A DNA stretch of 52,514 bases. It comes from Synechococcales cyanobacterium CNB (GTDB lineage: Bacteria > Planctomycetota > Phycisphaerae > Phycisphaerales > UBA1924). Under the pieces are notes generated by a model. That model was not told the DNA's origin and did no database searches. It saw nothing but the letters and a program-made list of their open reading frames with translations. The translations under genes were made by a program, and so were the position numbers. Shown here piece by piece: positions 1-52,514 of the stretch. The stretch is taken from the NCBI GenBank assembly GCA_030263455.1, contig SZOZ01000015.1:1-52514 (forward strand), given 5' to 3'. The stretch's first letter is position 1, and each line of letters opens with the position of its first letter.

Positions 1-1
1 G

Positions 2-571
2 CAGATCAACGGCATGGCGCCCGGAGCGCAGGTCGGGAGCGCCCTGCTCTTCCAGCCCCTCAGGGACCACGCCATCCTCTGGCGCGACACGCCCGAGAGC
101 TGGATCGACATGCACCCCTCCTTCCATCCCAACAAGAACTCCTACATGTTCGCCACCACGGGCGATCTGCACGTGGGCCGATCCAACGGGCGCGCCGGCA
201 TCTGGTTCGGCGACGACCCCGACAGTTTCCACGACCTGCACCAGTACGTCCCCGGCTCGCCGAGCGGCTCGAACGCCGACGACATCGCCATCCGCGCCGG
301 GCGTGTCTACGTCGCCGGCCGCGCCACCTTCACCCGCACCCAGGCCGTCGTCTGGATCGGCACCCCCGTCGAAACAACCGCCGCGCCTCCCACGCCCCCC
401 CTCCGCGCGGCGGGTCGCCCACCTCGCGCCTCCACACCGCCCGGTCGTGCAGCCTGCCGTCGCCCCCCACCCACAACTCCACGCTCGTCGCCCACAGCCG
501 GAACCCGCCCCAGTGCGGCGGGCGGGGGATCTCAACCTCCCCCCCCTCCCCCAGCAGGTGCATGGGCGTGA
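2..571 (+). CDS. C-terminal part of an unrecognised secreted/repeat-like protein (5' end outside window)
   Basis: The frame is open from base 2, so the gene begins upstream of the window. The first ~120 residues look like real protein: HPSFHP, IWFGDDPDSFHDLHQYVPG and ADDIAIRAGRVYVAGRA alternate with WRD/WFG-type strands, like the short beta repeats (HAF-type) of planctomycete secreted proteins. After about base 375 the frame turns into Pro/Ala/Arg-rich sequence that is antisense to pdxH. The true C-terminus is therefore probably near 375, but no stop codon occurs there in any frame, and the formal stop is at 571. Either the two convergent genes overlap by about 240 bases or the stop has been lost. 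I assign no function. Confidence 0.45.
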   Translation, partial: QINGMAPGAQVGSALLFQPLRDHAILWRDTPESWIDMHPSFHPNKNSYMFATTGDLHVGRSNGRAGIWFGDDPDSFHDLHQYVPGSPSGSNADDIAIRAGRVYVAGRATFTRTQAVVWIGTPVETTAAPPTPPLRAAGRPPRASTPPGRAACRRPPPTTPRSSPTAGTRPSAAGGGSQPPPPPPAGAWA

Positions 572-1082
572 TGCCGAAGCGCTCCATCACCTCGCGCGTC
601 CGTTCGAGCAGCGCCGCGCGCGAGGGCATCGGGCGGCTCTGCTCGCTCGCCCATGCGCCGAGGCGCGAGAGGAGCGGACGACGCCGGAAGTAGACGTCGC
701 TCTCCTCGGCGGGCGAGCGCACCACCACGCCCTCGACGCGCGCCTGCCGCTCGGCGTGGTCCCAGTGGAAAACGGCCGCAGCCCGTCCGCTCACCTCGCA
801 CTCGCGTCCCTTACGGCTCTCGTAGTTCGTGTAGAACACCAGGTACCCGTCCTCGACGCTGATGCCGCGGCAGAGCACCACCCGCGCCGAAGGCCCCCCC
901 TCTCCGGCCGTCGCCAGCACCATCGCGTCCGGATTCGGCGTCGCCTTCGCGCGCAGCCCCTCGTCGAACCACGCCCTCAGCATCGCCATCGGCGAGGACG
1001 GCAGTTCCTCCGGTAGCCCGCCATCCAGCCCTCCCAGCGACCACGCGTCGTCCACTCGGCACCCCGCTTCCTGCCCAAACAC
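330..1082 (-). CDS. pdxH: pyridoxamine 5'-phosphate oxidase
   Basis: FMN-dependent oxidase that makes pyridoxal 5'-phosphate from pyridoxine or pyridoxamine phosphate (last step of vitamin B6 synthesis and salvage, cytosolic). Family landmarks occur in order: NPDAMVLATA, the FMN-binding stretch SARVVLCRG, YTNYESRKGRE, FHWDHAERQARVEG, YFRRRPLLSRLGAWASEQS, and near the C-terminus HWGGFRLWA followed by GRLHDRAVW. The body is the usual ~215-residue size. The last ~16 residues after WEARRLFRR exceed the usual family end and run into the convergent gene. The start at 1082 is the farthest in-frame ATG; an internal Met before LRAWFDEG would be slightly short for the family. Confidence 0.93.
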   Translation of the reverse strand: MFGQEAGCRVDDAWSLGGLDGGLPEELPSSPMAMLRAWFDEGLRAKATPNPDAMVLATAGEGGPSARVVLCRGISVEDGYLVFYTNYESRKGRECEVSGRAAAVFHWDHAERQARVEGVVVRSPAEESDVYFRRRPLLSRLGAWASEQSRPMPSRAALLERTREVMERFGITPMHLLGEGGEVEIPRPPHWGGFRLWATSVELWVGGDGRLHDRAVWRREVGDPPRGGGAWEARRLFRRGCRSRRRPGCG

Positions 1083-1142
1083 GAACCATCGTCCACACGC
1101 CGCTCGCCCCCGTCCACACTCGCCCCGGGGAAGAATAGTTGA

Positions 1143-1148
1143 TATACT
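1143..1148 (+). promoter_or_regulatory. -10-like box TATACT just before panE-like start
   Basis: TATACT lies 8 nt before the ATG at 1157, in an AT-rich patch between two GC-rich genes. No Shine-Dalgarno is visible before this ATG. The geometry fits a transcript starting at or very near the start codon (leaderless). No convincing -35 box is seen. Confidence 0.4.
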
Positions 1149-1156
1149 TATCCGAA

Positions 1157-2179
1157 ATGCGCGCCCTCATCCATCCCGACCCCGCCCGCTGGGAGCTCCG
1201 CCGCATCGCCGTCATCGGCGCGGGGGCGATGGGCACCAGCCTCGCCGCGATCCTCGGCCGCGTCGTCCCGATCGTCGTCGTCGCGCGCAGCCCGGAGCGT
1301 GCCGCGCAGCTGGTCCGTGACGGCGCGCGCACCACGGGTCAGATCGAGGCCCGGGCCGCTCCCATCGTTGTCCGTCGCCTCGACGATCTTGTCGCCATCG
1401 GGGGCGCGAGCGCGATCTTCGTCGCAACGAAGACGACGGCCATCCCCGGCGTCGCCGCCGACCTGCGCCCACTCCTGCCGCGCCTGGCCGACCAGCCCGC
1501 GGGACTCTTCGTCGTCAGCTACCAGAACGGCATCGAGCCTGGCCGCCAGCTCGCCGACCTGCTCGCCCATGCCGGCGTGCTGCGCATGGTCCTCGGCTTC
1601 GGCGCAACCATGCACCCCGCCACCGGAGAAGTTCGCGTCACGTTGAACGCGCCTCCGCACGCCATCGGATCCATCGAGCCGGCCCACGAGCCGGTCTGCC
1701 GCGCCATCGCCGCCCTCCTCAGCCGTGCTGGCCTCGAGACCACCTACGAGCCTGCCATTGAGCGCCGCGTGTGGGAAAAGGCCGTCGTCAACGCCGCGAT
1801 GAACCCGGTCGCCGCGCTGGTCAACGCGGGCATCGGACCCGTGCTCGACTCACCCGCCTCGATGATCGTCGAACGCCTGCTCGCCGAGGGTGCGGCCGTC
1901 GCCCGCGCCGAGGGCCTCCCCCTCGGCGACGACTACCTTGCCGCCGCCCGCATCCTGCTCCGGCGTGCCTCGGACCACACGCCCAGCATGGTCGAGGACG
2001 TCCGCCTCGGCCGCGAGAGCGAGGTCGGCCAACTCAACCGCCAGATCATCGAGCACGCGCGGCGCGTCGGTGTCCCCACGCCCACGCACGAGATCGTCAA
2101 CGCCCTGATCGAGACCTTCGACTGGAAGGTCTACCACGACGCCGCGCACCCCGCGCCGACGCTACCCTCCCCTCCATGA
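1157..2179 (+). CDS. panE: ketopantoate reductase family protein (ApbA/PanE)
   Basis: NADPH-dependent reduction of 2-dehydropantoate to pantoate in coenzyme A synthesis is the founding activity of this family. The N-terminus has the Rossmann motif GAGAMG. The catalytic Lys sits in WEKAVVNAAMNPVAAL and the conserved Glu region is MVEDVRLGRESEVGQLN, both as in PanE. The product is about 340 residues, normal for the family. I chose ATG 1157 rather than the upstream TTG at 1139 because the Rossmann strand begins ~17 residues later and a -10-like box sits 8 nt upstream. The stop overlaps the next gene as ATGA, so the two are translationally coupled. Some paralogues act on other 2-ketoacids, so the exact substrate is inferred. 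Confidence 0.85.
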   Translation: MRALIHPDPARWELRRIAVIGAGAMGTSLAAILGRVVPIVVVARSPERAAQLVRDGARTTGQIEARAAPIVVRRLDDLVAIGGASAIFVATKTTAIPGVAADLRPLLPRLADQPAGLFVVSYQNGIEPGRQLADLLAHAGVLRMVLGFGATMHPATGEVRVTLNAPPHAIGSIEPAHEPVCRAIAALLSRAGLETTYEPAIERRVWEKAVVNAAMNPVAALVNAGIGPVLDSPASMIVERLLAEGAAVARAEGLPLGDDYLAAARILLRRASDHTPSMVEDVRLGRESEVGQLNRQIIEHARRVGVPTPTHEIVNALIETFDWKVYHDAAHPAPTLPSPP

Positions 2180-2826
2180 TCGCCCCACGAACCTGTGCCG
2201 TTGCCCTGGCAGCGTGCCTCGGCGCACCAGCGGCCGCCGACGACGACGCTTACCGCCTCTCCGCCGCGCCCGCTCGTGTCGAGTTTCAACCCGACAACAC
2301 CGCACCCGGCACACCATCCACGAACTGGTGGCGCAATCCCGGCGAGTTCACCCGCGCCGGCTCCACCTGGCTCACCATCGGCGGCGGCGTCGCGCCGGAT
2401 TTCTCCGACAACACCGACTACAACGCCTACATCGCCTGGAGCAGGTTCCTCGTGGACGACGTCGAGATGATGCTCGAACTCGGCGGCTGGTACCACGATC
2501 AGCCCCACGACAACGCCTACGGATTCAACCCGAACCTCGTCTTCCGATGGCACTTCATCAAGTCCGAAGACCTCGCGTGGACCGTCTACGCCGACGCCGG
2601 CATCGGACTCCTCCTCAACACCGACGACGTACCCCAGGGAGGCACGAACGTCAACCTCATGCCCCGTGCCGGCGCCGGCGTCACCCGACGAATCACCGAC
2701 GACGGCGCACGCCTCATCCTCGGCGTCCGCTGGCACCACATCTCCAACGCACGCATCAACGGCCAGGACGAGAACCCCTCACGCGATGCCCCCATGTTCT
2801 ACGCGGGCGTCGCCTTCCCCTTCTGA
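2176..2826 (+). CDS. PagL-like lipid A 3-O-deacylase / acyloxyacyl hydrolase family outer-membrane protein
   Basis: 216-residue exported beta-barrel. There is a signal peptide (MIAPRTCAVALAACLG, ending near APAAA), alternating aromatic strands throughout, and a terminal Phe typical of outer-membrane barrels. WHHISNARIN near the C-terminus matches the H-x-S-N-A/G active-site motif of PagL, which removes the 3-O acyl chain of lipid A. Length is close to mature PagL-type proteins with an extra N-terminal segment. The start ATG overlaps the panE stop (ATGA). The call rests on topology plus one motif. A non-enzymatic outer-membrane protein of similar shape cannot be excluded, but the catalytic His-Ser pair is present. 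Confidence 0.72.
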   Translation: MIAPRTCAVALAACLGAPAAADDDAYRLSAAPARVEFQPDNTAPGTPSTNWWRNPGEFTRAGSTWLTIGGGVAPDFSDNTDYNAYIAWSRFLVDDVEMMLELGGWYHDQPHDNAYGFNPNLVFRWHFIKSEDLAWTVYADAGIGLLLNTDDVPQGGTNVNLMPRAGAGVTRRITDDGARLILGVRWHHISNARINGQDENPSRDAPMFYAGVAFPF

Positions 2827-2836
2827 CCTCGACATC

Positions 2837-2886
2837 CTCAAACACGCCCGCGATGAGCGCACGCTCGAACACGCCCGGGATGAGCG
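2837..2886. repeat. two imperfect 23-bp tandem repeats, period 27
   Basis: The unit (core AACACGCCCGNGATGAGCG) occurs at 2837-2859 and 2864-2886 with two mismatches. It lies in the gap between the stops of the PagL-like gene and the convergent diguanylate cyclase. Function is unknown; two copies only. Confidence 0.7.
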
Positions 2887-2920
2887 AGTCCCCGAGTGAG
2901 TCCCGAGATCAAAGAGAGCG

Positions 2921-3871
2921 TCACCCTGCCTTGGCGAGTTTCACGCTGGGCGTCACGTCCGTCGCGACGACGCGGTTACGCCCCTCCGCCTTTGCCCGGT
3001 AGAGGTTCTGGTCCGCCGCCTCGATCCACTCCTCTGCCGAGAGTGTCGCCGATCCCGACGAGCCCACAAGCCCGATCGAGGTCGTGACGTGGCGTTCGGG
3101 GTGCCGCTGCCAGACGTGCTGTTCGAATCCCGCGCGGATTCGCTCGCACAGCACCAGCGCCGCCTCGACGCTCGTGTCGGGCATGATGACCGCGAACTCC
3201 TCGCCCCCCATCCGGCACGCCACGTCCGACTGTCGGCACTCGCGCTGCAGCAGCGTCGCCATCCCCTGGATCACCGCGTCGCCCGCCGGGTGCCCGTACG
3301 TGTCGTTCACGGACTTGAAGTGGTCCATGTCCAGGATCGCCATCGAGAGCGCGCGAACGTGCCGCACGCACCCCGACACCTCGTCGGGCCAGCGCTTGTC
3401 GAAGTGCGCGCGGTTCCACAGGCCCGTCATGCCATCGATCTGCGCTCGCTGCGACAGCATCGTCAGCAACTGGCTCAGCCTCAGCGCGGCCCGCACTCGC
3501 ACGCGCAGCTCCGTGAGGTCGAACGGCTTGGTCACGTAGTCCACCGCACCCAGGTCGAACGCCGTCACCTTGTCCTGCGGGCTTTGAAGCCCCGACAGCA
3601 CGATCACGGGAATGTGCTGTGTTGCCGCGTTCTCCTTCAGGTTCCGGAGCACCTCGAACCCGTCCATCTCCGGCATGTCCAGGTCCAGCAGCACCACCGC
3701 CGGAGGGTTCGACGAAGCCAGCGCAAGCCCCTCGGGTCCGCTCAGCGCCTGCAGCAGCTGAAGGCCTTCCGGCTTCAGTCGCGCTCGCAACAGACGGTGC
3801 ACGTCCGCCGAATCATCGATCACCAGCGCGACCGGCTGCGCGTCCTCGTGCCTGTTCGCCTCGGGTTCCAT
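2921..3871 (-). CDS. response regulator with diguanylate cyclase output (REC-GGDEF, PleD-like)
   Basis: Makes cyclic di-GMP from two GTP under control of phosphorylation. Residues ~14-130 form a receiver domain: acidic pair VIDDS, phosphoacceptor Asp63 in LLDLDMP, and the conserved Lys in VTKPFD. Residues ~150-310 form a GGDEF domain with the active site MGGEEF and the metal-binding ILDMDHFKSVND. An inhibitory I-site RQSD stands exactly five residues before GGEEF, so product feedback is expected. The neighbouring upstream gene on the same strand is a lone HPt protein, which suggests a phosphorelay. No strong Shine-Dalgarno precedes the ATG. The histidine kinase is not in the window. Confidence 0.92.
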   Translation of the reverse strand: MEPEANRHEDAQPVALVIDDSADVHRLLRARLKPEGLQLLQALSGPEGLALASSNPPAVVLLDLDMPEMDGFEVLRNLKENAATQHIPVIVLSGLQSPQDKVTAFDLGAVDYVTKPFDLTELRVRVRAALRLSQLLTMLSQRAQIDGMTGLWNRAHFDKRWPDEVSGCVRHVRALSMAILDMDHFKSVNDTYGHPAGDAVIQGMATLLQRECRQSDVACRMGGEEFAVIMPDTSVEAALVLCERIRAGFEQHVWQRHPERHVTTSIGLVGSSGSATLSAEEWIEAADQNLYRAKAEGRNRVVATDVTPSVKLAKAG

Positions 3872-3923
3872 CGGTTCGTCGTCCCCCAGCCCAGCGCGTC
3901 GTCACTCAACCGCGGATCCACGA

Positions 3924-4283
3924 TCAGTTCGAGCCGTTCCTCCCTCCCTGCGCCGCCCGCTCGCAGAGCATGATCAACTCGTCCACCTCCTGCGCGACTG
4001 CCGCGATCGCACCGTCGTTCGGCAGCGCGCGCAACTGGTCCTCGAGCGCGCCGGCCGCCGACGTCAGCGCGGGATACCCGTACCCCGCCCCGGCCCCGCG
4101 AAGCTGGTGCGCCAGCCGCGTCAGGTCCACGCGGTTCCCGGACTCGAACGCCGTGCGGATGCTCCGCACACGCTCGGGGATGTCACCGATGAACTCCTCC
4201 ACCACCTCTTTCATCGCCGGGTCGTTCGCGTACAGGCTCGGCAACGGCGGCAACGCGCCCCACGACGGGTTCGGCTGGGCCAT
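3924..4283 (-). CDS. HPt (histidine phosphotransfer) domain protein
   Basis: 119-residue stand-alone phosphorelay intermediate. The predicted four-helix bundle carries the phosphoaccepting His59 in LAHQLRGAGAGYG, the typical H-x-L-K/R-G-x-[AS] motif. It would pass phosphate between a hybrid kinase and a receiver; the adjacent downstream REC-GGDEF protein, same strand and 52 nt away, is the obvious partner. GGAGGTG stands 5 nt before the ATG. The pairing with the cyclase is inferred from proximity. Confidence 0.88.
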   Translation of the reverse strand: MAQPNPSWGALPPLPSLYANDPAMKEVVEEFIGDIPERVRSIRTAFESGNRVDLTRLAHQLRGAGAGYGYPALTSAAGALEDQLRALPNDGAIAAVAQEVDELIMLCERAAQGGRNGSN

Positions 4284-4426
4284 GAAGCACCTCCACCGAA
4301 CTCATCGACTGCCCCACTCCGGGAGTTCACCCCTCCAACCCGCTCGCAATAACTGTCCCCGCACGACCCACACACACCCGACCACCCCACTGCCGATCCC
4401 CGCTCCAACGCCCGAGAACTCCTCCT

Positions 4427-4448
4427 GGGGCCGGGCCTTGCAGGCCCC
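4427..4448 (-). terminator. GC-rich hairpin after the RND operon
   Basis: GGGGCC at 4427-4432 pairs with GGCCCC at 4443-4448, just downstream of the RND pump stop. There is no clear U-tract on the minus strand, so this is a weak terminator candidate. The rest of the 4284-4461 gap shows no gene. Confidence 0.35.
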
Positions 4449-4461
4449 GTCTCCGCTTCTC

Positions 4462-7400
4462 CTACTTCTCATCCGGACTCATCGTCGCGCCCGCTCCGAC
4501 TGCCGCCGCCGCGCCCCGGCGAGCCTCATGCACACGTCTCAGCGCAACCTGCGCATCCGTCAACAGGCTGAAAAGCATCGGCACCAGCAGCAGCGTGAAC
4601 ACCGTCGAGACCAGCAGCCCACCGACCACCACGCTCCCCAGCCCGCGGTACAACTCCGACCCCGACCCCGGCATCAGCACCAGTGGCGCCATCCCGCCCA
4701 CCGACGTCAGCGTCCCCATGAAGATCGGGCGCACGCGCGACTTCACGGCCTCCGCGATCGCCCTGCGCGGCTCCATCGCCGGCGCATCCTCGCTCCCACG
4801 CATGAAGTTCAGCGACTGGTGCACGATCAGGATCGCGTTGTTCACCACCACGCCGATCAGAATGATGAACCCCAGCATCGTCAGCACGTCCATCGACTGC
4901 ACCGGCAGGTAGCGGTCCTTCACGCTCCACGCGTGCACGACGGCCAGCGCGGCGAACCCACCCAGCGTCGCCAGCGGCACACTGAACATGATCACCAGCG
5001 GCCTGAGGAAACTCTGGAACAGGATGCACATCAGCAGATACACCGTCGCCAGAGCCAGCACCAGCGAACTCTCCAGCGCACCCAGCAGCGTCCCGTCGCC
5101 CAGCAGCGCGCTCTGCACCGCACGCAACTTGCTCGCCGATCCCGCGTACCCCGTCGCCACGCCGGGTGCGATCCGACCGTCCGCACGCATCTCCGCCAGC
5201 AGCGCCTCGATCTCATCCACCGCACGCTCCAGCGGCAGCCCCGGCGGCGGCGTGAACTGCAGCGTCACCGACCGCTGACGACCGACGTGGTTGATCTGTG
5301 GCGGCGCAACCGTCCGTTCAAAGTCCGCCACGCTCGACAGCGGCACCACGTGCCCCGTCGGCGTCGCCACCGGCACGTCCTCCAGCCCCTCCAGCAGCCT
5401 CCGATCCACCGCCTCCGCCAGGATCACCTTCAGGTCGATCGTGTCGCTCCCAAGCCGGTACTCGCCCACGATCGCCCCGTCCCCCGCCGCCTGCACCGCC
5501 AGCGCAAGCTCCATCGGCGTCATCCCGACATCCGCCAGCTCACGCAACTTCGGCCTGACCCGGATCTCAGGCCCGAAAACGTTGAAGTTCGACGGGCTGG
5601 GCTGCACCACACCAGGCCCGTACTTCCCGAACAACGCGCCCAGCGCCGCCGCCGCCGAGTCCGTCACCGCGCGCAGGTCGTCCCCAGAAAAATCGATCTT
5701 GATCGCCGATCCCGTCGAGCCGCCGAGCCGGAACAGCGGCACCTGGAACGCGAACGCGAACACCCCCGGCAACGCCTCCTGCCGCGTCGCGTGCTGGAAC
5801 AGCGGGATCAGGTCCACGACGCGCCGATCATCGTCCGCGATCCCGCCGTGGAACATGATCCCATCGAACGAGACCAGGAAGTAGTTCCCCAGCGTCGGCG
5901 GCACGATCGGATCGCCCGGGCCGCCCCGCGCCCAATCGAACACGGGCACGGGCTGCAGCTTCGCCCGGAGTGCGCGCGCGCGCTCGTCCGTCCCCGACGC
6001 CTCCCAGTACGGCCTGACCACCGACTCGATCCGATCCGCCAGCCGGTCCTGCTGCTCGAGGTTGTACCCGGGCGGCGGGATCAGCAGCCCGAACACGAGA
6101 TTCCGGTTCCCTGTCGGCAGGTAGTCCGCCGGAGGCATCAGCGCGAGGCTCCCGACGATCGACGCCGCCGTCAACCCCACGACCACCAGCACCCGCGCCA
6201 CGACGCTCCCCAGCAGCGCGTGCGTCATGCGCCCGATCAGGTCCGGGATCGCGTGCAGCGCTGCTCCCGTACCGCGCACCACAGCCACCACGGCGCGCCA
6301 CGCACGCCGCACGCGCCCCGCCGGCTTCGGTCGTGCCTTCGCTTCCCGCGCACGCACCGGCCGCAGCGCCCGGGCCGCCGCCGTCGGGATCACCGACACC
6401 GACACCAGCAGGCTCAGCCCCACCGCCGCGCAGATCGCCAGCGAGATGTCGCGGAACAACTGCCCCGCCTCCTCGCGGATCAGCAGCACCGGGACGAACA
6501 CGAAGATCGTCGTGAGTGTCGCCGCCAGCACCGCGCCCCACACCTCCTGCGCCCCGTCCACCGCCGCTCGCATCGGGCTCTTGCCCATCTCCAGGTGCCG
6601 GTAGATGTTCTCAATCACCACGATCGCGTTGTCCACCACCATCCCCGTCGCGAACGCCATCCCCGCAAGGCTCACCACGTTCAGCGACCGGCCCAGCGCG
6701 ACCATCGCCACCACCGCTCCGATCACGGAGATCGGGATCGCGAGCGCGACGATCAGCACCGGCCGGGGCGACCGCAGGAAGAGCAGCAGCACCAGAACCG
6801 CCAGCGACCCGCCCAGCCACAGGTTGCTCCGCACCAGCGACAGCGCCTGCTCGATGTAGATCGTCTGGTCGTACACCTGCCGCAGCCGAAGCGTCCCGTC
6901 CAGCCCCATGCTCCTCGCCTTGGCGTCCAGCGTGCCGCCCGATGCGTTGAGCCGGTCGATCGCGGCACGCACGCCCGCCATCACCTGCATCACGTTCGAG
7001 CCGGGCTCACGCTGCGCGTTGATCGCGATCACCGGCTCGCCGCGCGACCGCACGAACCGCAGCGGCTTCTTGTACGTCTCCACCACCTCCGCCACGTCGC
7101 GCACCCGCACCGGACCCGCCGGCGTCTGCGCGATCACCGTCTCCTCCACCTCACGCGCCGTCGTGTACTGGCTCACCGTACGCACACGCACGCTCGACTT
7201 CGCGTCGTACACCTCGCCCGCCGAGACGTTCCGGTTCGTCCCCTCCAGCGCGGCCACCAGCTCCGCCGGCGTCACCCCGTGCTGCGCCAGACGCACCGCG
7301 TCGAAACGCACCTGCGTCTCGCGCTCACGCCCCCCCAGCACGTTCACCTCCGACACGCCCTCCACCCGCTCCAGCACGGGTTTGATGTTGTCCTCCGCGA

Positions 7401-7866
7401 AGTCCTGCAGCGTGCGGATGTCCAGCGTCGGGTCCGTCGTCGAAAAGATGATCCACGCGATGTAGTCCCGGTTGTCCGGGTCCGTCGCCTGCACCACCGG
7501 CTCCTCCGCGTTCTGCGGGTAACGCGACACCTCGCGCAACTTGTCGCTCACCTCCCGCAGCGCAACCTCCTTCGGCGTCCCCACCGCGAACTCCAGCCGG
7601 ATCCGCCCCTGGCTCTGCTGGCTCTCGCTCGTCATCGAGCGCAGGTTCGTCAGGCCCTGCAGCTTCTCCTCCTGCCGCTCGACAATCTCTCGCTCGATCT
7701 CGTCCGGGCTGGCGCCCTCCCAGAACGTCGTCACCGCGATCACCGTGTCGTCAACGTTCGGCGTCAACTGCACCGGGATGCGGCGCACCGACACCACCCC
7801 CGCCAGCACCACCAGCAGGACGCACACCACGACCGTCACGGGCTGGGCAACCGCCTTCCGGATCAC
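4462..7866 (-). CDS. RND-family efflux transporter, inner-membrane permease
   Basis: 1134-residue proton-driven tripartite pump component of the AcrB/HAE-like superfamily, inner membrane. The N-terminal membrane segment (residues ~8-28) is followed by a large periplasmic porter region, TM2-6 around residues 340-520, a second periplasmic loop, then TM8-12 near the end. The TM4 motif reads GMVVDNAIVVIEN, keeping one of the two Asp of AcrB. The TM10 motif reads GVVVNNAILIV, with Asn where AcrB has the key Lys. The loop between TM6 and TM7 is long and basic (RAREAKARPKPAGRVRR). It overlaps the adaptor gene by 4 nt (ATGA), so they form an operon. No outer-membrane channel gene is present. The substrate is unknown. 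Confidence 0.92.
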   Translation of the reverse strand: MIRKAVAQPVTVVVCVLLVVLAGVVSVRRIPVQLTPNVDDTVIAVTTFWEGASPDEIEREIVERQEEKLQGLTNLRSMTSESQQSQGRIRLEFAVGTPKEVALREVSDKLREVSRYPQNAEEPVVQATDPDNRDYIAWIIFSTTDPTLDIRTLQDFAEDNIKPVLERVEGVSEVNVLGGRERETQVRFDAVRLAQHGVTPAELVAALEGTNRNVSAGEVYDAKSSVRVRTVSQYTTAREVEETVIAQTPAGPVRVRDVAEVVETYKKPLRFVRSRGEPVIAINAQREPGSNVMQVMAGVRAAIDRLNASGGTLDAKARSMGLDGTLRLRQVYDQTIYIEQALSLVRSNLWLGGSLAVLVLLLFLRSPRPVLIVALAIPISVIGAVVAMVALGRSLNVVSLAGMAFATGMVVDNAIVVIENIYRHLEMGKSPMRAAVDGAQEVWGAVLAATLTTIFVFVPVLLIREEAGQLFRDISLAICAAVGLSLLVSVSVIPTAAARALRPVRAREAKARPKPAGRVRRAWRAVVAVVRGTGAALHAIPDLIGRMTHALLGSVVARVLVVVGLTAASIVGSLALMPPADYLPTGNRNLVFGLLIPPPGYNLEQQDRLADRIESVVRPYWEASGTDERARALRAKLQPVPVFDWARGGPGDPIVPPTLGNYFLVSFDGIMFHGGIADDDRRVVDLIPLFQHATRQEALPGVFAFAFQVPLFRLGGSTGSAIKIDFSGDDLRAVTDSAAAALGALFGKYGPGVVQPSPSNFNVFGPEIRVRPKLRELADVGMTPMELALAVQAAGDGAIVGEYRLGSDTIDLKVILAEAVDRRLLEGLEDVPVATPTGHVVPLSSVADFERTVAPPQINHVGRQRSVTLQFTPPPGLPLERAVDEIEALLAEMRADGRIAPGVATGYAGSASKLRAVQSALLGDGTLLGALESSLVLALATVYLLMCILFQSFLRPLVIMFSVPLATLGGFAALAVVHAWSVKDRYLPVQSMDVLTMLGFIILIGVVVNNAILIVHQSLNFMRGSEDAPAMEPRRAIAEAVKSRVRPIFMGTLTSVGGMAPLVLMPGSGSELYRGLGSVVVGGLLVSTVFTLLLVPMLFSLLTDAQVALRRVHEARRGAAAAVGAGATMSPDEK

Positions 7867-9023
7867 CGCGGACCGCCCCCCCCCGACCCCGCCCCCGTCT
7901 CATCCACCACCCGCACCATCGTCCCGGGGAACAGCCGTTCGTTCCCTTCCACGACCACCACGTCGCCCTCCGCCAGCGCGCCGGGGCCGATCACGTACCG
8001 GTCGCCCATCGGGAACATCACCTCCACAGGCGCGGGGAACGCCGGCGAAGGACCGCCACGCCCGCCAGACACGCGGTACACGAACGCACCGGCGTCGTTC
8101 CGCAGCACCGCATCCTTCGGCACCGTCAACTGCTCGCCCTCCAACCCCGTGGGCACCCACCCGACCACCGACATCCCCGGGGCCAGCACGCCCCCGCTCG
8201 CCTCCAGCGTCGCCACAAGCACGAACGTCCGCGAGCGAGGATCAACGTCCGGCACCACGCGCTGATCCACCGCCGACAGCGTCAGTCCCGCCGAGCCGAC
8301 GTCCACCAGCACGCCGTTCGCGCTCGACGACGCCGCCCCCAACAAACGCTGCGGAACGCTCAGCCACGCCTCCAGGCGACCCGTCGCCACGACCTCCGCC
8401 ACCGCATCCCCGGACGACACCCACTGCCCGATCTCGGTGAGGCGCCCCACCACCACCGCGTCGAAAGGCGCGACGATCCGGGTGTCCGCCAACTGCTCAC
8501 GCAGCCGGTCCAGCCGCGCAGCGACCATCAGCCGCTGCGCCTCGGCCTGAGCGAGCCGCGCCTGCGCGATGCGGTGCGCCCACTCCGCGTCACGCCGCTC
8601 ACGTGCCGTCGCTCCGCCCGCGTCGAACGCGCTGCGCACGCGCTCCCATTCCTGCCGCGCCTGCCCGAGCGACTCGCGCCGCTCTTCGATCGTCGCCTCC
8701 GCGAAGGCCCCGTCCGCCTCCGCCTCCGAGATCAGCAGCCGAAGCCGACGCGAGTCCAGTTCCGCGAGCAACTCCCCGGCCCGCACGGTCTGCCCCTCGC
8801 GTACCGGCAGCGCGATGACCAGCCCTTCCTCCTGCGCCGCGACACGCGCACGCTTCACCGCGCGCAACTCACCCGTCACCAGCCGCCTCTCGACGACCGG
8901 CTCCGCGCGAACCTCGCCGGCTCGCACGGGCGTTGCCGGCGGGCCGTCCCCGCCCTGCCCCCGCGCGCCCGACGACACGCACACCGCCGCCGCGGCCGCC
9001 CACAACCCGATCTGCCATCGCAT
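7863..9023 (-). CDS. RND efflux periplasmic adaptor (membrane fusion protein, HlyD/AcrA type)
   Basis: 386-residue periplasmic adaptor linking the RND permease to an outer-membrane channel. A signal peptide (MRWQIGLWAAAAAVCVSSG) is followed by a barrel-sandwich half (QEEGLVIALPVREGQTV), a long Glu/Arg/Ala-rich coiled-coil hairpin (about residues 85-165), the second lipoyl half (IVAPFDAVVVGRLTEIGQ) and beta-barrel domains. I start at ATG 9023 because it opens the signal peptide; the frame extends 15 codons further up to 9068 but that would bury the signal. GGAG lies 10 nt before 9023. It is translationally coupled to the downstream permease. Confidence 0.9.
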   Translation of the reverse strand: MRWQIGLWAAAAAVCVSSGARGQGGDGPPATPVRAGEVRAEPVVERRLVTGELRAVKRARVAAQEEGLVIALPVREGQTVRAGELLAELDSRRLRLLISEAEADGAFAEATIEERRESLGQARQEWERVRSAFDAGGATARERRDAEWAHRIAQARLAQAEAQRLMVAARLDRLREQLADTRIVAPFDAVVVGRLTEIGQWVSSGDAVAEVVATGRLEAWLSVPQRLLGAASSSANGVLVDVGSAGLTLSAVDQRVVPDVDPRSRTFVLVATLEASGGVLAPGMSVVGWVPTGLEGEQLTVPKDAVLRNDAGAFVYRVSGGRGGPSPAFPAPVEVMFPMGDRYVIGPGALAEGDVVVVEGNERLFPGTMVRVVDETGAGSGGGGPR

Positions 9024-9174
9024 CGTCGCTGGACTCCATCCCCGCATACGCCCGCACCCGGAACGCATCCCACGCGACGGGACGCAATGCTAGCCCCGCG
9101 ACCACCACGTCTCTTCTTCTGATCCAGCCCTTCGGGAGTTTGATCCGCTGGCCGGTTCAACGAGGCGCCACCCC

Positions 9175-9591
9175 TCAGAACGGCAACTCCTCCTCGTACC
9201 GCGCGTCGTCGCCCGTCCCGAACTCACCGTCCGGCCCCGCGCTCACGAACACCACCCGCGTGTTGAACCCCGGCCGCTCGACGAAGTCAAGGCGCATCTC
9301 CGTCCCCCACTGGTCGTTGAACACCCCGCGCGTGCCGCCCACCTCCGCCGCCGACGCCGGCAGCCGCCCGTTCTCCTCGCGGTACTGCGCGATCAGAATC
9401 GCCAGCTGCTTCGTGTTGACGGCCGTGCGCACGTCCCGCGCCGTGTCCCGCGACTTGGCCGCCTGCTGCGCCAGCCCCGTGTTCCCCCCCCCGACCCCGA
9501 AGTAGATGATCATCCCGATCGCCAGCACGATCAGCAGCACGATCAGCCCGAACCCGACGTTCCCGCGCCGCACCCTCGCGTACCGTCCCAT
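9175..9591 (-). CDS. pseudopilin-like small protein with GspG-type C-terminus, no Glu5
   Basis: 138 residues. A basic leader (MGRYARVRRGNV) runs into GFGLIVLLIVLAIGMIIYF, a single membrane helix shaped like a type IV/T2SS prepilin but with Val where the conserved Glu at +5 of the mature pilin normally stands. The soluble part has an N-terminal helix ending YREENGRLP and a C-terminus SAGPDGEFGTGDD, which matches the calcium-loop end of GspG major pseudopilins. AAGGAGG lies 5 nt before ATG 9591; an upstream in-frame start at 9627 lacks support. No other secretion gene is adjacent. It is either an orphan pseudopilin or a membrane-anchored domain derived from one. Confidence 0.6.
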   Translation of the reverse strand: MGRYARVRRGNVGFGLIVLLIVLAIGMIIYFGVGGGNTGLAQQAAKSRDTARDVRTAVNTKQLAILIAQYREENGRLPASAAEVGGTRGVFNDQWGTEMRLDFVERPGFNTRVVFVSAGPDGEFGTGDDARYEEELPF

Positions 9592-9690
9592 GCCGACCTC
9601 CTTGCCCCCACCGCCACGCCCCTCCACCCCACAGCCTACCCCCCTCCACGCCCCCGTGACAGGATCGCCCGTTTCTGCAACACTGTCCCC

Positions 9691-10815
9691 ATGAACACCT
9701 TCAATCGGCGTGAGTTCCTCGCGGCCGCCGCCGCCGTCGGAGCATCCGGCCTCGCGGGCGCGGCCGCACCCGCTTCAGGAGCCTCCACCGTGCCAACCGC
9801 CACGCAACCCGCCGCCGACCGCCCCGGCGAGAAGCACCGCGGCCCGTGCGCCATCGCCTCCGGCAACGGACGCGACTGCGTCGCTCGCGTCTTTGAACTC
9901 ATGCAGGCCGGCGAACGCCCCGTCGTCGCCGCCGTCCACGGCGTCAAGATCAACGAAGACGACCCCAACGACATGAGCGTCGGCTACGGCGGACTCCCCA
10001 ATGAGGAGGGCGTCGTGCAACTCGACGCCGCCGTCATGGACGGCCCGCTCCACCGCGCCGGCGCGGTCGCCTGCCTCGAACGCATCAAGAACCCGGCCAT
10101 GGTCGCACTCGAAGTCCTCCGCCGCACCGACCACGTCCTGCTCGTCGGCGAGGGCGCGCTCCGCTTCGCCCTCGCCATCGGCTTCAAGGAAGAGAACCTC
10201 CTCACCGAGGAGGCCCGGCAGGCCTGGCTCCGATGGAAGGCCGACCTCAACAAGGACGACAAGTGGCTCGACCGCGACCAGCAGCCACTCGGGGGGGGGG
10301 ACCGCCGCGGCGACTCACGCACCGGCCCCGAACCTTGGCGAACCGACGTCCCCTTCACCTGGGGCACCATCCACTGCTCCGCCCTCAACGCCGCGGGTGA
10401 CCTCGGATGCACCACCACCACCAGCGGCCTCTCCTGGAAACTCCCCGGCCGCGTCGGCGATTCACCCCTCATCGGCTGCGGTCTCTACTGCGATAACGCC
10501 GTCGGCTCCGCAGGCTCCACCGGCCGCGGCGAGGCTGTCATCCAGACACTCGGCGCCTACGAGATCGTCCGCTCCATGGACGACGGCCTTACCCCCACCG
10601 AAGCCTGCCTCAAGGCCTGCAAACGCATCGTCGACCGCACCCGCGAGCCGCGACTCCTCGACGACCAGGGCCGACCCAACTTCAGCGTTTCCTTCTATGC
10701 ACTCCGAAAAGACGGCGCATACGGCGGCGCGTGCATCCGGAAAGGCGGTACCTTCGCCGTCCAGGACGGCCAGGGCGCACGCGTCCTCCCCTGCGAGTGG
10801 CTGTTCGAGAGATGA
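9691..10815 (+). CDS. N4-(beta-N-acetylglucosaminyl)-L-asparaginase (Ntn hydrolase), Tat-exported
   Basis: Cleaves the N-glycosidic GlcNAc-Asn bond or acts as a plant-type asparaginase; these autoprocess to expose an N-terminal Thr. The N-terminus is a Tat signal (NRREFLAAAAAVGASG). The predicted nucleophile is Thr226 in WGTIHCSALNAAGDLGCTT, followed by the family block GRVGDSPLIGCGLYCDN and GRGEAVIQ. About 374 residues, normal for the glycosylasparaginase precursor. A run of ten G at 10293-10302 lies in the linker before the cleavage site but keeps frame. No Shine-Dalgarno is evident; AACACT stands 6 nt before the ATG. Confidence 0.9.
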   Translation: MNTFNRREFLAAAAAVGASGLAGAAAPASGASTVPTATQPAADRPGEKHRGPCAIASGNGRDCVARVFELMQAGERPVVAAVHGVKINEDDPNDMSVGYGGLPNEEGVVQLDAAVMDGPLHRAGAVACLERIKNPAMVALEVLRRTDHVLLVGEGALRFALAIGFKEENLLTEEARQAWLRWKADLNKDDKWLDRDQQPLGGGDRRGDSRTGPEPWRTDVPFTWGTIHCSALNAAGDLGCTTTTSGLSWKLPGRVGDSPLIGCGLYCDNAVGSAGSTGRGEAVIQTLGAYEIVRSMDDGLTPTEACLKACKRIVDRTREPRLLDDQGRPNFSVSFYALRKDGAYGGACIRKGGTFAVQDGQGARVLPCEWLFER

Positions 10816-10831
10816 ACAATGCGCGGGCGCG

Positions 10832-10867
10832 CCACCGACCTCGGCTGCTGTGAGCCGAAATCGGTGG
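10832..10867. repeat. imperfect inverted repeat (hairpin) CCACCGACCTCGGCT / AGCCGAAATCGGTGG
   Basis: Arms at 10832-10846 and 10853-10867 with a 6-nt loop and two mismatches, in the gap between two convergent genes. It may act as a bidirectional terminator, but there is no T-tract on either side. Confidence 0.55.
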
Positions 10868-10896
10868 GATGCGCATCCGTCCAGCGCGCAGCACAT

Positions 10897-10918
10897 CGAG
10901 GTCGCAGAGCCGACCTCG
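10897..10918. repeat. 8-bp perfect inverted repeat CGAGGTCG / CGACCTCG
   Basis: Second hairpin in the same convergent gap, arms 10897-10904 and 10911-10918. It shares the word CGACCTCGG with the neighbouring hairpin at 10832, so the pair may be a small REP-like unit. Confidence 0.5.
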
Positions 10919-10961
10919 GTGGCACGATCGGTTGCTGCGATCGACGTCTCGAACGGCCGGA

Positions 10962-11792
10962 TCACATCTTCACCACCACCAGGTCGAACACCGTCGGCAG
11001 CAGCATGAACGTGTCCGGGTCCGCCGACGCCTCCGCCCACGCATGCTCGAACGCACCCCGTTCCGCCGCGCTCACGTACCCCATCTTCTCCAGCCGCGGC
11101 AGGAAACTCCGCCAGAACGAGTCCGGCCAGTGCCACATGCTCTCCCCCGGCCTCGCCAGAACCTTCGTCGGCCGCAGCAGTTCCACGCGGAAGCCGTGCT
11201 CCCGGAACAGCCCCGGCAGACTCGCCATCACGTCCGGGTCGCCCTTGCGGTCGCGCCAACTCCGCACCACCGCCCGTATCACCGTGTCGAACGCCTCCCG
11301 CCGCGGCGCGAGCGTGATCGACGCGTAGTTGAAGTAGTCCTGCACCGCCACGCGACCGCCCGGCCGAACCAGCCCCGCCAACCCGCGCACCACGGCCTCC
11401 GGGTCCGGCACAAAGCACAGCACCCACCGCGCATACGCCAGGTCGAACGACGCCTCCGGCAGCCCCGCCGACCCGAGGTCCGTCGCGTCGCCCACCCGGA
11501 AGTCCGCGTGTGCGAAGCCCAGCAGCGCCGCCCGGGCGCGCGCAAACTCAAGAAACGGCTCCGACTCATCCACGCCCACCAGCGCGCCCGTCGAACCGAC
11601 GATCTGCGCCAGTTCCAACGACGCATACCCCGGCCCGCACCCCACGTCCAGCACCCGCATCCCCGGCCGGATGCCCGCCGCCTGCCACAATGCGTGGGCC
11701 GTGTCCGACCACAGGCGGTGCTGAAACCCCAGCCGGGCGAGTTCGGCCTCGTCCGTGCCGAGCACGTATTCGCGGCGTGCCGTGTCGCTCAC
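10962..11792 (-). CDS. class I SAM-dependent methyltransferase
   Basis: 276 residues. The SAM-binding motif VLDVGCGPGYASLELA comes after a ~45-residue N-terminal helix region, then the acidic end of strand 2 (LVGVDES), DFRVGDATDLG and the motif after strand 4, SFDLAYARWVLCFVPDPEAVVRGLAG, all as in the Methyltransf_11/25 superfamily. Substrate unknown. The start is GTG at 11792; TATGGT lies 5 nt before it and no Shine-Dalgarno is present, a leaderless arrangement. Divergent from the MFS transporter. Confidence 0.85.
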   Translation of the reverse strand: MSDTARREYVLGTDEAELARLGFQHRLWSDTAHALWQAAGIRPGMRVLDVGCGPGYASLELAQIVGSTGALVGVDESEPFLEFARARAALLGFAHADFRVGDATDLGSAGLPEASFDLAYARWVLCFVPDPEAVVRGLAGLVRPGGRVAVQDYFNYASITLAPRREAFDTVIRAVVRSWRDRKGDPDVMASLPGLFREHGFRVELLRPTKVLARPGESMWHWPDSFWRSFLPRLEKMGYVSAAERGAFEHAWAEASADPDTFMLLPTVFDLVVVKM

Positions 11793-11967
11793 GACAAACC
11801 ATAGGCAAAGACCGCTCTCTCACCATCAGGCTTGCCGCGGCCAGTCCGCCTGCGAACGCTTGGCCGTGGCCCGCGACGCACGCCCTCAGCACGACGCGAC
11901 TTCCGGCGTGTGGCGAGCGTGGATCGAAACGTGGGTTCAGTCATGGGGAGGCTTCCACCCCGCCTCC

Positions 11968-13293
11968 ATGCCCGCCTACGCCCGCGCCAACTACCGCCGC
12001 GAACTCCTCGCCGCCTTCTTTCTCCCCTTCCTCCTCGCCGTCGTCGACAGCGCGATCGTCGGCGTCGTCGTGAAAAACGCCTACGACGGCGTCGTTGCTC
12101 CCAAGACTCTCAACTTCGTCGTCGCTCTCCTCACCGCCTCCACCGCTTTCGCCAACATCGTCAGTTTCGCCTGGGTTCGCCTGAGCCACGGCGTCGACAA
12201 GGTCCGCTTCATCAACGCCCTCCAGGTCGCCATGATCGTCCTCGTCGGCCTCATCGCCCTCGCCCCGCGCAACGAGCCCGGCCTCTGGCTTGTCGTCGCC
12301 GCCGTCCTCGCCGCACGCTTCTGCTGGGCCGGATTCATCACCATCCGCTCCACCATCTGGCGACAGAACTACTCCCGCGCCGTCCGCGCCCGAGTCACAG
12401 GCAAACTCGCAACCGTGCAGGTGCTCACCCTCGCCGCGCTCGGCGTCGGCCTGGGCATGGCCATGAACGCCGACGCGCGCGCCTTTCGCATCCTCCTCCC
12501 CGCCGGCTGCGCTCTCTCCCTCGTCGGCGTCTGGGCTTGGGCGCGCATGCGCATCCGCGGCCACCGCGCCCTCCTCGCCGCCGAGCGCGCCACCGCCAAC
12601 GACGCCGACGCCCCCTCCCTCAACCCCGTCGCCATGGCCCGCCTCCTCGCCGCAGACCACCTCTTCGCCGGTTACATGACCTGCATGATGCTCCTCGGCC
12701 TCGGCAACCTCATGCTCACGCCGCTCCTCGTCATCGCCGTCAAGGAAGAGTTCGGCATGGAGTACCTCGGCGGCATCGCCGTCACAAACTCCGTCCCCCT
12801 CGCCATGATGCCCGTCAGCATCCCACTCTGGGCACGCCTCCTCGACCGCGTTCACGTCATCGTCTTCCGCACCGTCCACTCCTGGGTCTTCGTCGCCGCC
12901 TCCGCCCTCTACCTCCTCAGCGTCGTCACCCACACCGTCTGGCTCCTCTACGCCGCAAGCGTCGTGCAGGGACTCGCCTTCGGCGGCGGCGTCCTCGCCT
13001 GGAACCTCGGACATCTCGACTTCGCCCCCCCACACAGGGCGTCACAATACATGGGCGTCCACGTCACCCTCACAGGCGTCCGCGGCCTCCTCGCTCCCTT
13101 CATCGCCGTCGGCATCTACGAGACCGCGCGCGCCATCGACCCCGCCTATGGCGCATCGGCCTTCGCCGCCTGCACCGCCTGCTGCATCGCCGGAGCCGTC
13201 GGCTTCAAACTCCTCGCACGCGCCCTCGGCGACGGCCGCGGCCGCCGCGAAGAACCCGTCGAAACCGCCCCACCGGCACGAGTGACGGAATAG
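11968..13293 (+). CDS. MFS-type multi-pass transporter
   Basis: About 441 residues with roughly twelve hydrophobic segments and the usual central basic loop (RMRIRGHRALLAAER). It shows the general layout of the major facilitator superfamily, without a residue pattern that tells the substrate. I chose ATG 11968 (SMPAYARANYRRELLAAFFLPF) because the first membrane helix starts ~15 residues later. The frame stays open up to 11755, and a GTG near 11910 (VWRAWIETW) is an alternative. The stop is only 13 nt from the convergent stop of the SnoaL-like gene. Confidence 0.78.
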   Translation: MPAYARANYRRELLAAFFLPFLLAVVDSAIVGVVVKNAYDGVVAPKTLNFVVALLTASTAFANIVSFAWVRLSHGVDKVRFINALQVAMIVLVGLIALAPRNEPGLWLVVAAVLAARFCWAGFITIRSTIWRQNYSRAVRARVTGKLATVQVLTLAALGVGLGMAMNADARAFRILLPAGCALSLVGVWAWARMRIRGHRALLAAERATANDADAPSLNPVAMARLLAADHLFAGYMTCMMLLGLGNLMLTPLLVIAVKEEFGMEYLGGIAVTNSVPLAMMPVSIPLWARLLDRVHVIVFRTVHSWVFVAASALYLLSVVTHTVWLLYAASVVQGLAFGGGVLAWNLGHLDFAPPHRASQYMGVHVTLTGVRGLLAPFIAVGIYETARAIDPAYGASAFAACTACCIAGAVGFKLLARALGDGRGRREEPVETAPPARVTE

Positions 13294-13306
13294 TGGCAAG
13301 GGAGTG

Positions 13307-13816
13307 TCAATCCGCGGCTCTCCGCCGCTCCACGAGGTCCAGCAACTCTCCCGCCACCTCGTTCGGCACTTGGAACGTCAGGTTGTACTGCGCGATCCGC
13401 CACCGGCCCCCGCTCAGCACCATCACCCCCGTGCCCCGCAGGTCGCCGTACTTCTCGTTGCGGACCACCTCGTCGAACCACGCCGCGTGCCCGCACGGCG
13501 CGACCGTCACGTGCCGCTCGACCGCGCGGTACGTCCACGCCGAATCACGCTCGAAATACGGCTTGGCCCAGGCGCGGAACCCCTCCACCGTCCACCGTTC
13601 CGTCGGATCCGTCCCCAGAAACACCGCGTCCTCGGTGAAGTGCCCGAAGTACCGCTCCGCGTCCGCCTTCGCCGCCGCGTCGTGGAAGTCGTCCAGCGTC
13701 TCGCCGATGACCTCGGCCATCGGCCGCACGGTCAGCCGCCGCGGCCGCTCCGGCTGAAACGCGAACGCCCCGAATACGACCGCGACGATCGGCACGACGA
13801 GCAGAGTGCAACGCAT
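13307..13816 (-). CDS. SnoaL/NTF2-like fold protein, exported or membrane-anchored
   Basis: 169 residues. One hydrophobic N-terminal segment (LLVVPIVAVVFGAFAF) is followed by an NTF2-like cone: helix ETLDDFHDAAAKADAERYF, then FTEDAVFLGTDPTERWTVEGF, and the final strand pair RWRIAQYNLTFQVPNE. This is the SnoaL_3/DUF4440-type pattern; members range from small enzymes to ligand-binding proteins, and no catalytic residues can be fixed here. GGAG lies 7 nt before ATG 13816; longer in-frame starts to 13900 encode low-quality sequence and are not used. Confidence 0.75.
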   Translation of the reverse strand: MRCTLLVVPIVAVVFGAFAFQPERPRRLTVRPMAEVIGETLDDFHDAAAKADAERYFGHFTEDAVFLGTDPTERWTVEGFRAWAKPYFERDSAWTYRAVERHVTVAPCGHAAWFDEVVRNEKYGDLRGTGVMVLSGGRWRIAQYNLTFQVPNEVAGELLDLVERRRAAD

Positions 13817-13954
13817 GATGTGGCTCCAAGGCACAGCGACACAGCGGCACAGCGACGAAGTGAAGCGCGACGAACCGCATCGTACTCGGATTCGCCCCAT
13901 CGACTCCCCCTTCGCGCTCTTCGTGCCCTTCGCCTTCCACCCAAAAAACGACAG

Positions 13955-13974
13955 CGGGGCCTCGAAAGGCCCCG
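13955..13974 (-). terminator. rho-independent terminator of the 80-residue gene
   Basis: Seven-bp GC stem CGGGGCC/GGCCCCG (13955-13961 and 13968-13974). On the minus strand it is followed after 4 nt by TTTTTT (13944-13949). It lies 40 nt past the stop of the small gene at 14014 and transcribes in its direction. Confidence 0.85.
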
Positions 13975-14013
13975 CCCCGTGGAGTGAGGAGAGATGCTGT
14001 TCCCGAAGGCCGG

Positions 14014-14256
14014 TCAGGCCTTGGTCTTGGTGCGGAACTCGAGGTACCCCATCCGGACGAGGAACGCCGTCGCCTCCTCGACCTCATACCGGCTGAACGG
14101 CACGAGGCACGCGGGCTGGTCGGGTGTCCCCATCAGGTCCACCGGACGCGGGCAACGCCCGGTGAGCCGATCCGCGACCTCGGTCAAGGCCTTGATCACG
14201 GCCTCGGAGGCCTCGAAGAGCCGTTCCGAATCGATTGTCTCAAAGTACTCGTTCAT
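14014..14256 (-). CDS. 80-residue conserved-looking small protein of unknown function
   Basis: Short acidic N-terminal helix (MNEYFETIDSERLFEASEAV), then a hydrophilic segment with CPRPVDLMGTPDQPACLVPF and a second helix RYEVEEATAFLVRMGYLEF. There is no signal peptide, membrane segment or recognised domain. The two Cys and Pro-rich centre could be structural. The gene is believable because AGGAG stands 7 nt before the ATG, the composition is protein-like, and a strong terminator with a T6 tract follows. It is a stand-alone transcription unit. I do not recognise the family. Confidence 0.72.
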   Translation of the reverse strand: MNEYFETIDSERLFEASEAVIKALTEVADRLTGRCPRPVDLMGTPDQPACLVPFSRYEVEEATAFLVRMGYLEFRTKTKA

Positions 14257-14452
14257 GGCTGCGCTCCTGATACCTTGATCGCCGTCGGGGGTTTCTGGTT
14301 TCGGCGTTTCCCGCCATTCCTCTGCTTCTTCAAGCGGCGTTCGGGTCCACCACTCACGCTCCGGGGCGCGAACTCTGCGCCACGGCCGCCCCGGGCGAAC
14401 CCCGGCAACTGCCCTGTTTGCCACCGGATGGCCTCCCGCCGATACTGCCGCC

Positions 14453-15937
14453 ATGCTCAACCACGCTCGAACCGCACTCTCTTCGACCCTCGCTGCCTGT
14501 CTTGTCGCCTTCACAGGCTGCGGCACCTCCGACAACGGCGGACGAAGCCTCCTTGCACCGATCCAGCGCACGCCAGCCGCGCCGCTCGCCATCACCCTCG
14601 ACGGCAGCATCGACGACTGGCCCGCCGACAAGGCCGCTCTCGCGGATGCCCACTACCTCTACCTCCGCCTCGCGGTCGAGGGCACGCCACGCGCCCTCCA
14701 GGCCTCGCACGAGACGCTCACCGTCCTCATTGACGCCGACGCCGATGCCACCACCGGCACGCGCGTTGAAGAGCCGAAGAACACACTCGGCGTCGATCTC
14801 GAAGTTCGATTCTCGCCCAGGCGAGACGACGGCTCGCCTGGGCGAGGCGTCGCCGTCATCGCGCACACTTCCGACGGCCCACGCACGCTCTCTCACGCCG
14901 ACATCGACCTCCTCGTCGCGCCGACGCACGCCGCCGACTGGTACGAACTCCGTCTCAGCCGCATCCTTCCCGACGGCCTGCCCGGCGCAGGCCTCGCCAC
15001 CGACGGCCGCGCCTCGGGCATGATCGTCCTGCACGGCGCCGACGGACACGTCGCAGGCTGGTCCGACCCGTTCACCGTCGCGCTCGGCCCCGCCGCGGGC
15101 ACGCCGCATCTCGGCGATGCCGACCTTCCCCGCAAGCCCCGCGGCGCGATCCGCATCGTCTCCTGGAACGTCGAGCACGCCTCCCCCATGCGCAACGCCG
15201 GTCCCTTCGCCAACGTCATCCTCGCCCTCGAACCGGACGTCGTCCTCGTGCAGGAATGGACCCTCGACACACCGGGCCAACTCCGCGGCTGGTTCACCGC
15301 TTCGCTCCCCGCTTCCGACGGCCGCCCCTGGCACACCCGCACCGGCGACGGATGGGGCGTCGGCATCGTCTCCAAGCATCCCCTCGAACCGCTCGGACCC
15401 GCGCGCCTCGAACTCCCGGGGCACGACACTCCCGTCCGCTTCATCGGCGCGGTCGCCCACACGACCGCCGGGCCAATCGCGCTCGCCTCGCTCCACCTCA
15501 AGTGCTGCGGCGGCGCGGACGGCCCCGAAGACGCTCAGCGCGCCGCCGAGGCACGCCTCATCAACGCCACGCTCGCCGACGCGCTCACCGGCATACAGCA
15601 CGATGCGATCGTGATCGCCGGAGACGTCAATCTTGTCGGCAGCCGCACGCCCCTGGACAAGCTCGCCGCGGGCCTCGCCTCGGGCGGCGCCGATCTCGCC
15701 GTCGCCGCCCCCAGCGTCCTCGGCGACGCCGCCTTCTATACCTGGACCGACCCCAGGAGCGAGTTCTCACCGGGACGTCTCGACTTCGCCCTCGTCGGCG
15801 GCGGGCGCATCGTCAACGCCTTCGTCCTTGACACCGCGCGCCTCTCCGACGCCTCCCTCCAACGCATCGGCCTCGACCGCACCGACACCGCCGCCAGCGA
15901 CCACCGCCCCCTCGTCATCGACGTCATGCCGAGATAG
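14453..15937 (+). CDS. lipoprotein with endonuclease/exonuclease/phosphatase (EEP) domain
   Basis: 494 residues. The lipoprotein signal ends at a lipobox-like FTGC (Cys23). Residues ~45-210 resemble a carbohydrate-binding, CBM9-type beta-sandwich (DGSIDDWPADKAALADAHYLYLRLAV). Residues ~225-494 are an EEP hydrolase: IRIVSWNVEHA, metal Glu in PDVVLVQEW, VIAGDVNLVGS and the terminal SDHRPLVIDV. This fold cleaves phosphodiesters in DNA, inositol phosphates or sphingomyelin. The export plus an N-terminal binding domain points to an extracellular or outer-membrane hydrolase; the substrate is unknown. GATACT lies 6 nt before the ATG and no Shine-Dalgarno is seen. Confidence 0.85.
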   Translation: MLNHARTALSSTLAACLVAFTGCGTSDNGGRSLLAPIQRTPAAPLAITLDGSIDDWPADKAALADAHYLYLRLAVEGTPRALQASHETLTVLIDADADATTGTRVEEPKNTLGVDLEVRFSPRRDDGSPGRGVAVIAHTSDGPRTLSHADIDLLVAPTHAADWYELRLSRILPDGLPGAGLATDGRASGMIVLHGADGHVAGWSDPFTVALGPAAGTPHLGDADLPRKPRGAIRIVSWNVEHASPMRNAGPFANVILALEPDVVLVQEWTLDTPGQLRGWFTASLPASDGRPWHTRTGDGWGVGIVSKHPLEPLGPARLELPGHDTPVRFIGAVAHTTAGPIALASLHLKCCGGADGPEDAQRAAEARLINATLADALTGIQHDAIVIAGDVNLVGSRTPLDKLAAGLASGGADLAVAAPSVLGDAAFYTWTDPRSEFSPGRLDFALVGGGRIVNAFVLDTARLSDASLQRIGLDRTDTAASDHRPLVIDVMPR

Positions 15938-15947
15938 ACGCGCCCCG

Positions 15948-16682
15948 CTACTTCGGCGCGCCCACGCTCTCCACGATCCGCACGTCTCCCTCTCCGTCCT
16001 CGACCGCCACGCCCAGCGCACGCAGTGCGAGCAGCGCAGCCTGCTGCTCCGCCTGCTTCTTGCTCTGCCCCCACGCCGGCTCGAAACGCCTCGAATCGAT
16101 CTCCACGCACACCTTGAACGCCTTGGCGTGGTCCGGCCCCTTCTCGTCGAGCGTGCGATACACCGGCGTCCCATCGAACCGCTGCTGGGCGAACTGCTGC
16201 AGCACGCTCTTGAAGTTCTGCTGGTGCCCGCTCTGTGCCGCCCGCTCGATGATCGGATCGATGTGCGGCCCGATGAACGCCGCCGCCGCCTCGTACCCCG
16301 CGTCCACGTACACCGCCCCGATCACCGCTTCGAGCACCGCCGCCGCCAGCGACGGGGGCTGCGTCGAAGACTGCATCCCCTTCCCCAAGATCAGCAACTC
16401 CTGCAACCCCAGCGAACGCGCGATCTGCGTGCACGCCCGACGGGACACCGCCGCCGACTTGATCTTCGTCATCTCCCCTTCGAGCAGTGTCGGGAAACGC
16501 CGGAAGATGCGCTCACACGCAACCATCCCCAGCACCGCGTCGCCCAGAAACTCCAGCCGCTCGTTCGACTCCACGCGCGATTCCGCCACCGAAGCGTGCG
16601 TCAGCGCGCGGCACAGCAGCCCCGGATCGCGGAACCGGTGACCGATCACGGCTTCGGCACGAACGCGGTGGGCTTCGTCCAT
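15948..16682 (-). CDS. rnc: ribonuclease III
   Basis: Double-strand-specific endoribonuclease for rRNA and mRNA processing. Residues 40-51 are the family signature NERLEFLGDAVL, carrying catalytic Glu44 and Asp48. The RNase III domain continues to ~160, and a dsRNA-binding domain follows (about 170-240; VYRTLDEKGPDHAKAF ... AWGQSKKQAEQQAALLAL). 244 residues from ATG 16682, normal length. The frame extends to 16742, but the added residues are atypical, so 16682 is preferred. No Shine-Dalgarno is clear. The 10-nt gap to the convergent EEP gene leaves no room for a separate terminator. Confidence 0.95.
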   Translation of the reverse strand: MDEAHRVRAEAVIGHRFRDPGLLCRALTHASVAESRVESNERLEFLGDAVLGMVACERIFRRFPTLLEGEMTKIKSAAVSRRACTQIARSLGLQELLILGKGMQSSTQPPSLAAAVLEAVIGAVYVDAGYEAAAAFIGPHIDPIIERAAQSGHQQNFKSVLQQFAQQRFDGTPVYRTLDEKGPDHAKAFKVCVEIDSRRFEPAWGQSKKQAEQQAALLALRALGVAVEDGEGDVRIVESVGAPK

Positions 16683-16908
16683 GGTCGCGGAACGCCCGGC
16701 GCAGGGGCGCACCGGTGCAGCCGATCCTTTCGGATTCGCCACGGACGCGAACGCTCGCTGCCAGGTCGCCTCCGCCGGCGTCCAGGCCGCGGGCGCACAC
16801 GCCCGATGCGGGCGGGATCGCCCCGCCGAGCGCAGTCTACGAAACGGGCCTCGCTACACCAAGGGTTTCGCGCCGGATTCGCCGCTGGCCGACGCCCCCA
16901 ACAGGGCC

Positions 16909-16914
16909 TATATT
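16909..16914 (+). promoter_or_regulatory. -10 box TATATT of rpmH
   Basis: TATATT sits 39 nt before the rpmH start, in the only AT-rich patch of the 270-nt rnc-rpmH gap. The -35 region is unconvincing. The rest of this gap (16683-16900) shows no gene or RNA that I can identify. Confidence 0.5.
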
Positions 16915-16953
16915 CCTCCCCCACGGGCGAACCGCCCGTTCGCGGAGGCTTCC

Positions 16954-17097
16954 ATGCATTACCCACGCCGAGCCAGCAAGATCAAGCGGGCACGAAAGTC
17001 CGGCTTCCGGGCGCGGATGCGCACCCGCAACGGCCGCAAGACCCTGAGCCGGAAGCGCCGAGTCGGCCGCTCCGTCAATGTCCGCGACGCCAACTGA
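16954..17097 (+). CDS. rpmH: 50S ribosomal protein L34
   Basis: 47 residues, of which the core KRARKSGFRARMRTRNGRKT followed by LSRKRRVGR is the diagnostic L34 pattern (SGFRARM, NGR, LxxRRxKGR). The protein is very basic and binds 23S rRNA. CGGAGG precedes the ATG by 5 nt. A 13-residue tail after VGR is slightly longer or different from typical L34. It is followed by a strong terminator and is not beside rnpA or dnaA as in many bacteria; it stands divergent to rnc here. Confidence 0.95.
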   Translation: MHYPRRASKIKRARKSGFRARMRTRNGRKTLSRKRRVGRSVNVRDAN

Positions 17098-17121
17098 CCG
17101 CGTACAACTGGTCGAACCCCG

Positions 17122-17154
17122 AACGCCCGCCGCACACAACCCGGCGGGCGTTTT
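17122..17154 (+). terminator. rho-independent terminator of rpmH
   Basis: 11-bp stem AACGCCCGCCG (17122-17132) with CGGCGGGCGTT (17142-17152), followed by TTTTC. It lies 25 nt after the rpmH stop. Confidence 0.92.
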
Positions 17155-17250
17155 CATTCCCTGCCCGCTTGTGCCGCGGGCCGAGTTCGCGCACCATACG
17201 CCTCCGCGCGACCGCCCCGCTCTCACCCCGGCGCGCCCCCGGAGGCCGAC

Positions 17251-19686
17251 ATGTCCAGCCAGCAACCGCCCACCGGATCGGCCCGCCCCTACCGCGAGGT
17301 GACCCTCGCCGCCATCGTCTTCGCCATGGTGATCGGGCTGGTGATGAACGCCTCCATCACCTACGCCGGACTCAAGATCGGGTTCACCCTCGGCGGCTCC
17401 GCCATCGCCGCCGTACTCGGCTTTGGCGTCCTCCGCGGACTCCTCCGAAAAGGCTCCATCCTCGAAACCAACATCGCCCAGACCATCGCCTCCGCAGTCA
17501 ACACGTCCAACTCCGGTGTCATCTTCACCGTACCCGTCCTCCTCCTCCTCGGCTTCACCCTCTCCTGGAACCAGCTCGACTTCTGGCTCATCACCATCGC
17601 CTGCATGGCGGGCGCGGTCCTCGGCGCGGCCTTCATCATCCCCCTCCGCAAGCAGATGATCGAGATCGAACGCCTCCGCTTCCCCTCCGCGATGGGTGTC
17701 GCCGCGATCCTCAAATCCCCCGGCGCAGGCGCGAAGAAGTCCATCGTCCTGCTCGCCGGCATCGCATTGTCCGCGCTCATCTATCTCCCCGTCGGCCTCC
17801 CGGGCATCCGACTCCCGGCCTCGCTCGACCGCCTCGATTCCCTCGTCGAACGCGAGCGCATCTCGCACGCCGACGCCGAACGAACGCGCATGATCGCCGG
17901 CTGGATCGAGCAACGAGCCGCGCCGGACGAGGCCCTCACGCTCGGCCGCATCGAAGCCGAACTCCTCGCCGCGATCGAGGCCGACGAGCCGGACGAAGCC
18001 GCCATCGCAGCGCTCCGTACGCGCGTCCGCGAAGCCGCCCTTCCGAACGTCTCGCCACGCCTCGCCCATGCCGCCCTGCTCGCCTCGCGCGGTGAGCAGC
18101 CGTGGGATTCGCTCCGCAGGATCGACCTCGGCTGGGCCGGCTCACCGCTCCCCGGCTACCAGGATCTCAACATCAGACTCCCCGCTCGCCAGGGTTCGGA
18201 CGGCAACCTCCACGACAAAGTCGATCACAACCGCGACGGCCGACCAGACCTTGTCCTTACTGACGATCGCGTCTCGCTCGGTCGAATCCTCGGCCTGCCC
18301 GACGAGTTCCAACTCGTCTTCGCCATCGCTCCCTTCGCCCTCGGCGCGGGCTTCATCACCGGCCGCGCCGGACTCATGGTCCTCGCCGGCGGCATCCTCG
18401 CCTACTTCGTTCTCACCCCCATCGCCTTCCGGCTCGGCTGGATGCCCGCCAGCATCACCCCCGCGACCGCCCCCGGCTACGGCTTCGGTGCGTTCAACCG
18501 CCCGCTCGGCATCGGACTCCTCCTCGGCGGCGCGATGATGGGCATCATCGCCGCTCTCCCCGCCATGCGCGCCGCCCTCAAGAGCATCGCCGTCGCCAGC
18601 CGAATGCCACGCGGATCGCGCGACGAACTCGGACTCAAGGTCCTCCTCGCCGCCATCGCCGGCGCGCTCCTCCTCCTCTTCATCGCCGCCGACTTCGAGG
18701 GCAACAGACCCCTCAACGAAGGCAAGCCCTGCCCCGTCTCCGCCCTCAAGGTCTCCGATGAAGTCGAACCCGCCACCTACAAGGGCTACCTCATCCGCTT
18801 CGCATCCGAGCAGGCCGCCGCCGCATGGAAGTCCGCCGGCGCATGGACCACGGCAAGCCCCTCCGGCGAGACCTCAACCGTCGTCTGGGACGACGCCCAG
18901 AAGGACAGGTACCTCGCCTCCATGAACGCCAGGCCCGGCGCGCTCGCCTCTCTCCCCTCGCACCTGCGCGCCGCCGTCATCGCTGTCGTCGGTGCGCTCT
19001 GGATCTGGTTCGCCGGCATCATCATCGCCCAGTGCACCGGCATGACCGACTGGTCCCCCATCTCGGGCATGGCGCTGCTCACCGTCGTCATCGTCATGCT
19101 CCTCGCGGGCACGGGCGCAGTCCTCAGCGCGGTCCTCCTCGGCGCGGCCCTCTGCGTCGCCATCACGCTCGCCGCCGACATGATGGCCGACCTCCGCACC
19201 GGCCACCTCGTCGGCGCAAGGCCCGTCAAGCAACAACTCCTCGAACTCTGCGTCGTCCCCGTCGGACCCGTCGTCTGCATGTTCACCGTCCTTCTCATCG
19301 CCGCCGTCAACATGAAGACCTACGGCGTTGCACTCGGACCGGAAACCCCAACCAGCGCGCCCCAGGCACAGGCCCTCCAGGCCATCATCACAGGCGTACA
19401 GGGCGGCGAAATCCCCTTCGCCCTCTACGGCTGCGGCGCGCTCCTCGGCGCACTCCTCGGACTCGGTGCCTTCAGCGGACTCGGCGTCCTCGTCGGACTC
19501 AGCATGTACCTCCCATTCTTCTACATCGCCACCTACGGCATCGGATGCCTCGCCAACATGGCCCTCGCCAAGGTCAAGGGACGCGCATGGGCCGAGGAAT
19601 GGGGCGTCCCCTTCTGCGCCGGACTCATCGTCGGCGAATCCGTCCTCCAACTCGCCATCAACTGCGTCGTCCTCGCCCTCGGATGA
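17251..19686 (+). CDS. OPT-family (oligopeptide/metal-chelate) transporter
   Basis: 811 residues, multi-pass. The N-terminus VTLAAIVFAMVIGLVMNAS, then TYAGLKIGFTLGGS and LETNIAQTIASAVN, are typical of prokaryotic OPT transporters, which import peptides or metal-siderophore-like chelates. A long soluble insertion (about residues 190-350) interrupts the membrane region and contains DHNRDGRPDLVLTDD, a DxNxDGxxD calcium-loop-like motif. Another soluble loop lies around residues 490-570. GGAGG is 7 nt before the ATG. Only 13 nt separate the stop from the next membrane protein, so the two are likely cotranscribed. Confidence 0.9.
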   Translation: MSSQQPPTGSARPYREVTLAAIVFAMVIGLVMNASITYAGLKIGFTLGGSAIAAVLGFGVLRGLLRKGSILETNIAQTIASAVNTSNSGVIFTVPVLLLLGFTLSWNQLDFWLITIACMAGAVLGAAFIIPLRKQMIEIERLRFPSAMGVAAILKSPGAGAKKSIVLLAGIALSALIYLPVGLPGIRLPASLDRLDSLVERERISHADAERTRMIAGWIEQRAAPDEALTLGRIEAELLAAIEADEPDEAAIAALRTRVREAALPNVSPRLAHAALLASRGEQPWDSLRRIDLGWAGSPLPGYQDLNIRLPARQGSDGNLHDKVDHNRDGRPDLVLTDDRVSLGRILGLPDEFQLVFAIAPFALGAGFITGRAGLMVLAGGILAYFVLTPIAFRLGWMPASITPATAPGYGFGAFNRPLGIGLLLGGAMMGIIAALPAMRAALKSIAVASRMPRGSRDELGLKVLLAAIAGALLLLFIAADFEGNRPLNEGKPCPVSALKVSDEVEPATYKGYLIRFASEQAAAAWKSAGAWTTASPSGETSTVVWDDAQKDRYLASMNARPGALASLPSHLRAAVIAVVGALWIWFAGIIIAQCTGMTDWSPISGMALLTVVIVMLLAGTGAVLSAVLLGAALCVAITLAADMMADLRTGHLVGARPVKQQLLELCVVPVGPVVCMFTVLLIAAVNMKTYGVALGPETPTSAPQAQALQAIITGVQGGEIPFALYGCGALLGALLGLGAFSGLGVLVGLSMYLPFFYIATYGIGCLANMALAKVKGRAWAEEWGVPFCAGLIVGESVLQLAINCVVLALG

Positions 19687-19699
19687 TCGGAGACACGCG

Positions 19700-20416
19700 A
19701 TGAAACTCATCGGCTCCCTCGTCGTGATCGCGTCCCTCGTCTTCGGCGTCCTTTGCGCCGCCACCGCTTACCTGCCCAGGCTCTCCCTCGCTGACGAACA
19801 ACTGCTCGGCCTGACGCTCAACGCCCCCGCCGGCGGACCCCCGCCGCTCGCCCGACCCGGCGACGTGCTCACACCGGAACTCCTTGCCGCGTTGCGCGCG
19901 AACGGCGTCGAACGCGTCCGTGTCAAGGAGTTCGCCTTCGCCCGATGGTCCCACGCCTGGTGGTTCGCCCTCGCCGTCGTCACACTGACCGCCGGCGGCC
20001 TCACCGTCAAGCAGGCCGCCAGGATGCAGTACGCCGCACCTGCCGCGGGCGCGCAGCGCGAGTCGCCCGCCTCCTCCGCACGCGAAGCCCTCGCGCGCAT
20101 CCGCGAGATCGCTTCCGCTCTCGCCGATGAACTGCCCCGCATCGCGGACGAGCATGAACGCTGTCGTACCATCGTCCACCGACTCGACGAGGTCCAGCGC
20201 CGGCACGCCCTGACCATCGTCGATGCCAAGCCCGCGCTCATCGCCGGACTCGGCATGGCCGGCTTTGCCGAGTTCATGGACCACTTCTCCGCCGGCGAGC
20301 GCAACCTCAACCGCGCCTGGTCCGCCGCCGCCGACAACCACGCCCCCGAGGCCGAGCGAAGCCTCGCGGCGGCGCACGGCCCGCTGGAGCAGGCCGCCGG
20401 AATCCTCGGCGCATGA
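19700..20416 (+). CDS. membrane protein of unknown function linked to the OPT transporter
   Basis: 238 residues. Two hydrophobic segments (about 5-25 and 90-112) flank a ~60-residue outside segment (LSLADEQLLGLTLNAPAGG...), and a C-terminal soluble helical region of ~115 residues follows (REALARIREIASALADELPRI, RCRTIVHRLDEVQRRHALTI). The last part looks like a four-helix bundle rich in Ala/Glu/Arg. GGAG stands 8 nt before the ATG, 13 nt after the OPT stop. I do not recognise the family; co-operonic position suggests an accessory or regulatory role for the transporter. Confidence 0.75.
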   Translation: MKLIGSLVVIASLVFGVLCAATAYLPRLSLADEQLLGLTLNAPAGGPPPLARPGDVLTPELLAALRANGVERVRVKEFAFARWSHAWWFALAVVTLTAGGLTVKQAARMQYAAPAAGAQRESPASSAREALARIREIASALADELPRIADEHERCRTIVHRLDEVQRRHALTIVDAKPALIAGLGMAGFAEFMDHFSAGERNLNRAWSAAADNHAPEAERSLAAAHGPLEQAAGILGA

Positions 20417-20473
20417 GAACGCCCCAGGCGTCCGCTTCGTGCGGCACGCGCGCGGGGCGCTCTCCGGCAAGGT

Positions 20474-21463
20474 CTACCGGGAACGACGCCGCCTGAGCAT
20501 CGCGCCGCCCCCAAGCCCGACCAGCGCGAGCGAGCCGGGGGCGGGAACGATGTACGTGAACACCGACTCGATGACCGCGCCCTTGTACGCGCCGTCCGTG
20601 AAGACGCCGTTGGCGTCGATCGTGAACGCCGAGTAGTACCGGTCGCGGACCTTCGGGTCGCGCGGGTCGCCGGCGGGGTAGTCGTCCGTGGCGAGGTAGC
20701 GCCGCTCGAAGGCCTTGTCCTCGCCGTCGTCCCACCCGCCGCCGCGGAACGTGCTGTCCGGGTCCGCCACGTAGATCACCGAGTTGTCGGTGTCCACCGC
20801 GACGCCCGTCATCACGTGGAAGGATCTCGCCCACCAGAAGGGCAACTTCTCGTCGGCCGTGATGTTAACCACCACCGCGCGGTTGCTGTCGATCCCCGCA
20901 GCGAACGCCTCGAAGAGGTTGGCGAACCCCGTTGCGTTGTCGCTCTTGCCGTCGTTGTGGTCGCGACGAACCTGCTTGCCGCTCAGGTAGAACCGGTCCA
21001 CGATCGCGTCCGCGTAGCCGGCGTTCGAGCTGTACGCAAGGACGTCCGGTTCCCAAGCGCACGCCCCGTTGTTGATGCCGAACCGCTTGCCGGCGATGAT
21101 GGCGAGGTCCTCCAGCGCGTAGTTCGCCCGTTCCAGCCAGTTCCTGTCCTTGTGCTCCGCGCCCGCGCCCTTGCGCCGGCTCGGGTCAAAAATGCCGGCG
21201 AATCGATCCTCCATCGACGCGATCGCGTTCGTCCACGCCGCCGTGGCGCACCACCCCCCACCCTGCTCCCACCAGTCCTTGCTGTCGTACGCAGGAGCCA
21301 GCGGCTTCGGAATCCACGTCTTGTCCCTCGCGGGGTCCGTCTTCTGGTGCTGGTAGAAATCGGGAACGTCCACCTTCCACGCCGTCTGCGCGGAAACGAC
21401 GCCGGCGGCTGCGGCCAGGACCAGCGTTGCGGACACGGTCTGCAAAGTGAATCGAGAGTTCAT
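20474..21463 (-). CDS. secreted C39-like cysteine-peptidase-fold protein with VPAPG sorting tail
   Basis: 329 residues. A signal peptide (TLVLAAAAGVVSA) precedes a ~270-residue domain with DVPDFYQHQ, then GGGWCATAAWTNAI (candidate catalytic Cys), RSFHVMTGVAVDTDN (candidate His) and VIYVADPDS (candidate Asp), in the order Cys-His-Asp of C39/papain-like folds. The C-terminus has VPAPGS, a hydrophobic segment and RRRRSR, a planctomycete variant of PEP-CTERM. GAGGAG precedes the ATG by 7 nt. The upstream neighbour on the same strand is a large metalloprotease, separated by a terminator. Activity is inferred only from residue order. Confidence 0.7.
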   Translation of the reverse strand: MNSRFTLQTVSATLVLAAAAGVVSAQTAWKVDVPDFYQHQKTDPARDKTWIPKPLAPAYDSKDWWEQGGGWCATAAWTNAIASMEDRFAGIFDPSRRKGAGAEHKDRNWLERANYALEDLAIIAGKRFGINNGACAWEPDVLAYSSNAGYADAIVDRFYLSGKQVRRDHNDGKSDNATGFANLFEAFAAGIDSNRAVVVNITADEKLPFWWARSFHVMTGVAVDTDNSVIYVADPDSTFRGGGWDDGEDKAFERRYLATDDYPAGDPRDPKVRDRYYSAFTIDANGVFTDGAYKGAVIESVFTYIVPAPGSLALVGLGGGAMLRRRRSR

Positions 21464-21572
21464 CGGCGTGCTCCTCGTGGGTCGTTGTCATCGGGACCGG
21501 ACGCTCCAGCCCTCGAGACACGAACGCGGAACACCCACCCCGCTCACGCACACACACGCCGATTGAACGAAA

Positions 21573-21601
21573 ACGGAGGCCCGGTCGTTCCGGGCCTCCG
21601 T
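21573..21601 (-). terminator. rho-independent terminator of the metalloprotease gene
   Basis: 12-bp perfect stem ACGGAGGCCCGG / CCGGGCCTCCGT (21573-21584, 21590-21601). On the minus strand it is followed by TTTTCGTT. It lies 28 nt after the metalloprotease stop at 21629. Confidence 0.92.
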
Positions 21602-21628
21602 GAGCGCATCCTTGAGCCGCGCCTTGCC

Positions 21629-24367
21629 CTACTGCCGCCGCAGGTACCCCGCCTCCAGCGCCCGGTCGATCCGCTCGCGCGAGTCCGCCAGGTGCGCCTT
21701 CGAGTACGGATCGATCCCCTGCGCCTCCGGCCTGTCACCGATCGCCGCACGGATGTCCCGCAGTTCCTGACGCGCCAGGGTCGCCAGCGTCTTGCCCGAG
21801 GCGTTCGGCCAGTTCATCCCCGTCGACAGGTCGATCAGCCGGTCGAGGTGCTCTCGTTGCAGATTCCGCCGAAGGCTGCTGATGTACGGATCCCGCGCGG
21901 TCGCGCCACGCGGCACGTTCGCCAGCGGCGACCACACCTCGTTGCGGATCGCCCGCAGCACTTCCGGCACCGTCAGCGCGTCCTGCCCCGACACCGTCCG
22001 CAACTCGTTGTCCAGGATCCGCCGCAGCCGTGTCGGGTTCATCAGCATCGTCATCGCGCTCGCCTGCGCCCCGAGCACCTGGTCGTGGATCGGCACGTCC
22101 TGCGGGTCGCCCCAGTTCGAGTCGGGCCACTGCTCCGTGCCCAGATGCGCCAGCAGTTCCGGCGTCAGCCCCCACGCCTCGTCCCGGAACGCGTTCTCGA
22201 TGACGAACTTCAGCGCACGCCGCTGCCGCTCCACGTCCACGGGCCGGATCGGTTCCGGCGCGCCGGGGTCGCCCTTGCGGTACTTGTTGAAGTGCGCCCC
22301 GCCCACCCAGTGCGACGCCGTCGAGAGCGCGCCCAACTGCTTGCCAAGCAACTGGCTCCACGTCTGCCGCGCCTTCTGCCACGGCTCGCCGTCCTTCACC
22401 GCCTTGTCCAGCAGTTTCGGCCGCACGTGCCGCACGAAACGCATCTCCGAGTCCGCGAAGTCCAGCGAGTTCTCACCCAGGTCCCACGTCTTCGCATGCG
22501 GGTCCGGGCCGGGCTGGCCCTCCTCGCTCGAAAACCCGTGCCCCGGCTCCGCCGCCCGGGTCGCCACCTTCCCCGGATCGTCGAACGTGTACCCCCACTC
22601 GATCGCCCAGTGGTCGTAGGTGCCGATGTCGATGCACCCGTAGTCCCCCTGCACCAGCCCGTCGCCCTCCACCACGATGTTCGACGGCGCATAGTCCATC
22701 ACCGTCGAGAGCATCGGCCTCTTCCCTCGGAATCCCTCCGAGTTGATCTCCGCGAACGAGTGCGCCGCCGATCCCTTCCAGTTGTGCATCAGCCCGAGCG
22801 TGTGCCCCACCTCGTGCATGATCACGTCCTTCAGCAACGGCCCGATGAACTCCTCCGGCAGACCGTCGAGCAGGCTCGCCTCGTCCCGCTCGCCACCGTC
22901 CGGCAGGATGATCCCGGCGTCCATCGCCAGCCTTACGTCCGCCACCGACAGCGCCAGCCCCGGCATCGCGGCGCACACCCCCGCACGCGACCCCGCCCCC
23001 GGCTGCTCCCACACCATCGGCAGCATCGTCGGCGGCGCATCCGCCGGGTCCGCCGTCCCGTCGCGCAGCGCCCGTGAATACGCCGCCACGCGCGCCCGGT
23101 CCTCCGGGTCCGCCAGCCGGTACCGCGGATCCCACTGCGGATGGTCCAGCAGCCACTCCGCCGTCTCCGCGTCCAGCGAACGCATCGCCGCCGCCGCCAG
23201 GATCGAAGTGCGGTACTGGTGCGCCCAACCCGCCAGGAACCCCTCGTCCATCACGATATCCGCCTCGTAGATCTCCCCCGTGTCCGGGTGCGCATGCACA
23301 GGACCGATCGCAAACCCCATGTCCGCGTTCGTCCAGCGCACGAACGAGTACCGGATGTCCTCAGGATCCTTGTCCATGTGTGCGCCCGTCTGCGCGTCCT
23401 GTTGATACACCTCGATCGCGTTCACGATCCCCACCCGCTCGAACGCCTTGTTCCAAGCCAGGATGCCGTCGCGCACCCAGCGCCGGTACCGCACCGGCGT
23501 CGTGTGCTCGATGTAGTACACGATCGGCTTCTTCGGGGGACTCAGGGCACGCGACGGGTCCGCCTTCTCGACGTGCCACCGGTTCACGTACCGCATCGTC
23601 TGCCCGTCCACCCCGCGACGGTTCCGGTCCGTGAACGCCGTGTAGTAGTACCCCACCCGCCGGTCCGCCTCGCGCGGCTGATACCCCGGCGTCTGCGGCG
23701 GGACGCCGATCGAGTAGTGCACCGTCACCAGCTGCCCCCCCGCGCGCGGAAACTCCAGCGTCAACTCCACGTTCGACGGGAACGTCTTCGCCGATTTCAC
23801 CCTCGCCAGCGACACGTCCGCCCCGCGTGTGAAACCCCCGAAGAACGCCCCGGACTGCCGAAGCAGCACGTCGTCCAGGTCGATCACCGGGCCGCCGCCC
23901 GGACCCATCGCCACGATCGGCGTCGTCAGCACCACCCGGTCCGTGTAGATCCGTTCCGTCGCCGCCCGCGACTCCGCGTCCCCCGTCGTCCGAACATCCA
24001 TGTTCGGTTCGATCAGCGCGAGACGCTTGTCGTACTGCTGCCAGGAGAGATACCGCGCGTCCTGCCCGATCGCGTAGTGCCAGATCGAGTACACCCCCGC
24101 CTGCGCATCGCCCCCTGCCACCGTTGGCACCACAAAGAACCGCTGCCCCTCGAACCCCGCCGGCAACTCCGCCAGCATCTGCCCGTCCCGGTCACGGACC
24201 CACACCGTGTACAGCGGCGCGGACCCATCCGCCGGCGGCGTCACCTTCCGGTACCCCTCCGACACCTTCTCGAACGGGGGGTAGTCCTGCTGCCCGACAG
24301 CCGGTGCCCCGAACACAGACCCGGCCAGAACCACGATCGCAACCGCACGGCAACGGACAGCGTTCAT
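21629..24367 (-). CDS. secreted zinc-dependent metalloprotease (DUF5117/DUF4953 type)
   Basis: 912 residues from ATG 24367, which has a signal peptide (RAVAIVVLAGSVFGAPAVG) and GAGGAG 7 nt upstream; a further 65 in-frame codons upstream are low quality. The zinc site HEVGHTLGLMH (His518, Glu519, His522, His528) is a metzincin-type HExxHxxGxxH. The N-terminal ~430 residues (YTVWVRDRDGQML, RYLSWQQYDKRLALIEPNMD, KPIVYYIEHTTPVRYRRW) match the architecture of the large DUF5117/5118-DUF4953 proteases. Probable role is extracellular or periplasmic protein degradation. A strong terminator follows. Confidence 0.88.
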   Translation of the reverse strand: MNAVRCRAVAIVVLAGSVFGAPAVGQQDYPPFEKVSEGYRKVTPPADGSAPLYTVWVRDRDGQMLAELPAGFEGQRFFVVPTVAGGDAQAGVYSIWHYAIGQDARYLSWQQYDKRLALIEPNMDVRTTGDAESRAATERIYTDRVVLTTPIVAMGPGGGPVIDLDDVLLRQSGAFFGGFTRGADVSLARVKSAKTFPSNVELTLEFPRAGGQLVTVHYSIGVPPQTPGYQPREADRRVGYYYTAFTDRNRRGVDGQTMRYVNRWHVEKADPSRALSPPKKPIVYYIEHTTPVRYRRWVRDGILAWNKAFERVGIVNAIEVYQQDAQTGAHMDKDPEDIRYSFVRWTNADMGFAIGPVHAHPDTGEIYEADIVMDEGFLAGWAHQYRTSILAAAAMRSLDAETAEWLLDHPQWDPRYRLADPEDRARVAAYSRALRDGTADPADAPPTMLPMVWEQPGAGSRAGVCAAMPGLALSVADVRLAMDAGIILPDGGERDEASLLDGLPEEFIGPLLKDVIMHEVGHTLGLMHNWKGSAAHSFAEINSEGFRGKRPMLSTVMDYAPSNIVVEGDGLVQGDYGCIDIGTYDHWAIEWGYTFDDPGKVATRAAEPGHGFSSEEGQPGPDPHAKTWDLGENSLDFADSEMRFVRHVRPKLLDKAVKDGEPWQKARQTWSQLLGKQLGALSTASHWVGGAHFNKYRKGDPGAPEPIRPVDVERQRRALKFVIENAFRDEAWGLTPELLAHLGTEQWPDSNWGDPQDVPIHDQVLGAQASAMTMLMNPTRLRRILDNELRTVSGQDALTVPEVLRAIRNEVWSPLANVPRGATARDPYISSLRRNLQREHLDRLIDLSTGMNWPNASGKTLATLARQELRDIRAAIGDRPEAQGIDPYSKAHLADSRERIDRALEAGYLRRQ

Positions 24368-24457
24368 CGGCGACTCCTCACCCCAGCCCTCGGGGTCTAC
24401 GCCCCACAAGGCCGGGAACAACACAATACCACCACCGGGCAACCGGGCTGCGGAGGC

Positions 24458-24472
24458 AGCGGAGACTCCGCT
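24458..24472. repeat. 15-bp perfect palindrome AGCGGAGACTCCGCT
   Basis: 7-1-7 symmetry in the 133-bp gap between the metalloprotease start (24367) and the dockerin gene stop (24501). It may be an operator for the metalloprotease gene or a weak terminator for the dockerin gene. No T-tract follows on the minus strand. Confidence 0.4.
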
Positions 24473-24500
24473 TTGGCAAGTGGACAGACGCCGAATGCGG

Positions 24501-26405
24501 CTACTCCTCGGATGCAAGCGCCTCCAGAACCGCGGTGAGGTCAGCCGCGTCAACGACCTCATCGAAGTTCACGTCTTCAGGCGCGGCGAGCCACGCGGCA
24601 ACGTCGCCGGGGTCCATGTAGCCGCCTAGGTTGATGTCCTCGACCTGGAGCACGCGCAGCCGATAGCCGTTGTCGTGAACCGGAACATCGCCCGTCGACG
24701 CAGGCAACCCGTCGCACGCAAGAAGGCTCTCGCCCGTTGTCCGAGGCTCGATGAGATAGTCATACGGTGCGACGATGGGGCCGCTGATGAGAATGGCACG
24801 CGTCGCGCCGCCCGGATGCATCGTGTGCGAGAAGGACGCCGTCACGTCTTGCCAGTCACACGAGGTGTCGCTCACGGGCTTGCGGCGAACCGTGAACGGC
24901 TTGCCCTCGCCGACGACCTGGATCGGCCCGTAGTAGCGCAGCGTCACCGAGGGCCAGGCGCTCCCGGGGCCGACGCGACGGAGGGCGTTGTAATAGTTCT
25001 CGCACTCGTCGTCGCGGAGCGTGTTGGACGCCGACGAGCAATCCTTGAAGTGGATGCTGAACGCCACGACGCCGACCGCGCCGCCGCCGAGCGAGGCTGA
25101 AGTCTGATCGTACCACGGGATCGGCGAGAGCGAGACGCCGCCGACGGTCACCGATCCGTTCCCGAGCATGCCGTCGTCGCCGGTCATCCAGACGCCGCCG
25201 TCGTCGCGGGCGTTGATGATGACCTGCCCTTGCAGGCCGCCGGAAGTCTCGACGATGATGGGGCCGAACAGAGATTCGCTGATCAGAATGTCCCCCCCCC
25301 AGCACACCCTTGATCTTGATCCTGCCCCGGTTCTGCGAGGTTGACTGATCGGTGTTGGTCTGGAGGTTCCTGCCGACCTCGATGATGCGCCCGGCCAGGA
25401 AGTCACCCTCGACTTCTATCGGTTCAAGCGCCGATCGGGAGATTGTGATGTCCGCGTCAAGATCACCGTCAACGAATACCCCTTCCTCGCTTTCGACCTC
25501 GGGGTCACGAAGACGGTCGAGCGAGAGTGATCCCGAGAAAGTTCCGCTCGTGACCTCCAGAAGCCAGACGTCCCACGTGTCATCGCCTCCGGGGTCAGAT
25601 GCGACGATGTCGGCGAAAATCGCACTCGCGACAACGGCCCGGATATCGCCGCTTGTCGTGATCGATACCGGAGACGTGGAAGTGCCGATCTCGCCGGCGA
25701 CGGTGATCGATTCGATGAGTCCCGCCGCTGAAACGTCAGCCAGGAGATCGCCTGCCACGTCAAGCCCGAAAGGCGTGATCCCACCGCTCAACACCGTGAT
25801 CGGACCTGCAATGTCGCCGCTGAAGGCTCTCACTCTTCTGATGTTCCCCGTGCTCAGGCGCACCCGACCGTTGCTGCTGATCGATGCCGCCTCCACGACG
25901 AATCCGCCGCCGTTTCCCGGCTCGTTGGCGTCGACATGCGCCTGCACCTGTCCATCGACGTCGAACCGGAACACCTCATTGACAAGCACAGAGCCAGTCA
26001 GGTTGCCGCCGATGCCACCTGCGAAGCGCACCGTGCTGATGGCAGACGCATCCAGTCCCTCCCAATGGCGACCGGTCAAGACGTTCGGCGTATCCGACTG
26101 GTTGAGGCCGCCACTGCCCAGCACGATATCCAGAGGAAACACGCCGGGGCCGCCCGTGAAAGTCAGCCGGCCAATATCGACAGTTGAACTGCTTGTGGTG
26201 ATGTTGACTCGCTTTGCGCACGTCGACAGATTTAACGTCGCATCCTCGCCAGGATCCAGGAACTCATCAATCTCTGTTCCCGGGCAGCACGGTGCGCACC
26301 CGCCGCGTGACGTGTCACCACGACTCGCACCCACTGGGCTTTGGCGGTCGTAACCAGCATGAAGAGAGCGACGCCAACGAGCAGCAGCAGACTAGTCCGT
26401 GCCAT
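24501..26405 (-). pseudogene. secreted dockerin-bearing protein, frame disrupted twice
   Basis: The full reading needs two frame changes. The signal peptide (MARTSLLLLVGVALFMLVTT, ATG 26405, AAGGAG 10 nt upstream) is in one frame. From about 26335 the protein continues in another frame with beta-solenoid-like repeats (AGLIESITVAGEIG, TSGDIRAVVASAIFADIVAS). At the C9 run 25292-25300 it returns to the first frame (GVLGG then DILISESLFGPIIVE). It ends with a duplicated dockerin-type calcium motif (LGGYMDPGDVAAWLAA and DVNFDEVVDAADLTAVLEAL). The signal and C-terminal frames are the same, so the two one-base shifts are opposite in sign. Sequencing error is likelier than decay, because no stop-filled decay is seen. 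It begins 3 nt after the upstream gene's stop. Confidence 0.72.
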
Positions 26406-26408
26406 GAA

Positions 26409-27433
26409 TCATCTTCTCCTTCGCATTCGTCGGCAGAAGCACACGACACTCGCAAGCACCCATGTGACAGGAGCGGGAATCGCAGTGGCGATTCGAATAC
26501 CTGGACTCGTTCCACCATATCCAGGAGACAGCCCTTGGATCACGGATACATGGTCGTGGACGATGTAGTTGTCGTCACCAGCGGCCGCCCCGAGCAGTCC
26601 CCTCGCTCGTTTGTCACCGGGCGGCAGGATTTCCTCATTCCATTCGACGGTTCCCCCGGTCGTGTCGAGCAGGCCCCACGGCGAGACCATGTCGCTGTAG
26701 GCGCCGAGCGGGATGTCCCACTCGCCCCACGACAGCAGGTGCAGGCCTGCGTTCGTCGTGCCCTCGCCCGGCACGCCCGGAATCGGCGGCTCGTCCGACA
26801 TGTTCGGATAGAGCCACCATCCGCCCTGACCCTCGCCGTACCGATCGGGGTCGTAGTTCATCGCCTTGAGCGCCTCATCAAGCGTTGGAATCCAGTACCT
26901 CGCGTCTGGCAGGTGCGTGGGGTCATCTGTGAACCGGGAGCCGTCATCCCCCCACGTGGACGCGTCGTACGCGCCGTACTCAAGCGCCGGGAGCGCGGAC
27001 GACTTGCCGTTGTGCAGCCAGTTGCAGAACATCGCGCCTCGCGCCAGCTGATCTCGCCCACCGGCAGCAGTTCGGGCGTCGCCATGTTGCCGCGCAGCCG
27101 GTAGCGCTGGCCAGGCCCGTCGTAGGTCGGGTCTGTCTCCGCGCCCCAGAAGAACGGACGCGCGAAGGTCTTCATGTCGTCCGATTGTGTGGAGAACGTG
27201 CTGACGAACTCGAGCCACTGGCCCGTCGTCACCTCCGTGCGGCCGATCCGGTACTCGGAGTCCACACGCCCGCGGCCGTAGGCGTAGTCGGGGCCGAACG
27301 GGCTGTCGCCCAGATACGGCTCGTTCCCGACCGCGCCGATCGTCACCCAGTCGAAGTCGTAGTCCTCCGCGCCGGAGGCACGGAACACCGTTACCAGCAT
27401 CAGTCCGGTAAGCACGATCAGCGATCGAGTCAT
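26409..27433 (-). pseudogene. formylglycine-generating-enzyme/sulfatase-modifying (FGE) fold protein with sorting tail, one frameshift
   Basis: ATG 27433 has AAGGAGG upstream and a signal peptide (MTRSLIVLTGLMLVTVFRAS). The N-terminal part DFDWVTIGAVGNEP ... RIGRTEVTTGQWLEFV ... PVGEISWREA is followed after a missing base at about 27038 by AMFCNWLHNGK ... YWIPTLDEALKAM ... WGLLDTTGGTVEWNEE, the normal FGE-sulfatase order (V-T-x-x-x-W, NW, WEW). The C-terminus AIPAPVTWVLASVV then RRMRRRR is a sorting tail. In planctomycetes such domains often are not true sulfatase activators; no copper-binding Cys pair is evident. Restoring one base gives 341 residues. Confidence 0.78.
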
Positions 27434-27616
27434 CGCAACACCTCCTTGCAACCGACCGGAACCAACCCCGTCCATCCGTGGACCATGCGAGCCGGCGATC
27501 TTGCCGCGGCAGCCTACCGCCCGCCCCGGCAGGCCGCACCCTCCCCTTCCGCGGGACCGAAGATATCCTGCACGAGTCCACGCCCGGAACGGAGAGACGA
27601 ACACGGAGCAATCTCG

Positions 27617-29647
27617 ATGACACGGCTTCACGTGGGTCTCTTCCTCTCGATCTCCCTGTGCTGCGCCGCCTCCGCCGCTCCTCCCGCCGTCTCGCTCGGC
27701 TCGCTCCTCGCCGAGATGATCGATCGCGACGCCATCGCACGCCTCCCTTACCCGTCCTACACCTGCGCCCAGGCGAGCAGTTACGACCGCCGATCCGTCT
27801 CCCCCGACAACGCCGAAGCCTGGTTCGCTAACCACGACACCAGCCAGTTCGTGCGCGTCGAGGAGCGCGACGGCCGGCGCGAGTTCGTCATGATGGACGC
27901 CCAAGGCCCGGGCGCGATCGTCCGCATCTGGTCCGCCAACCCCAAGGGCGCCATCCGCATCTACCTCGACGGCCAGCAAACCCCCGCCCTCGAAGCCCCC
28001 ATGGACGCCCTCCTCGGCGGCACATGGTCCCCCGGACCCTTCGTGCTCGCCCCCCCCCTGGCCGCCACGCGCGCCCGCGGCTGGAACCTCTACCTCCCCA
28101 TCCCCTACGCGACCCGCTGCATCGTCACCAGCGACGCCGACGGCTTCTACTACCAGGTCAACTACCGCACCTACGAACCCGGCACGACCGTCGAGCCGTT
28201 CTCGATGGACACCCTGCGCGCGCAAGCCAACACCGTCGCCCGCGTGCAGCGCGCCCTCGCCGAGCCGATGCGCGGCTTCGGCCCGCGCGGCATCCGCGGT
28301 GACACCATCATCTCCCCGGGCCAGACCGTCCCCTTCGATCTCACCGCCGGCCCCGCCTGCGTCTACGAGTTCTCCGTCCGCCTCGAAGCCGACGACATCG
28401 CCGACGCCCTCCGCACCCTCGTCCTCGAAGGAGAGTTCGACGGCGCACGCACCATCTGGTGCCCCCTCGGCGATTTCTTCGGCTCCGGCGTCGGCGGCAA
28501 CGACTTCGAAGACTGGTGGCGCACCGTCTCCGACGACGGCCGAACACTCCACGCACGCTGGCCCATGCCCTACGAACGCTCGGCCCGCCTCGCCATCACC
28601 AATCTCGGCACGCAGCCCGTCACCCTCAGCGTCGTCCTGCGCGCCCGCGGCTGGGAATGGAACGAACGCTCCATGCACTTCCACACCACCTGGCGACAGG
28701 AGCACCCCATCCCCACCCGGCCCATGCGCGACTGGAACTACGCCGAGATCCACGGCCGCGGCGTCTACGTCGGCGACACCCTCGCCGTCATCAACCCCGT
28801 CCCCGACTGGTGGGGTGAGGGCGACGAAAAAATCTACGTTGACGGCGAAATCTTCCCCTCGCACTTCGGCACAGGCACCGAGGACTACTACGGCTACGCC
28901 TGGTGCTCACCCGAACTCTTCACAGGCCCCTTCCACGCCCAGCCGCGCTGCGACGGCCCGGGCAACTACGGGCACACCACCGTCTCGCGTGTCCGTCTCC
29001 TCGACGGCATCCCCTTCAACCGCTCATTGAAGTTCGACATGGAGGTCTGGCACTGGCAGGAGTGCGAGGTCGGCTACGCCGCAACAACCCACTTCTACGC
29101 ACGCCCCGGCACGACCACCAACGTCAACCCGAGCGAAACCGAGGTCAAGCGCGGCGTCATCAACCCGCCGCCTCTGCCCCCCCCCTTCACGATCGAAGGC
29201 GCGCTCGAAGTTGAGAACCTCCGCATCCTCGCCGGCTCGCCCGGCGTCTCCATCGTCAAGCAGGACATGAGCGGATTCGGACGCGACCGCTGGAGCGGCA
29301 ACGCACACCTCTGGGTCCAGGGACGCGCCAAGGGCGACTTCGTCGAGATCGCCGTCCCCGTCGAAGACGAGCGCGCTCGCAAAGTCACGCTCCACGCCAC
29401 TCGCAGCTGGGACTACGGCATCGTCCAACTCAGCGTCAACGGCACGCCCGTCGGCGAACCCATCGACCTCTTCTCCGGACGCGCGGGACTCTGCGAACCT
29501 ACAGGCTCAATCGATCTCCCCGGCTGGCACAGGCCCCAGGACGGCAAGCTCACGCTCCGAGTCCAGGTCGTCGGCGCGAATCCCGACGCTCTCGGCACCC
29601 GCGCCTTCTTCGGCCTCGACGCCGTCGTCCTTACCCCGATCTGGTAA
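27617..29647 (+). CDS. GH172-type (DUF2961) glycoside hydrolase, secreted
   Basis: 676 residues with a signal peptide (HVGLFLSISLCCAASA). The DUF2961 core is clear: AQGPGAIVRIWSANPKGAIRIYLDG, WNLYLPIPYATRCIV, GDFFGSGVGGNDFEDWWRTV, WPMPYERSARLAI, GEGDEKIYVDGEIFPSHFGT, GTEDYYGYAW and the closing GPGNYGHTT. GH172 enzymes act on fructofuranose or arabinofuranose polymers as multimers. The C-terminal ~170 residues form an extra beta-sandwich. Start ATG 27617 (GGAG ~9 nt upstream). It is divergent from the FGE-like gene, sharing a 183-nt gap that has no other gene. Confidence 0.88.
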   Translation: MTRLHVGLFLSISLCCAASAAPPAVSLGSLLAEMIDRDAIARLPYPSYTCAQASSYDRRSVSPDNAEAWFANHDTSQFVRVEERDGRREFVMMDAQGPGAIVRIWSANPKGAIRIYLDGQQTPALEAPMDALLGGTWSPGPFVLAPPLAATRARGWNLYLPIPYATRCIVTSDADGFYYQVNYRTYEPGTTVEPFSMDTLRAQANTVARVQRALAEPMRGFGPRGIRGDTIISPGQTVPFDLTAGPACVYEFSVRLEADDIADALRTLVLEGEFDGARTIWCPLGDFFGSGVGGNDFEDWWRTVSDDGRTLHARWPMPYERSARLAITNLGTQPVTLSVVLRARGWEWNERSMHFHTTWRQEHPIPTRPMRDWNYAEIHGRGVYVGDTLAVINPVPDWWGEGDEKIYVDGEIFPSHFGTGTEDYYGYAWCSPELFTGPFHAQPRCDGPGNYGHTTVSRVRLLDGIPFNRSLKFDMEVWHWQECEVGYAATTHFYARPGTTTNVNPSETEVKRGVINPPPLPPPFTIEGALEVENLRILAGSPGVSIVKQDMSGFGRDRWSGNAHLWVQGRAKGDFVEIAVPVEDERARKVTLHATRSWDYGIVQLSVNGTPVGEPIDLFSGRAGLCEPTGSIDLPGWHRPQDGKLTLRVQVVGANPDALGTRAFFGLDAVVLTPIW

Positions 29648-29719
29648 CCCCCTCCTTCATCGAACCATCTGCCCCGGCAGGAACCCTGCAGGCCCCGTGC
29701 GACTCGCATTCGCATTCCC

Positions 29720-31969
29720 TCACTCCCCCGCCTCAATGACATCCACGATCCCAACGTCGATGTATTGCCCGCCCGTTGTTTGTCTGCAGTGCACCGCGAT
29801 CGTCACCGGCCCAGAGAGCAGAGACTCTCTCGCTGCCTCGCTCATGCGTCGCACCACGTACCCCGTCGTGTACCCCTTCAGTTCTGCCGCCGGCACGCCG
29901 TTGACGTACACCTCCGCGTCCTCATCGTGGTGGATCAGCAGCCGCGGATCGTGCAGCAGTACCCGCGGCAGGATGAACTGCCGCCGGATCCACACGTCCC
30001 CCGTGTGCCACGGTGTGCGCACAACCGCTCCCGGCGTCCCCTCGCGCCCGAACCCGCCCGGTCCGCGCTGCCACGACGAATCATCAAACCCAGGCTTCTC
30101 CCAGCCATCCGCCGGCCGCTCGAACGTGTACGCCCACTCCACCGCATCGCCGCGCGATGTCCCCGCGATCTCCCGCACCCGCGGCGGGGGCGCATACAGC
30201 CGAAGGTGCGCCCCGAGCAGTTTCATCTCGTCCATCTTGATGACCTCACGGTCGTAGGTCATCAGCCCGTTCACCTCGACCTCCACGTCCGTCGTCTGCG
30301 TGTAGATCGCCCCCGACAGCCCCGGATCGGCGATCAGCAAACGCAGATCGTCCGCCAGCGCGAGGTACGCCTCCGTCAGCGCACCCCGATCCGTGTAACT
30401 CCGATACCCCCAGTTCTTCTCGTCCTGCCACGTGTGCCCCGCGAGCGGCAGCCCAAGCCCGCCGTATTCACCGAGGAACGCCGCACGCCCGCCGCTCGGC
30501 CTCGGCGACGCCGGCCCCGGATAGGCGTGCCAGTCGATCAGGTCGCCCGCGGGGTAGTCGTTCCACCCGCTCGCACAGATCACCAGCCGCGTCGGGTCCA
30601 GTTCCTTCACCCAGTTCGCGATCCTCACCGTGTCGTACTGCCCCCACCCCTCGTTGAAGGGCACCCAGCACACCACGCTCGGATGGTGCATGCGCCCCTC
30701 GACCATCGCTCGCAACTCCCGCTCGAACTGCGCAGCCGACTCCGCCGACCGCGCAATCTCCCCGCGCCCCGGCCCCACGTACGCGTCACCGCTCGGCATG
30801 TCCTGCAGCACCAGCAGCCCAAGCACGTCGCACCACCAGTACCACCGCTCAGGCTCCACCTTCACGTGCTTGCGGACCGCGTTGAACCCCAGCCGCTTCG
30901 TCACGATCAGGTCGTACATCAGCGCGGCATCCGTCGGCGCGGTGTACAAGCCATCCGGCCAGAACCCCTGGTCCAGCGGCCCGAACACGAAGATCGGCTC
31001 GCCATTCAGATGAATGCGCTCCACGCCCTCCGCGTCGGGCCGAACCTCGACCTTCCGAACGCCGCAGTACGACGCAACCCGATCCACCACGCGCTCGCCA
31101 TCGAGCAACTCGACGACAAGGTCGTATAGCCGCGGCTGGTCCGGCGACCACGGCCGAAAGTCCGACGCGAGATCGAGCGCCAGCTCCTCGCCAGGCGCGC
31201 CCGTCGCCTCCGCGACCGCCACGCTCCCGATCGACACCTTCGCCCGCACCGTGCGTCCATCCTCCGCCACCGCATCGGCGCGAACGCGAACCATCCGAGT
31301 ATCGAAGTCGGGCGTCACGTGCAGCCGCCGCACGTACGCGTTCGGCACAGGCTCGACCCACACCGTCTGCCAGATGCCCGTCGTCGGGGTGTACCAGATG
31401 CCGTGCGGCTCGCGCACCTGCTTGCCCCGCGGCTGCCAGTGCCCGTCCGTCGGATCCCACACACTCACGACCACCGTCTGCTCGTCACCGCCCACGAGCG
31501 CATCCGTGACGTCGAACGAGAACCCGTCGTACCCGCCGACGTGCTCGCCCACGAACCGCCCGTTCACCCACACCCGCGCGTGCCAGTCCACCGCCCCGAA
31601 GTGCAGCAGCACGCGACCCTCCCGCCACTCGTGCGGCACGACGAACGAACGCCGATACCACAGGTGCTCCACCGAACGCCCCACCCCGGAGAGCGCGCTC
31701 TCAATCGGGAACGGCACCAGGATCGTCCCAGCAAACTCCGCCGGCGAATCGCCCTCCGCCGGAGCCTCCGCCCACTCCCACAGCCCGTTGAGGTTCAGCC
31801 AGCTCTGCCGCGACATCGTCGGACGCGGGTACTCGCGCAGCACGCTCTCCGGCGAGACCTCCGCCGCCCACCGCGTCTTCAGCCCGCCTTCCACCGGCTT
31901 CCACTCCTCGGTCTGCCCCGACACGCCTACCACGACTGCCGCGGCGCCGACGATCCCGAGTACGCGCAT
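29720..31969 (-). CDS. glycoside hydrolase family 2 protein (beta-galactosidase/glucuronidase-like), secreted
   Basis: 749 residues. A signal peptide (MRVLGIVGAAAVVVGVSG) is followed by the GH2 sugar-binding jelly roll (about 45-215; SWLNLNGLWEWA, LWYRRSFVVP, HFGAVDWHARVWVNG), an Ig-like domain (~220-320), a TIM barrel (~325-610) with acid/base Glu in FNEGWGQYD (about residue 438) and nucleophile Glu in FLGEYGGLG (about 500), and a C-terminal extra beta domain of ~120 residues. GGAGG precedes the ATG by 7 nt. It probably works with the nearby GH172 on plant or algal polysaccharides; substrate unknown. Confidence 0.9.
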   Translation of the reverse strand: MRVLGIVGAAAVVVGVSGQTEEWKPVEGGLKTRWAAEVSPESVLREYPRPTMSRQSWLNLNGLWEWAEAPAEGDSPAEFAGTILVPFPIESALSGVGRSVEHLWYRRSFVVPHEWREGRVLLHFGAVDWHARVWVNGRFVGEHVGGYDGFSFDVTDALVGGDEQTVVVSVWDPTDGHWQPRGKQVREPHGIWYTPTTGIWQTVWVEPVPNAYVRRLHVTPDFDTRMVRVRADAVAEDGRTVRAKVSIGSVAVAEATGAPGEELALDLASDFRPWSPDQPRLYDLVVELLDGERVVDRVASYCGVRKVEVRPDAEGVERIHLNGEPIFVFGPLDQGFWPDGLYTAPTDAALMYDLIVTKRLGFNAVRKHVKVEPERWYWWCDVLGLLVLQDMPSGDAYVGPGRGEIARSAESAAQFERELRAMVEGRMHHPSVVCWVPFNEGWGQYDTVRIANWVKELDPTRLVICASGWNDYPAGDLIDWHAYPGPASPRPSGGRAAFLGEYGGLGLPLAGHTWQDEKNWGYRSYTDRGALTEAYLALADDLRLLIADPGLSGAIYTQTTDVEVEVNGLMTYDREVIKMDEMKLLGAHLRLYAPPPRVREIAGTSRGDAVEWAYTFERPADGWEKPGFDDSSWQRGPGGFGREGTPGAVVRTPWHTGDVWIRRQFILPRVLLHDPRLLIHHDEDAEVYVNGVPAAELKGYTTGYVVRRMSEAARESLLSGPVTIAVHCRQTTGGQYIDVGIVDVIEAGE

Positions 31970-32049
31970 CGCATCGCCTCCACGCGACCGCCGCACAGGG
32001 CAGCCACGCAGACACTCTACACGACACCGCCGGCAAGGGGCCGGGCGCG

Positions 32050-32697
32050 TTACGCCGGTGGCGTTGCCTGCCGTGCCTGCGCCTCCGCCCTGCGCTTCTG
32101 GTGACGGATGATCTCCCCCGTCGCCAGGAACACCACGTCCTCGGCGATGTTCGTCATCAGGTCGCCCACACGCTCCAGTTCCCGCCCCGCTCGGGAGATC
32201 AGCAGCCCGTCCGCGCACGCCTCCGGGTCGCGGCGCATCATCTCCACCGTCTCCCCGAACAACTGGCGGTTCAACTGGTCGATCGTCTCGTCCATCTCCA
32301 CCACCGCGCGCGCCGACACCGCGTCCTCGCTCATCACCGCTCGCAGCAACTGGTAGCACATCAGCGGCACGCGCTCGCCCATCTCCCGCAGCGACTGGGG
32401 CCAGCGCGGCGGCGGATCACGCCGCATCTTCTTCGCGATCTTCGCGATCGACGACGCATGGTCCGCCACCCGCTCGATGTCCGCGTTCACCTTCAGGATG
32501 AACGCGATGATCCGAAAGTCCCGCGCCACAGGCTGCTTCAACGCGAGCAGCCGATAACAGTCCTGCTCGATCGCAACCTCCTCCTCGTCCACGCGGTCGT
32601 CGCGCAGACGAACCTCCATCGCCGCCTCCGCGTCCAAACGCCACAGCGCGTCCAGCGCACGCTCAAGCATCGCGATCGCGTACCGCGCCTCACGCAC
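32050..32697 (-). CDS. phoU: phosphate signalling protein PhoU
   Basis: Two repeated three-helix PhoU domains: REARYAIAMLERALDALW ... EEEVAIEQDCYRLLALKQPV ... LKVNADIERVADHASSIAKI, then VPLMCYQLLRAVMSEDAVSA ... ISRAGRELERVGDLMTNIAEDVVFL. The metal motifs DIERVADHA and ELERVGDLM are intact. PhoU damps the Pst/PhoR phosphate response; no pst or phoR gene is in the window. The listed start (GTG 32697) makes the first helix short. A better start with a Shine-Dalgarno, GTG 32764, is one base out of frame, so a single missing or extra base near 32700-32710 may split the N-terminus. Confidence 0.85.
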   Translation of the reverse strand: MREARYAIAMLERALDALWRLDAEAAMEVRLRDDRVDEEEVAIEQDCYRLLALKQPVARDFRIIAFILKVNADIERVADHASSIAKIAKKMRRDPPPRWPQSLREMGERVPLMCYQLLRAVMSEDAVSARAVVEMDETIDQLNRQLFGETVEMMRRDPEACADGLLISRAGRELERVGDLMTNIAEDVVFLATGEIIRHQKRRAEAQARQATPPA

Positions 32698-32951
32698 CAG
32701 CCGACGCTTCAGGAGCCGCCGGGTCCGACGTCGGATGCAGATGCCTCACCTCGTTCGATTGCACGACGGCTCCGTCCTTCCTCTCGTCCGGGGCATCCAC
32801 CCCCGGACTCCGCCACTCACGGGCGAATCACGCGCTATCGGCATATCCACGCCCATCGGCGACAAAACAACGCTCCACGGGAACGGCAAAGCGTAGAGTC
32901 CCCGCGCGGCCTGGGCCGCAGCCTCCGCTTCCTCATGCCGGGAGACGCTCC

Positions 32952-33821
32952 GTGCCCAACCCCGCCCGCGAATCCCTCCGACGCCTCCTCGCACGATCCC
33001 TCCGGCCCGCCGTGTGGCCCGTCGAGCAACGACTCGACCGCATCATCAGCTCCGCCTCGCGAGTCTCCGCCTCGCGAGTCTCCGCCGCGGTGGTCTGGCG
33101 CGGGGGCCTTGACGGACACGCCATCGCCCACGACGCCTCCGTCGATCACGCCGCCACGAAGCGCCTCCGCCAGGAACTCACCTACTGGGCCGCGGTGGTC
33201 CGCGGCGCGGACCCCGCATTCCCGGGAGACTTCCGCGAAACCTTCGGCCGCTGGCAGCGCACGCGCCTCTACGAACTCGCCGAACGCCTCGGCCTCGCGG
33301 ACGACTTCTCCCCGGGCGATCCGATCACAGGCCGCATGGCCGAGTGGTGCGCTGTGCGCACCGCCGTCGAGATTGGCTCCGGGCCATACCCCGCCGTCGC
33401 CGCTGCGCGCTGGCGGAGAGCCGTCGCCGTCGATCCCGTCGCCGACGGCTACTTCGCCGAGGCCCTCGTCCCTGCCGAAGCCGAACGTGTCGCCTTCCTC
33501 GCCGCCCCGGGCGAGAACGTCCCGCTCCCCGACGCCGTTGCCGACCTCGTCATCGCCGAGAACTGCCTCGACCATGTCGTCTCCCCCCCCCGCGTCGCCG
33601 CCGAGATGACGCGCCTCCTCGTCCCCGGCGGCCTCGCCTGGGTGCTCGTCGATGTCCTCGACCAGCCCGACGAACTCCACCCGCACGCCATGGACGACAC
33701 CAAGGCACGAACCCTCCTCGAATCCGCGGGCTTGGAACTCGTTTGGGGCGAAGTCTGGAGCGGCCACAGCCATCCGCTCGCTCGGGGGCAATGGCGCGCC
33801 CTCCTGCGCAAGCCGGAATGA
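32952..33821 (+). CDS. class I methyltransferase-like protein
   Basis: 289 residues. The N-terminal ~130 residues are helical (ESLRRLLARSLRPAVWPVEQ...) and include a five-residue repeat SASRV-SASRV coded by a tandem 15-bp repeat. The C-terminal ~150 residues have the SAM-binding strand VEIGSGPYPAVAA, then VAVDPVADGY and DAVADLVIAENCLDHVVSP ... LVPGGLAWVLVDV, a Methyltransf_11 pattern, without an obvious catalytic residue. GTG start with GGGAG 7 nt upstream. It ends 7 nt before polX, so they are probably cotranscribed. Substrate unknown. Confidence 0.75.
   Translation: MPNPARESLRRLLARSLRPAVWPVEQRLDRIISSASRVSASRVSAAVVWRGGLDGHAIAHDASVDHAATKRLRQELTYWAAVVRGADPAFPGDFRETFGRWQRTRLYELAERLGLADDFSPGDPITGRMAEWCAVRTAVEIGSGPYPAVAAARWRRAVAVDPVADGYFAEALVPAEAERVAFLAAPGENVPLPDAVADLVIAENCLDHVVSPPRVAAEMTRLLVPGGLAWVLVDVLDQPDELHPHAMDDTKARTLLESAGLELVWGEVWSGHSHPLARGQWRALLRKPE
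33054..33083 (+). repeat. tandem duplication of 15 bp inside the methyltransferase gene
   Basis: Two adjacent copies of CGCCTCGCGAGTCTC encode SASRV twice. In-frame duplication; a recent slippage event or an allele-length variant. Confidence 0.7.
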
Positions 33822-33828
33822 TCGACCC

Positions 33829-35640
33829 ATGAGCGTCAACGCCCAGATCGCCGAACGGCTCGAACAGATCGCCGAAATCCTTGAACTCCTCGGCGAGGAC
33901 CGCTTCCGCGTCGCCGCCAACGCCAAGGCCGCCCGCGTCATCGCCGATCTCACCACCGACCTTGCCACGCTCGCCCACGACCGCGGCGCGCTGCTCGCCA
34001 TCGAAGGCATCGGCGCCAAGACCGCCGACAAGATCATCGAGTTCGTCAACACCGGCCGCATCACCGAGCACGAGGAACTCCGGGCCAAAGTCCCGCCCGG
34101 CCTCCTTGAAATCCTCCGCATCCCAGGCCTCGGACCCAAAACCGTCGCCATGCTCTGGAAGGAGGCGGGCGTCACCGACCTCCCCTCGCTCAAGCGCATC
34201 ATCGACGACGGCTCCATCCTCAACCTCCCGCGCATGGGCGCGAAGACGGTCGAGAACGTCAAGAAGTCCATCGAGTTCGCCGGCCAGACCGAGCAGCGCA
34301 TCCCCCTCGGCATCGCCCTCCCCATCGCCGAAGAGATCGTGGCACGCATGAGCGCCGTCACGGGTGTCAAGCATGCTGCCTTCGCCGGCTCGCTCCGGCG
34401 CGGAAAGGAGACCATCGGCGACGCCGACGTCCTCGTGGCAACCACCGATCCCGACGCCGCGCACCAAGCCTTCACCACCATGCCCGGCGTCGTGCAGGTG
34501 CTCGCCAGCGGCGGCACGAAGAGCTCCGTCCGCCTCCGCGCCGCACACGACCTCGGACGATGGACCCTCGAAGGCCAGCACGGCAAGGAGTCCGGCGGCG
34601 TCGCACTCCAGGCCGACCTCCGCGTCGTCGATCCCGCCGCCTGGGGCGCGGCCATGATGTACTTCACAGGCTCCAAGGAGCACAACGTCCGACTCCGAGA
34701 ACTCGCCCTCAAAAAAGGCTACACACTCAACGAATACGGCCTCTTCCACAACGACAACGACAACACCCCGCCCCAACACCGCGGCGTCAAACCCCTCGCC
34801 TCACGCACCGAGGATGCCGTGTACGCCAAGCTCGGCCTCCCCTTCATCCCCCCCGAAATCCGCGAGGACCGCGGCGAACTCGCCCTGGCCGAAACTCCAC
34901 GCTTCGTCGAAATCGACGACGTCAAGGCCGAACTCCACGCCCACACCACCGCCTCCGACGGCTCGCTCGAGCTCCACGAACTCGTCAACGAAGCCAAACG
35001 CCGCGGCTTCCACACCATCGCCGTCACCGATCACTCCAAGTCCAGCGTCGTCGCCGGCGGTCTCGACGAGAAACGCCTCGCCGAGCAACGCGAACAGATC
35101 GAGGCGCTGCGCAAGAGCACGAAAGCCATCTCCATGCTCTGCGGCAGCGAGGTGGACATCCTCGGCGACGGCCGACTCGACTTCGACGACGAAACCCTCG
35201 CCACCCTCGACCTCGTCGTCGCAAGCCCCCACGTCGCGCTCAAGCAAGACCCCAAGGCCGCCACCAAACGCCTCATCCGCGCCATCGAAAACCGATTCGT
35301 TCATGTCCTCGGCCACCCCACCGGCCGTCTCATCAACCGCCGTCCCGGCCTCAGCCCTGACATGGCCGAAGTGATCGCCGCCGCGAAGCAGCACCGCGTC
35401 GCCCTCGAAATCAACGCCCACTGGATGCGCCTCGACCTGCGCGATTCCCACGTCCGCGCCGCCGTCGAGGCCGGCTGCCTCATTGCCATCAACTGCGACG
35501 TTCACGGCGCGGCCGATTTCGACAACCTCCGCTACGGCGTCCTCACCGCCCGACGTGGCTGGCTCCCCCCGGAACAGTGCGTCAACTGCTGGCCCCCCAA
35601 AAAATTGCGCGACTGGCTCGCCTCCAGACGCACACAATGA
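33829..35640 (+). CDS. polX: DNA polymerase X family protein with PHP domain
   Basis: 603 residues. The N-terminal helix-hairpin-helix region (~1-130; LLAIEGIGAKTADKI, LRIPGLGPKTVAML) is followed by the polymerase beta palm with metal Asp pair in GSLRRGKETIGDADVLV (~190-200) and third Asp in LQADLRVV. The C-terminal PHP domain (~365-600; ELHAHTTASDGSLE, AVTDHSKSS, VLGHPTGR, NCDVHG) supplies the 3'-5' exonuclease/phosphatase site, with its metal ligands present. Bacterial PolX is a gap-filling repair polymerase. AATGAT lies 6 nt before the ATG and there is no Shine-Dalgarno. Confidence 0.95.
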   Translation: MSVNAQIAERLEQIAEILELLGEDRFRVAANAKAARVIADLTTDLATLAHDRGALLAIEGIGAKTADKIIEFVNTGRITEHEELRAKVPPGLLEILRIPGLGPKTVAMLWKEAGVTDLPSLKRIIDDGSILNLPRMGAKTVENVKKSIEFAGQTEQRIPLGIALPIAEEIVARMSAVTGVKHAAFAGSLRRGKETIGDADVLVATTDPDAAHQAFTTMPGVVQVLASGGTKSSVRLRAAHDLGRWTLEGQHGKESGGVALQADLRVVDPAAWGAAMMYFTGSKEHNVRLRELALKKGYTLNEYGLFHNDNDNTPPQHRGVKPLASRTEDAVYAKLGLPFIPPEIREDRGELALAETPRFVEIDDVKAELHAHTTASDGSLELHELVNEAKRRGFHTIAVTDHSKSSVVAGGLDEKRLAEQREQIEALRKSTKAISMLCGSEVDILGDGRLDFDDETLATLDLVVASPHVALKQDPKAATKRLIRAIENRFVHVLGHPTGRLINRRPGLSPDMAEVIAAAKQHRVALEINAHWMRLDLRDSHVRAAVEAGCLIAINCDVHGAADFDNLRYGVLTARRGWLPPEQCVNCWPPKKLRDWLASRRTQ

Positions 35641-35654
35641 CGTTGGCAATCAAC

Positions 35655-35683
35655 TTGACTTGAGACTGAGTCTCAGATTCAAT
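35655..35683 (+). promoter_or_regulatory. promoter with Fur-like 7-1-7 operator in the spacer
   Basis: TTGACT (35655-35660) and TTCAAT (35678-35683) are 17 nt apart, as a good housekeeping promoter. The perfect palindrome TGAGACTGAGTCTCA (35661-35675) fills the spacer. TGAGAxTGAxTCTCA-type palindromes are the hallmark of Fur-family operators, so binding would block RNA polymerase. Iron (or another metal) repression of the downstream prepilin-like gene is inferred, not shown. The 85-nt gap is markedly more AT-rich than its surroundings. Confidence 0.6.
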
Positions 35684-35724
35684 ACGAACCCTCCCTAGGG
35701 GTCCGATTTGAACGGAGGCTCCCC

Positions 35725-36603
<879 letters not shown>

Positions 36604-36628
36604 ACCCGCGCAACCCGAGCCGATCCGG

Positions 36629-36634
36629 TACAAT
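36629..36634 (+). promoter_or_regulatory. -10-like box TACAAT before the DNA methyltransferase
   Basis: TACAAT lies 6 nt before the GTG at 36641, with no Shine-Dalgarno between. This fits a leaderless transcript. No convincing -35 hexamer. Confidence 0.45.
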
Positions 36635-36640
36635 CGCGCC

Positions 36641-37507
36641 GTGAACCGGGTCATCCTCGGCGATTGCCTCGACGTGCTCGCCACACTCCCGCGCGGGATG
36701 GCGCGCCTCATCTACGTCGATCCGCCGTTCAACACCGGCAAGGTCCAGCAGCGCGACCGCATCCGCACCACCGCCGACGAAACCAACGGCACGCGCGCCG
36801 GATTCGCCGGCAAGCGCTACCGTGTTGAGCGGGTCGAGAGCGGCTCATACGGCGACGCGTTCGGTGAGGACTACCTCGACTTCCTGATGCCGCGCCTGAA
36901 AGCCGGCCTGCGCTGCCTCGCGCCCGACGGCTCGCTCTTCGTTCACCTCGACTGGCGCGAGGTCCACTACGTCAAGGTCGCGCTCGACCGCCTCCTCGGA
37001 CGCGATCGCTTCATGAACGAGATCGTCTGGGCCTACGACTTCGGCGGCCGCTCCCCCCGCCGATGGCCCGCCAAACACGACACCATCCTCTGGTACGCGC
37101 TCGACCCCTCCAACTACGTCTTCAACGAGCCTGAGATCGACCGCATCCCGTACATGGCCCCGGGCCTCGTCACGCCGGAGAAGGCCGCGCGCGGAAAGTC
37201 CCCGACCGACGTCTGGTGGCACACCATCGTCCCCACCAACGGGCGAGAGAAGACGGGCTACCCGACGCAGAAACCGCTCGGCATCGTCAATCGCATCGTG
37301 CGAGTCCACTCCTCGCCCGGCGACGTCGTGCTGGACTTCTTCGCCGGCAGCGGCACCACCGGCGAGGCTGCCGCCACGCACGACCGAGACTTCATCCTCA
37401 TCGACAGCAACCCCGAAGCCGCGGCCGTTATGGCGGCGCGACTCGCCCGCTTCGACCCCGAATGCGTCGGATTCGAACAGCCCCTTGCCGACGCACGCTG
37501 CGCATAG
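36641..37507 (+). CDS. site-specific DNA methyltransferase (beta-class order, probable N6-adenine)
   Basis: 288 residues. Catalytic motif IV DPPF (residues 27-30, in LIYVDPPFNTG) precedes the SAM-binding motif LDFFAGSGTTGEAA (~230), the order of the beta class. DPPF rather than SPP favours N6-adenine. Other landmarks: LFVHLDWREVHYVK and the pre-motif TQKPLGIVNRIV. GTG start at 36641 with TACAAT 6 nt upstream. No restriction enzyme or specificity gene is nearby; the neighbours are a prepilin-like gene and ffh. Likely an orphan (regulatory or CcrM-like) methylase. Recognition sequence unknown. Confidence 0.88.
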   Translation: MNRVILGDCLDVLATLPRGMARLIYVDPPFNTGKVQQRDRIRTTADETNGTRAGFAGKRYRVERVESGSYGDAFGEDYLDFLMPRLKAGLRCLAPDGSLFVHLDWREVHYVKVALDRLLGRDRFMNEIVWAYDFGGRSPRRWPAKHDTILWYALDPSNYVFNEPEIDRIPYMAPGLVTPEKAARGKSPTDVWWHTIVPTNGREKTGYPTQKPLGIVNRIVRVHSSPGDVVLDFFAGSGTTGEAAATHDRDFILIDSNPEAAAVMAARLARFDPECVGFEQPLADARCA

Positions 37508-37510
37508 ACT
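37505..37510 (+). promoter_or_regulatory. -10-like box TAGACT before ffh
   Basis: TAGACT ends 6 nt (CCCCCC) before the ffh ATG. It overlaps the stop of the methyltransferase gene, so it may be coincidental. No Shine-Dalgarno is present. Confidence 0.3.
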
Positions 37511-37516
37511 CCCCCC

Positions 37517-39055
37517 ATGTTCGAGCGTCTTTCCGAAGGATTCGGCAAGGTCTTCCGTCGCCTCTCCGGCCAGGGCACCATCACCGAGGCCAACGTCCGC
37601 GAGGCCATGGAGGAGGTGCGCACCGCCCTCCTCGACGCCGACGTCAACTACGACGTCGTCAACGAGTTCTGCGACGACGTCGTCGCCGACGCCCTCGGCC
37701 GCGAGGTCACCAAGAGCCTCCGACCCGGCCAGGAGATGGTCGGCATCGTCCACGCCCGCCTCGTCGAACTCCTCGGCGGCGAAGAGGCACTCGCCGAAGC
37801 TACCGACCCCGAACGCGCCCGTGCCGCCCCCGGCCCCGCGATCATGCGCGTCTCCCCAGGCCCAACCATCGTCATGATGTGCGGCCTGCAAGGCTCCGGC
37901 AAGACCACCACCTGCGGCAAACTCGCCGCCTACCTCAGCAAACGCGGCCGCAGCGTCATGCTCTGCGCCGCCGACCTCCAGCGGCCCGCCGCCGTCGAGC
38001 AACTCGAAATCGTCGCCGCCCAGGCCCGCCAGGCCGCCCCCGGCGGCGCGCCCGTCCACTTCCACGGCGAGCCGGACAAGTGCGCCGAGTACGGCAAGGC
38101 CGTCGGCGTCGCCGTCCAGGTCTGCCGACGCGCCCTCGACGCCGCACGCAAGGCCGGCGCGGACGTCCTCATCCTCGACACCGCCGGCCGACTCCACGTC
38201 AACGACGAACTCATGGGCGAACTCCAGCAGGTCCGCCGCGCCCTCAACCCGCACCACGTCTTCCTCGTCGTCGACGCCATGACCGGCCAGGACGCCGTCA
38301 ACAGCGCCAAGGCATTCCACGAACGCCTCGAAGTCGACGGCGTCATTCTCACCAAGTTCGATTCCGACACCCGCGGCGGCGCGGCCATCTCCATCCGAAA
38401 GGTCACCGGTGCGCCCATCCGCTTCATCGGCGTGGGCGAAAAGGCCGAGGCCCTCGAGGAGTTCCACGCCCAGCGCATGGCAGGACGCATCCTCGGCATG
38501 GGCGATGTCGTCTCCCTCGTCGAGAAGGCACAGGAGCAGGTCTCCGCCGAGGACGCCGAACGGCTCGCCGAGAAGATGGCTCGCGGCGAGATGACGATGG
38601 ACGACTTCCTCGCCCAGCTCCGCATGCTCCGACGCCTCGGCCCCATGCGACAGATCCTCGGCATGTTGCCCGGCGTCGGCGCGGCCCTCAAGGACGCGCA
38701 CATCGACGAAGGACAACTCGACCGCGTCGAAGCCATCATCAACTCCATGACCAAGGAAGAACGCCGCGAGCCGAGGATCATCAACACCAGCCGACGCCGG
38801 CGCATCGCGGCCGGCAGCGGCACCGACCAGAACGCCGTCGGACAACTCGTCAGGCAGCACGACGCCATCAGCAAAATGACCAAGCAGATGGCCGGCATGA
38901 GCGCCAAGTCGAAGGTCGCCGCCGTCAAGGAACTCGGCGCGGCCGGCATGGGGGGCATGGTCCCGGGCCTCAAGGGCATGCCCGGCTTCAACACCAAAGG
39001 CTCCACGCGCGCGACCGCCCCCGGCCGTTTCAAGCAACGCAAAAAACGCCGGTGA
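37517..39055 (+). CDS. ffh: signal recognition particle protein Ffh
   Basis: 512 residues. NG GTPase domain: N-terminal helix bundle, then P-loop GLQGSGKTTTCGKLA (~120), CAADLQRPAAVEQL, LILDTAGRLHVNDELM, TKFDSDTRGGAA and IRFIGVGEKAEALEEF. The methionine-rich M domain (~330-475; MTMDDFLAQLRMLRRLGPM, LGMLPG) binds 4.5S RNA and signal peptides. A ~25-residue Pro/Ala-rich insertion (EATDPERARAAPG) precedes the P-loop, more than in E. coli Ffh. It targets membrane proteins co-translationally with FtsY; no ffs RNA gene is recognisable in this window. Confidence 0.96.
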   Translation: MFERLSEGFGKVFRRLSGQGTITEANVREAMEEVRTALLDADVNYDVVNEFCDDVVADALGREVTKSLRPGQEMVGIVHARLVELLGGEEALAEATDPERARAAPGPAIMRVSPGPTIVMMCGLQGSGKTTTCGKLAAYLSKRGRSVMLCAADLQRPAAVEQLEIVAAQARQAAPGGAPVHFHGEPDKCAEYGKAVGVAVQVCRRALDAARKAGADVLILDTAGRLHVNDELMGELQQVRRALNPHHVFLVVDAMTGQDAVNSAKAFHERLEVDGVILTKFDSDTRGGAAISIRKVTGAPIRFIGVGEKAEALEEFHAQRMAGRILGMGDVVSLVEKAQEQVSAEDAERLAEKMARGEMTMDDFLAQLRMLRRLGPMRQILGMLPGVGAALKDAHIDEGQLDRVEAIINSMTKEERREPRIINTSRRRRIAAGSGTDQNAVGQLVRQHDAISKMTKQMAGMSAKSKVAAVKELGAAGMGGMVPGLKGMPGFNTKGSTRATAPGRFKQRKKRR

Positions 39056-39063
39056 CAATCGGA

Positions 39064-39113
39064 TCCTGAGTCTTGGGTTCCGGGTCTCGCGTTGCCTCTT
39101 TCGGGACTCAGGA
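39064..39113. repeat. 9-bp inverted repeat in ffh/permease convergent gap
   Basis: TCCTGAGTC (39064-39072) and GACTCAGGA (39105-39113) are exact reverse complements 32 nt apart. A smaller GGGACT/AGTCCC hairpin lies at 39103-39123. Both are in the gap between the converging ends of ffh and the AI-2E-type permease. Possibly a terminator region, no T-tract. Confidence 0.5.
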
Positions 39114-39137
39114 CTCAAGTCCCGACTCTCAGCCCCT

Positions 39138-40376
39138 TCACTCCCGCCCTACAGGCAGGAAGTCCCTCTCCCGCCCTTCAGCCCACGCCCGGAACCGCGG
39201 CCAGAAGACCTCCTTCAGCAGAATCTTCACGCACGCCGCCAGCGGGATCGCGATCAGCAGCCCGTAGAAACCGAACAGCGCACCCCCCGCCAGCGACGCG
39301 AACAGGATCGACGGCGTGTCCATCCCCGTGCTCTTCCCCTGGATCATCGGCGTCAGCACGTAGTCGTCCGCCGCCTGCGCGATGAAGTACACCACCATCG
39401 GCGCAAACGTCACCCACCACCACGCGTTCTGCCACCCCGGCCCCGAAGGGTCCAGCCACATCGCCACGATCGTCGCCGGAATTCCGATCAACGCCAGGTA
39501 CGGCACGATCGAGAGCAGGCCGATCGCCAATCCGAACAGAATCGGTGCAGGCGTGCCGATCACCCAGTACAAAACGCTCAGAATCCCCGCCTGGATGAAC
39601 GCGATCGTCAGCCGTCCGCGCACGAACCCTGACACCACCGCGTCGAACGCACGCACCAGTTCCAGCCACCGCCCGCGCTTCCGCTCCGGGATCAGCCCCT
39701 CCCAGAACTCCAGCACCTTCCCCCACCCCGTACAGACGAAGAAAAAGAAGAACGCTGTCAGGAACGCCCCGAACACCAGCGAAAACACCGACGCGATCCC
39801 CCGCAGCGTCGCCCCGACCGCCCCCGCGCCGGTCTCCAGCGCCTGTGTCGCGATCGTCTGCGCATTCGCCCGCACGAGCTCCAGCAGCCGCTTGGCGACC
39901 TCGCCCTCCGTCACATCGCGCCGTTCGACCAGAAAGTCCCGCGTCGCCAGCCAGAACCCCTCCGGCACAGCCGCCAGCGCGTCCGCGTCCTCCGGGTTCT
40001 GCACCGACGCGTACACCCGCTCAACCGAACCCGACACTCGACCCGCGAACGCAACCCCCTGCGTCACGGCGAACGCCGTCGCCACCACCGCCGGCGCCAC
40101 CACCACCACCGCCGCGACGACAACGATGATCGCCGCCGCCATCTGACGGCTCATCCACGACACCCGCGTCATCCGCTTCACCACCGGCTCGAACAGGTAC
40201 GCCAGCAGCGTCGCCAGCAACAGCGGCACCGTCACGACGCTGACCAGGTACCCGAGGTACAGCACCCCCAGCACCACCGCGATCACGAGCACGTCGCGCA
40301 GCGGCTGAATCTGCCACAGGTGCAGCGATCGCCAGTCCGTGCCGCCGTCGGCATGCGGTGTTCCAGGCTCGGCCAT
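39138..40376 (-). CDS. AI-2E family (PerM/DUF20) transporter
   Basis: 412 residues, multi-pass. The N-terminal pair of helices (LVIAVVLGVLYLGYLV, VVTVPLLLATLLAYLFEPVV) is followed by a periplasmic helix region (~100-180), then a conserved block with FFFFVCTGWGKVLEFWEGLIP, GFVRGRLTIAFIQAGILSVLY, LFGLAIGLLSIVPYLALIG and a terminal helix cluster (LFGFYGLLIAIPLAA). This is the trimer/pentamer permease family associated with AI-2 or Na+-linked export; the substrate here is unknown. ATG 40376 is used (upstream starts encode unrelated sequence). TACGCT lies 7 nt before it. Confidence 0.85.
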   Translation of the reverse strand: MAEPGTPHADGGTDWRSLHLWQIQPLRDVLVIAVVLGVLYLGYLVSVVTVPLLLATLLAYLFEPVVKRMTRVSWMSRQMAAAIIVVVAAVVVVAPAVVATAFAVTQGVAFAGRVSGSVERVYASVQNPEDADALAAVPEGFWLATRDFLVERRDVTEGEVAKRLLELVRANAQTIATQALETGAGAVGATLRGIASVFSLVFGAFLTAFFFFFVCTGWGKVLEFWEGLIPERKRGRWLELVRAFDAVVSGFVRGRLTIAFIQAGILSVLYWVIGTPAPILFGLAIGLLSIVPYLALIGIPATIVAMWLDPSGPGWQNAWWWVTFAPMVVYFIAQAADDYVLTPMIQGKSTGMDTPSILFASLAGGALFGFYGLLIAIPLAACVKILLKEVFWPRFRAWAEGRERDFLPVGRE

Positions 40377-40401
40377 GGCGGACAGCGTACCGTCTTCGCG
40401 G

Positions 40402-40779
40402 TCAGTCCGCGAAGCCCTCGTCGAAGTCGAACACACCCCGGAACTCCTCGAACGAGTCCCCTTCCGAGGTCCGCATCAACCCCGCGTCCACCATCGCATA
40501 CACGATCCGGCCGAAGTCCTCCGTCGAGTGCACGCCCCACCGGCTCAGCACCGTCCGCGCCAGCCGCCCGTACCGGTGCGTCGCGTAGTCCCGCAGCCCG
40601 AGGCACAGCTGCTTCCCGCTCACGTGCCGCGAGTCATCCTCGCTCTCCGCGGCCGACTCCCCGTGGATCATCTGCACCGTGTGCGTCAGCCCCGCGCGCA
40701 CGAAATCGTATGCCTCTCGCGGATAAGGCCCCGCCTTGTCGCGCAACTCCTGCCACACTGTCTGCATCGCGTCCGACAT
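40402..40779 (-). CDS. Minf_1886 family conserved protein
   Basis: 125 residues of a family restricted largely to Planctomycetes, Verrucomicrobia and relatives. Diagnostic segments: ELRDKAGPYPREAYDFV, HVSGKQLCLGLRDYATHRYG, TVLSRWGVHSTEDFGRIVY and the C-terminal FEEFRGVFDFDEGF. No catalytic residues or domain of known function. AGAGG is 8 nt before the ATG. It lies 25 nt upstream of the AI-2E permease on the same strand, with the glycosylase gene 13 nt further upstream, so a short operon is possible. Function unknown. Confidence 0.82.
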   Translation of the reverse strand: MSDAMQTVWQELRDKAGPYPREAYDFVRAGLTHTVQMIHGESAAESEDDSRHVSGKQLCLGLRDYATHRYGRLARTVLSRWGVHSTEDFGRIVYAMVDAGLMRTSEGDSFEEFRGVFDFDEGFAD

Positions 40780-40792
40780 CCGTTCTACCTCT

Positions 40793-41548
40793 TCAGACCT
40801 TTCGTCGAGCCATCATCGTAGGGGTCCGCACCCCCGACCGGCCAGAGCGGACCCTCGACCCGCCCTGCGAGACGTGCGGGTTCCCTTCAACGCACCACCG
40901 CAACGCCCGGTCGGCCCACTCGCCGGCATACGCCACTCCGATCCGCGCCGTGTTCGCCACACTCTCATCGGCCGACAGCCGCCCGCTCCCTCGAACGATG
41001 AACAGCCGCGACCCCGGCTCCGCAAGATCCACACCATCATCCTTCCGATCAAGTCCCATCGCCTCGCACAAACGCCCGGGGCCGGAGCACAGGTCCGTCT
41101 CCCGCAACGCCCCGCCACGCCGCGCCGACCGGCGACGACGCATCTCCTCCAGCCCCTCCACCGGCTCCAGCGCCCGGATCAGCACCGCCGCCGGCTCACC
41201 CTCGCGCCCGCACACCACGTTGAAGCAGTGGTGCATCCCGTAGGTGAAATACACGTACGCCGTCCCCGGCTTCCCGTACATCGACTCGTTCCGCGCCGTC
41301 CGCCTCCCGCCGAAGCAGTGCGCCGCCCGGTCCTCCGGCCCCAGGTACGCCTCCGTCTCCACGATCCGCCCTGCAAGCCGGGTCCCATCCGCCAGCACCC
41401 GCACCAGCGTGCACCCGAGCAACGCAAGCGCGAGCGCATCGGCCGACCTCGCATAGAACCGCCGCGGCAAGGAGCTCGAACGCTGAGAACTCCGAACAAC
41501 CGCCGCGTCCAGGGAGATGGAAGACGTGGGATCTCTCACTCGCGCCAC
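40793..41548 (-). CDS. 3-methyladenine DNA glycosylase (Aag/MPG family)
   Basis: 251-residue base-excision glycosylase of the MPG fold. Catalytic Glu is in GRIVETEAYLGPEDRAAHCF; intercalating Tyr region is MYGKPGTAYVYFTYGMHHCF; EPAAVLIRALEPVEGLE and LCSGPGRLCEAMGLDRKDDG are typical of the family. It removes alkylated or deaminated purines. The last ~25 residues after EGNPHVS are extra and Arg-rich. The start at 41548 gives an unstructured N-terminal ~28 residues before PRRFYARSADALA; a later start is possible. Confidence 0.9.
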   Translation of the reverse strand: MARVRDPTSSISLDAAVVRSSQRSSSLPRRFYARSADALALALLGCTLVRVLADGTRLAGRIVETEAYLGPEDRAAHCFGGRRTARNESMYGKPGTAYVYFTYGMHHCFNVVCGREGEPAAVLIRALEPVEGLEEMRRRRSARRGGALRETDLCSGPGRLCEAMGLDRKDDGVDLAEPGSRLFIVRGSGRLSADESVANTARIGVAYAGEWADRALRWCVEGNPHVSQGGSRVRSGRSGVRTPTMMARRKV

Positions 41549-41617
41549 CCCGTCCTCTGAACTCCATATCCCACGCCGCGCTCTCCGCGCCCACTCCGTG
41601 TTCTCCGCGTTCGCGCT

Positions 41618-43369
41618 TTACGCATACGCATGAAGCCCCGGCAGCAGCAGGTTCACGCCGAAGTATGTCCACAGCATCACGACGAAACCCACCACGCTCA
41701 GCCATGCCGTCACCAGCCCGCGATTCTGCCCCGTCGTCAGCCGCAGGTGGATCACGATCAGGTAGATGATCCACGTCAGCAGCGCCCACGTTTCCTTCGG
41801 GTCGAAGGCCCACCACCGGCCCCACGAATGGTCCGCCCACCACGCCCCGAGCAGAATGCCCACCCCCAGCGTCCAGAACGCCAGTTGCAGCACGGTCATC
41901 TGCGCCGTGTCGAGGTCCGCCAGCACCCGTGCCCGTCCGAACGGCTTGTCATCCGGCGCATTGAGCGCAGCCGCCGCGATCGCCTCCGTATCCCCCCTTT
42001 CGACCGCCTGCGCGCGCAACCTCCCCAGATAATGCGTGCAAAGGTAGAACACCGAGCACACGAACCCCAGCGTGATCAGTCCGTACGACACCAGCACCGT
42101 CGTCACGTGGTACTTCAGCAGCACCGACGTGTTCAGGATCGCCGCCTCGCGCCCGATGTGCCGGCCCGGCATGTCCGTCTGCGTCGCCGTGATGAGCACC
42201 AGGAACCCCGTCGCCGCCGCCGCCGCGCCGAACAGCCACTGCCGCCGCGCCAGCATGATCACCCCCCCCACGACAGCCGCGAACAGGCTCAGCCCCGTCA
42301 TCGATTCGAACTGGTTCTGGATCGCGAACCGTTCCGCGACGATGCACCGCAGCACAAACCCCGTCGCGTGCAGCACGATCGCCCCCACCAGCAGCACGCT
42401 CCCCGTCCATGCCAGCCACCGCCGACCCGTCCCGAACGCGATCAGCAGCGAGACCAGCGACAGCAGGTACAGCCAGTACCCCCACTCGAACGCGTTCACC
42501 CGGTTGTACGCCATTTCCAGCGCGCGGCGCGACTGCGGGTGCGTGCCGGGGTTGATCGCCGCCAGCGCATCCGCCAGTTCCGCCGCCGCTGTGCTCACGC
42601 GCCCCGCGTCCGCCGCACGCCACGCCTCCCCGAGCCGCAGCGCGGCAGCCCGTGCCGGATGCTCCGCCGGCAGCTCGCTCACGTGCCGCCAAGGCAGGTC
42701 GCGGCTCTCCGGCGCCACCATGAGAAAGTTCGAACCCCCGAAAGCGATCAGCCGCAACGCGCGGTCCGCGCGGTCCAGTCCCTCGCGGAAGCCCGTCTCG
42801 CTCATGTGCTTGTCGCGCATCTCGTCGCCGAACGCGAGCACCATCCGCGGCGAGACCCGCGTCAACCGCATCCACCGCTCCTGCTCGTCCCGGTCGCCGG
42901 GAAACGCCGCCTCGAGCAGCCCCCGCCGCAGCGGCAGGTAGTTCACGTGAATCACCGGCCGATCGATGTAGTGATCGGGCGACACCGCGAGATCAATCAA
43001 GGTAAAAAGCGGGTCGTGCCTCGCCTGCACGCCGTCCGGCAGCGGGTCCGCGTACCTGCTCCGTCCCGTCAGGTCAAACACCGTCTCCCGCGCCAGCGTG
43101 TCCAAAATCTTGACACGCCCGTTGTGGAACACCGCCGCGTCTCGCAGCGACGACAAGTCAACCGCCCGCTCGAACGCCAGTTTGTCCGCCGGCGTCACCG
43201 CCGCGGCCGGCGCGATCGACGATCCGAACGGCTTGTCCAGCCGCCCCGAATCGTCCGACACCTCCCGCGTCTCCGGGTGTGCGTTCCCCGCAGGCGCGGT
43301 CTGTGCGCGCGCCCCAGCGCCCATCACCGCCAGCGCAACGATCTGCAACAGCGCGACCAGCCTGCTCAT
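41618..43369 (-). CDS. ccsA: cytochrome c assembly protein CcsA/ResC-type (system II haem handling)
   Basis: 583 residues. The signal-like start (MSRLVALLQIVALAVMG) is followed by a ~280-residue extracytoplasmic region and about eight membrane helices in the C-terminal half. The haem-handling WWD motif is WADHSWGRWWAFDPKETW (~520-540), with conserved His in LLKYHVTTVLVSYG and in WIIYLIVIHLRLTTG. It exports and ligates haem to CXXCH apocytochromes together with ResB. It starts at ATG 43369, overlapping the resB stop by 4 nt (ATGA), so the two are coupled. The unusually long periplasmic part contains FHNGRVKILDTLARETV, as in other planctomycete members. Confidence 0.9.
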   Translation of the reverse strand: MSRLVALLQIVALAVMGAGARAQTAPAGNAHPETREVSDDSGRLDKPFGSSIAPAAAVTPADKLAFERAVDLSSLRDAAVFHNGRVKILDTLARETVFDLTGRSRYADPLPDGVQARHDPLFTLIDLAVSPDHYIDRPVIHVNYLPLRRGLLEAAFPGDRDEQERWMRLTRVSPRMVLAFGDEMRDKHMSETGFREGLDRADRALRLIAFGGSNFLMVAPESRDLPWRHVSELPAEHPARAAALRLGEAWRAADAGRVSTAAAELADALAAINPGTHPQSRRALEMAYNRVNAFEWGYWLYLLSLVSLLIAFGTGRRWLAWTGSVLLVGAIVLHATGFVLRCIVAERFAIQNQFESMTGLSLFAAVVGGVIMLARRQWLFGAAAAATGFLVLITATQTDMPGRHIGREAAILNTSVLLKYHVTTVLVSYGLITLGFVCSVFYLCTHYLGRLRAQAVERGDTEAIAAAALNAPDDKPFGRARVLADLDTAQMTVLQLAFWTLGVGILLGAWWADHSWGRWWAFDPKETWALLTWIIYLIVIHLRLTTGQNRGLVTAWLSVVGFVVMLWTYFGVNLLLPGLHAYA

Positions 43370-45969
43370 GGTTCCGCTCCCGCCGGCTGCACGGCCTGCG
43401 TCGGCGCGAGCCGCACCGGCGGCCGGTACGTACCCTCCGCCAACTCCCGCTGAATCCGCCGCTTGCGCCGCTGCAGGATCAACGGCTTCACGTAGAACGC
43501 CCACGGAATCCCGACCCCCATCAGGATGCCCCCACCCGCGATCACGTGAATCCCAGGGTTGTTCCCCACCTGCAGGATCGTGAACTGCGCGAACGGCCTC
43601 GGCACCAGCCCCTGGTCCGCCATTTCCTGCGTTCGCCGCCACCCTTCCGCGTCCCACCCCGCCTGGCTGAACTTGAACTGCCGCGGATCCAGCCCCGCCG
43701 AAAGCCGCGTCGCCACGTTCGCCACCCACGAACGCCGATCGTCCCAGCGCCACGGCGCCCGCAGAGGCTCGTTCAACTTCGCCACGTGTTCGTACGGCTC
43801 AAAGTCCAGCGTCGTCGGCGTCACCCGCACGATCGACTGGTAATCCCGCGGCGCGCCCCGGTGGTCGTACGACAACATCTGGAAGTCCACCAGCGACACC
43901 TCGAACCCCGGCAGCGGATGCTGACGACGACCAAAGATGAGCGCCACCCGCCGCCCGTCGGGCAACCGAACCTCGCGCTGCGTGTCAGCGAACACGCCCG
44001 CGAGCGGGTACCGGTCGAACGGCAGCCACACCACCGTGCTCCACACGCCCGGGGCTTGCTCCGCCAGCGGATCGTCAGGCGCGGGCACCGAAACCTCCAC
44101 CGCAACCATCGCCTTGTCGTGCGTCCCCACCATCGAACGGTCCCTGTTGACCTCCGGCACCGGAACAGGCCGCTCGAACGCCTCCGCGTGCTCCCACGCC
44201 GCCGCGACCACCAGCGTCACCTCGTACGCGTCCGGGATGATCCTCTCCAGCCGTCCCCCCGGCCCGAGCGAATCAACCACGCGCACCGCGCCGCCCGGAA
44301 GCCGAACCACCGCACGCACGCCTTCCGGTGTGCTCGCCCCCTCCGGCTCGTCAAAGTACACCTGCAACTGCGACGCGTCGATCAGCCCCAGCCGGATCGA
44401 CGCATCGGCGTCACGCCGCACAGGCCTCCCGTCGTCCCGGGCGACCTCCAGAATGTCCTGCGCGATCTCCGGGTACCGGTGATACACGTACCGCGTGAAC
44501 GGCTCGGGATGCTCCGCGCCCGCCGGAGGCTCCACGCGCACCAGCGCCACGCTGCTGCTCGCCCCGCGATAACCCGGCGTGATGATCGGGAAGGGCGGCT
44601 CGGGCGTCACTTCCTCGACCGCGATCCGCCACCCTTCCACCTCGAACGATTCCCCCGCCTGCACTGCCCGCACCACGCGCACAGGCCCGGCCCAACCCAC
44701 GACCTCCACCGACAACGCATACGTCGTCCCCGACGGCAACTCCGCCGTCAGGTCAGCCCAACGCCACGGCTCCATCCCGCGCACGTATTCCACGCCGAAC
44801 ACGCCGTTGTCCGCGACCCTGTGCGGCGGCGAGGCCGGCATCAGCGTGTACGAGAACGCCGCCCCCCCGCGCACGCGCCCCTGCGGGTCCGGCACGTCCG
44901 TGTGCAACTCCACGATCCGCAGCGGGTTCGCCCGCGCCGGGTCCGAGGGGGGGGGCGCACGCAGCCAGTCCTGCCTCGCCTCCGCGTAACTCGCGTACCC
45001 CACGATCCGAAGCCGAACGTCACCGTCCGTCATCCCCAGCGACGATGGCGGGACCGGGATCGAGAGCCGCCGGTCGCTCCCCTCGGGCAGCGACAACCCA
45101 CGACCCGCCGCCGACAGTGCGCTCTCACCCGCGCCCAAGTCAAGCCCGTAGTCGTTGTACCGCGGCACGCCCCGCACCGGCCGCTGCTCCCACCCGCGGT
45201 ACTGGCTCACGTACAGCGCGACGTGCGTGTTGTCGTAGAAGGCCCCCACCGGCGCGCCCGTCCGCGGCACGCCCCGCTCGTCCGGGGCGCCCGCCAGCAG
45301 GATCGCGTCCCCCTCGCGCTTCTGCGACTGGTAGTACACGCTCCCCAGCGCGATCATCACGATCCCCGTGTGCACCGTCAGCACCCCGAGGTTCACCAAC
45401 ACGAACTCGATCCGACGCACCGTCGCCACCACCATGTTCAGCACGAACGCCAGCAGCAGCAGCCGCATCGGCCATGCGGAGTAGAACTCCAGCTCGCTCA
45501 TCTCCACGCCCGGCAGACGCCGGACGGTGATCGACTCGTACTCCCGCACGAACGACGCGAACAGCCGCACGCCCGACCCCGTCGCCGGATCGAAGTGAAT
45601 CGCGGGCCATACCGCAGCGCCCCACACCATCGCCCCGATCCCCGCCCCGACCACCGACCCCGCAAGCCCAACGACGAACCTCACCCCGCGCGAAGCCCCG
45701 CGCAGCGCAAACCGCGCGATCAACAACAACGCCGCCGCCGGCAACCCCGCCGTCACCACCAGCGTGATCCCATACAGCAGCCACGTCGGCCCCAGCGCGA
45801 GCAGCCCCAGCGGCACGCTCGCCACCACACCGTACAACACCACCCCGCTCAGCAGAATCACCGCCAGCGTGATCGAACTGAACGCACGCAGCACGAACTT
45901 CACCGGCCACGCCCACGCCGGGAAGTGCTCGTCGTCCCACTTCAGGCTTCGGCGCCACTTCGCGCTCAT
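43366..45969 (-). CDS. resB: ResB-like cytochrome c biogenesis protein
   Basis: 867 residues. N-terminal membrane segments (SITLAVILLSGVVLYGVVAS, LLYGITLVVTAGLPAAALLL) and several helices up to ~220 are followed by a large periplasmic region of ~550 residues, including LDFEPYEHVAKLNEPLRAPW, and a final helix (IHVIAGGGILMGVGIPWAF). The His in the final helix region is typical of system II ResB. About twice the size of Bacillus ResB, with an expanded periplasmic domain. AGGAG is 4 nt before ATG 45969. Forms an operon with ccsA. System II, not the CcmA-H system, is therefore the inferred route. Confidence 0.85.
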   Translation of the reverse strand: MSAKWRRSLKWDDEHFPAWAWPVKFVLRAFSSITLAVILLSGVVLYGVVASVPLGLLALGPTWLLYGITLVVTAGLPAAALLLIARFALRGASRGVRFVVGLAGSVVGAGIGAMVWGAAVWPAIHFDPATGSGVRLFASFVREYESITVRRLPGVEMSELEFYSAWPMRLLLLAFVLNMVVATVRRIEFVLVNLGVLTVHTGIVMIALGSVYYQSQKREGDAILLAGAPDERGVPRTGAPVGAFYDNTHVALYVSQYRGWEQRPVRGVPRYNDYGLDLGAGESALSAAGRGLSLPEGSDRRLSIPVPPSSLGMTDGDVRLRIVGYASYAEARQDWLRAPPPSDPARANPLRIVELHTDVPDPQGRVRGGAAFSYTLMPASPPHRVADNGVFGVEYVRGMEPWRWADLTAELPSGTTYALSVEVVGWAGPVRVVRAVQAGESFEVEGWRIAVEEVTPEPPFPIITPGYRGASSSVALVRVEPPAGAEHPEPFTRYVYHRYPEIAQDILEVARDDGRPVRRDADASIRLGLIDASQLQVYFDEPEGASTPEGVRAVVRLPGGAVRVVDSLGPGGRLERIIPDAYEVTLVVAAAWEHAEAFERPVPVPEVNRDRSMVGTHDKAMVAVEVSVPAPDDPLAEQAPGVWSTVVWLPFDRYPLAGVFADTQREVRLPDGRRVALIFGRRQHPLPGFEVSLVDFQMLSYDHRGAPRDYQSIVRVTPTTLDFEPYEHVAKLNEPLRAPWRWDDRRSWVANVATRLSAGLDPRQFKFSQAGWDAEGWRRTQEMADQGLVPRPFAQFTILQVGNNPGIHVIAGGGILMGVGIPWAFYVKPLILQRRKRRIQRELAEGTYRPPVRLAPTQAVQPAGAEP

Positions 45970-46015
45970 GCTGCTCCTAAGCCACCCGGCCCCACCGCGT
46001 TCCGGTCAGGCAGGA

Positions 46016-47380
46016 TTATTTCCCGATCAGCAGCAATCGGGGCGGCCCCCCACGAAGAATCGCCGTTTCAAGGGTAGGCGTGGGGGTGGCACGCCCACCC
46101 GACAGCCGCACGGCGACCAGCCCAGCCACCCGCCCCCTCGCTCGCAGCAGGAAACCCGCCTCATCCAGACCCAGCGCGCGCGCACCGTTCGTCGTCCCCA
46201 TCGCCAGCGCGGTCCGGGCATCCACCCCATCGCGCTCCACCAGCACCCGCATCTCGTCCAGCACGTTCATCCCGCCGCGCGACTCGTCCGCGGCCTCCCT
46301 GGGCAGGTTTACGATCGAGTCCGTCCCCAGACACACGTTGATCCCCGCTGCAAGCATCTCCCTGTACCGATGCGCCCCGAACCGGGCCGGCGCGCCGAAG
46401 TACGCCGACGCCCTCGGGCAGTACGCCACGCTCACGCCCGCCCGTGCGAGAACCCGCAACCTCTCCTCATCAGGACAGTCGTTCACGTGCGCCACCAGAA
46501 ATGGCGCACGCGAAAGCGTCGGTGCCAGATGGTCGATCGGATGCAACCCACACCCGAAAACCCCCAGCAACCGATCCTCCCACGCCCCCACCCGCTCCAG
46601 CAATGCCCGTTGAGGCCCCTCCGCATCCGCGATGAACCGCCGTTCCTCCACCGTCTCCGCCAGGTGCGTGCACAACGCAAGCCCGTACCGCTGCGCAAGC
46701 GCGACCGCGTGCTCATACCCGCCAGGCTCCACCGTGTTCGGCGCATGGGGCTGCAACCCCGCTCGCACGAGCGAACCCGCTGTCAACTCCTCCGCGTGCT
46801 CCTCCAGAAACTGATCCAGCCGCGCCAACGACCGATCGCGCAGCGCGCCCGCCGCGAAGAACTCCACGAACGACACCCCCGACAGCGGCCCCTCCCGCAG
46901 TGCGCGCAGCGGCGCCACCGTCGGTCTTCCGCTCGGCGCGCCGGAAATGTCCCCCACCGCCACCGTCCCACCCGCCAGACACAGCCCCACACCCAGCCGC
47001 ACGCTCTCCGCGATCTCCTCATCCCCCTGACGCCGCCCCGCCCGCACAGTCTCCACCCACGCCACAAACCCGTCCTCCGGGTCGTGCTCGCGCGGCCCGA
47101 GGTGCGTCAGGTCCAGGTGCGTGTGCGCGTTCACCAGCCCCGGCAACAGCACCCACCCCCGGAGCGACACTTCGCGGGCTGCCGGCGCTCCCGGATGCCG
47201 CGACACCTCATCCGGCCTTCCCACTGCGAGCGCGACGGCCCGTCCCGTCGCCGAGACCTCGACAAGCAGCGAAACCGGGGCGGAAACCAGGCCACTGGCA
47301 TCAAACGCCGCGTCCGCCTCGTAGCGGCGCAACCCCGGCCCCCGCGGCACGGCAGGCAGATTCGGCGCGGATTCCCGCAC
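46016..47380 (-). CDS. amidohydrolase-family metal-dependent hydrolase
   Basis: 454 residues. TIM-barrel metal site in order: VNAHTHLDLTH (metal His pair), AGLQPHAPNT, LCTHLAETVEE, FLVAHVNDC and LGTDSIV (metal Asp). This is the SsnA/MtaD/TrzN-type branch, whose members deaminate or dechlorinate purine- and triazine-like rings, or act on S-adenosylhomocysteine or guanine; I cannot decide the substrate. I use GTG 47380, preceded by GGAGG 8 nt upstream; an ATG farther up at 47491 lacks such support. Divergent to the OmpA-like gene, with a 149-nt shared gap. Confidence 0.85.
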   Translation of the reverse strand: MRESAPNLPAVPRGPGLRRYEADAAFDASGLVSAPVSLLVEVSATGRAVALAVGRPDEVSRHPGAPAAREVSLRGWVLLPGLVNAHTHLDLTHLGPREHDPEDGFVAWVETVRAGRRQGDEEIAESVRLGVGLCLAGGTVAVGDISGAPSGRPTVAPLRALREGPLSGVSFVEFFAAGALRDRSLARLDQFLEEHAEELTAGSLVRAGLQPHAPNTVEPGGYEHAVALAQRYGLALCTHLAETVEERRFIADAEGPQRALLERVGAWEDRLLGVFGCGLHPIDHLAPTLSRAPFLVAHVNDCPDEERLRVLARAGVSVAYCPRASAYFGAPARFGAHRYREMLAAGINVCLGTDSIVNLPREAADESRGGMNVLDEMRVLVERDGVDARTALAMGTTNGARALGLDEAGFLLRARGRVAGLVAVRLSGGRATPTPTLETAILRGGPPRLLLIGK

Positions 47381-47529
47381 GATGGACGCCTCCGTGGCTG
47401 TCGGCCGATGGAAAGGGCGGTAGGATGGGCGGGCCGGGACGGGCCGGCGAGACGGATCCGCCGCACCCGCCCCACGGCACACGGTACTCATTCAGCCGCC
47501 CCAACGACCGGCGGCGTGGAGGTCTGCAC

Positions 47530-48375
47530 ATGCGACACGGGAGAAGGTGGGTTCGGGGCGTGCTGGCCATCGCGCTCATGGGCGCGGCCCTTGGCGGCTG
47601 CGTCAGCCGGGCGGAGTACGACCGTCTCGTCGAGGCAAACCGGAGCCTCACCAACCGGAATCAGGAACTTCAGGCCAGCCTCGACGACTGCCAGAGCATG
47701 AGCGGCAACATGACCGCCCGCCAGCTCGCCGCCGACGAGGCCGTCCGATCGCTCCGCGACGAGAACGAGCGCCTCCGGGGCCTCGTCGGCATGAGCGACG
47801 CCTCCCTCCGCGACCTCGAATCCCAACTCCGCTCGCTCCAGCTCGGCGCGCTGGATCCCGAGACCGACCGCGCCTTGCGCGAACTCGCCGCCGCGAACCC
47901 CGACCTCATCCAGTATGACCCCGCTCGCGGCATGCTCCGCTTCGCCAGCGACCTCACCTTCGACTCAGGCTCCGACGTGGTGAAGTCCGAGGCCAAGTCC
48001 AGCCTCGCGCGCCTCGCCGACATCCTCAAGGCACGCGCCGCCGCTCCGTACGAAGTCCACGTCGTCGGCCACACCGACTCGCAGCCCATCAGTGCGCGCA
48101 CCGCCGAGCGCCATCCCACCAACATGCACCTCTCCTGCCACCGCGCGATCTCGGTCCGCCGCGAACTCGTCAGCATGGGCGTCCCGGCCGCAAAGGTGAA
48201 CGCCTCCGGCTGGGGCGAGTTCCGCCCTGCCGTGCCGAACACCGCGACCGGCAACACGCCCGCCAACCGCCGCGTCGAAATCTACCTCACACGCTCCACG
48301 GCCTCGGCATCGTCGGCCCCCGCACCGACCACGACCCCTCCCACGCCGGAACGCCAGCCCGACCCCACCAAGTAA
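47530..48375 (+). CDS. OmpA/Pal-family peptidoglycan-associated lipoprotein
   Basis: 281 residues. Lipoprotein signal with lipobox LGGC (Cys24). A coiled-coil stretch (~30-105; SRAEYDRLVEANRSLTNRNQ) is followed by an OmpA C-terminal domain (~140-262) with LTFDSGSDVV, VVGHTDSQPI and the DAP-binding-type NTPANRRVEIYL, then a Pro/Thr-rich tail. It anchors the outer membrane to peptidoglycan. GGAGG is 7 nt before the ATG. It is not next to tol genes. A terminator follows 34 nt after the stop. Confidence 0.92.
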   Translation: MRHGRRWVRGVLAIALMGAALGGCVSRAEYDRLVEANRSLTNRNQELQASLDDCQSMSGNMTARQLAADEAVRSLRDENERLRGLVGMSDASLRDLESQLRSLQLGALDPETDRALRELAAANPDLIQYDPARGMLRFASDLTFDSGSDVVKSEAKSSLARLADILKARAAAPYEVHVVGHTDSQPISARTAERHPTNMHLSCHRAISVRRELVSMGVPAAKVNASGWGEFRPAVPNTATGNTPANRRVEIYLTRSTASASSAPAPTTTPPTPERQPDPTK

Positions 48376-48409
48376 CGCTCCCCTCGACATCGACCCTTCC
48401 TTCGCACCG

Positions 48410-48434
48410 ACCGGGGCCGTTCGCCCCGGTTTTT
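48410..48434 (+). terminator. rho-independent terminator, OmpA-like gene
   Basis: ACCGGGGC (48410-48417) / GCCCCGGT (48423-48430) followed by TTTT (48431-48434). The arms run to the stop of the convergent transporter, so the stem could serve both directions. Confidence 0.9.
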
Positions 48435-49729
48435 CATTCCGTCGTCGCCTCCCCAGGCCGCGCCTTGCGCTCCATCTTCCCGAGCGTGAGCGCGACCACC
48501 GCCCACGCCGCCGCTACCGGGATCGCCACGAACCCCACCGCCACGCCCGCCTGCGCCAGCAGTTTCGGAACCCACGCTCCGACCGCGTCCCCCCCCCGAT
48601 ACACGAACGTGTCGATGAACGGCTTGGACTTGTACTTCTCCTCTGGCCCGAGCCGCGCGAACAGCATCTCCCGCGCGGGCCTGCCCACCGCGTACTCCGT
48701 GCTCCGCCGCACGGCCTGGAAGATCGTGAGAACGCCCAGCGTCGGCACGGCCCACAACGCCACGAACCCCGCCAGCGTCAGCAGCGGCAGGATCGCCAGC
48801 GTCCACCCAAGCCCCAGCCGCTTCACCAGCCTCGACGTGACGAACGCCTGCACCAGCAGCGTCCCCAGGTTCGCGTACAGGTCGATGTGCGCGAACGCCG
48901 ACGCCCTCGCATCGCGCCCCTCCACGCTCTGCGACACGATCCGCCCCTGCTCCATGTACAGGAACGTCGACGTCAGCGTGAACGCCAGCAGCACCGCGCA
49001 GATCAACGCCAGGTATGGCGACCGCGAGATCAGCCGCAGCCCCTCCCACACCCGAGGCCCAGGCTCAGCCGACACCACGCCGGCGCCCCCGTGCCGTTCC
49101 CGCACACCGCGCGCAAGCCACACCGCGCCTTCGAGGAAGCAGCACGCCAGCAGCATCATCCCCGTCGGCCCCAGGTGCTCCACGAGCCGTGCCGCAAGGA
49201 ACGAGCCGCACACCGCGCCCAGCGTCCCCCCCACGCCGATCGGCCCGAACACCCGCTTCGACTGCTCCGGCGACCACACGTCATTCATGTACGCCCAGAA
49301 CACCGAGATCACGAACAGGTTGAAAACGCTCAGCCACACGTAGAACGCGTACCCGAGCCACAAGCGCGACTGCTCGTCCACCACCACGAACAGCCCCGCG
49401 AACACCAGCATGTTCGCCGCGAAGAACCGGTACGTCGCTGGGATAAACACCCGCCGTGGAAAGCGCGACACCACCGCCGCGAACGCCGGGTTCGCCAGGA
49501 ACATCGCCGCCAGCGTCGCCGTCATCAGCCACGCCAGCCGGTCCCATCCCCCTTCCACACCCATCGACTCGCGCACCGACCGCACGCAGTAGTACCCCGC
49601 AAGCACGCAGAAGAAATACCCCCCGGAGAGCGCCAGCGGCAGCCACTCGCCATGCCGCACCATCGCCGGGCTGTCGCCGGGGCCGCCTCCCGCGTTCTCC
49701 GCCGCCTGCTGCGTGAGCTTCTCCGGCAT
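48434..49729 (-). CDS. ATP/ADP-translocase-like (MFS-related) multi-pass carrier
   Basis: 431 residues with about 11-12 helices. The pattern YYCVRSVRESMGVEGG, then FPRRVFIPATYRFFAANML and YAFYVWLSVFNLFVISVFW with MNDVWSPEQSKRVFGPIGVG, is that of the TLC (ATP/ADP carrier) branch of the major facilitator clan. A cytoplasmic loop (RERHGGAGVVSAEPG) and C-terminal KKYKSKP-like block (EKYKSKPFIDTFVYRGGD) are also typical. True nucleotide exchangers are mainly in endosymbionts; free-living planctomycete members have unknown cargo. GGAG is 5 nt before ATG 49729; TATCGT about 28 nt upstream may be its -10. Confidence 0.75.
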   Translation of the reverse strand: MPEKLTQQAAENAGGGPGDSPAMVRHGEWLPLALSGGYFFCVLAGYYCVRSVRESMGVEGGWDRLAWLMTATLAAMFLANPAFAAVVSRFPRRVFIPATYRFFAANMLVFAGLFVVVDEQSRLWLGYAFYVWLSVFNLFVISVFWAYMNDVWSPEQSKRVFGPIGVGGTLGAVCGSFLAARLVEHLGPTGMMLLACCFLEGAVWLARGVRERHGGAGVVSAEPGPRVWEGLRLISRSPYLALICAVLLAFTLTSTFLYMEQGRIVSQSVEGRDARASAFAHIDLYANLGTLLVQAFVTSRLVKRLGLGWTLAILPLLTLAGFVALWAVPTLGVLTIFQAVRRSTEYAVGRPAREMLFARLGPEEKYKSKPFIDTFVYRGGDAVGAWVPKLLAQAGVAVGFVAIPVAAAWAVVALTLGKMERKARPGEATTE

Positions 49730-49840
49730 GATCGCTCCAGCGAACGAACCGGCACGATACCGTCACCAGCCGCGGTACGATGCAACCGCGTCCGTCTGGG
49801 GCGATACACCCCCGCTGTTCCCACCACCCGGAGCCGATCC

Positions 49841-51028
49841 ATGCCGACCACGCGCCGCGAGTTCCTTCAGGCCTCCGCCGCCCTTTCTGCAGGCCTCGCC
49901 CTCTGCGTCGCTCCTGCCCTCGCGATGCGCCCCGCCGCACGCGCCGCCAAGCCCATGCGCATCCTCATCCTCGGCGGCACCGGGTTCCTCGGTCCCGCCA
50001 TCGTCGAAGCCGCGCTCGCCCGCGGCCACGCCCTCACGCTCTTCAACCGCGGCCGCACCGAGCAACGCACCGGCCACACCTTCGAAGGTCGCGATCGTGT
50101 CGAGAAACGACACGGCAACCGCGACCCGCGCCGACTCGCCGACGAGTCCGCCGAACCCGGCCCCGACAACCCGATGGGACTCACGCAACTCCGCGAAGGC
50201 GAGTGGGACGCCGTCATCGACACCTCCGCCTACTTCCCCCGCGTCGTGAACGCCTCCGCCGAACTGCTCTCCGGTCGCGTCGGCCAGTATGTCCTCATCT
50301 CCACCGTCTCCGTCTACGCCTCCCACGCCGAGCCGAACGCCGACGAGAGCGCGCCCGTCGGCACGATCCCCGACCCCACCGTCGAACAGGTCACCGGTGA
50401 GTCCTACGGCCCGCTCAAAGCGCTCTGCGAACAAGCCGCCGAAGCTAGGCTGCCCGGCAGGACGACCATCGTCCGACCCGGCCTCATCGTCGGTCCCGGC
50501 GACCCGACCGACCGCTTCACATACTGGCCCGTCCGCGTCGCGCGCGGTGGTGATGTCCTCGCCCCAGGCACGCCCAACGACCCCGTGCAGGTCATCGACG
50601 TCCGAGACCTCGCCGATTGGCTCGTCCTCATGGTCGAGAAGCACACCTTCGGCGTCTTCAACGCCCTCGGCCCCGCCGGCGGCATGGGCATCGGCACACT
50701 CCTCGAAGCCTGCAAGCAAGCCGCCGAAAGCGACGCGAACTTCCGCTGGGCCGACGCCGGGTTCCTCCGCGAGCATGGCGTCTCCGGATGGAGCGACATG
50801 CCCGTCTGGCTGCCGCCTGAAGGCGACACACTCGGATTCGGCCAGCGCAGCTGCGCCCGCGCCGTCGCCGCAGGCCTCACGTTCCGCCCGATCCTTGATA
50901 CGTCAAAGGACACCCTCGCCTGGTGGAACGCACAGCCAGAGGATCGCCGCGCTCGCCTGCGCGCCGGCATCTCGTCCGACCGCGAGGCCGCCGTCCTCAA
51001 GGCCCTCGACGAACGCGACGCCGGATGA
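49841..51028 (+). CDS. Tat-exported NAD-dependent epimerase/dehydratase-fold protein
   Basis: 395 residues. A Tat signal (TTRREFLQASAALSAGLAL) is followed by an extended SDR Rossmann start MRILILGGTGFLGPAIVEAA, the conserved DAVIDTSAYFP, STVSVY and the Y-x-x-x-K-like YGPLKALCEQ active-site segment, then the Arg region GRTTIVRPGLIVGPGD. Export of a nucleotide-dependent enzyme is odd, and planctomycetes have several such proteins. Acts probably on a sugar or isoflavone-like ligand; unknown. GGAG 7 nt before the ATG. Confidence 0.82.
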   Translation: MPTTRREFLQASAALSAGLALCVAPALAMRPAARAAKPMRILILGGTGFLGPAIVEAALARGHALTLFNRGRTEQRTGHTFEGRDRVEKRHGNRDPRRLADESAEPGPDNPMGLTQLREGEWDAVIDTSAYFPRVVNASAELLSGRVGQYVLISTVSVYASHAEPNADESAPVGTIPDPTVEQVTGESYGPLKALCEQAAEARLPGRTTIVRPGLIVGPGDPTDRFTYWPVRVARGGDVLAPGTPNDPVQVIDVRDLADWLVLMVEKHTFGVFNALGPAGGMGIGTLLEACKQAAESDANFRWADAGFLREHGVSGWSDMPVWLPPEGDTLGFGQRSCARAVAAGLTFRPILDTSKDTLAWWNAQPEDRRARLRAGISSDREAAVLKALDERDAG

Positions 51029-51365
51029 GCAGGCTCCCGCCAGCGCGCACCCTCCGCGCTCCCGGAACATGCCACGGATTCACGCGAGTGCAACCTTCTT
51101 TCGCCAAAAATCGCACGACCCCGCCCCGCCGTCCGAACTCGGATGATTTCCGGGCCTCTGCCCCCCCCGAAGCAGGTTGCTCCGTCCGCGCCATCCACGC
51201 TGATTGTTCCTTTTCTTGCGCGTTTGCTGGCCGCGCCGCGTGTGTGGTGTACCTTCCGATGCAGACCCGTTCCGCCGCGTGACCGCGTGGCCATCAGGCC
51301 CACGCCCACGCATCCTCCCCCCGGCGGTGTGTTCGGCCGGGCGGAACGGGCAGGAGGTACGCTCC
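51029..51365. other. 337-nt intergenic gap before the last gene
   Basis: No ORF with protein-like composition. It holds a T-rich stretch (GATTGTTCCTTTTCTTGCGC, about 51200-51220) and a -10-like TGTACC near 51247, plausibly the promoter region of the following gene. No RNA family is recognised. Confidence 0.4.
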
Positions 51366-52073
51366 ATGCGCTGGACCACTGCTTCATCCCTCGTCGCCGC
51401 AGCCGCCTTCTCCTGCGGCGCACTCGCCCAGGAAGACCACTACGGCGACCGCACCTCCGACGCCGTCGCCAGCAACGCCGTGGCGACCGTCTCCCTCGTC
51501 GGCTTCGCCGGAGGACAGTTCCGCACCCTCAACTCCGAGGGCGACGCACCCGTCCCCGTCAGCACCTTCGACGACCCCAAGTTCTACTCCATCGGCACCA
51601 ACACCGTCCCAAATCCCAACCAGCAGGACACCCTCGAAGCCGCTTGGTACGAGGTCGTCAACCCACAGGGACACTTCGTACAACTCATCATCCGCTCCCG
51701 AACCGGAAAGCAGTTCGTTCCCGTCGGCACCCAGGTCGACGGCCACACCGTCCAGGCATTCTCCTACGAACTCGGCGGCGACGGCAACGGCATCGACTGG
51801 AAGGGATGGATCAGCCACGTCTCCTGGACCGAGTACGTCATCAACTACAGCACCGACGGCGGACAAACCGCGTACTCAGACCCAACCATCTTCGATCCCA
51901 TCGGCGGCGCGCACTGGAACGGCATCGACGTCCTCCACCTCGGACTCGAAGTCCCAGGCTCAGGCGTCAACTGGATCCAGGTCAACTACAAGATCGGCGT
52001 CGTTCCCGCACCAGGCGCCCTCGCGGGACTCACCATCGCCGGCGGCCTCCTCGCTCGACGCCGCCGCCGTTGA
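51366..52073 (+). CDS. secreted protein with VPAPG...RRRRR sorting tail, otherwise unknown
   Basis: 235 residues. A signal peptide (TTASSLVAAAAFSCGALA) is followed by a beta-rich domain (EAAWYEVVNPQGHFVQLII, WISHVSWTEYVINYSTDGGQ, VNWIQVNYKIG) and a C-terminal VPAPGALAGLTIAGGLLARR plus further Arg, the planctomycete PEP-CTERM-like tail for surface sorting. No catalytic residues. GGAGG is 8 nt before the ATG. Followed by two hairpins. It shares the tail type with the C39-like and FGE-like proteins but not the domain. Confidence 0.8.
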   Translation: MRWTTASSLVAAAAFSCGALAQEDHYGDRTSDAVASNAVATVSLVGFAGGQFRTLNSEGDAPVPVSTFDDPKFYSIGTNTVPNPNQQDTLEAAWYEVVNPQGHFVQLIIRSRTGKQFVPVGTQVDGHTVQAFSYELGGDGNGIDWKGWISHVSWTEYVINYSTDGGQTAYSDPTIFDPIGGAHWNGIDVLHLGLEVPGSGVNWIQVNYKIGVVPAPGALAGLTIAGGLLARRRRR

Positions 52074-52105
52074 CCATCACCACACAGCGCAACCACGCCA
52101 CCCGA

Positions 52106-52134
52106 CGGGCCTGCCGCGTACGCAGGCCCGTTAT
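52106..52134 (+). terminator. terminator of the sorting-tail gene
   Basis: CGGGCCTGC (52106-52114) / GCAGGCCCG (52122-52130) followed by TTAT. 32 nt past the stop. Confidence 0.8.
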
Positions 52135-52185
52135 CATCCCACGCTCACCCTCCAACTCACTGACCACCGTCCCGCCGCACGTGCT

Positions 52186-52217
52186 ACCGACCTCCGCTCC
52201 GGGAGGTCGGTGCTTTG
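52186..52217 (+). terminator. second hairpin with partial T-tract
   Basis: 10-bp stem ACCGACCTCC (52186-52195) / GGAGGTCGGT (52202-52211) followed by GCTTTGTT. It may be a tandem terminator or the end of a short transcript. It shares the word ACCGACCTC with the hairpin at 10832. Confidence 0.6.
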
Positions 52218-52514
52218 TTCCCCCACCTGCGCCCAGGTTCCTCTTCCACCCCCACACAACCCACGATGACACCACGCCACCGGCGTGAACCAGCCCCGGC
52301 CACGGGCTGCGCCCCTGGAACGCGGCACACCTTCCCGATAGCCCTGGATGGGGCGAGCGAATCATACGGTTCGCGTAAAGTCCTTCCCCAATCCGCATTC
52401 CACCATCGTCGTGCCCCGTGCGCTCTCCACCACGCACCCACCACCCGCGCGCGCCGATCCGCGCACACGCGCCTTCTCCACCTCGACTCCGCCCCGATCC
52501 CCCCTCACCATTGC
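52218..52514. other. right-end region without a supported gene
   Basis: GC-rich, Pro/Arg-type translation in every frame, no Shine-Dalgarno or signal peptide. A minus-strand -10-like TATGAT lies near 52356-52361. No known RNA is recognised. It may be the start of an intergenic region or of a gene beyond the window edge. Confidence 0.4.

Follow-up and report, generated by a model that had tools for sequence, protein, structure and literature searches.

What does a perfect inverted repeat do inside the predicted promoter of a prepilin-like gene? The question was raised by an earlier note on a stretch of 52,514 nucleotides, called the window here, in which the 7-1-7 repeat TGAGACTGAGTCTCA stands at 35661-35675, before a gene for an N_methyl / H-X9-DG prepilin-like protein. 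The elements of this region are as follows.

35655-35660, plus strand: the -35-like hexamer TTGACT, kept in 3/3 genomes of the genus examined
35661-35675, no strand: the candidate core operator, TGAGACTGAGTCTCA, of 7-1-7 form; with one more base on each side, it agrees with the family-wide box TTGAGACTNAGTCTCAA at 15/16 positions
35667-35681, no strand: an overlapping second 7-1-7 element, imperfect, TGAGTCTCAGATTCA, 6 bp downstream of the core and scoring 12/16 as a 17-mer
35678-35683, plus strand: the -10-like hexamer TTCAAT, also kept in 3/3 genomes of the genus examined
5 bp downstream of the TTGACT/TTCAAT pair: an alternative promoter pair, TTGAGA/TACGAA
35714-35718, plus strand: the ribosome-binding site GGAGG, as read from the sequence

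The sequence confirms a perfect 15-bp palindrome of 7-1-7 form between TTGACT and TTCAAT, ahead of the prepilin start, an ATG at 35725 that follows TTCAAT by 41 nt. The palindrome had also been said to fill the 17-bp spacer (TGAGACTGAGTCTCAGA) exactly; it does lie within the spacer but takes up 15 of the 17 bp. Both in form, a 7-1-7 inverted repeat with TGA...TCA ends, and in position, between the predicted -35 and -10 hexamers of its presumed target, the site has what is looked for in a Fur operator. The second element is partly a consequence of the self-similarity of the core palindrome.

Symmetry alone proves nothing here, since the window, at 69% GC, contains 5 perfect 7-1-7 palindromes (2 of them intergenic), compared to a mean of 6.15 in 20 Markov shuffles; palindrome statistics by themselves were thus rejected as evidence. 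An exact match to TGAGACTNAGTCTCA occurs only once in the 3.2-Mb genome, at the window site. In the two congeneric genomes that were read, one base differs, making the palindrome imperfect (TGCGACTGAGTCTCA), and both hexamers are preserved, implying that it is the motif, rather than perfect symmetry, that is conserved.

More telling is where the motif recurs within the same genome (an assembly of 3.2 Mb in 17 contigs, with 98.7% completeness). Allowing up to 2 mismatches, the 15-mer was found at 4 sites, with none for the reversed control: the window prepilin, feoAB, a heme-oxygenase operon, and one more. The feoAB site (L003) lies 57 nt before a feoA-like gene, recognized by eye, that is followed by feoB, recognized also by Pfam; the heme-oxygenase site (L002, L113) lies just before a short open reading frame followed by heme oxygenase (PF01126, E 9e-25). 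The fourth site (C5, L004) is in what looks by eye like a tRNA sequence and is probably due to chance. Random placement of the 15-mer is therefore refuted, given that two of the three near-copies outside the window precede feoAB and the heme-oxygenase operon, iron-uptake genes of the kind expected for a Fur operator. Searching with the 17-mer and up to 3 mismatches gave 3 sites versus 1 for the control, namely the window, the heme-oxygenase operon, and a site on contig C12; the last two carry 3 mismatches as 17-mers, a threshold at which the control also gives 1 match. Downstream of the C12 site comes a secreted protein that carries a GC-type dockerin domain (NF041540, E 3.3e-15) and, after it, a second prepilin. 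N_methyl genes number 59 in this genome, by our estimate some two per cent of the genes in a genome of this size, and chance is therefore unlikely to have placed two of them at such a small number of motif sites.

Comparison with relatives supports the Fur-like operator suggested earlier. Across 61 genomes of the family, the exact pattern TTGAGAMNNNKTCTCAA was found at 48 sites in 25 genomes, with 0 for the control. It does not occur in the window's own genome and is confined to 25 of the 61, implying that the sites are degenerate. All 48 were read, and no site is deeper than 30 nt within a called gene. Among the flanking proteins scanned with Pfam (59 of 61, leaving out L037:1-1358 and L047:1652-3017), N_methyl was the commonest family, with 9, followed by heme oxygenase (8), CtaA/Cox15 (5), cytochrome c7 (5), Peripla_BP_2 (4), FeoA (3), and SBP_bac_6 (2). 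The gene caller, trained on seven genes of the window, was rough, and start sites in the relatives may be off; at 7 of the 48, no flanking gene was called (L036, L040, L049, L089, L092, L097, and L106). Two of these, L049 and L097, are just upstream of FeoB matches, and L040 contains what looks by eye like a feoB gene. At 11/48 sites, an N_methyl segment is no more than 450 nt away, and a prepilin is the second gene at two further sites (L089 and L128). At L124, one box serves both a prepilin and a binding protein that runs the other way; after the binding protein come a permease and an ATPase, which look, by eye, like a siderophore or heme importer.

Beyond the family, a scan of 150 genomes of the class gave 53 sites, with 1 for the control. 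Flanks at the 28 of these loci that were read, 26 of them outside the family, include feoA, feoB, and, by eye, SufB; N_methyl was present at 2 of the 28. Judged from sequence, the predicted box is class-wide, and its use before prepilins is concentrated in the window's family. A secondary peak at +-6 around the 48 family sites (mean 7.31) was considered and rejected as evidence, being, by our reckoning, about what the self-similarity of the palindrome alone should give.

Other genes also accompany the box. At L031, L047, L054, L055, L088, and L100, Fur-like boxes lie between a gene for a multiheme cytochrome c, by eye of the quinol:cytochrome c oxidoreductase type, and a divergent CtaA/Cox15-like gene; at L100, only the latter was called. 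Outside the family, boxes precede SufB-like proteins at L305, L314, L315, L317, L318, and L319, which suggests iron-responsive control of Fe-S assembly. The secreted protein that follows a Fur-like box at L297, in another family of the order, and at L033 and L128 resembles, by eye, the dockerin protein of C12.

If the palindrome is an operator, which gene does it serve? The candidates at the locus are these.

33829-35640, plus strand: a PolX-type DNA polymerase with a PHP domain, the upstream neighbour, ending 20 nt before the box
35725-36603, plus strand: the prepilin-like protein, 292 aa, the probable target of the operator (PF07963, E 4.4e-7; PF07596/DUF1559, E 3.6e-5, partial)
36641-37507, plus strand: an N6/N4 DNA methylase, downstream
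37517-39055, plus strand: SRP54 (ffh), the other neighbour at the prepilin locus in several relatives

Since polX ends before the box and runs in the same direction, it is not the target. For the prepilin, we searched 350 genomes of the order with a profile made from nine orthologs and found matches at E <= 1e-60 in 26 of them. Of these loci, 24 could be tested, with L017 and L224 lacking the 5' end; adding L009 and L013 made 26 testable loci. A box scoring at least 13/16 is present within 300 nt upstream at 21 of the 26, and none is found in that interval at the other 5 (L222, L228, L229, L230, and L232). In a first count, 20 of 23 orthologs had such a box, compared to 2 of 4,600 shuffles and a single one of 91 segments from other prepilins. 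The latter are a loose control, N_methyl segments preceded by 150 nt or more of sequence in planctomycetes, verrucomicrobia, and other groups, mostly of other families and phyla. The sole control segment to score highly (L195, from a Phycisphaerales metagenome-assembled genome) belongs to the prepilin and secreted-protein module described below. Several orthologs are flanked by polX and ffh; others, as judged by eye, are beside RNase III, RNase H, IspH, or CsoR-like genes, with the box kept; thus, the box follows the gene and not the place. No iron gene is a consistent neighbour of the orthologs. At L018 and L219, the ortholog is beside a divergent small regulator of the CsoR/FrmR-like type, a possible second metal-responsive neighbour.

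These comparisons bear on two other ways of reading the locus. A palindrome count close to that of the shuffles is what one would expect if the repeat were a chance occurrence or a hairpin ending the polX transcript, but no T run follows it, and the box is kept before orthologs that include ones away from polX; we consider this explanation extremely improbable. Alternatively, the operator might be real but act on the methylase-ffh pair, with the prepilin a mere passenger. The three genes are on one strand and only 37 and 9 nt apart, and the methylase is possibly transcribed by read-through from the prepilin. Against this, the box stays with the prepilin at loci where neither gene was called in about 1.5 kb downstream (L211, L213-L216, L220, L225, and L226), and TACAAT at 36629-36634, 6 nt before the GTG of the methylase, may be the -10 element of a separate leaderless promoter, so we think it very unlikely that the pair is the relevant target. 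Each of the three genomes of the genus has a lone N6/N4 methylase after the prepilin, with ffh next in two and not seen in the third; the methylase was not called at the other ortholog loci read.

An operator of this kind needs a regulator. Two FUR-domain proteins above the PF01475 cut-off are encoded in the window's own genome, and at least one in each of the 61 family genomes; their absence would have refuted the earlier note. Among the loci read, the type met with most often (L005-like; L005:1483-1950) has a strongly kept VSKATVYRT-KLLQ-AGIIQ segment and, by eye, seems to be without the classical Fur histidine cluster (the HHDH metal ligands), and its way of sensing metal may be unusual. 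The earlier note had also suggested looking for sites before feoB and fur: feoAB has one, and in the stretch examined upstream of the two FUR genes of this genome no box was found, with the best score 8/16 for both. Of 30 FUR loci read, two of which yielded no gene call, one had an upstream score of 12, the highest reached. Autoregulation of fur, which is common in bacteria and not obligatory, was accordingly dropped as a candidate here.

Taken together, the site itself, the fact that it is conserved upstream of orthologs and recurs ahead of iron genes, and the Fur-family proteins encoded in these genomes lead us to propose that the palindrome is the operator of a Fur-family iron-responsive repressor, with a probability that we would put at about 0.86. 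PerR-, Irr-, Zur-, and Mur-like regulators use similar inverted-repeat boxes, and one of these sensors might be the one that binds, in which case the signal would be peroxide, heme, zinc, or manganese. The second FUR protein of this genome (L006) is in fact nearest to Irr and PerR models, under their cut-offs, and relatives have proteins that look, by eye, like Zur. The box flanks, though, with feoAB, heme oxygenase, Peripla_BP_2, and SBP_bac_6, make up an iron-supply set, and among the 25 of 35 flank Pfam families listed, there was no zinc transporter or catalase. A sensor of something other than iron therefore seems unlikely to us, less so than either of the two explanations considered for the locus above.

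With an iron-responsive Fur repressor as the preferred reading, we imagine that when iron is sufficient, the metal-loaded protein would bind between and over the promoter hexamers and block RNA polymerase; as iron falls, it would leave, and the prepilin-like gene would be transcribed along with feoAB and the heme-oxygenase operon. That the repressor binds here, that it switches the gene off and not on, and that it responds to iron are things that we infer from the general behaviour of Fur and the position of the site; either of the two Fur-family proteins may be the one involved.

What, then, would be made under iron shortage? Two parts of the predicted protein can be placed on the sequence.

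35740-35817, plus strand: the N_methyl prepilin cleavage segment
36436-36471, plus strand: the H-X9-DG motif (H238...D248-G249), invariant in 9 aligned orthologs

The N-terminal segment scores 29.7 bits with PF07963 (cut-off, 21.2) and 21.6 bits with TIGR02532 (cut-off, 16.3). DUF1559 (PF07596) is matched at 24.4 bits (cut-off, 23.3), over profile positions 2-93 of 268 only, and H238-X9-D248-G249 fits the H-X9-DG pattern. No curated whole-length model of a type II pseudopilin (GspG) or type IV major pilin was matched above its cut-off; TIGR01710 reached 33.7 bits (cut-off, 88.85), over residues 10-71 only. Sequence matches in the PDB, which include pilins, are confined to residues 1-79, beyond which the partial DUF1559 match is the sole one. 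The alignment used for folding came from loci of a general [AG]FTL[IV]ELLV scan, that is, from distant prepilins, and the predicted structure (mean pLDDT 65) has a long N-terminal helix and a poorly modelled C-terminal part. A fold search of the PDB with this model gave nothing at E <= 0.001, the best match being a type IVb pilus at E 0.51. Given the weak model and the lack of a fold match, we draw no function from the predicted structure. Four histidines (78, 206, 238, and 250) and several acidic residues are invariant in the nine orthologs and would allow a metal site.

Prepilin peptidase would probably cleave the product, which would then be retained in the envelope, or assembled there, like a pseudopilin. 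Its most likely role, one to which the probability given above does not extend, is to display or export proteins that the cell uses when iron is short; this we infer only from co-regulation with iron and heme uptake proteins, as is also the case for the link of the prepilin to metal acquisition that had been proposed in the earlier note.

Secreted proteins are found beside a second type of prepilin. Several boxes separate a prepilin of this type from a secreted protein, encoded divergently, that has the motif DRWNYPFN:

Loci L320-L349: divergent pairs of a prepilin and a DRWNYPFN secreted protein, sharing a Fur-like box

Relatives of the secreted protein occur in 120 of 150 family genomes. At the 30 loci with the best matches, which are not a random draw, a divergent prepilin segment is present at 30/30, and a box of at least 12/16 within 500 nt is present at 26/30; among control windows drawn from these loci outside either possible upstream region, 0/2,503 had one. 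Three of the DRWNYPFN proteins match no Pfam family. The tails of these secreted proteins look dockerin-like or PEP-CTERM-like, with NCBIfam matches just under (28.9 versus 29 bits) or far under the cut-offs and, in one of the three scanned, none. The window's own genome has no match to the DRWNYPFN protein. Its counterpart of the module prepilins is the C12 prepilin (G000:C12:114388-115955; L117:8389-9956), with a best E of 6e-43 versus 5e-17 for the window prepilin, and there the secreted partner is a different one, the GC-dockerin protein. One can envision that this planctomycete family has a dedicated low-iron surface system, in which Fur-controlled prepilins and co-regulated secreted proteins, some ending in what look like dockerin-like or PEP-CTERM-like segments, capture or display an iron or heme supplier; the window gene would be a solitary member, and the common form would be a divergent pair sharing one Fur box. 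We offer this as a tentative idea, more doubtful than probable.

The predicted operator, standing before the prepilin and before iron-uptake genes of relatives, suggests that pilin-like proteins are made in iron shortage. In planctomycetes, prepilin-like genes number from dozens to about a hundred in a genome. For a subset of these genes, a conserved Fur box provides an expected condition and a set of partners, and function becomes testable by iron limitation. The box also provides an iron-regulon motif for a class for which no published one was found: among the matches listed in our searches, no title or displayed abstract described a planctomycete Fur regulon, and the only paper listed by one of the searches (PMC12038028) concerns, in the part seen, Chlamydiota. 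Nor was there a report of Fur-controlled prepilins in planctomycetes among the matches listed, which were mostly titles and abstract openings and covered few subscription journals.

How does this compare to what is known in other systems? The Fur box of enteric bacteria and Bacillus is also of 7-1-7 form, TGATAATNATTATCA. The box described here shares with it the 7-1-7 symmetry, the outer TGA and TCA, the position over the promoter, and the iron-uptake targets; it differs in its inner bases, here GACTNAGTC, and is a G+C-shifted box.

Pilins themselves have been tied to iron before. As cited in PMC13170364, pilin or pilus genes of Moraxella catarrhalis (Luke 2004) and Xylella fastidiosa (Zaini 2008) are under Fur repression and rise when iron is low; they belong to the type IV pili of Proteobacteria, whereas here we are dealing with single prepilin-like genes of an expanded planctomycete family. 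The same source describes Legionella PilA2, a pilin linked, like the one proposed here, to iron assimilation, but its gene is described as lacking a consensus Fur box and as not (highly) regulated by iron. From planctomycetes come the 100 N_methyl / SBP_bac_10 (DUF1559) proteins of Tuwongella immobilis, often flanked by genes for signal-peptide proteins (PMC8567305, in part), and the DUF1559 proteins of Rhodopirellula baltica, proposed to bind solutes, with 9 of the 74 genes going up under cold or salt shock (PMC2754498, in part); both belong to the same expanded family as the window prepilin. In the portions of those two papers that were read, no link of these proteins to iron or Fur was seen, the word iron occurring 0 times in the first and 1 time, on NifU, in the second. 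Fur-repressed pilins are thus known elsewhere; their use in the expanded planctomycete family, together with secreted partners, appears to be new.
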